This document shows, piece by piece, positions 1 to 48,816 of a DNA stretch of 48,816 nt; position 1 is the first letter of the stretch; each line of letters begins with the position of its first letter. The DNA is from a virus. The notes beneath the pieces were generated by a model. It was given only the letters and a program-made list of their open reading frames with translations, did not search any database and was not told the DNA's origin. The stretch lies in IMG/VR virus record IMGVR_UViG_3300025395_000011, positions 1 through 48,816 of that record. The stretch is one strand, 5' to 3'. The position numbers and the translations under genes are program-made.

Positions 1-2
1 AT

Positions 3-182
3 CCAGTCATGCGCTATATTGATGTGCTAAAAGACAGAGTAAAAATGCTTGAAAAGGAATGTGCCGTTGCTAATGCTCAAATGGATAAAATGGAAGCCAT
101 TATATCCGCCTACCAAAAAATAACAAACTTAAACATAACAATCAACGAGGATAACGATGACAACAAACCAAAGTACGACTGA
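3..182 (+). CDS. Partial small protein, coiled-coil-like
   Basis: An open frame enters from the left edge and stops at a TGA ending at 182. The first in-window ATG is at 9, so the gene could be complete at 57 residues, or longer and truncated by the window edge. The visible part is rich in Lys, Glu, Asp and Met with spaced hydrophobics (segments such as VLKDRVKMLEKE), which suggests one long helix, followed by an Asn/Asp/Lys-rich tail. Its end overlaps the next start (157) by 26 bases. I do not recognise the family. Confidence 0.5.
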   Translation, partial: PVMRYIDVLKDRVKMLEKECAVANAQMDKMEAIISAYQKITNLNITINEDNDDNKPKYD

Positions 183-402
183 CAACCCACATTATATGAC
201 GCCTGAAGAAGCGCAAGAAGTTGGCTGTGTAATGTCAATGGGAAGGCAAAATCCCAGCATTGTTTATCAAACGTGCCTTGGCCCCAAGTGCATGGCTTGG
301 CGGTGGGGAAAAGAATTGGTGGAATATGAAAACAAACCTTTTCTTCAAGACATATGGCGGAATAGCACAACCCACGGCTATTGCGGGATGGTGCGGTCAT
401 GA
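157..402 (+). CDS. Four-cysteine small phage protein (KCMAWRW / GYCGM family)
   Basis: This 81-residue protein has four cysteines in the order GC-VMS near residue 23, TCLGPKC in the middle and GYCGM at the end, with the signature KCMAWRW around the third cysteine. I recall similar small proteins with a C-x4-CMAWRW core and a terminal GYCG in many phages of Proteobacteria, where their function is unknown. The four cysteines suggest a bound metal or Fe-S cluster (inference). A paralogue with the same signature lies on the minus strand at 8235-8471. The stop overlaps the next start as ATGA at 399-402, which indicates coupled translation. Confidence 0.8.
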   Translation: MTTNQSTTDNPHYMTPEEAQEVGCVMSMGRQNPSIVYQTCLGPKCMAWRWGKELVEYENKPFLQDIWRNSTTHGYCGMVRS

Positions 403-608
403 ATGAATGGCAACCAATAGAAACCTGCCCAAAGGATCATTGGGTATTGGTGTATGAACCCGGATGGCATCTTATGGTCGCTAAATGGATTTACGATGAC
501 CAATGGCGGTATGCCAAGGGTACAGACGGCGTTTATTTATCTTGCCGTCCTACGCATTGGATGATGTTGCCCATATGCCCTGCTGATTGGGAGGGCGGTC
601 ATGAATGA
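399..608 (+). CDS. DUF551-like small protein
   Basis: The chosen start at 399 gives a 69-residue protein beginning MNEWQPIETCPKD. It overlaps the upstream stop as ATGA and follows a GGGATGG stretch. An in-frame upstream ATG at 381 would lie inside the previous gene and is less likely. The opening W-x-PIE-T-x-PKD and the later RPTHWMMLP are the hallmarks of DUF551-like phage proteins (pattern: W-PIETAPKDG ... THW-PLP). The role is unknown. These usually sit in accessory clusters of small genes, as here. Confidence 0.75.
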   Translation: MNEWQPIETCPKDHWVLVYEPGWHLMVAKWIYDDQWRYAKGTDGVYLSCRPTHWMMLPICPADWEGGHE

Positions 609-888
609 CATGGAACGAATAGCCGATTTACTTTTACCCCGTGTTCGGGGATTGGAAATTGAAATACTGAAGCCTGTATATCCTCATGTATATACCAATT
701 TGGATTTGATTGAGGATAATCTGGTTGTAATCGTTCAGACATCTGAAGATCCATTATTGATACAGGGTTATACGATTTTGTTTAAATCAGAAGTAGAAGA
801 TGGCACTTGGAAGGATGTGGTTGTGCAAAGGATAAAAGATAAATTTAAACTTCTGGCGGCATGGAAGAACGGGGAAACGGTGCAATGA
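601..888 (+). CDS. Hypothetical protein, 95 residues
   Basis: It starts at 601 and overlaps the previous stop by eight bases, following GGGAGGGCGGTC as a likely ribosome site. The protein is mixed alpha/beta in character with several hydrophobic strands (EDNLVVIVQTSEDP, QGYTILFKSEVED) and no cysteines, membrane segments or motif that I recognise. It ends in an ATGA overlap with the next small gene. Its reality rests on the tight packing in the operon and normal composition. Function is unknown. Confidence 0.65.
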   Translation: MNDMERIADLLLPRVRGLEIEILKPVYPHVYTNLDLIEDNLVVIVQTSEDPLLIQGYTILFKSEVEDGTWKDVVVQRIKDKFKLLAAWKNGETVQ

Positions 889-1004
889 GACAGTGGATAG
901 TCCGCCATGAACGGGACGGCGACAACATTTGTGCGCTGTGGGAGAACGAAGACGGCGACAGGTGGTATGTGCAGATCGTGGTTAACGGGGAGGTGCAGTG
1001 GTGA
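885..1004 (+). CDS. Tiny hypothetical protein, 39 residues
   Basis: The ATG at 885 overlaps the upstream TGA (ATGA) and the TGA at 1002-1004 overlaps the next ATG at 1004, so the frame is locked between two neighbours in the coupled style used all along this cluster. The product starts MRQWIVRHERDGDN and ends YVQIVVNGEVQW. It is acidic and tryptophan-rich, and could be a small beta hairpin or sheet. I do not recognise a family. Because it is so short, the call depends mainly on the two start/stop overlaps. Confidence 0.55.
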   Translation: MRQWIVRHERDGDNICALWENEDGDRWYVQIVVNGEVQW

Positions 1005-1330
1005 TGAATATTGCTGAAAAAATGGCTGCTGATATTGCATTGGCTATGGATGGTGGAGAATGGAAAGATGGAAAATGGTATAGCAAATTCCACCGTGATG
1101 CTTGGATCAAGGCTGTCAAACCATACGCCGATGAGATTGAACGGCTGCGGGGTTCATATGAAGACTGCATCAATGCTGTTGATACTATAATCAATGACGG
1201 AATGACTGAGCCAGCAAAATTTGCCAAAATTCAACACAGTGGGTTTACCGCGTATAACTACATGATCGCAATGGCGGAAGACATAAAAGATGAAATTAAA
1301 AAACGGGCTGCACTGAAGGAGGGTGAGTGA
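1004..1330 (+). CDS. DEIERLR-array protein 1
   Basis: This 108-residue protein starts at the ATG at 1004 (TGATG overlap). An in-frame GTG at 998 is less likely. It carries ADEIERLR near residue 45, encoded by a 20-base block at 1130-1149 that recurs with one or two changes in the next three array genes. It ends ALKEGE, encoded by the first copy of the GGAGGGTGAGTGATG junction. The rest is helix-prone (NIAEKMAADIALAMDGG; YNYMIAMAEDIKDEIKK). Small phage proteins with an EAADEIERLR motif are common, but I know of no function. Unlike its siblings it lacks the MDIVERLR opening. Confidence 0.7.
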   Translation: MNIAEKMAADIALAMDGGEWKDGKWYSKFHRDAWIKAVKPYADEIERLRGSYEDCINAVDTIINDGMTEPAKFAKIQHSGFTAYNYMIAMAEDIKDEIKKRAALKEGE

Positions 1331-1650
1331 TGGATATTGTTGAACGGTTGCGGGATCGTAAAGAAACAATTATTGGGTGGGTTGTTAATTTTGATACATG
1401 TGAAGCCGCTGATGAAATTGAACGGTTGCGGGAAGCGTTAAATATTTTCATGGCGGTAGACCCCGATAAGACCAGCAACTGGTTGTATAAGCGGGAAAAA
1501 GCAGAAGCACTTGTCAAGGAATCCTTGTCAACTGGTAAGCAATTCTTACAAGTTTGGCCGTGGAAATGCCCTATCGGAAAAACAGATTGCAATGAAAATT
1601 GTGGAAGATATGGTTGGGCAATTAGCCCGTGCCGCACTGAAGGAGGGTGA
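1330..1650 (+). CDS. DEIERLR-array protein 2
   Basis: Starts at ATG 1330, which shares its first base with the TGA of the upstream gene. The protein opens MDIVERLRDRKET and has CEAADEIERLREAL from about residue 25, two motifs that share the ERLR core at both protein and DNA level. The C-terminal part is different from its siblings and contains three cysteines (KCPIGKTDCNENCGRYGW), so a metal site is possible there. It ends RTEGG, reading the same junction repeat in another frame than its siblings (which end LKEGE). Function unknown. Confidence 0.7.
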   Translation: MDIVERLRDRKETIIGWVVNFDTCEAADEIERLREALNIFMAVDPDKTSNWLYKREKAEALVKESLSTGKQFLQVWPWKCPIGKTDCNENCGRYGWAISPCRTEGG

Positions 1651-1653
1651 GTG

Positions 1654-1728
1654 ATGTCAGACCATGCGATTGAATTTATATGCAATACGGTTTTCTGGAT
1701 AGTTCTTGTATATTTATGGTTTCGTTGA
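1654..1728 (+). CDS. Putative 24-residue membrane microprotein
   Basis: An ATG at 1654 lies directly behind a copy of the array junction GGAGGGTGAGTGATG, which supplies a strong ribosome site. The frame ends at 1728, just where the next junction copy begins. The peptide starts MSDHAIEF and is then almost entirely hydrophobic and aromatic (CNTVFWIVLVYLWF), ending in Arg. That is the layout of a single-span membrane microprotein with a cytoplasmic N-terminus or a short anchor. No family is recognised. The precise fit between two junction repeats is the main evidence that it is translated. Confidence 0.5.
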   Translation: MSDHAIEFICNTVFWIVLVYLWFR

Positions 1729-1741
1729 AGGAGGGTGAGTG

Positions 1742-1999
1742 ATGGATATTGTAGAACGGTTGCGGCAAGAAATTGCTGGGTACACAGACGGCCCAATTGA
1801 GGCGGCTGAAGCAACGATGCATGAAGCCGCCGATGAGATTGAACGGCTGCGCATTAATATGTATCAAGCAATGCATCATGCTGCTGAAATTTGGAAGGAA
1901 AATGGGAAAAAATTAGACGACCAACTTGGCGTTGTTGCTTTGATATTAGCCAATGGATTAGGCATTATCCCTGACGCCGCACTGAAGGAGGGTGAGTGA
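1742..1999 (+). CDS. DEIERLR-array protein 3
   Basis: The ATG at 1742 is the start in the third junction copy. The 85-residue product opens MDIVERLRQEIAG, carries HEAADEIERLR near residue 30 and ends AALKEGE. The segment between the motifs and the tail (QAMHHAAEIWKENGKKLDDQLGVVALILANGLG) is helix-prone and not shared with the siblings. The gene is bounded on both sides by the same junction repeat, so it looks like one cassette in a tandem series. Function unknown. Confidence 0.7.
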   Translation: MDIVERLRQEIAGYTDGPIEAAEATMHEAADEIERLRINMYQAMHHAAEIWKENGKKLDDQLGVVALILANGLGIIPDAALKEGE

Positions 2000-2283
2000 T
2001 GGACATTGTTGAACAATTACGCAAATGTGCAAATACTATTTACCATCAAGATGGTTACACGTTTCGCCTTGGATTGCAGAACGAAGCTGCCGATGAGATT
2101 GAACGGTTGCGGCAAGCATTACAATTAATTGCGGATCATCCCGTTGAACAATCTGGGCAATGGCAGGTTGGTGCAAAAGAAATGCAAAATATAGCTAATT
2201 CCGCGTTAAAAGATCCTGCCGCCTTGGGCTATGGGATCGTTAAAAAAGTATTGAAAGATCATGGTCTTTGGGAGGGTGAGTGA
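1999..2283 (+). CDS. DEIERLR-array protein 4
   Basis: Starts at ATG 1999 in the fourth junction copy and ends at the fifth (2271-2285). The 94-residue protein opens MDIVEQLRKCANT, has NEAADEIERLRQALQL near residue 30 and ends GLWEGE. The middle contains a stretch typical of extended array members in other phages (NIANSALKDPAALG). It shares the two ends with its siblings but not the variable interior. No catalytic motif is visible. It is probably a helical or coiled-coil small protein. Confidence 0.7.
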   Translation: MDIVEQLRKCANTIYHQDGYTFRLGLQNEAADEIERLRQALQLIADHPVEQSGQWQVGAKEMQNIANSALKDPAALGYGIVKKVLKDHGLWEGE

Positions 2284-2525
2284 TGTGTAACAGAAAGGGC
2301 GAACCCATGACGGGATACCAAAGCAAGAAGCTATCGGCGGAAATCCGGTGGCTGGGGCCGTACCCGCCTAATACCCGCCATGCTGATCCTGAGACGATGG
2401 ATCATATCATTGACCTGCGTAAGAAATTGGCAGAGGCGGAAAGGCAGCGGGACAACGCATTGGACAGGGTCGTGTTCATGCAAAAGAAGGTGGCGGAAAT
2501 GAAGGAGGCTCTGGGCTTAAAATGA
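2283..2525 (+). CDS. Small helical protein at end of the array
   Basis: The ATG at 2283 comes from the last junction copy, but the product (80 residues, MCNRKGEPMTGYQSKK...) lacks MDIVERLR and DEIERLR. A second in-frame ATG lies at residue 9. The second half is a charged heptad-like helix (LRKKLAEAERQRDNALDRV, then FMQKKVAEMKEALG), so a coiled coil is likely. The N-terminal part contains GPYPPNTRHADPET, a proline-rich linker. Function unknown. Confidence 0.65.
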   Translation: MCNRKGEPMTGYQSKKLSAEIRWLGPYPPNTRHADPETMDHIIDLRKKLAEAERQRDNALDRVVFMQKKVAEMKEALGLK

Positions 2526-2617
2526 CCAGTCTGACTACTTTAGCCGCGTTGTTTTACGTGGCGCATACGTTCTGTTGTTTTGTTTTGCTGTGCGTTTTAA
2601 TGTGGAGGAATGGATAA
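2522..2617 (+). CDS. Putative 31-residue membrane microprotein
   Basis: The ATG at 2522 overlaps the upstream TGA (ATGA) and the TAA at 2615-2617 overlaps the next ATG (TAATG). The peptide is one hydrophobic span of about 24 residues from position 3 (SLTTLAALFYVAHTFCCF then VLLCVLM), ending MWRNG, so a positively charged C-terminus after a single transmembrane helix. Three cysteines lie in the span. Evidence is the overlap on both sides and the clean membrane profile. Family unknown. Confidence 0.5.
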   Translation: MTSLTTLAALFYVAHTFCCFVLLCVLMWRNG

Positions 2618-2817
2618 TGGCTTTTATGAACAAGAGAAGTAAAAGTGGAAGGAGGGGTGGTGGCAGTGGAACATCAAGGATTGAGATGCCAATGGTGCGT
2701 TTGGTTTCCGCTAAACAAGAACGGCGGATAGAAAAGATACGGGCGGCATTTCAGCCTGAAGCTAAACCGAAGGTAACATTACCTAAATTTTCATGGGACA
2801 AAAAAGATGACGAATAA
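2617..2817 (+). CDS. Basic small protein
   Basis: The start at 2617 (TAATG) follows GTGGAGGAATGGATA, a strong ribosome site. An upstream alternative start at 2575 would lie inside the microprotein gene. The 66-residue product is very basic at the start (MAFMNKRSKSGRRGGGSG) and in the middle (RLVSAKQERRIEKIRAAF), with a proline-rich acidic end (PKFSWDKKDDE). It could bind nucleic acid, which is an inference from charge only. It overlaps the next gene by 11 bases. Confidence 0.65.
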   Translation: MAFMNKRSKSGRRGGGSGTSRIEMPMVRLVSAKQERRIEKIRAAFQPEAKPKVTLPKFSWDKKDDE

Positions 2818-3016
2818 CGAATTAGAGGCGGCATTACAGGAAGCAATCGCGTTGATTGCAATAGCGGTTCATATGGCGAACGATCCTGAAGATCGGTTAC
2901 AGTTTAAGGAAAAGTGGATCAATAAGGCTAACGAAGTAGTTCGGGGATATTTTGATTATGTCAAACGTGAGGCAGATAGCGCAGAAACACGGCATCAGGA
3001 TTGGATCGGAGACTAA
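2807..3016 (+). CDS. Small helical protein, 69 residues
   Basis: Opens MTNNELEAALQEAIALIAIAV and is predicted by eye to be all-helical, with ADSAETRHQDWIGD at the end. It overlaps the gene before by 11 bases and the primase zinc-finger frame after it by 59 bases, so its last 20 residues are encoded by DNA also used in another frame. No family is recognised. Its position just before the primase suggests expression with replication genes. Confidence 0.6.
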   Translation: MTNNELEAALQEAIALIAIAVHMANDPEDRLQFKEKWINKANEVVRGYFDYVKREADSAETRHQDWIGD

Positions 3017-3269
3017 GGCGGCGCAAAAGACAATTTGCCCAAAGTGCAGCAGTAAACGGGTTCACGCATACGATCATTGCCTATCGGTAAGGATTGACGC
3101 TACGGGTATAGGGTGGCGGTGCTTTCATTGCGGGTGGACAGGCGGGGAAATGACGGATGCTTTCAGAACTTCATCAAAAATGGTTGGAAAAACGCGGGAT
3201 CAACATCAACACCGCGATCCATATGGGGACTTACTCAGGAAGGCGCGGGCCGGATGGGCAGGTCGTTAG
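2958..3269 (+). CDS. Primase zinc-binding domain protein (separate frame)
   Basis: The product (103 residues from ATG 2958) contains CPKCSSKR near residue 27 and, after the strand segment LSVRIDATGIGW, CFHCGWTGG. Two CxxC knuckles around a short beta sheet are the zinc-binding domain of T7 gp4-type primase-helicases, which reads the template trinucleotide during primer synthesis. In T7 this domain is the N-terminus of one polypeptide. Here it is in a different frame from the TOPRIM-helicase that follows at 3157. The last 38 residues, after WTGGEM, overlap the helicase gene and look like out-of-frame reading. Either the domain works in trans, or a plus-1 frameshift or a base error separates the two halves. 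Confidence 0.8.
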   Translation: MSNVRQIAQKHGIRIGSETKAAQKTICPKCSSKRVHAYDHCLSVRIDATGIGWRCFHCGWTGGEMTDAFRTSSKMVGKTRDQHQHRDPYGDLLRKARAGWAGR

Positions 3270-4647
3270 TCATCCTGAAGGGGATGTCTTGTGTTTTCCG
3301 TTCATCAAGGACGGGGAAATAGTCGGCCACAAATACAGGGGGCCGAAAAAGTCATTTTGGCAACAAGCAAACGGAAGGAAACAGTTTTACAATGCGGACA
3401 TTCTCACAGACCCTGCGCTACACGACGGAAGCGTTTCCCTTGTTATTACTGAGGGAGAGGTTGACGCACTGGCGGTGGCAACTGCCGGATACCCATATGT
3501 TGTCTCCGTCCCAGACGGTGCGCCGCCTCCCCGTGACGCGGATGGACGGCTCATTGTCGTTCCACGGACAACAGATGATATCGTACCAGATGCCGATACA
3601 AAATTCGGATACATCACCGCCGACTGGGAAAGCCTTACGAAGATCCGTCGGATCATCATAGCGGTTGATAACGACGATGCGGGGCGGCGGTTAGGGGATG
3701 AACTTGTCCGCCGCCTTGATCGGGTTCGGTGTTCGTTTGTAACGTTTCCCGAAACCTGCAAAGATTTTAATGAGGTTTTGGTAAATCACGGTTCTGATAC
3801 CGTGCGGGAAATTATAGGGGCGGCAAAACCTTATCCGGTTGATGGGGTTTACAAGCTATCGGACTTTCCGCCTGAGGAGCCGATTACAACCTACACAACG
3901 GGTTGGGGTTCATTGGATCAGTATATCCGCCCATATTTAGGGGCGTTTATGGTTGTGGGTGGGTTTCCGGGGCATGGTAAATCAACGTGGACGCTCCAGT
4001 TCGCCGCTAACATGGCAAGGTTGCACGGTTGGGGGGTTGCGGTTGCATCCTTTGAAATGAAGGTTGTCCCGTATGTCACTGACACCCTCATGTCCACGTT
4101 TCTGCAAGGTCCGATTAAGTTTGCGGCTCCGGTTAACCGTAAACGGGCGGTTGAGTTCGTTGAGGATCGGTTTACGTTTATCGCGCCGGAAAAAGGGGAT
4201 AGTGACACGGATCATGACATTGATTGGTTGATTGACCGGATGCAGGTTGCGGTTATCCGTGGCGGTTGCAAGATGGTTTTGATTGATCCGTTTAATGAGA
4301 TTGAGCAGAATAAAAAGCGGGATGAAACCACAACCGAATATATCGGGCGGGCGATTAGGAAGCTGAAGGCGTTCGCAATGCAATATAATGTGTTGGTCTG
4401 CGTTGTGGCTCATCCGACCAAGGGTTCCGCCCATTTGGATAGTGCCGATTTGGGGTTATACAATATCGCGGACAGCTCACACTTCGCAAATAAGGCGGAT
4501 ATCGGGCTTATTATCGGTCGGGTTGGTGATCCGAAGGTTGATGTCATAACGGGGATTTACATTAAAAAAATCAGGTATCAACCAGACGCTGGCACGTTGG
4601 GTGAGGCTTTTTTAACCTTTGACAAAAGTACGCGGTTGTTTTCTTGA
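3157..4647 (+). CDS. TOPRIM primase / replicative DNA helicase (T7 gp4-like)
   Basis: This 496-residue protein has a primase half with TEGEVDALAV (catalytic Glu near residue 99) and a TOPRIM acidic loop IIIAVDNDDAG (Asp 171-174). The helicase half is RecA-like, with Walker A GFPGHGKST (269-277), Walker B MVLIDPFNEIE (Asp 377) and VVAHPTKG (a DnaB/T7 H4-region-like block). It should unwind the replication fork as a hexamer and lay primers. The zinc-binding domain expected at the N-terminus is missing and is encoded just upstream in an overlapping frame. An in-frame TGA at 3151-3153 precedes the start, so ATG 3157 (after GGCGGGGAAATGACGG) is the first possible one. A terminator follows. Confidence 0.92.
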   Translation: MLSELHQKWLEKRGININTAIHMGTYSGRRGPDGQVVSHPEGDVLCFPFIKDGEIVGHKYRGPKKSFWQQANGRKQFYNADILTDPALHDGSVSLVITEGEVDALAVATAGYPYVVSVPDGAPPPRDADGRLIVVPRTTDDIVPDADTKFGYITADWESLTKIRRIIIAVDNDDAGRRLGDELVRRLDRVRCSFVTFPETCKDFNEVLVNHGSDTVREIIGAAKPYPVDGVYKLSDFPPEEPITTYTTGWGSLDQYIRPYLGAFMVVGGFPGHGKSTWTLQFAANMARLHGWGVAVASFEMKVVPYVTDTLMSTFLQGPIKFAAPVNRKRAVEFVEDRFTFIAPEKGDSDTDHDIDWLIDRMQVAVIRGGCKMVLIDPFNEIEQNKKRDETTTEYIGRAIRKLKAFAMQYNVLVCVVAHPTKGSAHLDSADLGLYNIADSSHFANKADIGLIIGRVGDPKVDVITGIYIKKIRYQPDAGTLGEAFLTFDKSTRLFS

Positions 4648-4704
4648 AACCGTTATTGTATGGTTAAGACAAGGCTCCCGTTCGTCTCCGGCGGTTGTAG
4701 CTTG

Positions 4705-4747
4705 GGGCGGTTGGCTTTCATCCCCGTTGTGCCGACCGCCCTTTTTT
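4705..4747 (+). terminator. Rho-independent terminator after primase-helicase
   Basis: GGGCGGTTGGC (4705-4715) pairs with GCCGACCGCCC (4731-4741) over 11 pairs including one G-U, with a 15-base loop, followed by a run of six T (4742-4747). It closes the left plus-strand unit before the converging minus-strand genes. No matching T-run exists for the other direction. Confidence 0.88.
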
Positions 4748-4833
4748 ATGTTTAACCTATTGCAAAATAAAGAAAAACCGGATAGGTTAGTATCCGGTTC
4801 TTTGACATTGTGAAGTATGTTTCGGGGTGCGGG

Positions 4834-5064
4834 TTATAGGTTACCGCTCCGGTTCATAGGGTTGTAACCCGTTGGGTTAGGTTCGGGGTTCGGTTTAGGT
4901 TCAAGTTTAATTATTATTTCGGTTACGCGATCAATGATCGGGTTGTCGTAAGTGTCAAAGGTTGACAGGCGGTCAAATAACGCATGAACCGCCGTTTCAT
5001 CTGGCGCGTCAATTTCGTAGGTTTTAGTGCCTGAAAATTCAACGGTTACGGTAAATTGTGGCAT
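4834..5064 (-). CDS. Small protein with proline/asparagine tail
   Basis: The start at 5064 gives a 76-residue protein (MPQFTVTVEFSGTKTYEID...) preceded by AGGGGAGGGG, a strong ribosome site. The frame is open further upstream to 5211, but that stretch lies inside the GP88 gene. The body looks like a short beta/alpha fold with YEIDAPDETAVHALF, a pattern reminiscent of small DpnD/PcfM-like domains (weak resemblance). The tail is low complexity, KPNPEPNPTGYNP. It is 13 bases downstream of the GP88-family gene and is probably co-transcribed with it. Confidence 0.6.
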   Translation of the reverse strand: MPQFTVTVEFSGTKTYEIDAPDETAVHALFDRLSTFDTYDNPIIDRVTEIIIKLEPKPNPEPNPTGYNPMNRSGNL

Positions 5065-5077
5065 GGTTTCCCCTCCC

Positions 5078-5821
5078 CTATGCGTTATGGGTTTCATAAT
5101 TGCGGATAACAAAACCGGATTGATCCCGTTTCGCTTTATGACCTTTGGGGGATAATCCAACAATAACACCCTTTGGATCAAGAAACCGTAAATCATGCTT
5201 ATCCCCGTCAATAACGGGATAACCTAAATACGTTTCCGGTAAACCGTGATCGAAAATGGCGGCAACATTGACCCCCCGTGCCAATAGCGCCCGCGCAATC
5301 GGTTCGTTTGTTTCTGATAGGCTGAAGGTTAAATGGTAATTAGGCGGCAATTTCCGGTTAAATCGGTTAGGGTTCTTTGTATAATCCAGAAATGGGATAG
5401 CAGGGAAAGCTTCCATAATATTGCGATAGGTTAAACCGTTAACCGTAACCGCAACCCCTTCGTAAGCGATATCCGTTGAACCGTTAGGGCGGATTGCGGG
5501 TTTTAAACCGTCTTTTTTAGCGTTATCGATTAGTTTTTGAACGTGATAGGCGAATTCTTGCATATATTCGGAACGGTATTTCATAAAGAAAACCATTTTG
5601 CGCTTGCGGCTATCCCGTACGGTTTCCGACATTGCAGCTTGTCCGGAATGTTCACCTAAGCATAACGCAATGCATCCGGCGCTTGCGTGTGAACAAAGGT
5701 TTCCGACACCGCCCGATTTATGAGGCGCACCGTAATTTATCCCGTTAAGATAACCGTATGAATTCGCCTTAACCGCTTTCGGACTATCCACCGAAAGAAA
5801 CCGTTTGAATTGAATTTTCAT
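5078..5821 (-). CDS. GP88-family protein
   Basis: This 247-residue product matches my memory of the phage gene product 88 family (Pfam GP88): an opening NSYGYLNGINYGAP, a cysteine cluster NLCSHASAGCIALCLGEHSG (Cys 43, 50, 54), RPNGSTDIAYEG in the middle and FLDYTKNPNRFN after it. The molecular function of the family is not established to my knowledge. The three conserved cysteines hint at a metal or Fe-S site (inference). It is transcribed divergently from the DUF932 gene. Its start codon is two bases behind AAACGGGGGTTT on its strand, the same leader as the DUF932 gene and the gene at 7040. Confidence 0.85.
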   Translation of the reverse strand: MKIQFKRFLSVDSPKAVKANSYGYLNGINYGAPHKSGGVGNLCSHASAGCIALCLGEHSGQAAMSETVRDSRKRKMVFFMKYRSEYMQEFAYHVQKLIDNAKKDGLKPAIRPNGSTDIAYEGVAVTVNGLTYRNIMEAFPAIPFLDYTKNPNRFNRKLPPNYHLTFSLSETNEPIARALLARGVNVAAIFDHGLPETYLGYPVIDGDKHDLRFLDPKGVIVGLSPKGHKAKRDQSGFVIRNYETHNA

Positions 5822-5823
5822 TT

Positions 5824-5856
5824 AAACCCCCGTTTAAATTGGATCAGGATTGATCC
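5824..5856 (-). promoter_or_regulatory. Shared leader and hairpin before GP88 gene
   Basis: On the minus strand GGATCA-ATCC-TGATCC (5841-5856), a perfect 6-bp inverted repeat with a 4-base loop, is followed by AATTT and then AAACGGGGGTTT (5824-5835) just before the ATG. The G-run is the likely ribosome site, with AAAC/GTTT able to pair around it. The same arrangement occurs before the genes at 6080 and 7040. Confidence 0.6.
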
Positions 5857-5857
5857 T

Positions 5858-5943
5858 ACTGATAAGCATAATTGCGAATTAGTGAAAAGCAAGCGAAAAA
5901 TGTTATTGAAGTGAAAAAATTTTATCTTTTTCACTGATAAGCA
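5858..5943 (-). repeat. Two GCTTATCAGT boxes in the divergent intergenic region
   Basis: On the minus strand TATGCTTATCAGT (5858-5870) and TTTGCTTATCAGTGAA (5930-5945) share GCTTATCAGT. They resemble the ATGCTAATCAGTGAAG boxes at 7569 and 7594, with one base changed. They lie between the divergent GP88 and DUF932 genes. They may be operators or promoter elements (inference). Confidence 0.5.
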
Positions 5944-5973
5944 AAAAAGCGATTTAATAGGCGGTTTATGCTT

Positions 5974-5979
5974 TATAAT
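5974..5979 (+). promoter_or_regulatory. Possible sigma70 -10 box upstream of DUF932 gene
   Basis: A perfect TATAAT lies in the AT-rich 258-base divergent region. No good -35 box is present 16-18 bases upstream (GATTTA at best), so it would need an activator or is chance. The transcript would start about 90 bases before the leader. Confidence 0.3.
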
Positions 5980-6044
5980 ATATAGGCGAAAATTAATTTC
6001 AATTTACCGCTTGCAATCAACAAAAAATTGATTTACAAAAAATA

Positions 6045-6076
6045 CGCGCAATAACGCGCTACATAAACGGGGGTTT
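6045..6076 (+). promoter_or_regulatory. Shared leader and hairpin before DUF932 gene
   Basis: CGCG-CAATAA-CGCG (6045-6058), a 4-bp stem, is followed six bases later by AAACGGGGGTTT (6065-6076), three bases before the ATG at 6080. The layout matches the leaders of the GP88 gene and of the gene at 7040, although this hairpin is weaker. Confidence 0.55.
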
Positions 6077-6079
6077 ATT

Positions 6080-6913
6080 ATGAACGATATGTCTTACAAC
6101 CAGAACCGATTTGCTACAGATACGGCTATTCGCTTGCCAAGCGCAACCTACGCGGAGTGTCCGCACAATAGCCGGACAGATAAATTCCGTCATATCCCGA
6201 CTTTTGAGATTGTGGACATTATGAAAAACGCGGGCTTCGTTCCAGTCCGCGCAAGCGCAAGAAACGTTCGCAATCCGGACAAGCAAGGTTTTCAAAAGCA
6301 CGTTATCCGCTTTCGTCGTGAACAAGACGCGGATTTACGTCTGGCAAGAGTAGGGGAAACGGTTTCGGAGATTGCATTGCTAAATGCTCATGACGGAACA
6401 AGCGGACTAAACCTTATACCCGCCTTAATGCGTTTAGCGTGTTTAAATGGTTTAGTGATACAGGATGAAACCCTTGGCAAAATCTCAATTCCGCACCGTG
6501 GCGCTAATATCGCGGATCGGATTATTGAAGGTTCATATTCTGTGATTGAGCGGGCGGATCAAGGTGCGATTGCAGCGATTGAGTGGTCAAAGGTTAACCT
6601 ATCCCCTGAAAAAGCGCTTGAATTTGCGGATCGGGCGCTTTCGATTAAATATGTTACCAAGGCGGGAGAAAATCGCGACGACATTTGTCCGATTGAACCG
6701 CTTCACTTGCTACGTCCGCGTCGATATGGCGACAATGGCGCTGATTTATGGAAGACGTTCAATCGCGTTCAAGAGAATTTAATCAAAGGCGGACAAGGCG
6801 GACGGATCGGCGATAAATTCCGCTCCAGCCGCGCCGTAAAGAGCGCTGAAAAAGATATCACGCTAAACGCTGCGCTATGGGGCTTGGCGAAAGAATATGC
6901 TTTAGCCGCTTAA
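6080..6913 (+). CDS. DUF932 domain protein
   Basis: The 277-residue product shows the DUF932 pattern: GFVPVRASARNVRNPDKQGF, KHVIRFRRE, ETVSEIALLNAHDGTSG and then LMRLACLNGLVIQDE. DUF932 proteins occur on many phages and plasmids, and their biochemical role is not settled. The C-terminal half here (about 150-277) has RPRRYGDNGADLWKTFNRVQ and GGQGGRIGDKFRSSRAV, also usual for the family. The start at 6080 is fixed by the AAACGGGGGTTT leader three bases upstream. A strong terminator (6941-6963) follows 27 bases after the stop, so it is a single-gene transcript. Confidence 0.88.
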   Translation: MNDMSYNQNRFATDTAIRLPSATYAECPHNSRTDKFRHIPTFEIVDIMKNAGFVPVRASARNVRNPDKQGFQKHVIRFRREQDADLRLARVGETVSEIALLNAHDGTSGLNLIPALMRLACLNGLVIQDETLGKISIPHRGANIADRIIEGSYSVIERADQGAIAAIEWSKVNLSPEKALEFADRALSIKYVTKAGENRDDICPIEPLHLLRPRRYGDNGADLWKTFNRVQENLIKGGQGGRIGDKFRSSRAVKSAEKDITLNAALWGLAKEYALAA

Positions 6914-6940
6914 AGCGGGGGATAAAATAAATTGAGATTA

Positions 6941-6963
6941 GGGGGGAATTTCCCCCCTTTTTT
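6941..6963 (+). terminator. Rho-independent terminator after DUF932 gene
   Basis: GGGGGG-AATTT-CCCCCC followed by TTTTTT (6958-6963). The perfect G/C stem and T-run make this a strong terminator. Confidence 0.9.
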
Positions 6964-6964
6964 A

Positions 6965-6993
6965 TTGAATTGTTAATCAAATCAATTTATTCT
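6965..6993 (+). promoter_or_regulatory. Probable sigma70 promoter for gene at 7040
   Basis: TTGAAT (6965-6970), a 17-base spacer and TATTCT (6988-6993) match the -35 and -10 consensus at four of six positions each with ideal spacing. The predicted start, near 7000, falls exactly at the first base of the GTCGGA-ATGA-TCCGAC hairpin, which would put that hairpin at the 5-prime end of the transcript. Confidence 0.5.
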
Positions 6994-7000
6994 CTTTCTT

Positions 7001-7036
7001 GTCGGAATGATCCGACGATATCAGAAACGGGGGTTT
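7001..7036 (+). promoter_or_regulatory. Shared leader and hairpin before gene at 7040
   Basis: GTCGGA-ATGA-TCCGAC (7001-7016) is a perfect 6-bp inverted repeat with a 4-base loop. Eight bases later AAACGGGGGTTT (7025-7036) sits three bases before the ATG. This is the third copy of the leader also found before the GP88 and DUF932 genes. Confidence 0.6.
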
Positions 7037-7039
7037 CTT

Positions 7040-7312
7040 ATGAATAACGCAATTGAATTGCTACAGTCTGAATTGAGCGCCGTAATTGCTTTAAATGCAA
7101 AGCTTGAAGCTAAGATAGCCGCCTTGGTATGGAAGGCGGACGATTGCGGCGATATAGTCCGCGCCTATCGCTTTAAGTTTAACAATAAGCGGGGACTTGT
7201 TGAAGTGTATACAAATAAGACGCGGCTATTTTATGCGGGTAAAGAATATGCTCCGGAACAAGCGCCGTCTGACATGATAGCCGCTGCGATACAAGCTGAT
7301 CCGGAATTTTAG
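7040..7312 (+). CDS. Hypothetical 90-residue protein
   Basis: The start at 7040 is chosen because of the leader AAACGGGGGTTT three bases before it. An in-frame ATG at 7007 lies in the hairpin and has no ribosome site. The product opens with a helix MNNAIELLQSELSAVIAL-NAKLEAKIAALV, likely a short coiled coil, followed by a small beta-rich part (YRFKFNNKRGLVEVYTNKTR). No family is recognised. It has its own promoter and terminator and shares its leader with the GP88 and DUF932 genes, which suggests joint regulation. Confidence 0.7.
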   Translation: MNNAIELLQSELSAVIALNAKLEAKIAALVWKADDCGDIVRAYRFKFNNKRGLVEVYTNKTRLFYAGKEYAPEQAPSDMIAAAIQADPEF

Positions 7313-7369
7313 GGTCCGCAATGGCTTAAGGCGGCCATATAGTAAGACAAGAATATAAGGGGATTTAGG

Positions 7370-7397
7370 GGGGAGATTGTATCTCCCCTTTTCTTTT
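7370..7397 (+). terminator. Rho-independent terminator
   Basis: GGGGAGAT-TGT-ATCTCCCC (7370-7388) is a perfect 8-bp stem followed by TTTTCTTTT. It ends the transcript of the gene at 7040. Confidence 0.88.
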
Positions 7398-7501
7398 ATC
7401 TGATAGCAGGGGAATTGAGGCGCTGATAGCAATAGGCTGAAATATAAGGCAGAAAGCCCTTTTCTTCTTACAGGGGTAGGGGTCTGCCGTGATGATACAA
7501 A

Positions 7502-7609
7502 ATGCTAATCACTGGCACGCTTCCGTGGTGTGCAATTTGTATAAGTAGTGAGCCGTCAAGGATCATTTATGCTAATCAGTGAAGTAAGCAATAATGCTAA
7601 TCAGTGAAG
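7502..7609 (+). repeat. ATGCTAATCAGTGAAG boxes
   Basis: Two identical 16-base copies of ATGCTAATCAGTGAAG lie at 7569-7584 and 7594-7609 (25 bases apart, start to start). A third, ATGCTAATCACTGG, is at 7502-7515. Related GCTTATCAGT boxes occur in inverted orientation at 5858 and 5930. The spacing and repetition suggest protein binding sites. Confidence 0.6.
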
Positions 7610-7636
7610 CGCGTCATGGTTCAGCTTGGCGCGTGT

Positions 7637-7684
7637 CTGGCAAGATAAAGCGCGGCATGGTGCGGCGCGTGCGATGGATGCCAG
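7637..7684 (+). other. GC-rich nested inverted repeat
   Basis: CTGGCA (7637-7642) pairs with TGCCAG (7679-7684), and inside it CGCG (7651-7654) pairs with CGCG (7666-7669). Together they could form a two-step stem-loop in RNA. No T-run follows, so it is not a terminator. Weak evidence on its own. Confidence 0.3.
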
Positions 7685-7962
7685 CCGCCCGCAATGGTCA
7701 GCCTCTATGCTATAGGCGGCACTGATAGGGTAAGAGACGGAACGGGCTTGGTGCGCGCTCTGTGAGGCACCGCGACCGTATAGGATAGGGCACAAAGAAA
7801 GGCCTTTGCAAAATCAGACAAACGACCCCCGACCCCCCCTTTTCATAGGGATAGGGGGTGGAAAAGGGACCCCCCATACCCCCAGAGAATCTTAATTTCT
7901 CACTGATTCTCACTTCCGCAAATCACTCAACCCCCCACCCCTTTTTGGGACCCCCCAGTACA

Positions 7963-7996
7963 AAAACAAAAAAACCGCCAGAGTTTCCCCTGACGG
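7963..7996 (-). terminator. Terminator for the minus-strand gene at 8235
   Basis: On the minus strand CCGTCAG (7996-7990) pairs with CTGGCGG (7981-7975) with one G-U, and is followed by an uninterrupted T-run of seven plus TTTTT after a G. It lies about 240 bases downstream of the minus-strand gene. Confidence 0.75.
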
Positions 7997-8153
7997 CTTT
8001 CTTTTGAGATCCGCCGACCGCGACGCATACACGGTCCATTGCTCTCTATTGGCGGCTATGCTTTACGGGTGGTAGACTTGACGCTGTTCTGCTTCGTTCT
8101 ACCTAAGACGTGGAAACAGCAAAAACACGCCGCCCCGTAAACTGTATACGTAT

Positions 8154-8192
8154 ATTAACGTCTGACCTTACATCCAGATACAGTACGTTAAT
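8154..8192. repeat. Inverted repeat ATTAACGT / ACGTTAAT
   Basis: ATTAACGT at 8154-8161 and its exact reverse complement ACGTTAAT at 8185-8192 are separated by 23 bases, in an AT-rich patch that also has GTATAC and TACGTA palindromes. It could be an operator or a transcript hairpin. Function unknown. Confidence 0.4.
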
Positions 8193-8234
8193 TAAGCTTG
8201 AGTACTATATATGGCGGCAATAAAAAATTGTCAA

Positions 8235-8471
8235 CTAACCGCAGACCATACCGCAGTAGCCCAGCGTATCGCTGTAATGGCCTTCATCTTCCCCGTCTTC
8301 TTTCCAATCGTACTTTGCCCTCCACGCCATGCACTTTGATGCAATGCATGCGCGGCCAGCTTCCAGCCCATCATAGATAAGAACGCGGTTATTCATACCG
8401 CCACCTACTGACATTGGGCATACTTTCTTGGCGGCCTCTAATTCCGTAATGTAGTGCGGAGCATTAGACAT
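8235..8471 (-). CDS. Four-cysteine small phage protein, second copy
   Basis: This 78-residue protein repeats the layout of the gene at 157-402: VCPMS near residue 17, then ACIASKCMAWR, then GYCGMVCG at the end, with an additional cysteine at the C-terminus. Sequence outside the signature differs strongly, so the two are old paralogues or separate acquisitions, not a recent duplication. The start at 8471 follows TTGGGGGAAAAGC on the minus strand. It is isolated, divergent from the phosphoesterase gene and followed by its own terminator. Function unknown, probably metal-binding. Confidence 0.8.
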   Translation of the reverse strand: MSNAPHYITELEAAKKVCPMSVGGGMNNRVLIYDGLEAGRACIASKCMAWRAKYDWKEDGEDEGHYSDTLGYCGMVCG

Positions 8472-8547
8472 TGCTTTTCCCCCAATTAGTGGTAATAAAA
8501 GTTACATAGTTTCAAGGCATTATACTTTAAACAATGGGGAAAATCAA

Positions 8548-9486
8548 ATGCCGACACCTAAACTGTCTGTGGAAGTTTTAATTGAAACCCTTAAATTATT
8601 AGAAGCGCATAGCCGCCGACCAACCATAGCTGCTAAGGCGGGAAACATATCTCCCAATACATTTAACCATCGCATGAAGATGGCATTTGAGCGATTTCCT
8701 AATGGACTGGATGATGTAAAATTAGAACGCCCAACATCCACTTGGACTTACCCCAGACTTAAAACCATTGAAGCCCCCGACACAAAATGGATCATAGGAT
8801 CTGACCTTCACGTCTGGGATGGTGACCCAACCCTCATTTACAAAGCATTCGTTAAAGTTGCTAAAACTTTAAAGGTTGATGGGATAATCCTTAACGGGGA
8901 CATTATTGACGGGGCGCGAATCAGCCGCCACCCATCCGTTCGGGGTTCCAAAGCCCCTAAAATTGAAAAAGAAATAGACACCGCCAAGAAATGGCTCCGC
9001 CTCCTACCCAATGCCAAATACAAACTGTGGACCCTTGGCAACCATGATATCCGCATAGACAACTACATCGCCGCTAACGCTTCAGAACTGGATGGGTATA
9101 TCCTATCCCTGCATGAGCATTTTACAGATTGGGATTTTTCCTTTGCGTTTGATATCAACGGAACGGAAATTCGCCACAGGTTTAGGGGCGGCATCCATGC
9201 GGGCTGGAACAATGCTTTACATGGTGGGATAAGTATCGTTACGGGTCACACCCATCAGCTTCAGGTCACCGCCATGCGGGATCGGAAAGGTTCGCGGTGG
9301 GGTGTGGAGACTGGGATGATGGCGGACCCCACTGGCCCGCAGTTTCAGTATTCAGAAGGAACCCCGTCCCGGTCGCAGCAAGGGTTCGCGGTTATTTCGT
9401 TCGATGAAGACGGAACAATGTTTCCGCCGGAACTGTGCGAAATGATTAATGGCCGCCCCGTGTTTAGGGGCGACCACGTATTTTGA
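8548..9486 (+). CDS. Calcineurin-like metallophosphoesterase with N-terminal HTH
   Basis: The 312-residue protein carries the metallophosphoesterase signature in order: GSDLHVWD (Asp 86, His 88), LNGDIIDG (Asp 118), GNHD (164-167), GGIHAGW (His 217) and GHTH (233-236), which bind two divalent metals. The first 50 residues look like a helix-turn-helix (RRPTIAAKAGNISPNTFNHR), so it may be guided to DNA. Phage members of this family are often predicted nucleases or phosphatases. The exact substrate cannot be read here. GGGGAAA lies eight bases before ATG 8548. It stands alone on the plus strand between minus-strand genes. Confidence 0.88.
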   Translation: MPTPKLSVEVLIETLKLLEAHSRRPTIAAKAGNISPNTFNHRMKMAFERFPNGLDDVKLERPTSTWTYPRLKTIEAPDTKWIIGSDLHVWDGDPTLIYKAFVKVAKTLKVDGIILNGDIIDGARISRHPSVRGSKAPKIEKEIDTAKKWLRLLPNAKYKLWTLGNHDIRIDNYIAANASELDGYILSLHEHFTDWDFSFAFDINGTEIRHRFRGGIHAGWNNALHGGISIVTGHTHQLQVTAMRDRKGSRWGVETGMMADPTGPQFQYSEGTPSRSQQGFAVISFDEDGTMFPPELCEMINGRPVFRGDHVF

Positions 9487-9498
9487 TTAAGAAAAGGA

Positions 9499-9918
9499 TT
9501 ATTCTTCCTCTTCTTCACCCTCTTCGGAATCATCGCTCTCATCGGGATATTCGTACTCAACTTCAATCTCAACCAGCTTATCCAAACCATCGTCACCCTT
9601 GACAATTTTAAGGACTGGCAACTCAAACGCCGCCGCCATCAGATCAAAATCGTCCGCGACTTCTTGGAAAGTGTTTCCGTATGGGGCGCAACCCTCATCC
9701 GACCAGAACTCAATCTCGCCGTCGTCATCGTAAAAAACTTCACGAATGGTGTAGGAATCTTCACCAAAAATATTACCTTCAGCGGCAAGTTCCATAATAA
9801 CGCGGTAGTTCCAAGACATGTTATTGTTCCCTATGTTGAAAGAATCTGATGATATTGTAAACACTGGGATTTCTCCCAAATTCCATTCAAATGTAACGTT
9901 AGTCGCGGTCAAACCCAT
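9499..9918 (-). CDS. Small acidic protein with SWNYR-type domain
   Basis: The domain starting MSWNYRVIMELAAEGN with YTIREVFYDDDGEIEFW resembles a common family of small phage and bacterial proteins that begin MSYNYRI and have IHEVYYD-DGKI. In that family the natural start would be at 9819. However, a perfect GGAGG lies five bases before an in-frame ATG at 9918, giving 33 more residues, so I choose 9918. The start at 9819 has only AGGGAA. The C-terminus is very acidic (YEYPDESDDSEEGEEEEE). Function unknown. It is transcribed after the gene at 9966. Confidence 0.65.
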   Translation of the reverse strand: MGLTATNVTFEWNLGEIPVFTISSDSFNIGNNNMSWNYRVIMELAAEGNIFGEDSYTIREVFYDDDGEIEFWSDEGCAPYGNTFQEVADDFDLMAAAFELPVLKIVKGDDGLDKLVEIEVEYEYPDESDDSEEGEEEEE

Positions 9919-9965
9919 GAAAACCTCCTATAAAGGGGACAACGCTACACTATACCAGATTTTCA

Positions 9966-10175
9966 TCACTTTGATGACGGGGATTTCTTTTTAAGGGCAA
10001 ATTCTTCGCAAGTGTTATTTTCAAATGTCACCGCCGCCCGTCTAATATCCCTGACAACATCGCCGGAAGAAGGGTTAAAATGATCGTATAGGCGGTCATT
10101 AATAGGGTTCATGCAGTTAAACCCGTTATCCTGAGCGTAAATCCACTTACAATTAACGCAAATCTTCTCTGACAT
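9966..10175 (-). CDS. Small cysteine-motif protein (CVNCKW type)
   Basis: The 69-residue protein opens MSEKICVNCKW, then has a Cys at NCMNP and another in NTCEEF near the end. This four-cysteine spacing (CxxC ... C ... C-x-x-F) is typical of a widespread class of small phage and plasmid proteins that probably bind zinc, and whose function is unknown. GGAGA lies six bases before the start on the minus strand. It is divergent from the terminase genes, so the 72-base gap (10176-10247) probably holds promoters for both directions. Confidence 0.7.
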   Translation of the reverse strand: MSEKICVNCKWIYAQDNGFNCMNPINDRLYDHFNPSSGDVVRDIRRAAVTFENNTCEEFALKKKSPSSK

Positions 10176-10197
10176 TTAACTCTCCTTTTTAAAACAC

Positions 10198-10227
10198 TTG
10201 TATTTTAATCAACTTTTGCGATATAGT
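10198..10227 (+). promoter_or_regulatory. Possible promoter of the packaging operon
   Basis: TTGTAT (10198-10203), an 18-base spacer and TATAGT (10222-10227, five of six matches to TATAAT) lie just before the small terminase gene, and AAAGGAG lies between. The -35 is weak. Confidence 0.4.
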
Positions 10228-10247
10228 AAATACAAAGGAGTAGGAAA

Positions 10248-10748
10248 ATGAAAGCAATTACCAACGCCAACCGTCTTACTCAGAAACCGGATGAGCCTGA
10301 GTACAAGGGGAAGAAGAAAGGCCGCAAACGGAAAATCCCAGACGACGCTATGGTTCGAAAGACCATAATGGGCCTTGCTAAACGGGGTACGACATTGGAT
10401 GAGATCGCGGATATTGTTGGGGTTTCCCGCGCATGGTTGCACCGTGAATACGGGAATGAAATTAAAAACGGGCGGCAAATTGCGAACGCGCTGGTTGTGG
10501 AAAATCTTTACCAGCAAGCAATGAAAGATACCCCATCCTCCATTAATGCGGGGATTTATCTGACCAGATCCCAAATGGGATGGAAAGATAAGCCAGACCA
10601 AACGGACAATCACCGCCCACAAGTTATTTTTGACTTTGGTCAATTATCTTACGAAGAACGCGCATACCTTATTAGTAAGGTTAGGGACAAAATTGGCGGA
10701 CCAAAAATTATAGAAGGTGAAGTTTTTGATGAACTCCCCCAAGAGTAG
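10248..10748 (+). CDS. Terminase small subunit
   Basis: This 166-residue protein has a basic start (KGKKKGRKRKIPDD) and a helix-turn-helix at about 48-75 (TTLDEIADIVGVSRAWLHREY), the DNA-recognition part of small terminases. Then NLYQQAMKDTPSSINAGIYL and RSQMGWKDKP follow, a pattern I associate with small terminase or helix-turn-helix packaging proteins. It should bind the packaging start site and load the motor. The large terminase starts within its last codons (10729), the usual TerS-TerL order. AAAGGAGTAGG precedes the start. Confidence 0.82.
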   Translation: MKAITNANRLTQKPDEPEYKGKKKGRKRKIPDDAMVRKTIMGLAKRGTTLDEIADIVGVSRAWLHREYGNEIKNGRQIANALVVENLYQQAMKDTPSSINAGIYLTRSQMGWKDKPDQTDNHRPQVIFDFGQLSYEERAYLISKVRDKIGGPKIIEGEVFDELPQE

Positions 10749-12339
10749 CACTATTTTACACGCAAAAACATTAGAAGAAGCAATTGAGCAATATCCGGAA
10801 GATGCGGCGCGGGAACTTGAACGCCTCAATTTTGAGGAGAAGATGGTCGATTTTGTTGCGGGGGCGTGGAAATACATTGACCCCAACCCGTATAAATATG
10901 GTTGGCACCTTGAAGCTATCGCGGAACATCTTCAAGCCGTAACCCGTGGAGAGATTCGGCGGCTGGTCATTAACGTCCCGCCCCGCACGTCCAAATCCTC
11001 TATGGTTTCCGTTTGTTTCCCCGCTTGGACATGGGCGCAATCCGATATTGGACCACTCTCTGGTCCACATGTACAGTTCTTATACGCCTCCTACGCGCAA
11101 TCCCTTTCCATCCGCGATTCCATTAAAACCCGCCGCCTATTAGAATCTCCGTGGTACCGACACCATTTTGGAGATAAATTTAAAATTGTATCGGACCAAA
11201 ACACTAAAGTAAGGTTTGACAATGATAAAGGTGGGTACCGCCTTGCAACCTCCGTTGACGGCGCCCTGACGGGTGAAGGTGGATCAATTATTGTGGTGGA
11301 CGATCCCCACAACGCAAATGAAGTTGAATCGGATCTTGTCCGGCAAGGGACGTTGGAATGGTGGGATCAATCCATGTCTACCCGTCTTAACGATCCTAAG
11401 ACTGGCGCGTATGTCGTTATTATGCAGCGGCTACACGAATCGGATCTTACGGGCCATGTTTTATCCAAAGACACGGGAAACTGGGTTCATCTATGCCTCC
11501 CCATGCGGTTTGAACCAGACCGTCGGTGTATCACGCCGTGGTACATTGATAACCGCGAAGAAGGTGATTTGCTGGTCGGGGATCGGTTTGGTGAGGATGA
11601 AGTTGCTTCACTGGAATCCGCCCTTGGCCCCTTTGCCGCCGCTGGTCAATTGCAGCAACGCCCAAAACCTAAAGGCGGCGGTATTATAAAGCGCGATTGG
11701 TGGGTGCTATGGGACGAAACCGTATCGGGGTCAGAAGGGTTACGCAAAAGTGTTTTCCCGCCTTTTGAGTACGTTATCGCCTCATTGGACACCGCTTATA
11801 CCACTAAGCAAGAAAACGATTATAGTGCTATGACCATTTGGGGCGTGTGGACCGACCGCCAAGATAACCAACGGATTATGTTAATATATGCGTGGCAAGA
11901 TCGGTTAGAGTTCCCTCAACTTGTTAAAAAAACAGTAGAATTATGTAATAAGTTTAAAGTTGATAAACTTTTAATTGAATCCAAAGCGGCTGGGCTATCC
12001 GTCGCTCAAGAACTGCGAACGCATTTTGCGCGGGAAAACTGGGGGATTCAATTGGTAGATCCGGGCAGGGGGGACAAAGTTGCGCGTACATACGCGATAC
12101 AACATCTTTTTTCGGACGGGATGATTTATGCCCCCGACATGGAATGGGCGGAAAAGGTCATTGAACAGGCGGAATCGTTCCCTAAATCAAAACACGATGA
12201 CTTAGTGGATAGCATGACGCAAGCACTCTCACACTTGCGTGTTATAGGTTTTGCACGTAAACCAGTAGAAATAGTAGCGGAAAAGACCGAAGGTATGGTA
12301 TATAGGTCTTCAAAGTCATCACAGCTTTACCCGGTGTAA
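10729..12339 (+). CDS. Terminase large subunit (ATPase/nuclease)
   Basis: The 536-residue protein, from ATG 10729, has an ATPase part with Walker A VPPRTSKS (83-90) and Walker B SIIVVDDPHN (Asp 191-192), and a nuclease part with acidic residues in SLDTAY (354), LLIESKAAG (417) and KHDDLVD (490-494). This is the DNA-packaging motor that cuts concatemers and drives DNA through the portal. A GTG at 10717 in the same frame is an alternative start. It overlaps the small terminase by 20 bases, and GAAGGTGAAG serves as ribosome site. Length is normal for the family. Confidence 0.95.
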   Translation: MNSPKSSTILHAKTLEEAIEQYPEDAARELERLNFEEKMVDFVAGAWKYIDPNPYKYGWHLEAIAEHLQAVTRGEIRRLVINVPPRTSKSSMVSVCFPAWTWAQSDIGPLSGPHVQFLYASYAQSLSIRDSIKTRRLLESPWYRHHFGDKFKIVSDQNTKVRFDNDKGGYRLATSVDGALTGEGGSIIVVDDPHNANEVESDLVRQGTLEWWDQSMSTRLNDPKTGAYVVIMQRLHESDLTGHVLSKDTGNWVHLCLPMRFEPDRRCITPWYIDNREEGDLLVGDRFGEDEVASLESALGPFAAAGQLQQRPKPKGGGIIKRDWWVLWDETVSGSEGLRKSVFPPFEYVIASLDTAYTTKQENDYSAMTIWGVWTDRQDNQRIMLIYAWQDRLEFPQLVKKTVELCNKFKVDKLLIESKAAGLSVAQELRTHFARENWGIQLVDPGRGDKVARTYAIQHLFSDGMIYAPDMEWAEKVIEQAESFPKSKHDDLVDSMTQALSHLRVIGFARKPVEIVAEKTEGMVYRSSKSSQLYPV

Positions 12340-12342
12340 CAC

Positions 12343-14655
12343 ATGTCATTAGCACCCATGAACATTCGTCAAGTTCCCGTTTTGGGAAGTCGGCCAGAAG
12401 AATTTGATGCAATGGACATGGATATGGCCGTTGAAGGTGACACCGATGTTGAGGTTAATCCTAAATCCCCATATGTAAAAGTTGAATTGCCAGACGGTTC
12501 CGTCACGATTTCTTTCGGGGGTCCGCAGAAATCGGAAGATGAGGGGGATGAAGATTTCCACGAAAACCTTGCGATGCATTTGGACAATAGTTCATTAGGA
12601 CAAATTGCGAACGAACTTGTACGGCTTATTGAACAGGATAATGAATCCCGCCAAGAACTCCTTCAACAATACGTTATGGGCCTTGATCTTTTGGGGACAA
12701 AGATTGAAACCCCGCGTTCCAATGCGGGGGATGGTTCTACGGCGGTTGAAGGACAGGCAACCGTCCGCCATCCGTTGCTTTTGGAGTCAATTGTCCGTTT
12801 CCAAGCCAACGCCCGTGGAGAACTTCTCCCATCTTCCGGCCCAGTTAAGATCCGCAACGATGGGCTTGATAGTGCTAACATCAATGCTCAGGCGGAAGCG
12901 TTGGAAAAAGATTTTAATCATTATTTAACATCCACCGCATCGGAATATTACCCCGACACGGAACGGATGTTTTTTGCGTTGGGTTTTGGTGGAACCGCAT
13001 TTAAGAAAGTATACTACTGCCCAATTCGCCGCCGCCCGGTTTCTGAATTTGTTAGCATCCCTGAAATTATTGTCTCCAATGCGGAAACGACGGTGGCGAC
13101 CGCACAGCGGATTACGCACGTTATTAAGATGTCCCCCAGCACCCTTAAAAGGCTGCAACTGGTCGGGATGTACCGAAATGTCCCCCTTTCTTCCGCACAA
13201 CCGCCTAAAAACAACGTCGTGGAAGATAAATTAGAACAAATGATGGGTGTTATCCCCCGTAATATGACTAATACGGATAACCAACCCCGCGAAATCTATG
13301 AATGCTACTGCGAATTGGATATCCCCGGTTATGAACATGAGGATGATGAAGGGCCAACGGGCCTTCAACTCCCATATCGCGTAACGATTGATAAGACTTC
13401 ATCTGAAATTTTGGAAATCAGGCGGTGGTGGAAAGAAGATGATGAACAATGTCTGCGTCGACAAGTGTTTGTTGATTATATCTTCGTTCCCGGCTTTGGC
13501 TTCTACGGCCTTGGCCTTTTACATCTTGTTGGTAATACCACGATGGCGCTAACCGCCGGATGGCGGTTGTGTATTGATAACGGAATGTTTGCTAACTTCC
13601 CCGGATTCTTGTACGCAAAACAAGCGGGGCGGCAATTAACCAATGAGTTTCGCGTTCCACCGGGTGGCGGTATGCCGATTGACACGGCGGGTCAGCCTAT
13701 TCAATCCGCCATTATGCCCCTACCATACCGGAGCGTTGACGGGCAATTTCTTAATTTACTTCAATTAATTGAGACAAGTGGTCAACGTTTAGCTTCAACT
13801 TCGGAAACTAATGTTGGTGAAGGTAATGCGGAAGCTCCAGTTGGAACGACTATTGCGTTAATTGAACAGGCGCAAAAGGTTATTTCCGCTGTGCATAAAC
13901 GTATGCATGCGGCGCAAGCACGGGAATTTGCGCTTCTTAAAGAATTATTTAAAGAATGCCCTGAGGCTTTTTGGGAAAATAACAAATATCCATCTTACCA
14001 ATGGACGCCAGAAACATTAATAACGGCGCTTGACAACATTAATTTAGTCCCCGTTGCTGACCCAAATACCCCATCCCATGCGGTTCGCATTCAAAAGGCA
14101 ATGGCAATTAAGCAATTGCAGGGTCAGAATCCGGGGTTATATGACCCACGCAAGGTAGATGAGCGTATCCTAACCATGCTTGGTATTGAGGACGCGATGG
14201 ATCTATTTGCCCCACCAATGCCGCCTCAAGCCATGCCGCCAGATCCAATGATGATCCAAGCGCAAGCAAGAATGATCGATGCTCAAGCAAAAATGGAAGA
14301 GGTCAAGATTAAAGAAAAGAGCGTAGATGCTCAGATTCAAAACTATCACCATGACCGGGAACATGAAAAATGGCAAGCATCTTTGGAAAACGCTCCGCGT
14401 GGCCCAACTGACCCGGAAATGATGACGGCGCAAGCAAAAATGATTGACTCCCAAGCCAAAATGGCGGAAGTTAAAGTAAAGGCTGTAGACGCGGCGGCTG
14501 ACGCTCAGAACCGCACGGCTGACAGAGAAAGCAAAGAACGGATAGCCATGTTGCAACTGGCCCGCGAAATTGCAGTTCATCCAGAGAGCGCTTCTCAGGC
14601 GGAACAGTTTATTAAACCGGAAATCCAAGGATTGATTAGCAATCCTAAAGTTTAA
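12343..14655 (+). CDS. Portal protein (P22-like)
   Basis: The 770-residue protein directly follows the large terminase. It has features I associate with P22-type portals: an acidic N-terminal region, RFQANARGELLPSSGPVK, TASEYYPDTERMFFALGFGG and the long C-terminal helical part. That C-terminal part contains an internal repeat, QARMIDAQAKMEEVK near residue 640 and QAKMIDSQAKMAEVK near 695, suitable for a helical barrel as in the P22 portal. It should form the dodecameric DNA channel at one capsid vertex. The start is just three bases after the terminase stop. Confidence 0.85.
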   Translation: MSLAPMNIRQVPVLGSRPEEFDAMDMDMAVEGDTDVEVNPKSPYVKVELPDGSVTISFGGPQKSEDEGDEDFHENLAMHLDNSSLGQIANELVRLIEQDNESRQELLQQYVMGLDLLGTKIETPRSNAGDGSTAVEGQATVRHPLLLESIVRFQANARGELLPSSGPVKIRNDGLDSANINAQAEALEKDFNHYLTSTASEYYPDTERMFFALGFGGTAFKKVYYCPIRRRPVSEFVSIPEIIVSNAETTVATAQRITHVIKMSPSTLKRLQLVGMYRNVPLSSAQPPKNNVVEDKLEQMMGVIPRNMTNTDNQPREIYECYCELDIPGYEHEDDEGPTGLQLPYRVTIDKTSSEILEIRRWWKEDDEQCLRRQVFVDYIFVPGFGFYGLGLLHLVGNTTMALTAGWRLCIDNGMFANFPGFLYAKQAGRQLTNEFRVPPGGGMPIDTAGQPIQSAIMPLPYRSVDGQFLNLLQLIETSGQRLASTSETNVGEGNAEAPVGTTIALIEQAQKVISAVHKRMHAAQAREFALLKELFKECPEAFWENNKYPSYQWTPETLITALDNINLVPVADPNTPSHAVRIQKAMAIKQLQGQNPGLYDPRKVDERILTMLGIEDAMDLFAPPMPPQAMPPDPMMIQAQARMIDAQAKMEEVKIKEKSVDAQIQNYHHDREHEKWQASLENAPRGPTDPEMMTAQAKMIDSQAKMAEVKVKAVDAAADAQNRTADRESKERIAMLQLAREIAVHPESASQAEQFIKPEIQGLISNPKV

Positions 14656-14679
14656 TGCTGGACGCAGCAGGAGCATAAA

Positions 14680-16095
14680 ATGAGCGATCACAAGAAAGAA
14701 GCTAAAAGCGCGGCGGCTGCTAAATTGCAGCGCATGGGTTTAAAATTAGATGATGGCAGCAAATCCTTTACGGATGAGCGCGGCGGTTCCCCTTTTGAGG
14801 GTTTGAACAGCGGCAATGCTGGCAAGATGCCTATTACCCCATCCCGTTTTAAACGCGGTGGTAAAGTTAGCAAACATGCTAACGTTGAGGGTAAACACGC
14901 ACATAAGAATCTTGGTAAATCCGCCCGCAAGGGTCGTGAGCATCATTCTGGACTTGATGGTATTAATCGCGTTGGTCAAATGACTGGCCCTGAAACAATT
15001 CCAAATCAGCCACAAATTCCGACAACTGGGAAGAAAAACCCATCAAATTATCCAACGGATAATCGTATGGGCCGTGGTATCCCCACAAAAAATGGCCCCG
15101 CTTGGTTTATGCAAGATACGGATACTCCATTACCGACCCGCGATAAGCCTAACACCAAATTTGAAGTTCCAGATCAGGCGGCTAAAAAAGGCGGTCGCAT
15201 TCATAAGGCTGGTGGCGGCATGATGGGTGCAATGACTCCCGCCCAGAAAAAAGCTGTTATTGGTGCAATGGTCGCACGTAAGAAAAGGGCTGGTCTTCCT
15301 ATAGCACCCCCATCGCAAAGCGCCGCTGGTATTCTTGGGACCCGCCCAGTAATGCCAATGGTTTCTTCAATGCGTAAATCCGGTGGTGCCGCAAAACACA
15401 CGGATGAAGTGCAAGATAAAAAGTTAATGCACAAAATCCTTAAGCCAAAAGCATTTAAAGCTGAGGGTGGCCGCGCTTATAAATACCGTGGTGGCGAATT
15501 GGCAGATGGATATGATTTTCGCAAAAGCAGTAAATCTGCTGTTGAAAATTCAAATTGGGATATGAATAATCCGGATGGTTCAAATTGGGATAGCAGTGTT
15601 GTTGATTCACGGCATTCTAATTCACAAAGCCTTCGTGATGCTCAATTAAAACGTGGTGGTAAAGCTATGCACCATGAAGATTGCTCATGCAAAATGTGCA
15701 GTGGTGGCATGGCGGAACGTTCTCATCGTGCTACTGGCGGGCGTACTAAAGCAGGAAAAACCAATGTCAATATCATTATTTCTCCGCAATCTGGCGGACA
15801 AGGCCAAGCACCTTTGGGCGCTGGCGTTGGAATGGGTCAACCTCCTGTCCCGCCGATGATGCCTCCTATGCCTATGGGCGCACCTCCTATGGGTGGTATG
15901 CCTCCGGGAATGCCGCCAATGATGCCTCCGGGCGGTGGTATGCCCCCACGTCCACCAATGCCTCCTATGGCCCGCAAAGCTGGCGGTCGCGTAGGCAATG
16001 TAATGCCAAAATATCAAGAGAAAGATTACGGTTCCGGGTCCGGTCTTGGTAGGTTGGAAAAGAAAAAGTGGCCTGTAGCTAACGGAACCGAATAA
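14680..16095 (+). CDS. Basic GG-motif virion-associated protein
   Basis: The 471-residue protein is low complexity and strongly basic. It has at least seven [KR]xGG motifs: residues 59, 170, 233, 260, 325, 350 and 433 (for example KRGGK, KKGGR, RKAGGR). There is a CxCxxC cluster (Cys 335, 337, 340), a Pro/Met/Gly-rich part at 387-430 and the ending KDYGSGSGLGRLEKK, a tail that I recall from other phage proteins with this motif. No enzyme domain is seen. Lying between portal and scaffold, it is probably a head-internal or DNA-associated protein (inference). Similar motifs occur in four later virion proteins. Confidence 0.65.
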   Translation: MSDHKKEAKSAAAAKLQRMGLKLDDGSKSFTDERGGSPFEGLNSGNAGKMPITPSRFKRGGKVSKHANVEGKHAHKNLGKSARKGREHHSGLDGINRVGQMTGPETIPNQPQIPTTGKKNPSNYPTDNRMGRGIPTKNGPAWFMQDTDTPLPTRDKPNTKFEVPDQAAKKGGRIHKAGGGMMGAMTPAQKKAVIGAMVARKKRAGLPIAPPSQSAAGILGTRPVMPMVSSMRKSGGAAKHTDEVQDKKLMHKILKPKAFKAEGGRAYKYRGGELADGYDFRKSSKSAVENSNWDMNNPDGSNWDSSVVDSRHSNSQSLRDAQLKRGGKAMHHEDCSCKMCSGGMAERSHRATGGRTKAGKTNVNIIISPQSGGQGQAPLGAGVGMGQPPVPPMMPPMPMGAPPMGGMPPGMPPMMPPGGGMPPRPPMPPMARKAGGRVGNVMPKYQEKDYGSGSGLGRLEKKKWPVANGTE

Positions 16096-16103
16096 GGATC
16101 TAA

Positions 16104-16316
16104 ATGGCGTCACTTGACCTGCTCCTCTACCGCAAATTGGAGGAGCGTATTGAAGAAGAACGGGAGAAGCTGGCAGAGAGCATTCTAAACGGTTTCTCCC
16201 CAAACTATGAGGACTATAAAAATCGTGTTGGGTATCTAAGAGGATTATCCGACGCACTTATCTGGGCGAAAGAGACGATGGATGACATCGTCGGCATTGA
16301 TAGAAAAGCGAGATAA
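16104..16316 (+). CDS. Small helical protein between portal and scaffold
   Basis: The 70-residue protein is all-helical by eye: LLLYRKLEERIEEEREKLAE, then YEDYKNRVGYLRGLSDALIW, ending IDRKAR. The YxxxVGxLRGLxDAL block is found in many small phage proteins next to head genes, with no assigned function. It is eight bases after the GG-motif protein and three bases before the GroES-like gene, in one operon. AAGGATC precedes the start. Confidence 0.7.
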   Translation: MASLDLLLYRKLEERIEEEREKLAESILNGFSPNYEDYKNRVGYLRGLSDALIWAKETMDDIVGIDRKAR

Positions 16317-16319
16317 ACG

Positions 16320-16718
16320 ATGAAGACTGCTACGATGAAGATGCTCCATGCGGCTGACCCCGCAGCGGAGTTAAAAGCTGCAATTGGTGACATTTCTAAA
16401 ATTAAAGTAATGCACAACAACATTCTCTGCGCCGTATATAAACGGCCAGAACGCACGGCCTCCGGCCTTTACCTTTCAGATGGCATCCGCAAAGAAGACG
16501 AATATCAGGGCAAGGTTGTTCTTGTACTGAAAAAAGGTCCAATTGCGTTTATGGATGACGACAAAACCGCCTTCGCGGGACAAAACGTAAACGAAGGTGA
16601 TTGGATTGTCCTTCGCTCCTCAGACGGTTGGAAATTGAACATTAATGGCGTCCTTTGCCACGTTATTCAGGATGTTCAAATTAAAATGGTCATCCCTGAA
16701 CCCGATATGGCATTCTAA
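16320..16718 (+). CDS. GroES-like co-chaperonin (putative)
   Basis: The 132-residue protein contains a Cpn10-like core: NNILCAVYKRPERTASGLYL, YQGKVVLVLKKGP, VNEGDWIVLRSSDGW and NGVLCHVIQDVQIK. The first block fits the GroES mobile loop region (RTASGLYL, compare the K-S-x-GGI loop) that docks to GroEL. Phages such as T4 (gp31) encode co-chaperonins needed to fold the capsid protein, and a similar role would suit its position just before the scaffold and capsid genes. Identification is by pattern only, and other phage beta-barrel proteins could look alike. Confidence 0.72.
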   Translation: MKTATMKMLHAADPAAELKAAIGDISKIKVMHNNILCAVYKRPERTASGLYLSDGIRKEDEYQGKVVLVLKKGPIAFMDDDKTAFAGQNVNEGDWIVLRSSDGWKLNINGVLCHVIQDVQIKMVIPEPDMAF

Positions 16719-16728
16719 GGAGGTATAA

Positions 16729-17661
16729 ATGTCAGAATTACAAGCCGCAGAAATTACGGTTACGGCTCCTAATGTTCCGCAAATGACGGAAGTAGATCTT
16801 GGGGCGGTATCTAAACAGCCTGAAATAATTGAAAAATCAAAAGATGAAGACGGAATCCAACTTTTAAAACAACAGTTGGAAGAAAAACGGCGTGAGGCAG
16901 AAGAAATTCGTCGTCAAAAAGTACAAGCGGAACAATTTGCTCAACAAGCACAGCAACAAGTAAAAAATTATCAGTATCAAGCACAGGATAATCAATTAGT
17001 TGCGTTTACAAATGCTATCGCAAGTTTTGAACGTGATGCGGAAATGCTTGAACGTGATTACGCAAATACTTTGGCGGAAGGTGATTACGCAAAAGCCGCC
17101 AAATTGCAGCGTCACATGGCGCAAGTTGAGTCAAAATTGATTCAATTGTCGCAAGGTAGGGAAGCGCTTCAAGAAAAACTTACCTACGAACTACAAATGC
17201 TTGAACAACAGCGTCGCCAACCGCAGCCACGCATGCAACAAGAGAATTTGGACCCAATTGAGGCAAAAATTCAAGAAGTTCCAAGCCCAAAAGCGCAAGC
17301 ATGGTTACGTTCTCACCGTGATGCGTTGGAAGATCCCGTTAAAACGGCACGTATGACAGCCGCTCACTGGGATGCTGTGGCGGATAATGTACCATTAGAC
17401 TCCCCAGAATATTTTGCCTTTATTGAAAACAGGGTTTACGACGCGGAACCTGTACGTTCTTCTGTACAACAACCACGTTCCCGTCAAGCTATGGCGGCTG
17501 CTCCCGTTTCGCGTACCAATTCCGCGCAAACTTTCCGTTCTGGGCAAACTGTGACTATGACTTTGACCCCAGCGGAACGTCAATCTGCCCGTGATATGGA
17601 CATGAGTGACGAAGAGTATTTGGAAGGCAAGTTGTATTACCAGCAAAAGAACATGTTGTGA
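16729..17661 (+). CDS. Probable scaffolding protein
   Basis: The 310-residue protein is acidic/charged and dominated by a coiled coil (about 45-170: LLKQQLEEKRREAEEIRRQK ... EQFAQQAQQQVKNYQYQA) with a Gln-rich turn, and ends in a helix ERQSARDMDMSDEEYLEGKL. Together with its place between portal and major capsid protein, this is the normal profile of a capsid scaffold that is removed when the head matures. There is no sequence match I can name. GGAGG lies six bases before the start. Confidence 0.75.
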   Translation: MSELQAAEITVTAPNVPQMTEVDLGAVSKQPEIIEKSKDEDGIQLLKQQLEEKRREAEEIRRQKVQAEQFAQQAQQQVKNYQYQAQDNQLVAFTNAIASFERDAEMLERDYANTLAEGDYAKAAKLQRHMAQVESKLIQLSQGREALQEKLTYELQMLEQQRRQPQPRMQQENLDPIEAKIQEVPSPKAQAWLRSHRDALEDPVKTARMTAAHWDAVADNVPLDSPEYFAFIENRVYDAEPVRSSVQQPRSRQAMAAAPVSRTNSAQTFRSGQTVTMTLTPAERQSARDMDMSDEEYLEGKLYYQQKNML

Positions 17662-17669
17662 GGTAATCC

Positions 17670-18254
17670 ATGTCAGAACCAATTAAACGTGGCCCCGGAC
17701 GGCCAGCCAGAACCCCAATTACAGAACAAATGGAAGAAAACATGACCGAATTACGCCAAAATGACACCCAAGAATTGGGTATGGCCCCAGTAAGCCGTGG
17801 CCTCCGTGAAGCTTCGCTCCGTGCTGAAGAGTTGCGGGCAAGAATGAACGACGATTCAATGGACCCGTCGATGTACGATGAGTTTTACATTGATCCGCGC
17901 AAGGTTCCAGAAGGTTGGGACTACAATTGGAAGCGCGAATCCATTGCGGGTATGACGGATGACCAGCATATGATTGAAATGCGTTCAGGCGGTTGGGAAC
18001 CAGTAGATACCCGCCGTCACCCAGACATGATGCCTATCGGCCATAGCGGCGCAATCCGTAAAAAAGGCATGATTCTTATGGAACGCCCTAAGGAAATCAC
18101 CGTTATCGCTCAGGATCGGGAACTTTCTACCGCCCGTGAATTGGTTAACCAAAAAGAAAAGGCGTTGGGTATTGCGCCAGCCGGAACCTTTGAACGTGAC
18201 CGCAAACAAACAGGTGTCCGCAAGTCTTACGAACCAATGCAAGTTCCACGGTAA
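17670..18254 (+). CDS. Conserved pre-capsid protein with AT-hook-like start
   Basis: The 194-residue protein opens MSEPIKRGPGRPARTP, where RGPGRPAR resembles an AT-hook that lies in the minor groove of AT-rich DNA. A conserved block follows: DEFYIDPRKVPEGWDYNWKR, EMRSGGWEPVDTRRHPDMMP and KKGMILMERPKEIT. I recall this set of blocks in hypothetical proteins just upstream of capsid genes of environmental podovirus-like phages. The function is not known. It may act in head assembly or DNA condensation (inference). A strong terminator follows it. Confidence 0.65.
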   Translation: MSEPIKRGPGRPARTPITEQMEENMTELRQNDTQELGMAPVSRGLREASLRAEELRARMNDDSMDPSMYDEFYIDPRKVPEGWDYNWKRESIAGMTDDQHMIEMRSGGWEPVDTRRHPDMMPIGHSGAIRKKGMILMERPKEITVIAQDRELSTARELVNQKEKALGIAPAGTFERDRKQTGVRKSYEPMQVPR

Positions 18255-18260
18255 TAAAAA

Positions 18261-18280
18261 GGGGGCGCAAGCCCCCTTTT
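18261..18280 (+). terminator. Rho-independent terminator before the capsid unit
   Basis: GGGGGC-GCAA-GCCCCC with a GNRA tetraloop and TTTT after it (18277-18280). A run of five A on the other side means it could also work in the minus direction. Confidence 0.88.
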
Positions 18281-18286
18281 CTACTA

Positions 18287-18315
18287 TTGCACTGTATTAA
18301 ATATGGTGTTATAGA
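18287..18315 (+). promoter_or_regulatory. Probable promoter of the capsid unit
   Basis: TTGCAC (18287-18292), a 17-base spacer and TATAGA (18310-18315) follow the terminator. The -10 overlaps an inverted repeat GTTATA/TATAAC (18309-18328). A separate promoter after a terminator fits strong, separate expression of capsid genes. Confidence 0.5.
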
Positions 18316-18332
18316 AAAAGTTATAACTCCTC

Positions 18333-18382
18333 TACGCGCCGTAGGGGGCTTCCCCATGTTGGATAAATAAAGACGCGCCGTC
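18333..18382 (+). promoter_or_regulatory. Structured 5-prime leader with two ACGCGCCGT palindromes
   Basis: TACG-CGC-CGTA (18333-18343) and GACG-CGC-CGTC (18372-18382) share the core ACGCGCCGT. Between them lies GGGG-GCTT-CCCC. These hairpins lie in the leader upstream of the first capsid-unit gene and may stabilise the message or bind a protein. Confidence 0.45.
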
Positions 18383-18412
18383 TGGTTTTATCCTACTGAA
18401 AAGGAGCGACCT

Positions 18413-19024
18413 ATGGCGAACACTTCAGCGCCCAATGGTTTCGTACTTGCAGGATTTTTGGACGGGCGTACTGGTTCCCTTGGACAGTCGACGTATCAGA
18501 TTCAGTCTGCTTATTCTTCAAACATCTTCTCTGGCGACCCCGTACAGCTTTCGGGCGGCTATGTAATTGCTGGCGCTGCTGGCACGACTGCCGTTCTTGG
18601 CGTATTTATTGGTTGCGAATATTACAATTCGTCGGTTAACCGCGTTGTTTGGTCGCCTTACTGGCCCGCCAGCACGACTGTCCCATCGGGAACGGTTATC
18701 AATGCTTATGTAATTGTCGACCCACAGGCTACGTTTAACGTTCAGTCTTCTGGTTCCGCAGCGGTTACTCAGGCTCAAGTCAACTCAAACATTGACTACG
18801 CTGGTAACTCACCTGCATCGCCAGCCGCTTACCAGCTTTTGACTGGTCAGTCGACGGCCTATGCTAACCAAGCAAACATCAGCACGTCAACGACGTATGC
18901 TTTCCGCATCCTTTCGCTTGTCACTGCACCTCCCGGCGCAAACGGCACGGATACGACGACTGCATACAATCGTATCATCGTTGCATTCAACAACCAGTCC
19001 TTCCGCCTGACGGCTGGGTCGTAA
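18413..19024 (+). CDS. Putative capsid decoration/structural protein
   Basis: The 203-residue protein opens MANTSAPNGFVLAGFLDGRT and is rich in Ser, Thr, Ala, Gly and Val with short strands (GDPVQLSGGYVIAGAAGTTA, LGVFIGCEYYN). The block VVDPQATFNVQ is usual in phage head structural proteins located immediately before the major capsid protein. I infer a decoration or stabilising role. It is the first gene of the capsid transcription unit, with a strong ribosome site (AAAAGGAGCGACCT), and is 15 bases before the capsid gene. Confidence 0.7.
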   Translation: MANTSAPNGFVLAGFLDGRTGSLGQSTYQIQSAYSSNIFSGDPVQLSGGYVIAGAAGTTAVLGVFIGCEYYNSSVNRVVWSPYWPASTTVPSGTVINAYVIVDPQATFNVQSSGSAAVTQAQVNSNIDYAGNSPASPAAYQLLTGQSTAYANQANISTSTTYAFRILSLVTAPPGANGTDTTTAYNRIIVAFNNQSFRLTAGS

Positions 19025-19039
19025 TAGGAGTAAGTTCAA

Positions 19040-19957
19040 ATGGCTATTAATCTCAGTCAGATTCGTGACCTTCTCCTCCCCGGCCTCCGTGGAGTTGAAG
19101 GTAAATATTCTCAGATTCCATCCCAGTACGACAAGGTGTTCGAAATCACCAAGTCAAACATGGCTTTGGAACGCACCGCTGAAATGCGTTACCTTGGTCT
19201 TGCTCAGTTGAAGCAAGAAGGTGGTAACACTCAGTTTGATAACGCCGCTGGCGAACGTTATGTCTATAACCAAGAGCATAACGAAATCGCCCTTGGCTAC
19301 GCGATTACCCGTAAGGCAATCGACGACAACCTCTACAAGGCTCAGTTCAAGCCAACCAACCTTGGCCTTACTGAATCTTTCCATCAGACCAAAGAAATCT
19401 ACGCGGCTAACGTGCTTAACACGGCTACCACGTACAATGCTTCGATTGGTGCTGACGGTGTGGCGCTTTGCTCCACGTCGCATCCTATCGATGGCGGTCT
19501 GACGATTGCTAATACCCCAACTGTACAGGTCGATCTGAACGAAGCAACCTTGCTTAACGCAATGGTTTCTATCCGCCAGAACTTCCGTGATATCGCTGGC
19601 ATCAAGATCTTCGCCCGTGGTCGTAAGTTGATCGTTCCTCCTTCACTTGAACCAGTTGCTATTCGTCTTACGAAAACGCAGCTTCGTCCGGGTACGGCAG
19701 ATAACGACACCAACGCGATCCTCTTTACGGGTGGCGGTCTGCCAGAAGGCTATATGGTCATGGACTTCTTGACCTCCAACTATGCTTGGTTCCTCTTAAC
19801 GAACATTAAGGGTCTGGTATATATGGAGCGCATTCCATTCGAAATGGACATGCAAGTCGATTTCACGACAGACAACCTTCTTGTTAAGGGCTATGAGCGT
19901 TATTCTCTGGGCTATTACAACTGGCGTTCTATCTACGGTTCGTTCCCAACATCGTAA
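19040..19957 (+). CDS. Major capsid protein
   Basis: The 305-residue protein shows the order expected for an HK97-fold capsid protein: N-terminal helix (LSQIRDLLLPGLRGVEGKYS), AGERYVYNQEHNEIALGYAIT, a central ATLLNAMVSIRQNFRDIAG helix and GRKLIVPPSLEPVAIRLTKT, then a terminal beta segment (VKGYERYSLGYYNWRSIYG). I recall this pattern in Mu gpT-like and environmental phage capsid proteins. The codon use is visibly more C-ending (AAC, ACC, CTT) than in the flanking genes, which fits high expression. The ribosome site GGAG is nine bases upstream. Confidence 0.85.
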   Translation: MAINLSQIRDLLLPGLRGVEGKYSQIPSQYDKVFEITKSNMALERTAEMRYLGLAQLKQEGGNTQFDNAAGERYVYNQEHNEIALGYAITRKAIDDNLYKAQFKPTNLGLTESFHQTKEIYAANVLNTATTYNASIGADGVALCSTSHPIDGGLTIANTPTVQVDLNEATLLNAMVSIRQNFRDIAGIKIFARGRKLIVPPSLEPVAIRLTKTQLRPGTADNDTNAILFTGGGLPEGYMVMDFLTSNYAWFLLTNIKGLVYMERIPFEMDMQVDFTTDNLLVKGYERYSLGYYNWRSIYGSFPTS

Positions 19958-19969
19958 GGAGAAGGCACT

Positions 19970-21199
19970 ATGGCTGATACCGCATTCTCCGGTCCAATTA
20001 TTGTATTTGGGCAATCGCCCTATACGGGATCAGAATATAATCCTGACTTAGGCTCTTCGCTATTTTATGCGGGGGGCGGCATCCTTGATCCGCGCACTCC
20101 TTTTACTTACATTCCCGGTGAGTCACAGGCAGCGCAGGATTTTGGGTGGTACGGCTTCAGTGACATTGTTTCGTTCACTGGCGTCCCATACACAAACGCA
20201 GCGGCAGCAATTGTTGCCTCTGCAAACGCAACAAGCGCAACTCTTACGCTTGTTTCCACTAACTCCGCGACCACTGGCGTCTATTATTCAACGAACTTTG
20301 TTCGTTCGGATACGGGCGTTACGGATACGGTTCTTGCTCTTGATGCTTACGCTTCAGTCACCGCTTCGGCAACGAACGGCGTTCTGACGGTTACGGCAAA
20401 CAGCGGCATGCCAATCGGACCCGGCATGGTTCTCCTTTCATCGTCTACGACGGTAACAGGCGGAACTCTTGGTGCATCTTCTGGTGTGTATATTGGCTCC
20501 CAATTGACCACGACCGGAACTTCATCAACGGTTGGTAACGGACAAACTGGTACTTATCAGCTTAGTCAGAACGTGACTTTCACGTCTGGAACAGTCACTT
20601 TGGCTTATCCAAACGTGCAACAGTGCGCTATTCCAACAAACATCCAGACTCCTTCAATCTGGTTGTGGAATCCAATGGCTATGGTTGGCCGCGCAGTAAG
20701 TGTTACTGCGGCAGCAAGTGCTACTGCTACAACCGCGACTGTTAACGGCTACGATGTCTACGGATATCCAATGTCGGAAAACATTACGATTTCGGCAGGT
20801 AACGCTGTTAACGGTAAGAAAGCATTTAAGTACATCAAGAGTGTTGTTCTTAACGCTGCTGATGCTACACATGCCTATTCCGTTGGTACAACCGCAATTG
20901 TTGGCCTTCCTGTTCGTTCGGATACGGCTGCTGAAGTTGTAGTAAATTCTGGTAACTCTCAGACTGCTTTGAGTGTTAACACGGGTTTTGCTGCAAACGG
21001 CTTCTTACCTGCTGACCGTACTACACCGTCCGCAACAACGGGCGATGTCCGTGGCACGATTGACCTTGCGAATGCGTCGGGTGTCAATCTTACGCCTTCC
21101 ACTGGCACGAACAAGTATTCGTTCCGCCAGATTCCGCAAGCCTACAATGTTCAGTCTGCAACTGGCTTGTTTGGTTTAACCCAGTATTACAACTTTTAA
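19970..21199 (+). CDS. Virion structural protein with inserted beta module
   Basis: The 409-residue protein is Thr/Ser/Ala/Gly-rich and beta-structured. Residues about 125-210 form a module with TNGVLTVTANSGMPIGPGMV, SGVYIGSQLT and TGTYQLSQNVT, the same kind of module that occurs in the tail protein at 34842 (GTYSISISQ). The flanks (IWLWNPMAMVGRAVSVTAA and NLTPSTGTNKYSFRQIPQAY) are probably the native virion domain. Located right after the capsid gene, it may be a head fiber or minor head protein. No enzymatic motif is seen. Confidence 0.65.
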   Translation: MADTAFSGPIIVFGQSPYTGSEYNPDLGSSLFYAGGGILDPRTPFTYIPGESQAAQDFGWYGFSDIVSFTGVPYTNAAAAIVASANATSATLTLVSTNSATTGVYYSTNFVRSDTGVTDTVLALDAYASVTASATNGVLTVTANSGMPIGPGMVLLSSSTTVTGGTLGASSGVYIGSQLTTTGTSSTVGNGQTGTYQLSQNVTFTSGTVTLAYPNVQQCAIPTNIQTPSIWLWNPMAMVGRAVSVTAAASATATTATVNGYDVYGYPMSENITISAGNAVNGKKAFKYIKSVVLNAADATHAYSVGTTAIVGLPVRSDTAAEVVVNSGNSQTALSVNTGFAANGFLPADRTTPSATTGDVRGTIDLANASGVNLTPSTGTNKYSFRQIPQAYNVQSATGLFGLTQYYNF

Positions 21200-21209
21200 G
21201 GAGTAACCC

Positions 21210-21626
21210 ATGAAGCATCATTCTGAACATCATGGTCACCATGCTCATGGCGGTCATGCTCATCACATGGTTAAGAAGCATTCTATGCATACGATGAAAC
21301 GTGCTGCCCACAAAAAGGGCGGCGCTGTCGAATCGCCAATGCATGGTCAAGTAGACAAAGACGAAACCCCACATGACGTTTACGCAGGTGCAAATTCTCC
21401 TACGGTACACGAAGCCAAGGAAAAGCATGCAGCCCGTAAACGCGGTGGCCGCACTCACAAGGCGCATAAGCACCTTGAAATGCATGGTCACCATGCTCAT
21501 CACCGTCTTGACCGCCCTGCCCGTAAGTCGGGTGGTGCAGTTGGCGGCGCTGAGATGCGTCCTTTCTCCGCAGCCAACAAGGTTAAGACCCCTGCTGGCC
21601 GCATGGTGGAGCCGGGGGAGTCGTAA
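21210..21626 (+). CDS. His-rich GG-motif protein, zero-frame product
   Basis: The 138-residue zero-frame product begins with a histidine-rich stretch (MKHHSEHHGHHAHGGHAHHM) and has three GG motifs: HKKGGAV, RKRGGRT and RKSGGAV. A second His patch lies in between. Histidine richness suggests metal binding or acid-dependent behaviour (inference). The stop TAA at 21624-21626 lies six bases before a strong stem-loop and behind a run of five G. A conserved domain continues in the minus-1 frame (see 21617-21826), so this may be the shorter of two products. GGAG lies nine bases before the start. Confidence 0.7.
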   Translation: MKHHSEHHGHHAHGGHAHHMVKKHSMHTMKRAAHKKGGAVESPMHGQVDKDETPHDVYAGANSPTVHEAKEKHAARKRGGRTHKAHKHLEMHGHHAHHRLDRPARKSGGAVGGAEMRPFSAANKVKTPAGRMVEPGES

Positions 21627-21649
21627 GCCGTCAGCATCATGCTGATGGC
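21614..21649 (+). promoter_or_regulatory. Candidate minus-1 ribosomal frameshift signal
   Basis: A run of five G followed by AG (21614-21620) spans the zero-frame codons GGG GAG. After a 6-base spacer holding the zero-frame TAA comes a 10-bp stem GCCGTCAGCA (21627-21636) with TGCTGATGGC (21640-21649), a loop of three bases and one G-U pair. The slip site allows perfect re-pairing of the GGG codon but only partial re-pairing of GAG, so it is not a canonical XXXYYYZ heptamer. Spacing and stem are typical of known minus-1 signals. Confidence 0.55.
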
Positions 21650-21826
21650 GGTGCTACGAAGTGGATTCAGGGTGCTATCAAGCATCCCGGTGCGCTTCAT
21701 CGGCAGCTTCACGTCCCGGCTGGGGAGAAAATCCCCGCCAAAAAGTTAGCTAAAGCGGCGCATAGCGATAACCCTACTCTTGCTAAACGCGCCAGACTGG
21801 CTCAGACGTTGAAGAAAATGCACTAA
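21617..21826 (+). CDS. Minus-1 frame extension: conserved basic domain
   Basis: This frame is open from 21587 and ends at 21826, but has no ATG, GTG or TTG at its beginning, so it cannot be started independently in the usual way. It encodes HADGGATKWIQGAIKHPG, then LHRQLHVPAGEKIPAKKLAK and NPTLAKRARLAQTLKKM, a block I recognise as a C-terminal domain common in phage proteins (WIxxAIKxPGALxxxL, then GxxIPxxKL). Joined to the zero frame by a minus-1 shift at about 21617, the product would be about 205 residues. The alternative is a decayed gene with a base lost. Confidence 0.6.
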   Translation, partial: GVVSRQHHADGGATKWIQGAIKHPGALHRQLHVPAGEKIPAKKLAKAAHSDNPTLAKRARLAQTLKKMH

Positions 21827-21831
21827 TTGAG

Positions 21832-21856
21832 GGGGGCTGCGGCCCCCTTCTTTCTT
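21832..21856 (+). terminator. Rho-independent terminator
   Basis: GGGGGC-TGCG-GCCCCC (21832-21847) followed by TTCTTTCTT. It lies six bases after the minus-1 frame stop. Confidence 0.8.
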
Positions 21857-21867
21857 CGGAGGTTTTT

Positions 21868-22113
21868 ATGACTGCTGCATGGACAAGATCTGAAGGTAAA
21901 TCACCCTCTGGCGGGTTAAACGCTAAGGGTCGTTCTTCGTATCATTCTGAAACGGGCGGCACATTGAAAGCCCCCACCAAAGATACGCATAATTCCCGCC
22001 ATAAGTCATTCTGTGCGCGGATGGAAGGGATGCGTTCCAAACTGACAAATCACAAAAACGCGCATGATCCAGAAAGCCGGATCAATAAGTCGCTTCGGAA
22101 ATGGGGTTGCTAA
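21868..22113 (+). CDS. DUF6321-like small basic protein
   Basis: The 81-residue protein has AWTRSEGKSPSGGLNAKGR, SYHSETGGTLKAP and SFCARMEGMRSKL, ending INKSLRKWGC. I recognise this as the pattern of DUF6321 (AWTRKEGKNPxGGLNxKGRxSY ... SFCARMxGMK ... LxKWxC), a small basic phage protein with no assigned role. CGGAGG lies five bases before the start. It is the first of a group of three very small genes after a terminator. Confidence 0.85.
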   Translation: MTAAWTRSEGKSPSGGLNAKGRSSYHSETGGTLKAPTKDTHNSRHKSFCARMEGMRSKLTNHKNAHDPESRINKSLRKWGC

Positions 22114-22114
22114 A

Positions 22115-22195
22115 ATGGTTGTAGGTTTATCATTTGGTGAAATTGTTAATGTTGCCCTTTCCGGCATAATTCTTATTCTTTTGGTGAGGAAATAA
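22115..22195 (+). CDS. Putative 26-residue membrane microprotein
   Basis: The ATG at 22115 lies one base after the upstream stop, and the TAA (22193-22195) overlaps the next ATG as TAATG. The peptide is one hydrophobic span (IVNVALSGIILILLV) with a RK ending, so a membrane anchor with a positively charged C-terminus. It has no strong ribosome site of its own and probably depends on coupling. Family unknown. Confidence 0.45.
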   Translation: MVVGLSFGEIVNVALSGIILILLVRK

Positions 22196-22359
22196 TGGCT
22201 AAGACACCTTTTTGGGAGCATCCCGCTGAGAAAGATGCTCATCATAAACACCTCACCGCAAAACAAAAATCAACCGCAAAAGCACATGCAAGGGCGGCTG
22301 GCCGTCCTTATCCAAATTTGGTGGATAATGCAGCAGTTGCACGTAAAAAAGGTAAATAA
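22195..22359 (+). CDS. Small basic protein, KLTxxQK / GRPYPNLVDN family
   Basis: The 54-residue protein opens MAKTPFWEHPAEKDAHH, then LTAKQKSTAKAHARAAGRP and YPNLVDNAAVARKKGK. I have seen this pattern (LTxxQKxxAKARAxAAGRPYPNLVDN) in small proteins of many phages, close to DUF6321 genes. No function is known. It is very basic and could bind nucleic acid. A GTGAGGAAATA stretch gives the ribosome site. Confidence 0.75.
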   Translation: MAKTPFWEHPAEKDAHHKHLTAKQKSTAKAHARAAGRPYPNLVDNAAVARKKGK

Positions 22360-22361
22360 TT

Positions 22362-23159
22362 ATGACCAGCCAAGCTTTTGTAATTAACGATTCCGTCACT
22401 AAACGTGGTTATTATGAACCATTTGAGTTGCAGGTTTCCCGCAATCAAATTACGGGCCATACGCCCACCAATATTTTTGGTTATGGCACGACCCCCGCAA
22501 CGGCTGGGTTATTTCGCACCGTTTGGGAGAATATGGGATCAACAGAATATGTGTTTCCGTCTTCCGCTGTGACAATGAACCTTGTTAGTACGGTGAATAC
22601 CGATACCGCAACGATTACCATTGTTGGTTTGGATGCTAATTACAATGTGCTTACCGAAAATCTTGTTTTAAATGGCACAACCAATGTGCCAACGGTAAAC
22701 CAGTATTTCCGCATCAATAATATGTTTGTTTCCGTTGGAAGTACGACTAATCCATCCGGTGTCATAACACTAATCAACGGCGGTGTAACGTATGCCCAGA
22801 TCAATACGGGCGTATTTAACGGAACAACATCAAGCCTTGGCGCATCTCAACAGGCTGTATATACGGTTCCCGCAGGTTACACATTTTACGGTTATCGTTA
22901 TGGCGCTTATTCTTCGTTCAACGGAAACAGCGCAAACTATACAACGTATCGGGCAATTACCAATTCATCGTCAGGCGTTCAAAAGCTAATTGTAACTACA
23001 CCATTCAACACAACATATGAAGTACAACGCCATTTCCCATTTGCTTATGCGGAAAAAACCGATTTGCGCTTCCAAATTGCATCAAGCGCTGCGGCGGCGG
23101 CAGTTGTGAGCATCAATATTGGCGGTGTTTTAATAGCAAACGACGGTACTATCTTCTAA
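22362..23159 (+). CDS. Virion structural protein
   Basis: The 265-residue protein has RGYYEPFELQVSRNQITGH, TVWENMGSTEYVFPSSAV, VGLDANYNVLTENLVLNGT and YFRINNMFV, blocks I recall from structural proteins of environmental podovirus-like phages. Its beta-rich composition and the terminal hydrophobic strand (AAAAAVVSINIGGVLIAN) fit a virion component, perhaps head-tail junction or fiber base. There is no enzyme motif. It starts two bases after the previous stop. Confidence 0.65.
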   Translation: MTSQAFVINDSVTKRGYYEPFELQVSRNQITGHTPTNIFGYGTTPATAGLFRTVWENMGSTEYVFPSSAVTMNLVSTVNTDTATITIVGLDANYNVLTENLVLNGTTNVPTVNQYFRINNMFVSVGSTTNPSGVITLINGGVTYAQINTGVFNGTTSSLGASQQAVYTVPAGYTFYGYRYGAYSSFNGNSANYTTYRAITNSSSGVQKLIVTTPFNTTYEVQRHFPFAYAEKTDLRFQIASSAAAAAVVSINIGGVLIANDGTIF

Positions 23160-23168
23160 GGATAGCAA

Positions 23169-24092
23169 ATGACCAGTTCGGGTACGTACAACTTCCAACC
23201 CAGCTTAGGTGAGTTAGTCCTCAATGCGTTTTCGCGTTGCGGAATCCGCCGTACTTCGCTTCTGCAAGAGCATTTTGCAGACGCTACGATGGAAACCAAC
23301 CTTATGTTGGCGTCTTGGGCTAACCAAGGCGTCAATCTGTGGGAAGTGGATCTTATATCCGTACCTCTTGTTCAAGGCGTAACAACCTATTCGGCGGCCC
23401 CTATAGATAATATTACCGCCATTTCCGGCACTGGTACAACCGCTACTCTTACTTATAGCAGTACCAATACGTATCCCGTTGGCTCTCCAATTACTGTGGC
23501 GGGCATGACCCCTACTGGGTACAATGGTACGTATGTTGTTACCGCATCTACATCTACGACTGTGTCTTATGCAAATTCCACAACGGGTAGCTTGACTGTG
23601 GCGGGTACTGTTACGGGCGATGCACGTCCAACAGTTATGGTTTTGGATGCGTTTATTCGATACAATAGCGGCACTTCTTCGCAGTTTGACCGCGTTATTA
23701 TGCCTATTTCGCGCACAGAATACTCCCAAACGCCAAATAAATTGCTTCAATCGCCGCCAACAGTGTTCTGGTTTGACCGTTTAATTAGCCCAACGATCAC
23801 CGTTTGGCCTGTTCCAGACCAGACTGGTTACTATACGTTAAACTATTACAGGGTTCATCAGATCCAAGATGCAAATCTAACGGGCGGCCAAACGGTTGAC
23901 ATTCCGTATCGTTGGCTGGATGCGATGGCCTCTGGATTAGCGGCACGGTTATCCGCTATTTATGCCCCTGACAGGCTCCAATTATTGGAAGCTAAGGCGG
24001 AACAGGCGTATACGATAGCCGCTACGCAGGATACGGAAAACGTCCCACTTTATATTATGCCTGGATTAGCGGGATATTTTAGGGTTTCTTAA
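23169..24092 (+). CDS. Head-tail adaptor (P22 gp4 / T7 gp11-like) with inserted module
   Basis: The 307-residue protein has an all-helical start (LGELVLNAFSRCGIRRTSLL, MLASWANQGVNLWEVDLISV) and an end PYRWLDAMASGLAARLSAIY that fit short-tailed phage adaptor proteins binding below the portal. Between QGVTTYSAAP (about 76) and DARPTVMVLDAFIR (about 150) there is an extra beta module of about 65 residues with YPVGSPITVAGMTPTGYNG and TYVVTASTST, typical of a widespread GTY-VT repeat. Removing it would rejoin two halves of an otherwise compact adaptor, so it looks like an insertion. Confidence 0.7.
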   Translation: MTSSGTYNFQPSLGELVLNAFSRCGIRRTSLLQEHFADATMETNLMLASWANQGVNLWEVDLISVPLVQGVTTYSAAPIDNITAISGTGTTATLTYSSTNTYPVGSPITVAGMTPTGYNGTYVVTASTSTTVSYANSTTGSLTVAGTVTGDARPTVMVLDAFIRYNSGTSSQFDRVIMPISRTEYSQTPNKLLQSPPTVFWFDRLISPTITVWPVPDQTGYYTLNYYRVHQIQDANLTGGQTVDIPYRWLDAMASGLAARLSAIYAPDRLQLLEAKAEQAYTIAATQDTENVPLYIMPGLAGYFRVS

Positions 24093-24094
24093 CA

Positions 24095-24694
24095 ATGGCT
24101 TACATAGTTTACGTAGCGACAAACATTGTAAACGGGAACCGCTATATTGGCGTTACATCCCGTGGTTTGTCATATCGTAAATCCAATCATTATTCTAAGG
24201 CAAGGGCCAAATTTTCAAATGGCGGAAGTTGCCCTAAGTTTCATGCAGCAATTCGCAAATATGGTGAAGACGCTTTTTCATGGGAAATATTAGAAATCCA
24301 TGCAAATATTGATGACATGATAGCAGCAGAAATTCGACTTATTGCTGAATTAAAACCTGAATACAATTTGGCCGCTGGCGGAGAAGGTGCAAAAGGTATT
24401 AAGCACACAGAAGAAACTAAACGTTTACTTTCTGAACAAAAAAAGGGCAAAATTGTTTCCGCAGAAAGACGGGAACAAATGAGAAAAACGGCTCAAAAAA
24501 CAAACACGACCCCCGAATATCGCGCAAAAATGTCTGCTGTCCAAAAAGGTAAACGCAAAACACCTGAATGGCGGGCCAAAATATCTGCTGCCCATAAAGG
24601 CAAAAAGAAACCACGTACCCCAGAACATCAAGCCAAAATTACTGCTGCTCTTCGTGAAACTCATGCACAAAGGCGGATGGAGGCTTTGCACTAA
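24095..24694 (+). CDS. Free-standing GIY-YIG homing endonuclease
   Basis: The 199-residue protein starts with a GIY-YIG nuclease domain: YIVYVATNIVNGNRYIGVTS, then HYSKARAKF, KYGEDAFSWEILE and AAEIRLIAELKPEYNLAAGG, where the Glu before IRLI is the probable catalytic metal ligand. From residue 100 on it has four NUMOD3-like DNA-binding repeats (HTEETKRLLSEQKKGK, SAERREQMRK, TPEYRAKMSAVQKGK, TPEWRAKISAAHKGK and TPEHQAKI). It sits between two virion genes with two bases on one side and a TAATG overlap on the other, which is the usual place of a Seg-like homing gene. The flanking genes appear intact. Confidence 0.92.
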   Translation: MAYIVYVATNIVNGNRYIGVTSRGLSYRKSNHYSKARAKFSNGGSCPKFHAAIRKYGEDAFSWEILEIHANIDDMIAAEIRLIAELKPEYNLAAGGEGAKGIKHTEETKRLLSEQKKGKIVSAERREQMRKTAQKTNTTPEYRAKMSAVQKGKRKTPEWRAKISAAHKGKKKPRTPEHQAKITAALRETHAQRRMEALH

Positions 24695-25422
24695 TGGCTT
24701 ATCGTCCCCACGGCCATGCATATGCGAATCCTAACTCCCCCTCCGCATGGGGGCGGTGCGACCGTTGCGGGTTTATTTACAACCATAAGACCCTGCGTTT
24801 TCAATTTGATTACCGTGGTCCGCAATTGCAGAACCTGCGATTTTTGGTGTGCGAAAAATGCTATGACAAGCCTCAGGCTCAGTTAAAACCAATTATGGTC
24901 AGTCAAGACCCGATTCCAATTATGAATGCCCGTCCTGATTCGTATGATTACTACAATACAAGCAATTTGGCGGAACCCGGCTTTACCATTAACACCGCCA
25001 CTGGCATTCCCGTCCCCAATAATGTTGATCTGATTACGGAAGATGGGCAAACTTTAACCGCGCAGCCCATTGGCAAGCCCGCAGATCTTGATCCTAATGC
25101 GTTAATGCCGTTAATCAACCAGACGCAATACGATATTCTATTACCCGTGCTATCAATTACCGCTGATGGTTCCACTACCGTTACCGTGACGACATCCGCC
25201 GCAAATAACCTCTCAACTGGCAGCCAAATATCGGTTACGGGGACAACAAACAACAACGCTATGGGTATGTACAGTGTAACCGTTTTATCGGCGGTTTCTT
25301 TTACATATCAAGCTAATTCTGCTATACCTTCAGGTGGACTTTTGGGTCCAAATACACGTATAGTAACTGCGTCCGTTGGTATTCCGCCGCAATATACACA
25401 AATCGTTCAAACAGGTGCGTAA
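24694..25422 (+). CDS. Zinc-ribbon virion protein
   Basis: The 242-residue protein has a CxxC pair CDRCGFIYN near residue 22 and a second pair VCEKCYDKPQ near 53, with LRFQFDYRGPQLQNLRFLV between, so a zinc ribbon. I recall the blocks CDRCGFxYN, LRWQxDY and NxRPDxYD from a phage structural family next to adaptor genes. Residues about 145-225 hold a beta module (SITADGSTTVTVTTSAANNL, GMYSVTVLSAVSFTY) similar to the insertion in the adaptor at 23169. Its role in the virion is not known. Confidence 0.7.
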   Translation: MAYRPHGHAYANPNSPSAWGRCDRCGFIYNHKTLRFQFDYRGPQLQNLRFLVCEKCYDKPQAQLKPIMVSQDPIPIMNARPDSYDYYNTSNLAEPGFTINTATGIPVPNNVDLITEDGQTLTAQPIGKPADLDPNALMPLINQTQYDILLPVLSITADGSTTVTVTTSAANNLSTGSQISVTGTTNNNAMGMYSVTVLSAVSFTYQANSAIPSGGLLGPNTRIVTASVGIPPQYTQIVQTGA

Positions 25423-28400
25423 ATGTCAAATATTTCCATTTCAAACCTGCCATCAACTACAGCGGCGACCGCAAACAATCAAATTCCTGCGGTGCAAAAC
25501 GGGACGACCGTTTACCTTACGGTAGGGCAAATCGCGCAATATACCCAACAAACTTACCCAAATAATGGTATTACATCTATTACGGTGCAATCTCCGCTTT
25601 CCGGTGGGACGATTACGTCTACGGGGACAATTGGATTGCCAACGGGTTCGCTATCCAATTCTTACTTAGCGAACATGCCCGCCAATACCATCAAAGGCAA
25701 CAATACGGGGGTTTCTTCTGCCCCAACAGATTTAACTGTAGCTCAGACAATGAGTCTATTGGGGGCGGCACCGTTAGCTTCCCCCGCATTTACTGGGGTT
25801 CCTACGGCTCCAACTCCTGCAACCAGCGATTCAAGCACGACGTTAGCAACGACTGCCTACGTTAAAGCACAGGGATTTGGTGGTGGTAGTGTTACATCAA
25901 TTACGGCGGGAACGGGTTTGTCCGGCGGTACGATTACAACCTCCGGTACCATTGCAATTTCCAGCACGGGCGTTACGGCGGGAACTTATGGTTCCGCATC
26001 GGTTGTTCCTCAATTTACCGTCAATGCCCAAGGTCAAATTACTTCCGCGTCAAATGTTAACATTTTGATTCCATCGGGTCAGGTCACTGGCCTTGGAACA
26101 ATGGCGACGCAAAATGCGAACTCCGTTGCAATTACGGGCGGTTCAATTAACCAGACGACAATTGGCGCATCAACTCCAAGTTCTGGTTCTTTTACAAACC
26201 TCACCGCCAATGGAACAACCAATTTAGCAACGATTGCTACTGGTACGTGGAATGGAACCGCTATTTCTATTGGGTATGGTGGTACAGGCGCAACAACTGC
26301 TCCGGGGGCAAGAACGGCTCTTGGTGTAGCCTCTTCTGGCGCGAATAGCGACATTACAAGTATAACGGGGCTAACCACACCACTGGCGGAAACACAGGGC
26401 GGTACGGGTTATGGGTCGTATACGACAGGTGATTTGCTTTATGCTTCATCATCTTCCACCTTGGCCCGTCTTAATGACGTGGCTACTGGCAATGCACTTA
26501 TTTCTGGCGGAGTCGGTGTTGCTCCGTCTTGGGGTAAAATTGGTCTTACTACGCATGTAAGTGGGACGTTGGGTACCGCAAATGGCGGTACTGGCTTAAC
26601 ATCATTTACGTCTGGAGGTGCATTATATGCCACCTCTACGTCAGCTTTAACATCCGGCACGTTGCCTGTAACGGCGGGGGGAACTGGGGTTACAACCTCT
26701 ACGGGTACTGGTTCAGTAGTGTTGTCAAATTCGCCAACGCTTGTAACGCCAGCCCTTGGAACCCCATCTGCTGCGGTTTTGACAAATGCTACGGGATTAC
26801 CTTTAACAACTGGCGTAACGGGTACGCTTCCTGTTTCCAATGGTGGTACTGGGGCTACAACCTTAACGGGCTATCTTGTTGGTAACGGAACAAGTGCGTT
26901 TACCGCTGTTTCTACTATTCCAAATGCTGGGTTGACCAATTCCTCCATTACGATTGGTTCTACCGCAATATCCCTTGGCGGCAGTACTTCTACAATTTCT
27001 GGTTTGACAACGCTTACTTTGACGCAGGACCCAACGTCCGCCTTGCAAGCTTCGACAAAACAATATGTCGACAACACAGTTTCAACGGTTGCCAATACGA
27101 CGTATCACACCGCCTCTGGTTATGCGACTACCGCAGACCTTGGTACGGTAACATACAATAATGGTACAGCAGGTGTTGGCGCTACAATTACCAATGCGGG
27201 TACTCAGGCAGCGTTAACCATTGATGGTTATACATTTACCGCGACTGACGTTACTAATTCGACCCGCGTTTTGGTTAAAAACCAATCAAGTGGTTTGCAA
27301 AACGGTATTTATGTCGTTACAAACCAAGGTTCTGGTTCAACTAACTGGGTATTAACCCGTTCTACCGATTTTAACGCAGTTGGAACAGGGCCTAATTTCA
27401 TTGAAACTGGCGCTGCTGTTTACGTCAGCAATGGCACGACAAACGGCGCAACTTCTTGGACCATGACGACGACTGGTACAATTACCGTTGGTTCAACCGC
27501 ATTGGTTTGGTCGCAAATTTCTTCTTCCGGCAACATTCAAGTTTCTGCCCCTATTACCAAAACGGGTAATACAATTGGCCTTGGAACGGTTGGCGTTGGA
27601 AATGGTGGAACAGGTTTAACTACGCTAACCGCGTATGGATTGTTATATGCCCCAAGCACGTCCTCTGTTGGTCAGATTTCCCCATCTGCAACAACTGGGT
27701 ATGCGCTTCTTTCCAACGGTTCATCCGCCGCAGCTTCGTTTGGTCAAGTATCTCTTACAGCGGGCGTAACCGGAACATTACCAACCGCCAATGGTGGGAC
27801 TAACCTTACGACCTTTACGGCGGCAAATAACGCTATTTATTCAACATCCGCATCCGCATTAACGGCGGGTACACTTCCTGTTCTTGCTGGCGGTACGGGC
27901 GTCACAACCTCAACTGGCACAGGATCTGTTGTTCTTTCAACGTCTCCAACGCTTGTTACCCCCGCCCTTGGTACGCCATCTGCCGCTGTTTTGACCAATG
28001 CAACTGGTCTTCCATTAACTACGGGCGTAACTGGAACGTTGGGCGTTACAAATGGCGGAACGGGTACAACAACAACGTTTACTGCGGGTTCGGTTGTATT
28101 TTCGGGCGCTTCAGGTGTCTATTCTCAAAATAACTCAAAGTTTTTCTGGGATAACACCAATTTCCGCCTTGGTTTAAATACCGTTGCTCCAAATACAACA
28201 TTAACAGTTTTATCAAATAGTCAAACCGCTACGCCCCCAACAACGGGCCTACCAGCGGGTACTGACATATATATTATGGGCGCTAATGCCGCCAATACCC
28301 GTATTACGCAGGACGCATACGGCACAGGTGCTTATGGTGTATATACAGCACGTTCCGCCCGTGGAACTGCCGCATCTCCAACAGCATCGCAATCTGGCGA

Positions 28401-29703
28401 TACAATTGCCCAGTTTACTGGTCGCGGTTATGGTGCAACTGGTTTTGGCGCCGCATCTACAGGTCGTTTTGATATAACGGCAGCGGAAAACTTCACGGAT
28501 ACGGCGCAGGGAACGTATGCGTCTGTGTTCACAACCGCTACGGGCAGTAACTCATCAACGGAAGCTTTCCGATTCGGCCCCGCTGGTCAATTTGGTATTG
28601 GCGCTGGAACATATGGCACATCTGGTCAATTCCTAACTTCTGGCGGCGCTTCCGCTGCCCCTTCTTGGACAACCGTTACGCTTGCAACCCTTTCCGGCGT
28701 TGTTCCTGTTGCAAGTGGCGGTACGAACATTACGTCCTATACAACGGGCGATTTACTTTATGCTTCCGGCGCTACAACGCTTTCTAAATTGGCGGATGTA
28801 GCTACAGGTTCGGTGTTGGTTTCTGGCGGTGTTGGTGTTGCCCCAGCTTGGTCCAGCACTCCAAGTATCGGTACGCTAACCGTTACATCAACATCATCTA
28901 ACGCTTTAGCGGTTGGTCCATCTGGCGCAACCAACCCATCTTTTAACGTAGATGCTTCAACCGCATCGGCTGTTACCGGGTTTAACGTAAAATCCGCCGC
29001 TGTTGGTAACGGTCTTGCTTTATCGGTTACATCATCCGGTGCAAACGAAAACTTAACTATTAACGCCAAGGGTACGGGTACAATTTCTATTGGAAACGTA
29101 TCTACTGGCGCAGTTACAATTAGCACATTAAACTTAACCAATGCGTTAACAGTTGGTAACGGTGGTACGGGCGCTACGACTTTTACCGCTAACGGCGTTA
29201 TCTACGGCAATACGACAAGCGCATTGGGAGTAACCGCTGCTGGTACGACTGGTCAGGTATTGATCGGTAATACGGGGGCCGCGCCTTCTTGGTCAGCCGC
29301 AACATCTGTGGCTGTCACGTCTATTAACTTTGGAACAACGGGTTTAACGCCGTCTTCCGCGACTCAGGGCGCAGTAACGGTTGCGGGTACATTAGCGACA
29401 ACTAACGGCGGTACGGGATTAACCACATTTACCGCCGCAAATAATGCTATTTACAGCACATCTTCCTCCGCACTAACCGCAGGTACATTGCCTGTGGCGG
29501 CGGGCGGTACGCAACTTTCAACCGCCCCTACAAATGGTCAATTACTGGTTGGTAACGGGTCAACATATACACTTGCAACAATTACCGCTGGTACTGGCAT
29601 TTCCGTTACTAACGGGTCTGGTTCCATTACAATCGCTGCTACTGGATCATCAACTTCAATTGGCCTATCAAGGGCTATATCCACCAACTATATCTTGCCA
29701 TAA
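25423..29703 (+). CDS. Long repetitive tail fiber protein
   Basis: The 1,426-residue protein is made of repeated Gly/Thr/Ser-rich blocks. SPAFTGVPTAPTPATSDSST with TTAYVKAQ near residue 130 is a classic tail-fiber block. A block with VLVKNQSSGLQNGIYVV near 620 is another known fiber module. A block of about 60 residues with GTGSVVLSNSPTLVTPALG appears at nt 26668-26850 and again at 27881-28065, and TTFTAANNAIYSTS at 27808 and 29424. The copies are near identical in protein but differ in many codons, so they are old and kept by selection. It should bind the host surface. The C-terminus lacks a visible intramolecular chaperone domain. Confidence 0.85.
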   Translation: MSNISISNLPSTTAATANNQIPAVQNGTTVYLTVGQIAQYTQQTYPNNGITSITVQSPLSGGTITSTGTIGLPTGSLSNSYLANMPANTIKGNNTGVSSAPTDLTVAQTMSLLGAAPLASPAFTGVPTAPTPATSDSSTTLATTAYVKAQGFGGGSVTSITAGTGLSGGTITTSGTIAISSTGVTAGTYGSASVVPQFTVNAQGQITSASNVNILIPSGQVTGLGTMATQNANSVAITGGSINQTTIGASTPSSGSFTNLTANGTTNLATIATGTWNGTAISIGYGGTGATTAPGARTALGVASSGANSDITSITGLTTPLAETQGGTGYGSYTTGDLLYASSSSTLARLNDVATGNALISGGVGVAPSWGKIGLTTHVSGTLGTANGGTGLTSFTSGGALYATSTSALTSGTLPVTAGGTGVTTSTGTGSVVLSNSPTLVTPALGTPSAAVLTNATGLPLTTGVTGTLPVSNGGTGATTLTGYLVGNGTSAFTAVSTIPNAGLTNSSITIGSTAISLGGSTSTISGLTTLTLTQDPTSALQASTKQYVDNTVSTVANTTYHTASGYATTADLGTVTYNNGTAGVGATITNAGTQAALTIDGYTFTATDVTNSTRVLVKNQSSGLQNGIYVVTNQGSGSTNWVLTRSTDFNAVGTGPNFIETGAAVYVSNGTTNGATSWTMTTTGTITVGSTALVWSQISSSGNIQVSAPITKTGNTIGLGTVGVGNGGTGLTTLTAYGLLYAPSTSSVGQISPSATTGYALLSNGSSAAASFGQVSLTAGVTGTLPTANGGTNLTTFTAANNAIYSTSASALTAGTLPVLAGGTGVTTSTGTGSVVLSTSPTLVTPALGTPSAAVLTNATGLPLTTGVTGTLGVTNGGTGTTTTFTAGSVVFSGASGVYSQNNSKFFWDNTNFRLGLNTVAPNTTLTVLSNSQTATPPTTGLPAGTDIYIMGANAANTRITQDAYGTGAYGVYTARSARGTAASPTASQSGDTIAQFTGRGYGATGFGAASTGRFDITAAENFTDTAQGTYASVFTTATGSNSSTEAFRFGPAGQFGIGAGTYGTSGQFLTSGGASAAPSWTTVTLATLSGVVPVASGGTNITSYTTGDLLYASGATTLSKLADVATGSVLVSGGVGVAPAWSSTPSIGTLTVTSTSSNALAVGPSGATNPSFNVDASTASAVTGFNVKSAAVGNGLALSVTSSGANENLTINAKGTGTISIGNVSTGAVTISTLNLTNALTVGNGGTGATTFTANGVIYGNTTSALGVTAAGTTGQVLIGNTGAAPSWSAATSVAVTSINFGTTGLTPSSATQGAVTVAGTLATTNGGTGLTTFTAANNAIYSTSSSALTAGTLPVAAGGTQLSTAPTNGQLLVGNGSTYTLATITAGTGISVTNGSGSITIAATGSSTSIGLSRAISTNYILP

Positions 29704-29715
29704 GAGGACACTACA

Positions 29716-30153
29716 ATGGCCGCTAATACCGCACCAATTTTCTCCATCGCAGGTCACGTTGAATCTGTTGCGTCGGACAACTCAGGTCTTGTTGTCGGTC
29801 CTACCGCTAACACGGCTCAGGACGGATCTGGTACGCTGTACAAAGCATTTACCGCTGGCGCTAACGGATCTTTCCTTCAAAAGATCAGATTCCGCCCGGT
29901 CGGTTCCCCAGCCGCAACGGTCTGCCGCGTATTTATTTCGTCCAGTTCTTCAACCAGTGCAACCAACACATGGTTGTATGACGAAATTACGCTCCCAGCC
30001 GTTACGGTTTCCCAAACTGCCGCATCCAGCGTATTTGAGCTTCCGCTTAACTTTGCTTTAAACGCCAACTATCTTCTGTATGTAACTTTTGGTACGTCAA
30101 CGGGTTCCTCGGGTACGGGTTATTCCGTTGTAACAGTTGCGGGGGATTATTAA
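29716..30153 (+). CDS. Small virion or fiber-associated protein
   Basis: The 145-residue protein is beta-rich, with QDGSGTLYKAFTAGANGSFL and KIRFRPVGSPAATVCRVFIS and a Ser-rich loop. I recall this pattern (TAGANGSFLQKIRFxxxGTN) in small fiber-associated proteins of phages. It lies 12 bases after the long fiber and shortly before the glycine-rich adhesins, so it may be a fiber tip or connector (inference). Confidence 0.65.
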   Translation: MAANTAPIFSIAGHVESVASDNSGLVVGPTANTAQDGSGTLYKAFTAGANGSFLQKIRFRPVGSPAATVCRVFISSSSSTSATNTWLYDEITLPAVTVSQTAASSVFELPLNFALNANYLLYVTFGTSTGSSGTGYSVVTVAGDY

Positions 30154-30154
30154 T

Positions 30155-30346
30155 ATGTGGAGAGAAACGGATACGTGGTTCAAAGTTCAATTTGTAGATG
30201 GTTCATTTGGTTATGACCATTTGGATGCGAACGGAAACCACATTGGCCTGTTCAAAGAAGATGGGACGCAGATTGGTGACGGTGTTGCCGTGGAATACAC
30301 CTGCGTTGACGATAATTCCCCCGTTCCTTATTGGTGGGGAAAATAA
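30155..30346 (+). CDS. Small hypothetical protein in the fiber cluster
   Basis: The start at 30155 gives a 63-residue protein MWRETDTWFKVQFVDG ... DNSPVPYWWGK. It is rich in aromatic and acidic residues and probably beta-structured, with GLFKEDGTQIGDGVA as a turn region. It starts one base after the upstream stop and its TAA overlaps the next ATG (TAATG at 30344-30348). No family is recognised. The position between two fiber-type genes suggests a virion part. Confidence 0.6.
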   Translation: MWRETDTWFKVQFVDGSFGYDHLDANGNHIGLFKEDGTQIGDGVAVEYTCVDDNSPVPYWWGK

Positions 30347-31023
30347 TGTTCGTTCGGCAAACCCAACAACAGTTTCGCAACAGCAATGCTGATGTGCAGT
30401 TTTTCTACGGCGATGGAAGCCAAAGAAGCTGGGTAAAACCTGTTGGGGTTAGCCAAATTTATATGATGCTAATTGGCGGTGGTGCTGGGGGTAATGCTGG
30501 CACTAATGGAGGCGGGTCTGGCGCTGTCACGACTTGGTTTGGTCCCGCGCAAAATGTTCCAAATAATTTAATAATTTCCGCAAGTGCGTCTGCCGCAGCC
30601 GGGGCAAGTGGCGGTACCACTTATGTGTATTATCAAACTTCTTCCTCTACTTTAGTCGCGTTATTATCTGCCAATGGTGGGCTTACTGGAAGCGGTGGCG
30701 GGACAGCAATGACCGCCAATCAATTTTCAAATATGGGGTTATTTCAATCCGTTGCTGGTCAAGCAGGTTCAACAAGTGCAAATACCGCTGCTTCCGCAAC
30801 TACTTTTTTGAGTGGTGGTTCTGGGTCTTCTCAGACTAACGGTAATTATGGATATTTAACCACCACAAATGGATTCCTTCAATTACAGCCAATTATAGTC
30901 GGCGTAGCGGGTAACACCGCTACAGTTGATACTGTTTTAACCGGAGCGGGTTGTGGAGGAGCGCAAGGTGTAACAACTGGATGCAAGGGCGGACAGGGCC
31001 TTGTAATCATAGCATCGCGGTGA
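30346..31023 (+). CDS. Glycine-rich adhesin-like protein A
   Basis: The 225-residue protein has SWVKPVGVSQIYMMLIGGGA, a run of GG-rich turns (GGNAGTNGGGSGAV), FGPAQNVPNNL and an end GAGCGGAQGVTTGCKGGQG. The WVKPxGV block and glycine-rich body recall adhesins such as gp38 of S16-type phages, in which glycine-rich strands form a polyglycine-II tip that binds receptors. Identification is from composition and context. It is the first of three tandem paralogues. Confidence 0.7.
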   Translation: MFVRQTQQQFRNSNADVQFFYGDGSQRSWVKPVGVSQIYMMLIGGGAGGNAGTNGGGSGAVTTWFGPAQNVPNNLIISASASAAAGASGGTTYVYYQTSSSTLVALLSANGGLTGSGGGTAMTANQFSNMGLFQSVAGQAGSTSANTAASATTFLSGGSGSSQTNGNYGYLTTTNGFLQLQPIIVGVAGNTATVDTVLTGAGCGGAQGVTTGCKGGQGLVIIASR

Positions 31024-31027
31024 AAAC

Positions 31028-31684
31028 ATGACATTTCCTTTCAATTACCCGACCCCCACAAATTGCAATGTTCAGACATTTTCCGTGCCTTCTTCTGGTA
31101 CAGTTTATGAAGGTTCTTGGGTAAAACCTATTGGCGTATCATTTGTTTGGTTTACTTTGATTGGCGCAGGTGGCGGTGGCGATTCAGGTACTACTGGCGG
31201 TGGGTCAGGATCTGTTACAAATTGTTTAGTTCCCGCTTTTTTAGTTCCAGATGAGTTAACAGTTTGGGTTGGTAAGGGCGGTATTAATGCGGCTAATGGA
31301 ACCAGCACAGTTGTTAATTTTCGCAATAAAACCACTTACACCCTTCTTACAGCAGGTCCCGGAAGCACTGGCGGCGCAACAAACGGTGCATCCACATCAA
31401 ATTATTTTTCTTGCATGGGATTTTTTCAATCGGTTGACGGCCAAACTGGTTCAACTGGGGCGCAGACAGCCTCATCAACAACATTTTTATCTGGCGGCGC
31501 AGGTGCCACCTCAACAACCTCAAATTACGGTTATAGCACTACAACAAATGGATTTTTTCAAACTCAACCTATTATTGTCGGCGTAAGTGGCGCAACGGCA
31601 ACAGCTTACAAGGGTGGAATAGGTTGTGGCGGTAGCTCAAATGGCATTGGCGGTGATGGCTTTTGCGTTATAATTTCATGGTGA
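31028..31684 (+). CDS. Glycine-rich adhesin-like protein B
   Basis: The 218-residue second paralogue has SWVKPIGVSFVWFTLIGAGG, GGGSGSVTNCLVPAFLVPDE, FFQSVDGQTGSTGAQTASST and FLSGGAG, ending YKGGIGCGGSSNGIGGDG. It aligns along its whole length with the genes before and after it, more closely to the first. The gap to the first copy is four bases (AACATG style) and to the third four bases, so all three are translated together. It may be a variant receptor-binding tip. Confidence 0.7.
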   Translation: MTFPFNYPTPTNCNVQTFSVPSSGTVYEGSWVKPIGVSFVWFTLIGAGGGGDSGTTGGGSGSVTNCLVPAFLVPDELTVWVGKGGINAANGTSTVVNFRNKTTYTLLTAGPGSTGGATNGASTSNYFSCMGFFQSVDGQTGSTGAQTASSTTFLSGGAGATSTTSNYGYSTTTNGFFQTQPIIVGVSGATATAYKGGIGCGGSSNGIGGDGFCVIISW

Positions 31685-31688
31685 AATC

Positions 31689-32498
31689 ATGTTAGATGTT
31701 TTTAATACGATTCAGCCACTAAGTTCCAACTACCAAGAGTTTTATGGTGGCGGCACGACCATTGACTGGGTAAAACCCCGTGGCGTTGCTATGGCGCGTA
31801 TTTTAATCATTGGCGCAGGTGGTGGCGGCGGTGGTGCTGGCGGGTCAGCAACAGGCGGTGGGGGATCTGGCGCTTTTACGGCTTGGATAGGACCAGCAAT
31901 ATTTATCCCAGATGTGCTGCAAGTATCTATTGGTGCTGGCGGAACAGGTGGAGCGGCCAATTCAACAGGTGTAGCAGGTGGGACTACATCAATTATTTAC
32001 CAAGCTAAAACTGGCTCAGGATATACACTTTTAACGGCGAATGGCGGCAGTGCTGGAACAAATGCCGCAGGTGGCGCAGGTGGCACCGCAATGACCAATA
32101 ACTATTTTGGCGCTGCTGGTATTTTTAACTCCATTGCGGGTCAGGCGGGGGTTGCTGGCGCGGCTCAAACGGCCTCAACAACAACATTTTTGTCCGGCGG
32201 CGCAGGTTCAAATGCCAATACAAGCAATGCTGGGTATGCTGTTGCAATCAATTATAATTATCCAACCATATCTGGCGGCGCGACATCTGGCGGCGCTGGG
32301 GGTAATGGTTTCTTTATTACGCAACCTACTATGCTTGGGGCAGGCGGGGCTGGCGGTGGCGGAAACGCTTCAGGTATAGGCGGTGCTGGGGGAAAAGGCG
32401 GCATTGGTTGCGGAGGCGGCGGTGGTGGTAGGGGTAGCACTACAGGGGGCGCAGGTGGTCCCGGCGGTGATGGCGCTGCATTTATTTGGTCTTGGTAA
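31689..32498 (+). CDS. Glycine-rich adhesin-like protein C
   Basis: The 269-residue third paralogue is the longest. It has DWVKPRGVAMARILIIGAGG, then GGGGAGGSATGGGGSGAFTA and an expanded C-terminal glycine tract (GAGGAGGGGNASGIGGAGGK then GGIGCGGGGGGRGSTTGGAG). The FNSIAGQAGVAGAAQTASTT and FLSGGAGSN blocks match the other copies. The extra glycine runs suggest a longer adhesin tip. DNA here is a GGT/GGC repeat and could change length by slippage. Confidence 0.72.
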   Translation: MLDVFNTIQPLSSNYQEFYGGGTTIDWVKPRGVAMARILIIGAGGGGGGAGGSATGGGGSGAFTAWIGPAIFIPDVLQVSIGAGGTGGAANSTGVAGGTTSIIYQAKTGSGYTLLTANGGSAGTNAAGGAGGTAMTNNYFGAAGIFNSIAGQAGVAGAAQTASTTTFLSGGAGSNANTSNAGYAVAINYNYPTISGGATSGGAGGNGFFITQPTMLGAGGAGGGGNASGIGGAGGKGGIGCGGGGGGRGSTTGGAGGPGGDGAAFIWSW

Positions 32499-32509
32499 GG
32501 GAAAGTATC

Positions 32510-32734
32510 ATGGATACGCAGACGATGATTAATCTACTTGGTGGCGCTGCATTATCCGTAGTAGGATGGCTTGCCCGCGAATTATGGGGCGCTGTTAAGG
32601 AACTTCGGAAAGATCTTCATATTTTAGAAGTTAACACAGTCCCCAGATCGGAATTTGTAGAAAACATTCGGCATATAGAAGATATTTGCCGTCAGATTTT
32701 TGATAAAATAGATGCGTTTCGGTCTGAAAGGTAA
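32510..32734 (+). CDS. Single-span membrane protein, holin-like
   Basis: The start at 32510 gives a 74-residue protein MDTQTMINLLGGAALSVVGW-LARELW with one membrane span (about 7-25), then an acidic/basic helix (VKELRKDLHILEVNTVPRSE) and a coiled-coil tail. I recall small phage proteins of this shape (membrane span, then VxxLRxDxxxxE, FxExxRxxExxxxxIFDKID) among fiber and lysis genes. It could be a holin or an inner-membrane lysis regulator. No separate endolysin is found in the window, though two virion proteins carry transglycosylase-like domains. Confidence 0.6.
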   Translation: MDTQTMINLLGGAALSVVGWLARELWGAVKELRKDLHILEVNTVPRSEFVENIRHIEDICRQIFDKIDAFRSER

Positions 32735-32741
32735 ATGAGTC

Positions 32742-33824
32742 ATGGTTACATATACGACAAATAAAGCACTTCAGGAACCGGATGCCAATTCATCCTCTTG
32801 GAACGTTCCGTTAAACTCCAATTTTGTGGCTATTGATGCCGCATTTGGGACTACAACTACGTCTACATTAAGTGGAACCACTTATAATCTTTCCACTTCG
32901 GAAATTGCAAACTTTCGCATTTATTTAAATGGAAGCCCCGGTGCGGGCGTAAACGTTGTTATCCCAATCACAAACTCAGCGGGCAGTAGTGTTGGTGGAT
33001 ATTGGGTTTTTGAAAATCAAATTACGACGACTCAAACCATTACAATATCCAATGCTTTTGGCGGCAATACGGTTGTTATCCCCAAAGGATATCGCATTGT
33101 ACTATTTTCCGACCCAACATCCGGTGTTTGGATTGCAAATGATGGGGTCATTCGCGGTAATTATGCGGGAACATTCAGCACCCTATCTACGTCGGGAAAC
33201 GTAAGTATTGGTACGGCCACTTCAGTTAGCCGATTGTTTATTCCCGCATCAGCCAGCAACACTTCTGATATTCGATATTCATCAGCTTCACTAACTGGCA
33301 ATGCTACCTCTTATTTGGGAATAGGGGCTTCAAGTGCTACCAACATAATAACTGCGCTTGATAGCGGGAACGTCAATAATAATTTTTCTTTTAATACAAG
33401 TTCAAGTGCTTTTCCCGGAACGCCGCGACTAAAAATAGATAACGCCGGGAACGTTCTTGCTGTTAGTAAGGGGTCAAGTGCTGGCTTGGGTTATGGAACA
33501 GGCGCTGGGTCTACGGTAACTCAAACAACAAGTCTTACAACGTCTGTGACAATTAATGCCCCAACAGGTGTCATTAATACGTATAATGCATTTTGGAACA
33601 ATTATACGGTTTCTAATCCCGCATCCTTTACGGTCAGCAATACATCCGTGAACACAAATGACACGGTTGTTTTATCTATTGGTTCGGGTCTTTCTAATAC
33701 ATATGCGTATTTTGTATCTGGGGTGTCTACTTCGACTTTTGTAGTTACAATTTACGCCCTAAAGGGAACTGTACAAGAATCTGTTATCATTAACTTTGGC
33801 CTTATTAAAGGGGCATCTTCATAA
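32742..33824 (+). CDS. Tail fiber/spike-like protein with conserved C-terminal module
   Basis: The 360-residue protein starts VTYTTNKALQEPDANSSSWN, a pattern seen at the start of phage fiber proteins. The middle is Ser/Thr-rich beta. The C-terminal 100 residues have GYGTGAGSTVTQTTSLTTSV, then NAFWNNYTVSNPASFTVSNT and ending ESVIINFGLIKG, which matches a module I know from many phage fiber and structural proteins (GYGTGAGxTVTQ ... INFxIIK). It probably forms a second fiber or a capsid-side decoration. A stem-loop without T-run follows. Confidence 0.72.
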   Translation: MVTYTTNKALQEPDANSSSWNVPLNSNFVAIDAAFGTTTTSTLSGTTYNLSTSEIANFRIYLNGSPGAGVNVVIPITNSAGSSVGGYWVFENQITTTQTITISNAFGGNTVVIPKGYRIVLFSDPTSGVWIANDGVIRGNYAGTFSTLSTSGNVSIGTATSVSRLFIPASASNTSDIRYSSASLTGNATSYLGIGASSATNIITALDSGNVNNNFSFNTSSSAFPGTPRLKIDNAGNVLAVSKGSSAGLGYGTGAGSTVTQTTSLTTSVTINAPTGVINTYNAFWNNYTVSNPASFTVSNTSVNTNDTVVLSIGSGLSNTYAYFVSGVSTSTFVVTIYALKGTVQESVIINFGLIKGASS

Positions 33825-33830
33825 CCAATT

Positions 33831-33854
33831 CATAGACTTTGCCAAAGGTTTATG
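33831..33854 (+). other. Intergenic stem-loop without T-run
   Basis: CATAGACTTT (33831-33840) pairs with AAAGGTTTATG (33844-33854) over 10 pairs with two G-U pairs and a 4-base loop. No T-run follows, so it is not a classic terminator. It might slow RNase or attenuate transcription. Confidence 0.4.
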
Positions 33855-33909
33855 GCATTAAATTAATGTGTCGCGCCGACATATTTCAATTGAAGACAGG
33901 GAAATACAA

Positions 33910-34098
33910 ATGAACGACGTGCAAGTTGATCTAAAATTGTCTCTTCAACAAGTAAACGCAATCCTTTTGCTGGTTTCACGGGGAGCCTATGCGGAAGTTG
34001 CAGATTTAATTGCGGAAATCCGTAGGCAGGTAGAACCACAGTTTGAGGCGGCTCAGGCGGCGGCTCCTGTTGAAGTGGTTAACGCGCCAGCACAGTAA
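33910..34098 (+). CDS. Small helical protein
   Basis: The start at 33910 (AGGGAAATACAA before it) gives a 62-residue protein MNDVQVDLKLSLQQVNAILL ... ADLIAEIRRQVEPQFEAAQA, with an Ala/Pro/Val-rich tail. Small phage proteins with VNxILxxLxxxxYxEVADLI are common, and none has a known function as far as I know. It lies between a fiber gene and the adaptor at 34122 and may be a virion assembly factor (inference). Confidence 0.7.
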   Translation: MNDVQVDLKLSLQQVNAILLLVSRGAYAEVADLIAEIRRQVEPQFEAAQAAAPVEVVNAPAQ

Positions 34099-34121
34099 TA
34101 CTATGCCTATAGGGGGCGACC

Positions 34122-34838
34122 GTGGCTTTATCATACAGTGACTATGTAACACAGCTTGCTACGCTTGCAGTCGTCCCCGCCACTGATCCATACTTCTTGA
34201 CTATTCTTCCAGATGCAATTTCTTATGCGGAATTGCGGATTCAAAGGGATTTGGACCTTTTAGCGACTGTTGTATCTGATACATCGTCGTATTCAACGAC
34301 CGCGTCTCAGGGATATGTCAACATTCTCCCATCGCAGTTTATTTCCGTCCAAACGGTATCTGTGACGACCCCATCTTCTGCCGTGTTTCCATTGGTTAAC
34401 GTTTCCAAAGAATACATTCAGAATGTGTTTAATGGCAACACTACGGGAACCCCAACGTATTTTGCAATGTACGGATCTGGTACGGACACTACCGGATTGA
34501 ACAACATAACCATTCTTTTGGGGCCAATACCAGATGCAACCTACCCGCTTACAATAACGGGTACGGAAAGATTTGCGACATTAAGTGCGTCCAACACGCC
34601 TACGTATATAAGCACTTACTTCCCCGACCTATTCCTTATAGCGTCGATGATTTATGTCTCCGCCTATCAACGGAATTTCGGTAAGTTGAACGATGACCCA
34701 CAGATGGCGGTTACGTATGAAAGCCAATACCAAGCGCTTCTGAAGGGTGCAACGGTTGAAGAATACAGGAAGAAGTTTGAAGGACCCGCTTGGTCTTCGC
34801 GCTCCCCATCGCCTATTGCCACCCCTCCACGGAGTTAA
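34122..34838 (+). CDS. Phage adaptor protein (P22-like tail adaptor)
   Basis: The start is a GTG at 34122 behind AGGGGGCGACC. The 238-residue protein has YSDYVTQLATLAVVPATDPY, LPDAISYAELRIQRDLDLLA and, near the end, FPDLFLIASMIYVSAYQRNF with DPQMAVTYESQYQALLKGA. This matches what I recall of a family of tail adaptors (about 200-240 residues, YAExRIxRDLDLL ... LLLAxMxxMSxYQRN) next to the gp10-like tail protein, and gene order supports it. It probably makes the ring between portal-adaptor and tail needle or tube. Confidence 0.78.
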   Translation: MALSYSDYVTQLATLAVVPATDPYFLTILPDAISYAELRIQRDLDLLATVVSDTSSYSTTASQGYVNILPSQFISVQTVSVTTPSSAVFPLVNVSKEYIQNVFNGNTTGTPTYFAMYGSGTDTTGLNNITILLGPIPDATYPLTITGTERFATLSASNTPTYISTYFPDLFLIASMIYVSAYQRNFGKLNDDPQMAVTYESQYQALLKGATVEEYRKKFEGPAWSSRSPSPIATPPRS

Positions 34839-34841
34839 CCT

Positions 34842-37800
34842 ATGCCCCGTGCAGAACTTAAACTTGTCCCCGGCGTTGACTTAATAAAGACGCTGAATTT
34901 GAACGAATCCGCTATTTCGGATACGAACCAGATTCGGTTTCTCCCCGACCGGAACCAACTTGGACTGGCCCAAAAAATGGGCGGATGGCAGCCATATTAT
35001 AACGCCGCCATATCGTCCACTGTCCGGTCAATGAAGGCGTACAATGATTTAAACAACTTAAATCATCTTGCTTTGGGTTGCGTTGGGCCAAGCCCCGGAA
35101 CAAATGCGTATGGGTCATTGCAGATCCTTACAAACGGTACCTTAACGGATGTTACCCCGCAATTCCGGGCTAATTATGCTGCTAACGCTACATCTACATT
35201 AAGTACAATTAGTTACGTTATTCAAAACACTGGAACGACCAATTTTACGTCTATTGGTTCGTCGTCCAACGACCTTTATACCTACTTCACCGCGACGGGG
35301 GCGGGTACAGGTACGGGTACGGCTATTCCAGTAATTAAGATATCTACAACTGCGGGTAGCAATATTGTAACGATTGTAGATACGGAAATACCCGCAATTG
35401 TTGGCGACTTTATTGAATTTAAAGAACCAATATCACTTGGTGGTACAGTTTTCCAAGGGCCGTATGCTGTATCAAGCGCAAATGGCACGACGTATACAAT
35501 ACAAATTGCAACTACGGCCACAAAGCCTGAAACCAATTTTTTATTCACCAATGCTTCCGCCCTTTTTAATGGTAGTAGCAGCGCAGCGGTATTAACGGTT
35601 ACAGCTATTACCAGTGGGACATTGAGCGCTGGTCAGTTGATTAGCAGTTCTAATACAACGGCTGGAACTCTTATCGTTTCGCAATTAACCAGCAGTGCAG
35701 CAGCGGTTGTTACAAAAACCTATTCCAGCGGTGGTGCTGTCGGGACAAATACCGTTACATTCGCAAACGTTACAAGCATTGCTGTTGGGCAATTGGTGTC
35801 CGGCACAGGCATTCCTAATGGCACGTTTGTTGGATCTATTTCCAGCAATACCATTACGTTGGTAACCGTTACGGGAACCGCAAGCAATTTCACGGTTCAA
35901 GCGGCTGGAACTTATAGTTTTTATACTGCGGGCGGCGTTGGAACATATTCTATTTCAATATCCCAAACGTCTTCCGGCGGTTATGCCGCTACTTTAGAAC
36001 AATATCGCACCTACGTCATTCAAACTCCGGGAACGACAGTTTGGACATCTAACGGGGCGGCATCCAGTTTAACGGGAACCGTATTTTTGTCTACGATTGC
36101 CGTGGCGACTGCTGGGGCTTTTGTTGTTGGCAGCACATATGAAATTATAACAGCCGGAACTACGGATTTTACATTAATTGGAGCCGCTAATAGCACTCCG
36201 GGAACTATTTTTGTAGCTACAGGGGTTGGTACTGGAACAGGTACAGCAACGACGTATACTGGCACAGGAACCGCCAGATTATTGGGCGTGCCCGCATATT
36301 ATATAGCTCCGGGTAGCCAAACGGTTACTGTTTACCTTGATAACCACACATATACCGTTGGCAGTGATTATTATATTGCGGACCCAGTAACGGTAAACAA
36401 CGTTACTTTGGCGGGGTCTTTTACAGTTACGGCGGTAGGATCAAACCAAACAGCCCCTACATTTACAATCCAAGCACCTAACGTTGTTGCATCCGCGACA
36501 GCCGCTGGTTCATTTGTTATTGGTCAGCAATACAAAATTCAATCGGTTGGTACTACGGATTTTACCGCGATTGGCGCATCCGCCAATACGGTTGGTGTTA
36601 TTTTCGCCGCTACTGGCGTTGGATCTGGTACGGGTACGGCTTATACCCCCAATCCAGTCCCTGCAAATTCCGGTATGCCCAATACCAACTTTTACATTTC
36701 TCCATTACCAACGTCTCAATCAGGGGGGTATGGTTCTGGCGGATATGGCGTTGGTGGATACGGAACGGGTACAGGCGCTATAACAAATGCTGGGTCTTTT
36801 ATTGTTGGGACTCAATATCAAATTCTTACGGTTGGAACCACTGACTTTACATTGATTGGGGCGTCTTCTAACACAGTGGGCGTTATTTTTACCGCTACTG
36901 GCGTTGGTAGCGGGACGGGTACAGCAACCAGTTACAATGCGGGCTACCAGATCAACGCTACTGACTGGTCTTTGGATAACTTTGGGCAGATTCTTGTCGC
37001 ATGCCCCGCTGGCGGCCCTGTTTATACGTATGCGTTTAACACAGCCTCCGCCAATGCTAACTTACCAAGCATCCAAGCACCGCTTCTTAATGATGGCGCG
37101 TTTGTCGCAATGCCACAACGCCAAATTGTTGCATGGGGTTCTTCATTTGGGTTAGAACAAGACCCGCTTCTTCTTCGCTGGTCAGATGTTCAAGATTCCA
37201 CCACTTGGGTTGGAACCGCACTTAATCAAGCGGGTAGCTTCCGCATCCCAACGGGCAATAAAATTGTAACCTGTATCCAAGGTCCGCAACAGGCGTTTAT
37301 CTGGACGGATATTGACTGCTGGGCGATGCAGTATGTTGGTGCGCCTCTTGTTTATGGATTTAACAAGATTGGATCAAATTGCGGTGCTATTTCGCGCAAA
37401 TCGGTCGGCCAATATCTAAATAACATATATTGGATGAGCCAAAAGCAGTTTTTCGTAAACCGTGGTAATGGGCCGGAAGTTCTCCCATGCCCCGCTTGGG
37501 ACTTTGTTTTCCAAACGCTCAATACGGGCGGCGGGGTTAACGTATCCCCTTCATCCCTTATTCCGGGCAAAACATATGTTATAACATCTCTTGGAACAAC
37601 GGATTTTACGACCGTTGGTGCGACGACAAACGTAGTGGGATTAACATTTGTCGCTACCGCTACGGGAACGGGGTCTGGAACGGCTTATCTCCCACCATAC
37701 ACAAATAACATTCGTTGCGCGATAAATTCGCAATTTAACGAAATTATTTGGTATTTCCCATCAACCGCATACCCATCCTTTACGGCCTATGCGGGGTCGT

Positions 37801-38570
37801 TGGTTGTTGGGAAAACCTATACGATTGGATATGTCGGCAACACGGATTTTACCGCATTGGGCGCATCGTCCAATACAGTTGGGGTAACATTTGTTGCGAC
37901 TGGCACGGGAAGCTATTCCTCTGGCGCTGGTTGGGCGACATTAACCTCATCCATCGGTGAGAATAATGCGTATATCAAATACAACGTGGCGGTAAACCAA
38001 TGGAACTTTGGTTATAACCTTACGGGTACTGCCTTTGACGGCGCGACTCAGGTTAGCCAATTTGTAGGCCGCACAGCTTGGATCGACCAATCTGTATTGG
38101 GCAACCCACTTGGTACGGGATACGATAACTTCATTTATCAACATGAAGTTGGGTATAATGCGTATCAGGGGAATGCTTCCTTTCCGATGACCTCATCCTT
38201 CTCCACCGGGTTCTTCCAAATTGCGGAGGCGGATCAACTTGTTTTCGTTGACCAAATCTGGCCTGACTTTGTATGGGGAACATATTCCGGCGACCCAACC
38301 ACATCACCAAATGGCGGCGATAATTACAATGCTACCATACAGATGTACATTTTGTTTACAAACGATGCGGATGAGCCGCAAAATTTTGATGGCGCAAACG
38401 GTATAAATACTCTGGGTCCGTTTACGTTCCAATACGGAATGACCCCATCTTATGTCTCTTGCCGCATCCGCGCCCGATTTATCCGCCTATTGTTCTTCTC
38501 AAACGATTCCAACACTTGGTGGCGTTTAGGCGGATTAAGATACCGTTATCAACCAGATGGGAGATACTGA
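34842..38570 (+). CDS. Beta-propeller-like tail protein (P22 gp10-like) full of inserted repeat modules
   Basis: The 1,242-residue protein has core blocks VKIRFLPDRNQLGLAQKMGG-like start (residues 30-48: IRFLPDRNQLGLAQKMGGW), DSTTWVGTALNQAGSFRIPT, DCWAMQYVGAPLVYGFNKIG and GFFQIAEADQLVFVDQIWPD, found in P22 gp10-like hub proteins. Between them are at least five copies, and two more degenerate ones, of a 45-residue module with FxVGxxYxIxxxGTTDFTxIGA, at nt 35211, 36009, 36115, 36504, 36787, 37552 and 37793. A further module (VSGTGIPNGTFVGSI near 35815, GTYSISISQT near 35942) is nested. It is therefore about twice the usual length of a gp10-like protein. Confidence 0.8.
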   Translation: MPRAELKLVPGVDLIKTLNLNESAISDTNQIRFLPDRNQLGLAQKMGGWQPYYNAAISSTVRSMKAYNDLNNLNHLALGCVGPSPGTNAYGSLQILTNGTLTDVTPQFRANYAANATSTLSTISYVIQNTGTTNFTSIGSSSNDLYTYFTATGAGTGTGTAIPVIKISTTAGSNIVTIVDTEIPAIVGDFIEFKEPISLGGTVFQGPYAVSSANGTTYTIQIATTATKPETNFLFTNASALFNGSSSAAVLTVTAITSGTLSAGQLISSSNTTAGTLIVSQLTSSAAAVVTKTYSSGGAVGTNTVTFANVTSIAVGQLVSGTGIPNGTFVGSISSNTITLVTVTGTASNFTVQAAGTYSFYTAGGVGTYSISISQTSSGGYAATLEQYRTYVIQTPGTTVWTSNGAASSLTGTVFLSTIAVATAGAFVVGSTYEIITAGTTDFTLIGAANSTPGTIFVATGVGTGTGTATTYTGTGTARLLGVPAYYIAPGSQTVTVYLDNHTYTVGSDYYIADPVTVNNVTLAGSFTVTAVGSNQTAPTFTIQAPNVVASATAAGSFVIGQQYKIQSVGTTDFTAIGASANTVGVIFAATGVGSGTGTAYTPNPVPANSGMPNTNFYISPLPTSQSGGYGSGGYGVGGYGTGTGAITNAGSFIVGTQYQILTVGTTDFTLIGASSNTVGVIFTATGVGSGTGTATSYNAGYQINATDWSLDNFGQILVACPAGGPVYTYAFNTASANANLPSIQAPLLNDGAFVAMPQRQIVAWGSSFGLEQDPLLLRWSDVQDSTTWVGTALNQAGSFRIPTGNKIVTCIQGPQQAFIWTDIDCWAMQYVGAPLVYGFNKIGSNCGAISRKSVGQYLNNIYWMSQKQFFVNRGNGPEVLPCPAWDFVFQTLNTGGGVNVSPSSLIPGKTYVITSLGTTDFTTVGATTNVVGLTFVATATGTGSGTAYLPPYTNNIRCAINSQFNEIIWYFPSTAYPSFTAYAGSLVVGKTYTIGYVGNTDFTALGASSNTVGVTFVATGTGSYSSGAGWATLTSSIGENNAYIKYNVAVNQWNFGYNLTGTAFDGATQVSQFVGRTAWIDQSVLGNPLGTGYDNFIYQHEVGYNAYQGNASFPMTSSFSTGFFQIAEADQLVFVDQIWPDFVWGTYSGDPTTSPNGGDNYNATIQMYILFTNDADEPQNFDGANGINTLGPFTFQYGMTPSYVSCRIRARFIRLLFFSNDSNTWWRLGGLRYRYQPDGRY
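35211..37911 (+). repeat. Seven GTTDFT modules in the tail protein
   Basis: Copies of about 45 residues with the core GTTDFTxIGAxxNxxGxxFxATGxG begin at about 36115, 36504, 36787, 37552 and 37793. Weaker forms begin at 35211 (GTTNFTSIGSS) and 36009 (GTTVWTSNGAA). They are scattered at different places of the protein and separated by unrelated sequence, unlike a simple tandem array. Confidence 0.75.
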
Positions 38571-38911
38571 TGGCATCGCTTGACGACATATTAAGCGCAC
38601 ATAAAAATGCGGTACAGGCTATCAACAATTGGGGGCAGACAACCTCCAATCTGGCGGGGGTAATGAACAGCGGGGAAATTTCCTCCGCTACTCTTTTGAC
38701 GCCAAGGTTGGGGTGGGTCGCCAACGTCTCCGTTATTGTAGCGGGTAGCGCTGGTACGATTTATGATGCGACCAGCACCGCAACGACAAGCGGAACCAGA
38801 ATATATACAATTCCCGCTACTGTCGGGGTTTACAGCGTTATGTTGCCCGTACACAACTCCATACTTGTTGTGCCGGGATCTGGCATGGTTGTGGCGGTAT
38901 CTTATAGTTAA
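38570..38911 (+). CDS. Small virion protein with PGSGMVV end
   Basis: The ATG at 38570 overlaps the previous TGA (TGATG) and gives a 113-residue protein MASLDDILSAHKNAVQAINN ... NSILVVPGSGMVVAVSYS. I have met this pattern (DxLxAQKNxVxAIN at the start and LVVVPGTGQVVTVSYS at the end) in many phage structural clusters. The middle contains IVAGSAGTIYDATSTATTSG, a strand-turn region. The function is unknown, probably a minor tail part. Confidence 0.75.
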   Translation: MASLDDILSAHKNAVQAINNWGQTTSNLAGVMNSGEISSATLLTPRLGWVANVSVIVAGSAGTIYDATSTATTSGTRIYTIPATVGVYSVMLPVHNSILVVPGSGMVVAVSYS

Positions 38912-38971
38912 TCGGGGCTATTAAAAAGTGTAGTTTTGGTGTAATAAATCTGAGAACAAGTGGAGTTTAGC

Positions 38972-40726
38972 ATGTCGGACGCATTTCAATACGGTGATGA
39001 ACGCGATGCGTTTCAAAACTCTGATTTTGGCCCAGACCTTTCAGGATTATTCCCAACGGGTGCGATTGACTATACGCGCCGAATTGGAACAGATATTTAC
39101 AACAGATTGCCGTCCCTTCCCTCAAATCCAGTCGCGGGTGGCCCAGAAGATAGGGCTATGCGCCGTTTGATGAGCCAATCCATCCGTTATGGCAATCGCG
39201 GCTCTTCGGATAACAACCCCCTTTCAAATATGGGTGATTACATCACAAATACCGCCAAATCGTTGTATAATGCGGTCCCTTCGTTTAATTACACCCCAAG
39301 TTCTGCGGATGATGTTGGCGCGACTGTTTACTCCCCAGATGCGGCTAAAACCCAAGCGATTACCCCACGGGACCGCTCCGAATATGCGTATAAACCGCAT
39401 GAGAAGTCTTTTTATGAAAAGACCTTGGATCTTTTGCATTGGTCGCATCCAAACAACCCTGAGAACAAAGTTGAACCCGCTTCCAGTAACTCATTCGTCG
39501 GCGCTTTAACGGGAAAGCCAGCGCCAACCGCCCCAGTTACGCCATCGGCCCCCGCCACCACTTCAACAGCCCCAACCCCATTTATTAAGGCGCTGACGGG
39601 TAATACACCTCAAAATACGACAATCGCTATGGGCGGTGCCAATACGGATACGCAATATCCAAATGCTAAGGTGCCGTTACCACCACGTCGTCCTGCCAAT
39701 TTAGGCCAACCCCGTCCACAGGCGCAACCTGAACAAACGGAGGATACGGGTCCGGGTTCTTTGGCGGAGGCACAAAAGCTATTTCCGGGCCGCCCATTGC
39801 AACAGGCTATCTATTACACTGAGCCTCCAAGTGGGAAGCACAGCACGGGCGGTCAAATGCGCCGTCTTGGCGTAGGTGCGGATACGTCTGGCTTAAATCC
39901 TGATTATATTGCACGTATTTGGGAGCCAAAGGATTTGTCCAGCGGGGAAAGGTTTATCCGTGGGGCTTATGAAACTCAGGCCCCGCAAACGCCAGTTCGC
40001 AAGACCTCTGGCCCTGAAGTGGGCGCAACCCAATATGCATCAGGCGGCCATGTTGATATGGCGGATAAGCTTGCGCGGGAAAAGTCAACTCCATGCCATA
40101 CGGGAATTATCCAAATGGCGGTGGGCGGACGTACCGACCATCTCCCAATGCACGTCCTTGAAGGTTCATATGTCCTCCCAGCCGACATCGTCTCCGGTCT
40201 TGGTGAAGGCAACACCCTTGCGGGCGCTAAAATTCTGGATGAGATGTTCGGCCATCACCACAACCTTCCCCACAAAGCGGGCGGTGGTGGGTTAAGTTCA
40301 AAAAGTATATCCGCAAATCTAAAAAGCTTGCGGGATCTTCCAGCAGATATTGCATTGGGTGTTGACGGCAGGGACTTTGCTGGTAGCGATATTTTAAGCA
40401 AAATGTTCAGCGAAGGTCCGGGTGGGGCAGAAATGCCTAATTTCCGTGCATCGGTAAACTTCCCAAGCCTTATGTTCCCCGTTCCCGGAAACGCAAGTAT
40501 TTCGGAAGCATCCCGTGCGACAGGCGGCGGCGTAATATCAAACACGCACCGCCCAGTTCCGATTGTCGCGGCGGGTGGTGAGTATGTAATTCACCCAGAT
40601 GATGTAACGCGCTATGGTGGCGGTGATATGGACAAGGGCCACGATAAACTGGACAATTTTGTTAAATATGTCCGTTCTCACTTGGTTAAAACGTTGAAAA
40701 ACCTTCCCGGACCAAAAAGAGATTAA
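38972..40726 (+). CDS. GG-motif virion protein with two conserved C-terminal blocks
   Basis: The start at 38972 is preceded by GGAG seven bases upstream. The GTG at 38960 is an alternative. The 584-residue protein has a Pro/Thr/Ala-rich linker (about 185-260) and then YASGGHVDMADKLAREKSTP, MAVGGRTDHLPMHVLEGSYV and LGEGNTLAGAKILDEMF. It ends with VPIVAAGGEYVIHPDDV and LVKTLKNLPGPKRD, a block that I recognise from several phage proteins (PIVxAGGEYVIxPEQV ... LxxLPGP). Together with its place before a GNAT gene and the ejection proteins this suggests a virion-internal protein, but no domain fold is known to me. Confidence 0.7.
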   Translation: MSDAFQYGDERDAFQNSDFGPDLSGLFPTGAIDYTRRIGTDIYNRLPSLPSNPVAGGPEDRAMRRLMSQSIRYGNRGSSDNNPLSNMGDYITNTAKSLYNAVPSFNYTPSSADDVGATVYSPDAAKTQAITPRDRSEYAYKPHEKSFYEKTLDLLHWSHPNNPENKVEPASSNSFVGALTGKPAPTAPVTPSAPATTSTAPTPFIKALTGNTPQNTTIAMGGANTDTQYPNAKVPLPPRRPANLGQPRPQAQPEQTEDTGPGSLAEAQKLFPGRPLQQAIYYTEPPSGKHSTGGQMRRLGVGADTSGLNPDYIARIWEPKDLSSGERFIRGAYETQAPQTPVRKTSGPEVGATQYASGGHVDMADKLAREKSTPCHTGIIQMAVGGRTDHLPMHVLEGSYVLPADIVSGLGEGNTLAGAKILDEMFGHHHNLPHKAGGGGLSSKSISANLKSLRDLPADIALGVDGRDFAGSDILSKMFSEGPGGAEMPNFRASVNFPSLMFPVPGNASISEASRATGGGVISNTHRPVPIVAAGGEYVIHPDDVTRYGGGDMDKGHDKLDNFVKYVRSHLVKTLKNLPGPKRD

Positions 40727-40728
40727 GA

Positions 40729-41199
40729 ATGACTGATTATAAGGTCAAAGTTGCTACTGCTGAAGATGTGGATCAAATCATTGATCTGCTTAAAATGATG
40801 CATGATGAGAATGGCGTTTTTCAATACGACGAAGAAAAAACGCATGATATCATCACAAATATGATTAATGCTGGTAAGGGTGTTGTTGGGGTTATTGGTG
40901 AGGGTCAAATTGAGGCAATGATTGGCCTTATTATTGACCAGCTATGGTACGGAAAAGACTTTCATCTTAATGAATTGTTCAATTTCGTCCACCCTGATTA
41001 CCGCAGATCTACCCGCGTCAAATCACTAATTACGTTCGCTAAAAAATGTTCCGACGAAATGCAGATACCGCTTGTTATCGGTGTTGTCGCAAATCACAGG
41101 ACGGAAGCCAAAGTTAAACTGTACGAAAGACATTTCCCTAAAGCGGGGTCATTCTTTTTGTATAACGAAGATTATGCAAGGGTAAATGGTCATGGGTAA
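40729..41199 (+). CDS. GNAT-family N-acetyltransferase
   Basis: The 156-residue protein has the GNAT outline: N-terminal YKVKVATAEDVDQIIDLLKM, central strands GVIGEGQIEAMIGLIIDQLW, LNELFNFVHPDYRRSTRVKS (acetyl-CoA loop region RRSTR, a divergent form of Q/RxxGxA) and LVIGVVANHRTEAKVKLYER. It would transfer an acetyl group from acetyl-CoA to an unknown substrate. It lies inside the virion gene run, two bases after the previous gene and overlapping the next by eight bases, so it is expressed late. Similar genes are placed before ejection proteins in other phages as far as I recall. Confidence 0.82.
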   Translation: MTDYKVKVATAEDVDQIIDLLKMMHDENGVFQYDEEKTHDIITNMINAGKGVVGVIGEGQIEAMIGLIIDQLWYGKDFHLNELFNFVHPDYRRSTRVKSLITFAKKCSDEMQIPLVIGVVANHRTEAKVKLYERHFPKAGSFFLYNEDYARVNGHG

Positions 41200-44100
41200 T
41201 TTATTTAGTGGCGGTCCATCGTCAACGACGTACCAAGCAAACCCCGCGATAACCAATGCGTTAACGCAGCTTCTTGGTGAGGGTGGCGGTCTTATCGGAT
41301 CAACGGGCGCTCCATATTACGACCCATCGACCGCACAGCAATATGCGGGTTTTGTCCCCGGCCTTGTCGCACCCCAGACGCCGGAGCAAATCAACGCGAT
41401 CAATAACATTACGAATTTGCAGGGTGGGACTCAGCCGTTTTACTCAGCGGCGGAACAGATGACTTCCCAAGCGGCTACCCCAATGCAGATGCGACAATTT
41501 TCTTTGGGTGGCGTTAATCAATATATGAGTCCATATATTAGTGACGTTGCTAACGCAGCGATGGGGAATATTAACCAAACAAATGCCCAACAGCAACAAC
41601 AAGTGTTGGGCAATGCGATGCAAAAGGGTGCTTTTGGTGGCGACCGCGCTGGTATTGCTCAGGCGGAATTAGCGCGTCAGCAAGACTTGGCGAACAACGC
41701 GACGATTTCTAATCTTTATAACCAAGGTTACACTCAGGCCCTTGGTGAGTTTAATCAGCAGCAGGGTGTTGACCTTGCGACGCAATTACAAAACCGCAAT
41801 CTTTTGTCTCAAAATGCACTTAACCTTGCTAACCTTGCGACGGGCGGACAGAATGCTGCATTGCAACAAGCGCAAGCGCAATACGGTGCGGGCGCGACGG
41901 AACAACAGCAGCTTCAAAATCAGTTATCCACCGCCTATCAGCAGTATATGAACCAATATCAAAACCCTTACGGCCAGCTTGGATGGTTGGGTTCATTGAT
42001 TAGTGGTGCCGCTCCCGCGATGGGTGGGACAACAACGGGTCAGCCAGCATCCCCATCTATTGCAAATACAATAGGCGGAATTGGGACAATGTTCTCCGCA
42101 TTGGGAAAAATTCCGGGGTTAGGATTTAAAGAGGGTGGCGCTGTTAAGGGTTACGCAACTGATGGGGCGGTGACCGCACCAAAAACAGATCCAGCGGTAA
42201 CTGATGCGTTAAACGCTATCTATGAAAAGGATTTTGGCCGCGCTTATAATCCAACGACCGATTCCTATTGGGCGGATCAAATCGCTTCCGGTAAAGACTC
42301 CCTCTCAAATATGGCACAGTTGCAGAGCGATATCGCTGGCGGCGCACAGGGCTTTGATAGATTTGCATTGCAACATGCGATGGCAAATAAGCCAATGGTT
42401 GATGCGTATAATGCGTATGGCACACTTGCTAATTCTGGAAATGCATCACTGGGTGATTTGCGTAACTCCTACAATTCCTATTTGGCATCCATGCGCCCGA
42501 CATCTGGCGTTGCACTCCCATCAAGAGCAATAAGCGGCGCGTCTCCTTTCGCGTCATTGCTTGCCAGCCTTGCGGGTGCGGGAGCGGGTTTAGGCGCGGG
42601 TACTTCAGGATCTGATTCTTCTGGATTAACGGATGCTACCGCAAGCGGATTAATAGGTCGCGGGCATGGGGAACCATCTACCGCCCGTAATGCTAACTAT
42701 TCTTCCGATTTCCGTTCCAGCAATGGTCCTATTGCAAGTCCGGGCGGGTATGGTCCGTATTCAGCGGGTGGCGGTGGTGGGGCATCGTTCAACTTTGGCG
42801 GCCCATTGGGTGGCTTGTTGGCTGGAATTGGCGCTGCTTTAACGGGCGGTTCCACGGAAAGTAAAATTCCAAAAGAAGAAGGCTATACTGGCGTTACATC
42901 TTCAATGGGTCCAGACAAAGAAGAAAACCGCGGTGGTCGTATTCATAGTGCAAAGGGCGGCTTAATCCCTACCAGCTATGGGCTTATGACCAAAGATGAT
43001 TTGGCGCAGTTAAACGCTGATGTATTTGGTTCAGGTGTGTCTAACGACACCCCATCTGAGCAAGCATTTGGCGCGGCTGACGTCCTAAGCGGCATGAATC
43101 GCGGTGGCGTCGTTGGTCATTATGCTCCCGGTGGAGCCGCAACGGATGACTCATCGGATGAAGCCCCAGTCGCGGATACATCCGTAATCCAAAACTCCGC
43201 TAAAAACGCGGGTATTCCGGTAGATCAGTTTGTCAAATTATCGCAAGGCGAAAGCGGCCACCGCTTTAAGTTGGGTGATGATAATTCATCCGCCGGGCCA
43301 TTCCAATTGCATGTTGGCGGCGCTTCAAAACAATATCCAAACCCCGGAAAAGGCGATGATTTTTTTAATGAAATGCATCCCGATTTGGCGGAAAAATTAA
43401 CACCTCAACAAAAGGCCGCATACATAAACGATCCATCCCATTTACAAGAAACATCGGATTGGACCGCAAATGAAATTGCGAAAAATGGCGCAAATGCTTG
43501 GACTGTAGCGCGTCAGCAAGGTCTCCTTGGTGCGCGTCAAGCTGATATGCCATATGTAAACGCAAAGAACGCAGCCGCCCAAGCTGGCGATCAGACTGGT
43601 CAGGGATCTCAAAATAAAAGCATTTTATCCGGCCTATTCCCCGGCCTTGCTGATCCAGAGCGCCTTGCATTGTTTAAGTTCGGTGCGACGTTAGCGGGAA
43701 CACCGGGTCCGTTTGGTTATGGTCTTGCGAAGGCTGCTGATGCGTATGCGAATCAGTTGGTTGAGTCGCAGAAACTTGCGTCCGAAAGCAATCTACGCGC
43801 CGCTCAAGCGGAAGCACAAAAAGGCGAAGCTATTACTAAACGCGCGACACTTGGTCGTGCTGGTGCATTGGTTAGCACCATGAACCCTGACGGCTCTATT
43901 TCATTGCAACAAATTCCAATAGGCGGTATGGGCGGCGGACAGTCAAGCGCCGCTGCACCATCAATAGGTGGCGGTGAATTTAATATTCCCCCAGCAAGCC
44001 AATCTGGAACTACTGGCGGCCCATCCGGTGGCGGCGCTGGCCCATCCACTGGCGCTCCTTCGGCTCCAACCGCTCCTGTCGGCCCTGAAAAAGCTAAACC

Positions 44101-44944
44101 CTTACAGACGTTTGCATATGGGTCGATCCGCGAAGACGGTTTGAATGCTGACAAGAAAAATGCAGCTATTCAACAAGAAATTGACGCAATCAATAATGAT
44201 GTGTCGTCTCAATACGGCCCGCGTTCACAACAATTGGCTACCCAAGCTGATGCGATACAAAATACCGCAACCAAAGAAGGTAGTGCCGCTTATAACGGTA
44301 GGCAAGATCTTCAAACTTTGACAAAGGCGGTTGCCTCTCAGGATTCAACTGGCTTGCTTGCTTCCGGTATTCAGAAAGCATTCCGCGACCGAATGGCTAA
44401 CTACGCTCAAACGGTTGGTGCGATGACGGGCAACGATTTGGGCTGGTCTGATAAACTTAGCGCTCAAGAGCAGGCAAATAAGATCGCAACTTGGGCATCA
44501 GTTCAACAGGGCCGCCATGCTGGGTTTATCACACAGGGCTTGGAAAATGCGTTCCCAACAGGTGCATTACAGCCTGAAACACAACGTTCATTACTTGCAA
44601 GCATGATTACGCAGAATAAACGCGCTCAAGATTTGCAAAACTTCACGACTGATTACAATCAGAAAACTAACAATTTAGGTTGGAACGCTGAAAAGGTATT
44701 CCAAAAGACAAACCCGCCAAGCGAATATGCGCGGGATGCTCAAGCAATTGAAGCGCTCATGGCATTGTCGGATAAGACTCCTGCGGGACAAGGTAACTTG
44801 CATCCCAACCCAATTACGGATTTGATGAACCGTAAATACGGGCCAAAGTCGGCTGAGTATTTCGATCAGTACGTTCATAATCTGTATGTTAAAACGGGCG
44901 ACCCACGTTTTGCGGTTCACAATCTTTCCCGTTATTTTGAATAG
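41192..44944 (+). CDS. Ejection protein with lytic-transglycosylase-like domain
   Basis: The start at 41192 is preferred over 41186 because AGGG at 41179 is then spaced nine bases away. The 1,250-residue protein starts with a Gln/Asn-rich helical part (about 90-260: QTNAQQQQQVLGNAMQKGAF, LARQQDLANNATISNL) like internal ejection or pilot proteins, then Gly-rich linkers with GG motifs (FKEGGAV, NRGGRI, AKGGLI, NRGGVV). At about 663-780 comes a transglycosylase-like domain: IPVDQFVKLSQGESGH (Glu 687 probable catalytic), SSAGPFQLHVGG and ANAWTVARQQGL. The rest is helical. It should leave the head with the DNA and cut peptidoglycan locally. Confidence 0.78.
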   Translation: MGNLFSGGPSSTTYQANPAITNALTQLLGEGGGLIGSTGAPYYDPSTAQQYAGFVPGLVAPQTPEQINAINNITNLQGGTQPFYSAAEQMTSQAATPMQMRQFSLGGVNQYMSPYISDVANAAMGNINQTNAQQQQQVLGNAMQKGAFGGDRAGIAQAELARQQDLANNATISNLYNQGYTQALGEFNQQQGVDLATQLQNRNLLSQNALNLANLATGGQNAALQQAQAQYGAGATEQQQLQNQLSTAYQQYMNQYQNPYGQLGWLGSLISGAAPAMGGTTTGQPASPSIANTIGGIGTMFSALGKIPGLGFKEGGAVKGYATDGAVTAPKTDPAVTDALNAIYEKDFGRAYNPTTDSYWADQIASGKDSLSNMAQLQSDIAGGAQGFDRFALQHAMANKPMVDAYNAYGTLANSGNASLGDLRNSYNSYLASMRPTSGVALPSRAISGASPFASLLASLAGAGAGLGAGTSGSDSSGLTDATASGLIGRGHGEPSTARNANYSSDFRSSNGPIASPGGYGPYSAGGGGGASFNFGGPLGGLLAGIGAALTGGSTESKIPKEEGYTGVTSSMGPDKEENRGGRIHSAKGGLIPTSYGLMTKDDLAQLNADVFGSGVSNDTPSEQAFGAADVLSGMNRGGVVGHYAPGGAATDDSSDEAPVADTSVIQNSAKNAGIPVDQFVKLSQGESGHRFKLGDDNSSAGPFQLHVGGASKQYPNPGKGDDFFNEMHPDLAEKLTPQQKAAYINDPSHLQETSDWTANEIAKNGANAWTVARQQGLLGARQADMPYVNAKNAAAQAGDQTGQGSQNKSILSGLFPGLADPERLALFKFGATLAGTPGPFGYGLAKAADAYANQLVESQKLASESNLRAAQAEAQKGEAITKRATLGRAGALVSTMNPDGSISLQQIPIGGMGGGQSSAAAPSIGGGEFNIPPASQSGTTGGPSGGGAGPSTGAPSAPTAPVGPEKAKPLQTFAYGSIREDGLNADKKNAAIQQEIDAINNDVSSQYGPRSQQLATQADAIQNTATKEGSAAYNGRQDLQTLTKAVASQDSTGLLASGIQKAFRDRMANYAQTVGAMTGNDLGWSDKLSAQEQANKIATWASVQQGRHAGFITQGLENAFPTGALQPETQRSLLASMITQNKRAQDLQNFTTDYNQKTNNLGWNAEKVFQKTNPPSEYARDAQAIEALMALSDKTPAGQGNLHPNPITDLMNRKYGPKSAEYFDQYVHNLYVKTGDPRFAVHNLSRYFE

Positions 44945-44956
44945 TAGGAGCGGTAA

Positions 44957-47900
44957 ATGGACGACCAAAACCCGTTTATCTCTCAATACGGATCAATGGA
45001 TTCGCAAGTAACACCCGCGCCCTCAAAAGCTGGTTCTTCCTCTGAAGGGGGGAATCCGTTTGAAGAGGCGTATGGTGCTATTAATGAAAAGCAGCAAAAA
45101 GACCAACGGTATGCGGAAAGGGTTCAAGCCTATCTTCCGCAACAACAAGAATATTATAAGGAAGCTGGTCCGGGATACGACCCTTCAGGGGGTAGCATAC
45201 CTCTTCTTGGGCCATTAGTGATGAGCGGTGCGCGTCATATTGAGGCTGCTTTAGGTGCGGGTGGCACTGACCCCACTGGGAAAAAGGCGGCTGACTATTC
45301 TGAGCGCCTTCAAAATCTTGCCGCAAGAGATGAGGCGGCAAAGATTGCAAGAAAAGAAGCGTATCCTGTAAGATCCGTAATTCAAGATTTTTTACCTTCC
45401 TTGGCGCTTGGTGCTGTTGCTCCTGAAGCAATCGGTTTAGAAGCCGCCGCTGGCGCTGCTGGGGAAGCCGCTTTGCCCGCAATTGCCGCTGAAACAGTTG
45501 CCCCCGCCGCTGGTGAGGCTGCTGCGGCTGCCGCTGTTAAGGAACCAATTATACCTGAAACGTCTTGGTTAAAGACAACAACCCCCGGTCGTGCGGTTAT
45601 GGATGTAGGCCGCCTTGGATTGGAGGGCGCTGGTTATGGAGCGGCTTCCGCTGCGGGTGAAAAGTATTTTGGAACCTCCCCTGATGCGGAGGATACAAGT
45701 ATCACTCAGGGAGCGTTACTTGGCGCTGGCTTGGGTGCGGGGTTAGGCACTGCGGCGAAAGCTTTGACCGCTGGCGCGGGCTTTGCGGCGGAAAGACTTC
45801 CCGATTGGATGACGAATATGTTCTCCAAAGATAAGGATGTGTTAAACAACCTTGCCGAAAAATACGAACTTGACCGTCAAAATGGATTTGTCCGCAATGC
45901 GGGGACAAAGGATGAGTCGAAGGGCATGTCGTTTGAAGACTTTCATCAAGCGCGGGCCAACGGGCAAACGCCAATTGTCGCTGATGTGGGCGGGGACAAT
46001 CTGCAAGGCTACATCGCTGATGTTTTGGCGAATGGCGACCCAGACCAAGTCAATGCGTTAAAGGGATTTTTACAACGCCGTAGCAATACCAGTGGCATTA
46101 ACTTTTCCAACTTTTTGGAAAAAATGTATGGTGTTACGGATGATATGAACCTTTCCGCTCTTCGTCAGGCGGCGGAAGATGAGCGCGTTCGGATTAACAA
46201 AGAAAATTACGGGGTATTCCGCAACGACCCAAATTATGGGCGCGGAACTTGGTCGCCTGAGTGGAACCAGTATTTGAACAATGGTCTCTTCAGGGAGGGC
46301 ATTGATGCGGTTGACGCTGAAAGGCGGTTGATAGATCCTAATTACCGCTCTCCATTCCGCACAATGTTCATGGACCCATCAGGTAAAAAGATGGTGAATG
46401 ATGTCCCATTGGAAAATATGGGGCTTACGGATGAACAGCAACTTGCGTTAATGAAACGTAATGTTTTCTCAGCAAGCGACCTTAGCAAAATGTCGCCTGA
46501 AGAAGTGTCTAATATTTTCTTTCAGCCTCCAGCGGATGCGTCAAATCCAATACAAATGCGGGCGGCTAAAGATAACGCGAATCAGGCTGCATCTGAAATT
46601 TTAAATGCACAGAAAAAATTCAGCCCAAGAACCATTGTTGATTCCAATCAAATCAACACGAAGTATTTGGATGATTTGCAACGGAAACTGAATGAAATAG
46701 GTGAAGCACGTTATCAAAACGGGCAAATTGATGTCGCCAATGCTCAAAAAGGGATTGGGAATAAGATTGTTGGTGATTTAACCGATCCTAAAAGCCGTTA
46801 CTTTAATCCCGCTTTTGCGAAAGCCCGTGAAGGGTATTTGTACCGCAGAAACGGGGAAAATGCGTTTAAATACGGTGAAAGCTTCCTCACCAATATTAAT
46901 AACACCAAAAAAATCCACGACGTCGTTGAATTTACTAAAACGATGACGCCGGAGGAAAAGGTTTCGTTCCAAAGAGCGGTGCTTTTGGACATGCTTAATC
47001 GCGTTAAGTCTGGCGATAGGTTGAACGCTGACAAAGCGATGAAATTCTTTAAAAACGCGCAATATCGCAAGGGCATGGAAAATATTTTTGGTAAGGAAGA
47101 TGTCGCGAATATGGAACATTTCATCAATATGGAAAAGTTGATGAATGATGTTAAGAACCACCTTGGAATGGTGGACCCTAATGCTGAACGTGGCCCCGCC
47201 TCTAAAATGGCGGACTGGGTTATTGCGGCACATAGCCTTGATATGCTCCTTATGAAAAAGGGCATTGAGAAAGGCGAATCATTCTTGCAAAGCCGTTACG
47301 GTCGTAAACTATATTCGCAGATTAAGTCGGACAACATCAACGACTTACAAGCGGCTCATAAGTCTTTGACTGATCCCAACAATACCAAAAAGGATAGCGC
47401 GTTTATCGCGAAGAATATTCTTATGGGGTTAGCAAGGGCTGGAACCCGCGTCGGCGCTACAGCTATGGGTCGCAAAGAAGGCGGTCGCGTAGGTTACGAT
47501 GAGGGCGGTGACGTTCGTTCGGGCGATAGCGTTGGTGGATATAAAGGTGATACGGGCGGGTCCAGTGGTGATTCGGGCGGGAACGATAACGTCCGCGCCG
47601 ATACCGTTTCGCAATCACAACAAGCATCCAGCGATGCACAGGCGGCGGCTAATGACAGGGCTAACAGTCAAGATGTAAGTAAGTTTGCATTTGGTAAGGG
47701 CTTTGATACATCCGGCGGTGATTCGGGTGGGCCATCTATGGGTTCACTCCCATCTGGGGCGGCAACCGCCAATGTTCCAACCCCGCACTTGGATTACGTC
47801 AATAAGATCGTCGACTCCATGCAGGGGCCGGAAAGTTCGTACGGACAAAATACGTACAATATGGGTTCGGGTGCATTTGGTCCTTGGGGCTTAATGCCTA

Positions 47901-48529
47901 AAACCGCTGTGGATCAATTAACTCAGTTGCACCCTGAGTACTTAAATGAAGCGACAGGGACGGTTAACCCCGGAGACGTTGCAAGTGGCGGATTGAATAC
48001 CAGCCAAGATCCTTCTGGCGTCTCTAACTCCACCCTCCTTCGCAATATTGTGACGAATCAGGATTTGCAACGGGAATTGGTTACCAATTTAACGAACCAG
48101 AACATGCAGACGCTTGCGTCCAACGGATTTGCGACAACCCCCGGTAACATTTACGCCGCTCATATGCTGGGTGTAAACGACGCGATGAAACTATTGCGCT
48201 CTGATCCATCCGCCGGGATTGAAAGCACGGGGGTTAACCCGAAAGCGATCAAGAGCAATAAATTGGATGGTATGACGGTATACGATTTCCTTAATCATAC
48301 ACAAAATCTAATGGCACAGGCCCCTACGGCTCCCATAGCCCCAACCGCTGGACGTACTTTCCAGAACAAGGGCGGTCGTGTTCAACGGTCCACTGGCGGT
48401 CGTATTCCTGAAATGGATAAGATCTTTAAGAGTGCGAAACGGGAATTGGACGGCCAAACTCAAAAAATGCTTCACATGCATGATGATGCAATCGTCAATG
48501 CTTTAAGAATTGCCCAACGTAGGGTATAA
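44957..48529 (+). CDS. Second ejection protein with C-terminal transglycosylase-like domain
   Basis: The 1,190-residue protein has an Ala/Gly-rich N-terminal part (150-260: LGAVAPEAIGLEAAAGAAGE) that could span membranes, a large helical middle with no named domain (FEDFHQARANGQTPIVADVG, YRSPFRTMFMDPSG) and a tail with GG motifs (RKEGGRV, YDEGGDV, NKGGRV, STGGRI). Near residue 945-1060 lies a transglycosylase-like domain: LDYVNKIVDSMQGPESSYGQ (Glu 959 probable catalytic), GAFGPWGLMPKTAVDQL and NIYAAHMLG. It starts behind AGGAGCGGTAA. A second cell-wall enzyme in the ejection set is typical of P22/T7-like virions. Confidence 0.75.
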   Translation: MDDQNPFISQYGSMDSQVTPAPSKAGSSSEGGNPFEEAYGAINEKQQKDQRYAERVQAYLPQQQEYYKEAGPGYDPSGGSIPLLGPLVMSGARHIEAALGAGGTDPTGKKAADYSERLQNLAARDEAAKIARKEAYPVRSVIQDFLPSLALGAVAPEAIGLEAAAGAAGEAALPAIAAETVAPAAGEAAAAAAVKEPIIPETSWLKTTTPGRAVMDVGRLGLEGAGYGAASAAGEKYFGTSPDAEDTSITQGALLGAGLGAGLGTAAKALTAGAGFAAERLPDWMTNMFSKDKDVLNNLAEKYELDRQNGFVRNAGTKDESKGMSFEDFHQARANGQTPIVADVGGDNLQGYIADVLANGDPDQVNALKGFLQRRSNTSGINFSNFLEKMYGVTDDMNLSALRQAAEDERVRINKENYGVFRNDPNYGRGTWSPEWNQYLNNGLFREGIDAVDAERRLIDPNYRSPFRTMFMDPSGKKMVNDVPLENMGLTDEQQLALMKRNVFSASDLSKMSPEEVSNIFFQPPADASNPIQMRAAKDNANQAASEILNAQKKFSPRTIVDSNQINTKYLDDLQRKLNEIGEARYQNGQIDVANAQKGIGNKIVGDLTDPKSRYFNPAFAKAREGYLYRRNGENAFKYGESFLTNINNTKKIHDVVEFTKTMTPEEKVSFQRAVLLDMLNRVKSGDRLNADKAMKFFKNAQYRKGMENIFGKEDVANMEHFINMEKLMNDVKNHLGMVDPNAERGPASKMADWVIAAHSLDMLLMKKGIEKGESFLQSRYGRKLYSQIKSDNINDLQAAHKSLTDPNNTKKDSAFIAKNILMGLARAGTRVGATAMGRKEGGRVGYDEGGDVRSGDSVGGYKGDTGGSSGDSGGNDNVRADTVSQSQQASSDAQAAANDRANSQDVSKFAFGKGFDTSGGDSGGPSMGSLPSGAATANVPTPHLDYVNKIVDSMQGPESSYGQNTYNMGSGAFGPWGLMPKTAVDQLTQLHPEYLNEATGTVNPGDVASGGLNTSQDPSGVSNSTLLRNIVTNQDLQRELVTNLTNQNMQTLASNGFATTPGNIYAAHMLGVNDAMKLLRSDPSAGIESTGVNPKAIKSNKLDGMTVYDFLNHTQNLMAQAPTAPIAPTAGRTFQNKGGRVQRSTGGRIPEMDKIFKSAKRELDGQTQKMLHMHDDAIVNALRIAQRRV

Positions 48530-48559
48530 TATCGTTGATTTTTCTGGAAAGGGTTTAAG

Positions 48560-48816
48560 ATGGGCGGATATATGAATGGTGGCGGTTATGGTTATCCCCC
48601 TCCCAATTCTGGGTATGGATATATGCCTGACCTCCAAGGTAATACGGCAGTCCCGCAAAGCAACGCGGCGCAAAATATACAAGCGAATCAGAACGCACAA
48701 ACGGTCGTCCCAAATGGCGCGAATACTCAATATACGGGAGGGTTAAATTATGGCCCTAACCCGTACATGTATAGCGGCCAAGGTGGTTATGGTGGCTACG
48801 GCGTCATGCAGGGGTA
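48560..48816 (+). CDS. Partial Gly/Tyr-rich protein
   Basis: A frame starting at ATG 48560 behind GGAAAGG runs open to the window edge (at least 85 codons). It reads MGGYMNGGGYGYPPPNSGYG ... and is rich in Gly, Tyr, Asn, Gln and Pro, low complexity and probably unfolded, with repeats of GYGYxP and GGYGGYG. The C-terminus and hence length are unknown. It follows the ejection protein by 30 bases. It could be another virion or ejection component. Confidence 0.6.
   Translation, partial: MGGYMNGGGYGYPPPNSGYGYMPDLQGNTAVPQSNAAQNIQANQNAQTVVPNGANTQYTGGLNYGPNPYMYSGQGGYGGYGVMQG

Follow-up and report, generated by a model that had tools for sequence, protein, structure and literature searches.

In the virus record IMGVR_UViG_3300025395_000011 (IMG/VR), analysed here as a window of 48,816 nt, the gene for a His-rich protein is followed by a conserved basic domain that has no start codon and lies in the -1 frame, which raises the question of how this domain is translated. 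Comparison of sequences makes a programmed -1 ribosomal frameshift at the end of the His-rich gene very likely; expression, reporter and mass-spectrometry data are lacking, and the shifting itself and its efficiency are inferred. The reading, proposed as a candidate in a first-pass annotation, is supported by the two-frame layout, the slip site, its spacing, a stem-loop, frame-specific selection, and the synonymous breakage of the slip site in relatives that lack the domain.

The His-rich gene and its out-of-frame domain

The zero-frame gene (21210..21626; this and all following features are on the plus strand) encodes a protein of 138 aa that is rich in His, Lys and Arg, contains repeated (K/R)xGG motifs and has the C-terminal end ...KTPAGRMVEPGES*; its stop codon (21624..21626) is TAA in the window and TGA in some relatives. 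The open stretch of the -1 frame runs from 21587 to 21826, and none of the codons ATG, GTG and TTG occurs in it ahead of the domain. Thus, the first-pass annotation was correct on this point and in all of its coordinates (zero frame, -1 frame, G run, spacer, stem-loop); it had also described a conserved basic domain of 65 residues open in the -1 frame only, of which the conserved part is delimited here as 54 aa (21662..21823; WIQGAIKHPG...LKKMH). The -1 frame extension (21620..21826) comprises 68 codons plus stop and includes a linker under purifying selection.

The His-rich gene is located in the head module, two genes downstream of a major-head-protein homologue (19040-19957, phrog_371) and directly after the gene for a 409-aa protein; terminase and SU10-like portal genes are found upstream in the window. 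From this position only, the product is inferred to be a virion component. Identity with the tail-assembly chaperone G/GT frameshift, the gene for which lies between those for the major tail protein and the tape measure, was rejected for the wrong position and the lack of chaperone homology (no PHROG or Pfam chaperone match was obtained for the His-rich gene). No earlier report of this gene was found in the literature searched, which misses most subscription journals.

The domain is weakly similar to the fusellovirus VP2 family, homologues of which have been noted in bacterial viruses (PMC9608457): the Fusello_VP2_Capsid profile (PF25632) matched 24 of 28 domain sequences at E<=0.01, and the copy in the window scored 26.5 bits, just below the curated cut-off of 27, over a short match of 25 residues in the N-terminal third of the profile. 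A structure model of modest confidence (pLDDT 68) showed three helices; its best matches were uncharacterised phage proteins, and no convincing match was found among solved structures. A role as a basic, possibly DNA-binding, minor component is conceivable by inference, without binding data. Deposited phages contain distant copies of the domain only. An unannotated copy with its own ATG is located past the last listed gene of Tunturiibacter phage Tunturi_3 (L128:2453-2638).

Two further genes of the window were noted. An 81-aa gene of its own (21868-22113) matches the C-termini of phage proteins that are far longer (phrog_727, phrog_3477) and represents another end domain that is separately encoded in this phage; and a probable homing endonuclease gene (24095-24694; phrog_314, E 4e-36) is flanked by structural genes.

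Conservation of the proposed slip site, the stem-loop and the two frames

A search with the 54-aa domain sequence alone yielded 80 loci, in many of which the domain frame is without ATG and preceded by a zero-frame gene ending in ...PAGR(M/D)V..GES*. Through the domain search, a DNA-pattern search and a search with the zero-frame end, the two-frame layout was found in about 50 IMG/VR contigs from many metagenomes, representing 30 distinct sequences. Across these, the 17-nt block CGGGGGAGTCNTRAGCC (CGGGGGAGTCGTAAGCC in the window, 21613..21629) is invariant, the Trp codon of the domain is always 38 nt from the first base of the stop codon, the zero frame ends in ...GES*, and there is no ATG for the domain. 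The 30-sequence collection itself required the pattern; the two protein searches were independent of it, and since most loci were first found by these, the conservation of the block is not a selection effect. The comparison with relatives suggested in the first-pass annotation thus gave a shared two-frame layout with no base more or less, which excludes assembly error and decay. Pattern matches in three unrelated contigs without the domain (L084, L087, L090) were taken as chance matches. In one contig (3300025838_000213; L016 / L192), an indel upstream of the slip site shifts the His-rich gene into another frame, which we consider a mutant or a sequencing error.

The slip site G GGG GAG (21614..21620) is intact in all loci of the clade with a -1 domain. 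Re-pairing in the -1 frame is perfect in the P-site and requires a G:U pair in the A-site (GAG to GGA). Of the 'normal geometry' claimed initially, the spacing held; the heptamer needs a correction, as it departs from the canonical X XXY YYZ pattern and is a variant of the type GGGGGAR. GGGGGAA with G:U re-pairing has been proposed for actinobacteriophages, in which about a thousand frameshift sites carry this motif (PMC10885494). Two distant relatives (L261, L269) have GGGGGAA in the same role with a -1 domain; a pattern search for GGGGGAR sites like these returned only one unrelated contig (L345). The layout is more than chance, because it recurs together with the 17-nt block in 30 distinct sequences, because the codons of the slip site are minority choices in this phage (GGG, 14.5% of glycine codons; GAG, 22% of glutamate codons), and because the stem is stronger than synonymous-codon nulls, as follows.

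The stem-loop (21627..21649; 10 bp, UCA loop) begins 6 nt past the slip site, within the distance of about 5-9 nt downstream that is required for a stimulatory structure, and its 5' base is at this constant position, six nt past the heptamer, in the -1 lineages folded. The hairpin of the window has -18.7 kcal/mol for a 41-nt fold (shuffle z -4.3). Compared to control codon sets that preserve the -1 frame protein, the native stem was stronger in 20 of 20 distinct linkers (mean z -2.3; range -1.4 to -3.8), with p = 0.036 for the linker of the window itself. RNAalifold produced only a weak consensus stem for all 20 sequences together, because the position of the 3' arm differs between lineages; pairing was therefore counted per group. 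In the first group (ten sequences), 90 of 90 cells pair (100%), one pair being split evenly between A-U (five sequences) and C-G (five); in the second group, with the 3' arm six nt further downstream, 97% of cells pair, without any two-sided change. Covariation support within each group is limited because many stem pairs are invariant, and a point against the reading is that the 3' arm partly coincides with a Gly-Gly codon pair.

Purifying selection acts on both frames, on each in the part attributed to it. In a comparison of 32 distinct sequences, the zero frame had a dN/dS of 0.145 over its final 60 nt before the slip site; the -1 frame had 0.08 in the domain and 0.19 in the linker that separates it from the stop. 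Values for the unused frames are 1.3 to 4.9. Thus, as expected of a -1 frameshift, the upstream gene is overlapped by a downstream coding region whose -1 frame is both open and selected. We take the selection on the linker as an argument that ribosomes enter the -1 frame ahead of the domain, with the caveat that the stem also constrains the linker.

In the proposed mechanism, most ribosomes would end at TAA and produce the 138-residue His-rich protein, and a fraction would pause at the stem-loop (21627-21649), shift by one base in the 5' direction on G GGG GAG (21614-21620) and continue to 21826. The long form would then have about 205 residues and carry the 54-residue basic domain C-terminally. 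The two lengths predicted in the first-pass annotation held (a tandem slip on G GGG GAG would give 205 residues); the product itself has not been shown. The slippage, its rate, and a virion role with the domain on only some copies are inferred.

Relatives without the domain and with other junctions

Five lineages (L144, L146, L174, L190, L194/195) have kept the ...GES* end and are without the domain anywhere on the contig, and in all five the G run is broken synonymously (GGC, GGT or GGA for GGG). The domain-less L144 and the shifting L145 are identical in 99 of 102 nt at this end; the differences are GTA/GTG, CCC/CCG and GGC/GGG, two of the three within the slip run. In a head-protein gene tree, domain-less loci are scattered in several places among both shift types. 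The sample is small and the contigs are fragments; these relatives represent natural slip-site mutants.

The second shift type places the domain in the +1 frame. It occurs in at least three branches of the head-protein gene tree and in more distant phages, with a zero frame ending in GAY-TGA-C (L134, L136, L137, L139, L141, L151, L158, L254, L298; further L304, L312, L320, L328-L334). The contigs of L328, L330 and L339 have identifiers that differ from the metagenome series, and isolates are a possible origin for them. Protein-based searches gave overlapping +1 junctions of the GAY-TGA-C type alone, apart from a single contig that has an indel upstream. In a collection of 17 distinct sites, which required the GAY-TGA-C motif, 14 had a Shine-Dalgarno (SD)-like strength that ranked in the upper 8% of their own ORF. 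Like the prfB +1 frameshift (PMC12421855), the sister class has UGA followed by C and, in most sites, an SD-like element just a few nt upstream, and meets this prfB-type criterion; it does not meet that of a slippery CUU-U, as the P-site codon is Asp GAC or GAU, for which there is no +1 re-pairing, in contrast to Leu CUU in prfB.

A bolder reading, which we regard as no more than possible, is that the same junction has repeatedly evolved different recoding signals, and that the +1 class is a 4-nt ribosomal hop rather than slippage. The two Asp codons in GAY-U-GAC would permit a matched-codon hop: peptidyl-tRNA-Asp would leave GAY before UGA and land on the GAC of UGA-C, assisted by the SD-like element. 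Such an event would be a counterpart of T4 gene 60 bypassing, of a kind whose existence has long been presumed (PMC5009743).

Other arrangements were also observed. A stand-alone domain gene with its own ATG is located directly downstream in distant phages (L198, L200, L201), and one distant relative (L063) has an in-frame fusion, the sole true in-frame counterpart. In five loci (L043, L051, L065, L068, L076) the domain forms an in-frame part of another (K/R)xGG-rich protein, whose gene precedes that of the major head protein; L043 and L051 were considered as in-frame orthologues, and were rejected and not counted for this different gene location. In L271, the zero-frame gene and the domain share one frame, separated by GAC TAG CCT GAC, possibly a case of readthrough or of an in-frame stop hop. 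A -1 overlap between the domain and the 3' end of a zero-frame gene of this kind is also present in five further loci (L215, L241, L250, L252, L258), at AAG-TAG, ACG-TAG or AAC-TAA; they lack both a G run and an ATG in the domain frame, and their junctions are unexplained.

Alternative explanations and known systems

Synthesis of a separate domain protein, by reinitiation or internal non-AUG initiation after the zero-frame stop, is very unlikely. In its favour, the distant phages with a stand-alone gene have an ATG for the domain, there is a TTGA stop/start overlap in L044/L302, GGGGGAG resembles a Shine-Dalgarno sequence, and in some -1 loci a GTG stands two codons ahead of the domain. However, only a minority of loci have this GTG, and no start codon of the -1 frame is conserved. 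Purifying selection in that frame also acts on the linker, which lies upstream of any start of this kind. The exact five-G run is kept beyond the need of a Shine-Dalgarno sequence and is too far from a potential start near the domain.

Also very unlikely is slippage of RNA polymerase, by which a G added on the G run in some transcripts would give the fusion from altered mRNA. The homopolymeric run is conserved and one extra G gives the -1 frame; however, the run has only five G, and five-G runs are short for transcriptional slippage. Moreover, the conserved stem-loop 6 nt downstream suits ribosomes and not a polymerase, and the stop-codon-based +1 site of the sister lineages makes sense in translation only.

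A single gene split by pseudogenization or assembly error, for which the in-frame fusion in L063 could be cited, is all but excluded: 30 distinct sequences share the break, they come from many metagenomes, and dN/dS is low before and after it.

For the programmed frameshift, the closest known systems are extensions of phage coat proteins, which arise via -1 shift, +1 shift or in frame; it has been suggested that chance decides whether recombining domains end up in frame or out of it, with frameshifting as the subsequent rescue (PMC5009743), a model that fits the basic domain well. In common with T3/T7 gene 10, Lactobacillus phage A2 and Listeria phages A118, A500 and PSA (PMC5009743), a virion-module gene is involved and a fraction of its product is extended by a small domain, with -1, +1 or in-frame attachment. 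In contrast to these, the carrier is a His/Lys-rich (K/R)xGG protein and not a major capsid or tail protein, the domain is a 54-aa basic one and not Ig-like, and the sister lineages use stop-dependent +1 sites with a fixed Asp codon. The GGGGGAA 'fivetwo' sites of actinobacteriophages (SEA-PHAGES; PMC10885494) share the five G followed by A and a purine, and the logic of P- and A-site re-pairing; they are mostly in tail-assembly chaperones, whereas the site described here is mostly GGGGGAG, belongs to an unrelated gene and is followed, immediately past the stop, by a conserved stem-loop. Capsid-extension frameshifts of phages (T3/T7, A2, PSA) and the GGGGGAA slip motif are thus already known; the gene, the domain and the swapping of shift type are new.

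With this locus, a widespread group of uncultured phages provides a well-supported site of recoding that is in neither a tail-chaperone nor a capsid gene; a gene caller that requires a start codon would miss the domain. The GAY-UGA-C class makes short ribosomal hops testable, and the GAY-U-GAC hop, if true, would be a natural short matched-codon stop hop. One basic domain is joined to one partner by a -1 shift, a +1 shift or in-frame fusion, has a separate start, or is absent, which provides a second natural series, besides the Ig-like domains, for the study of the gain and loss of frameshift signals.
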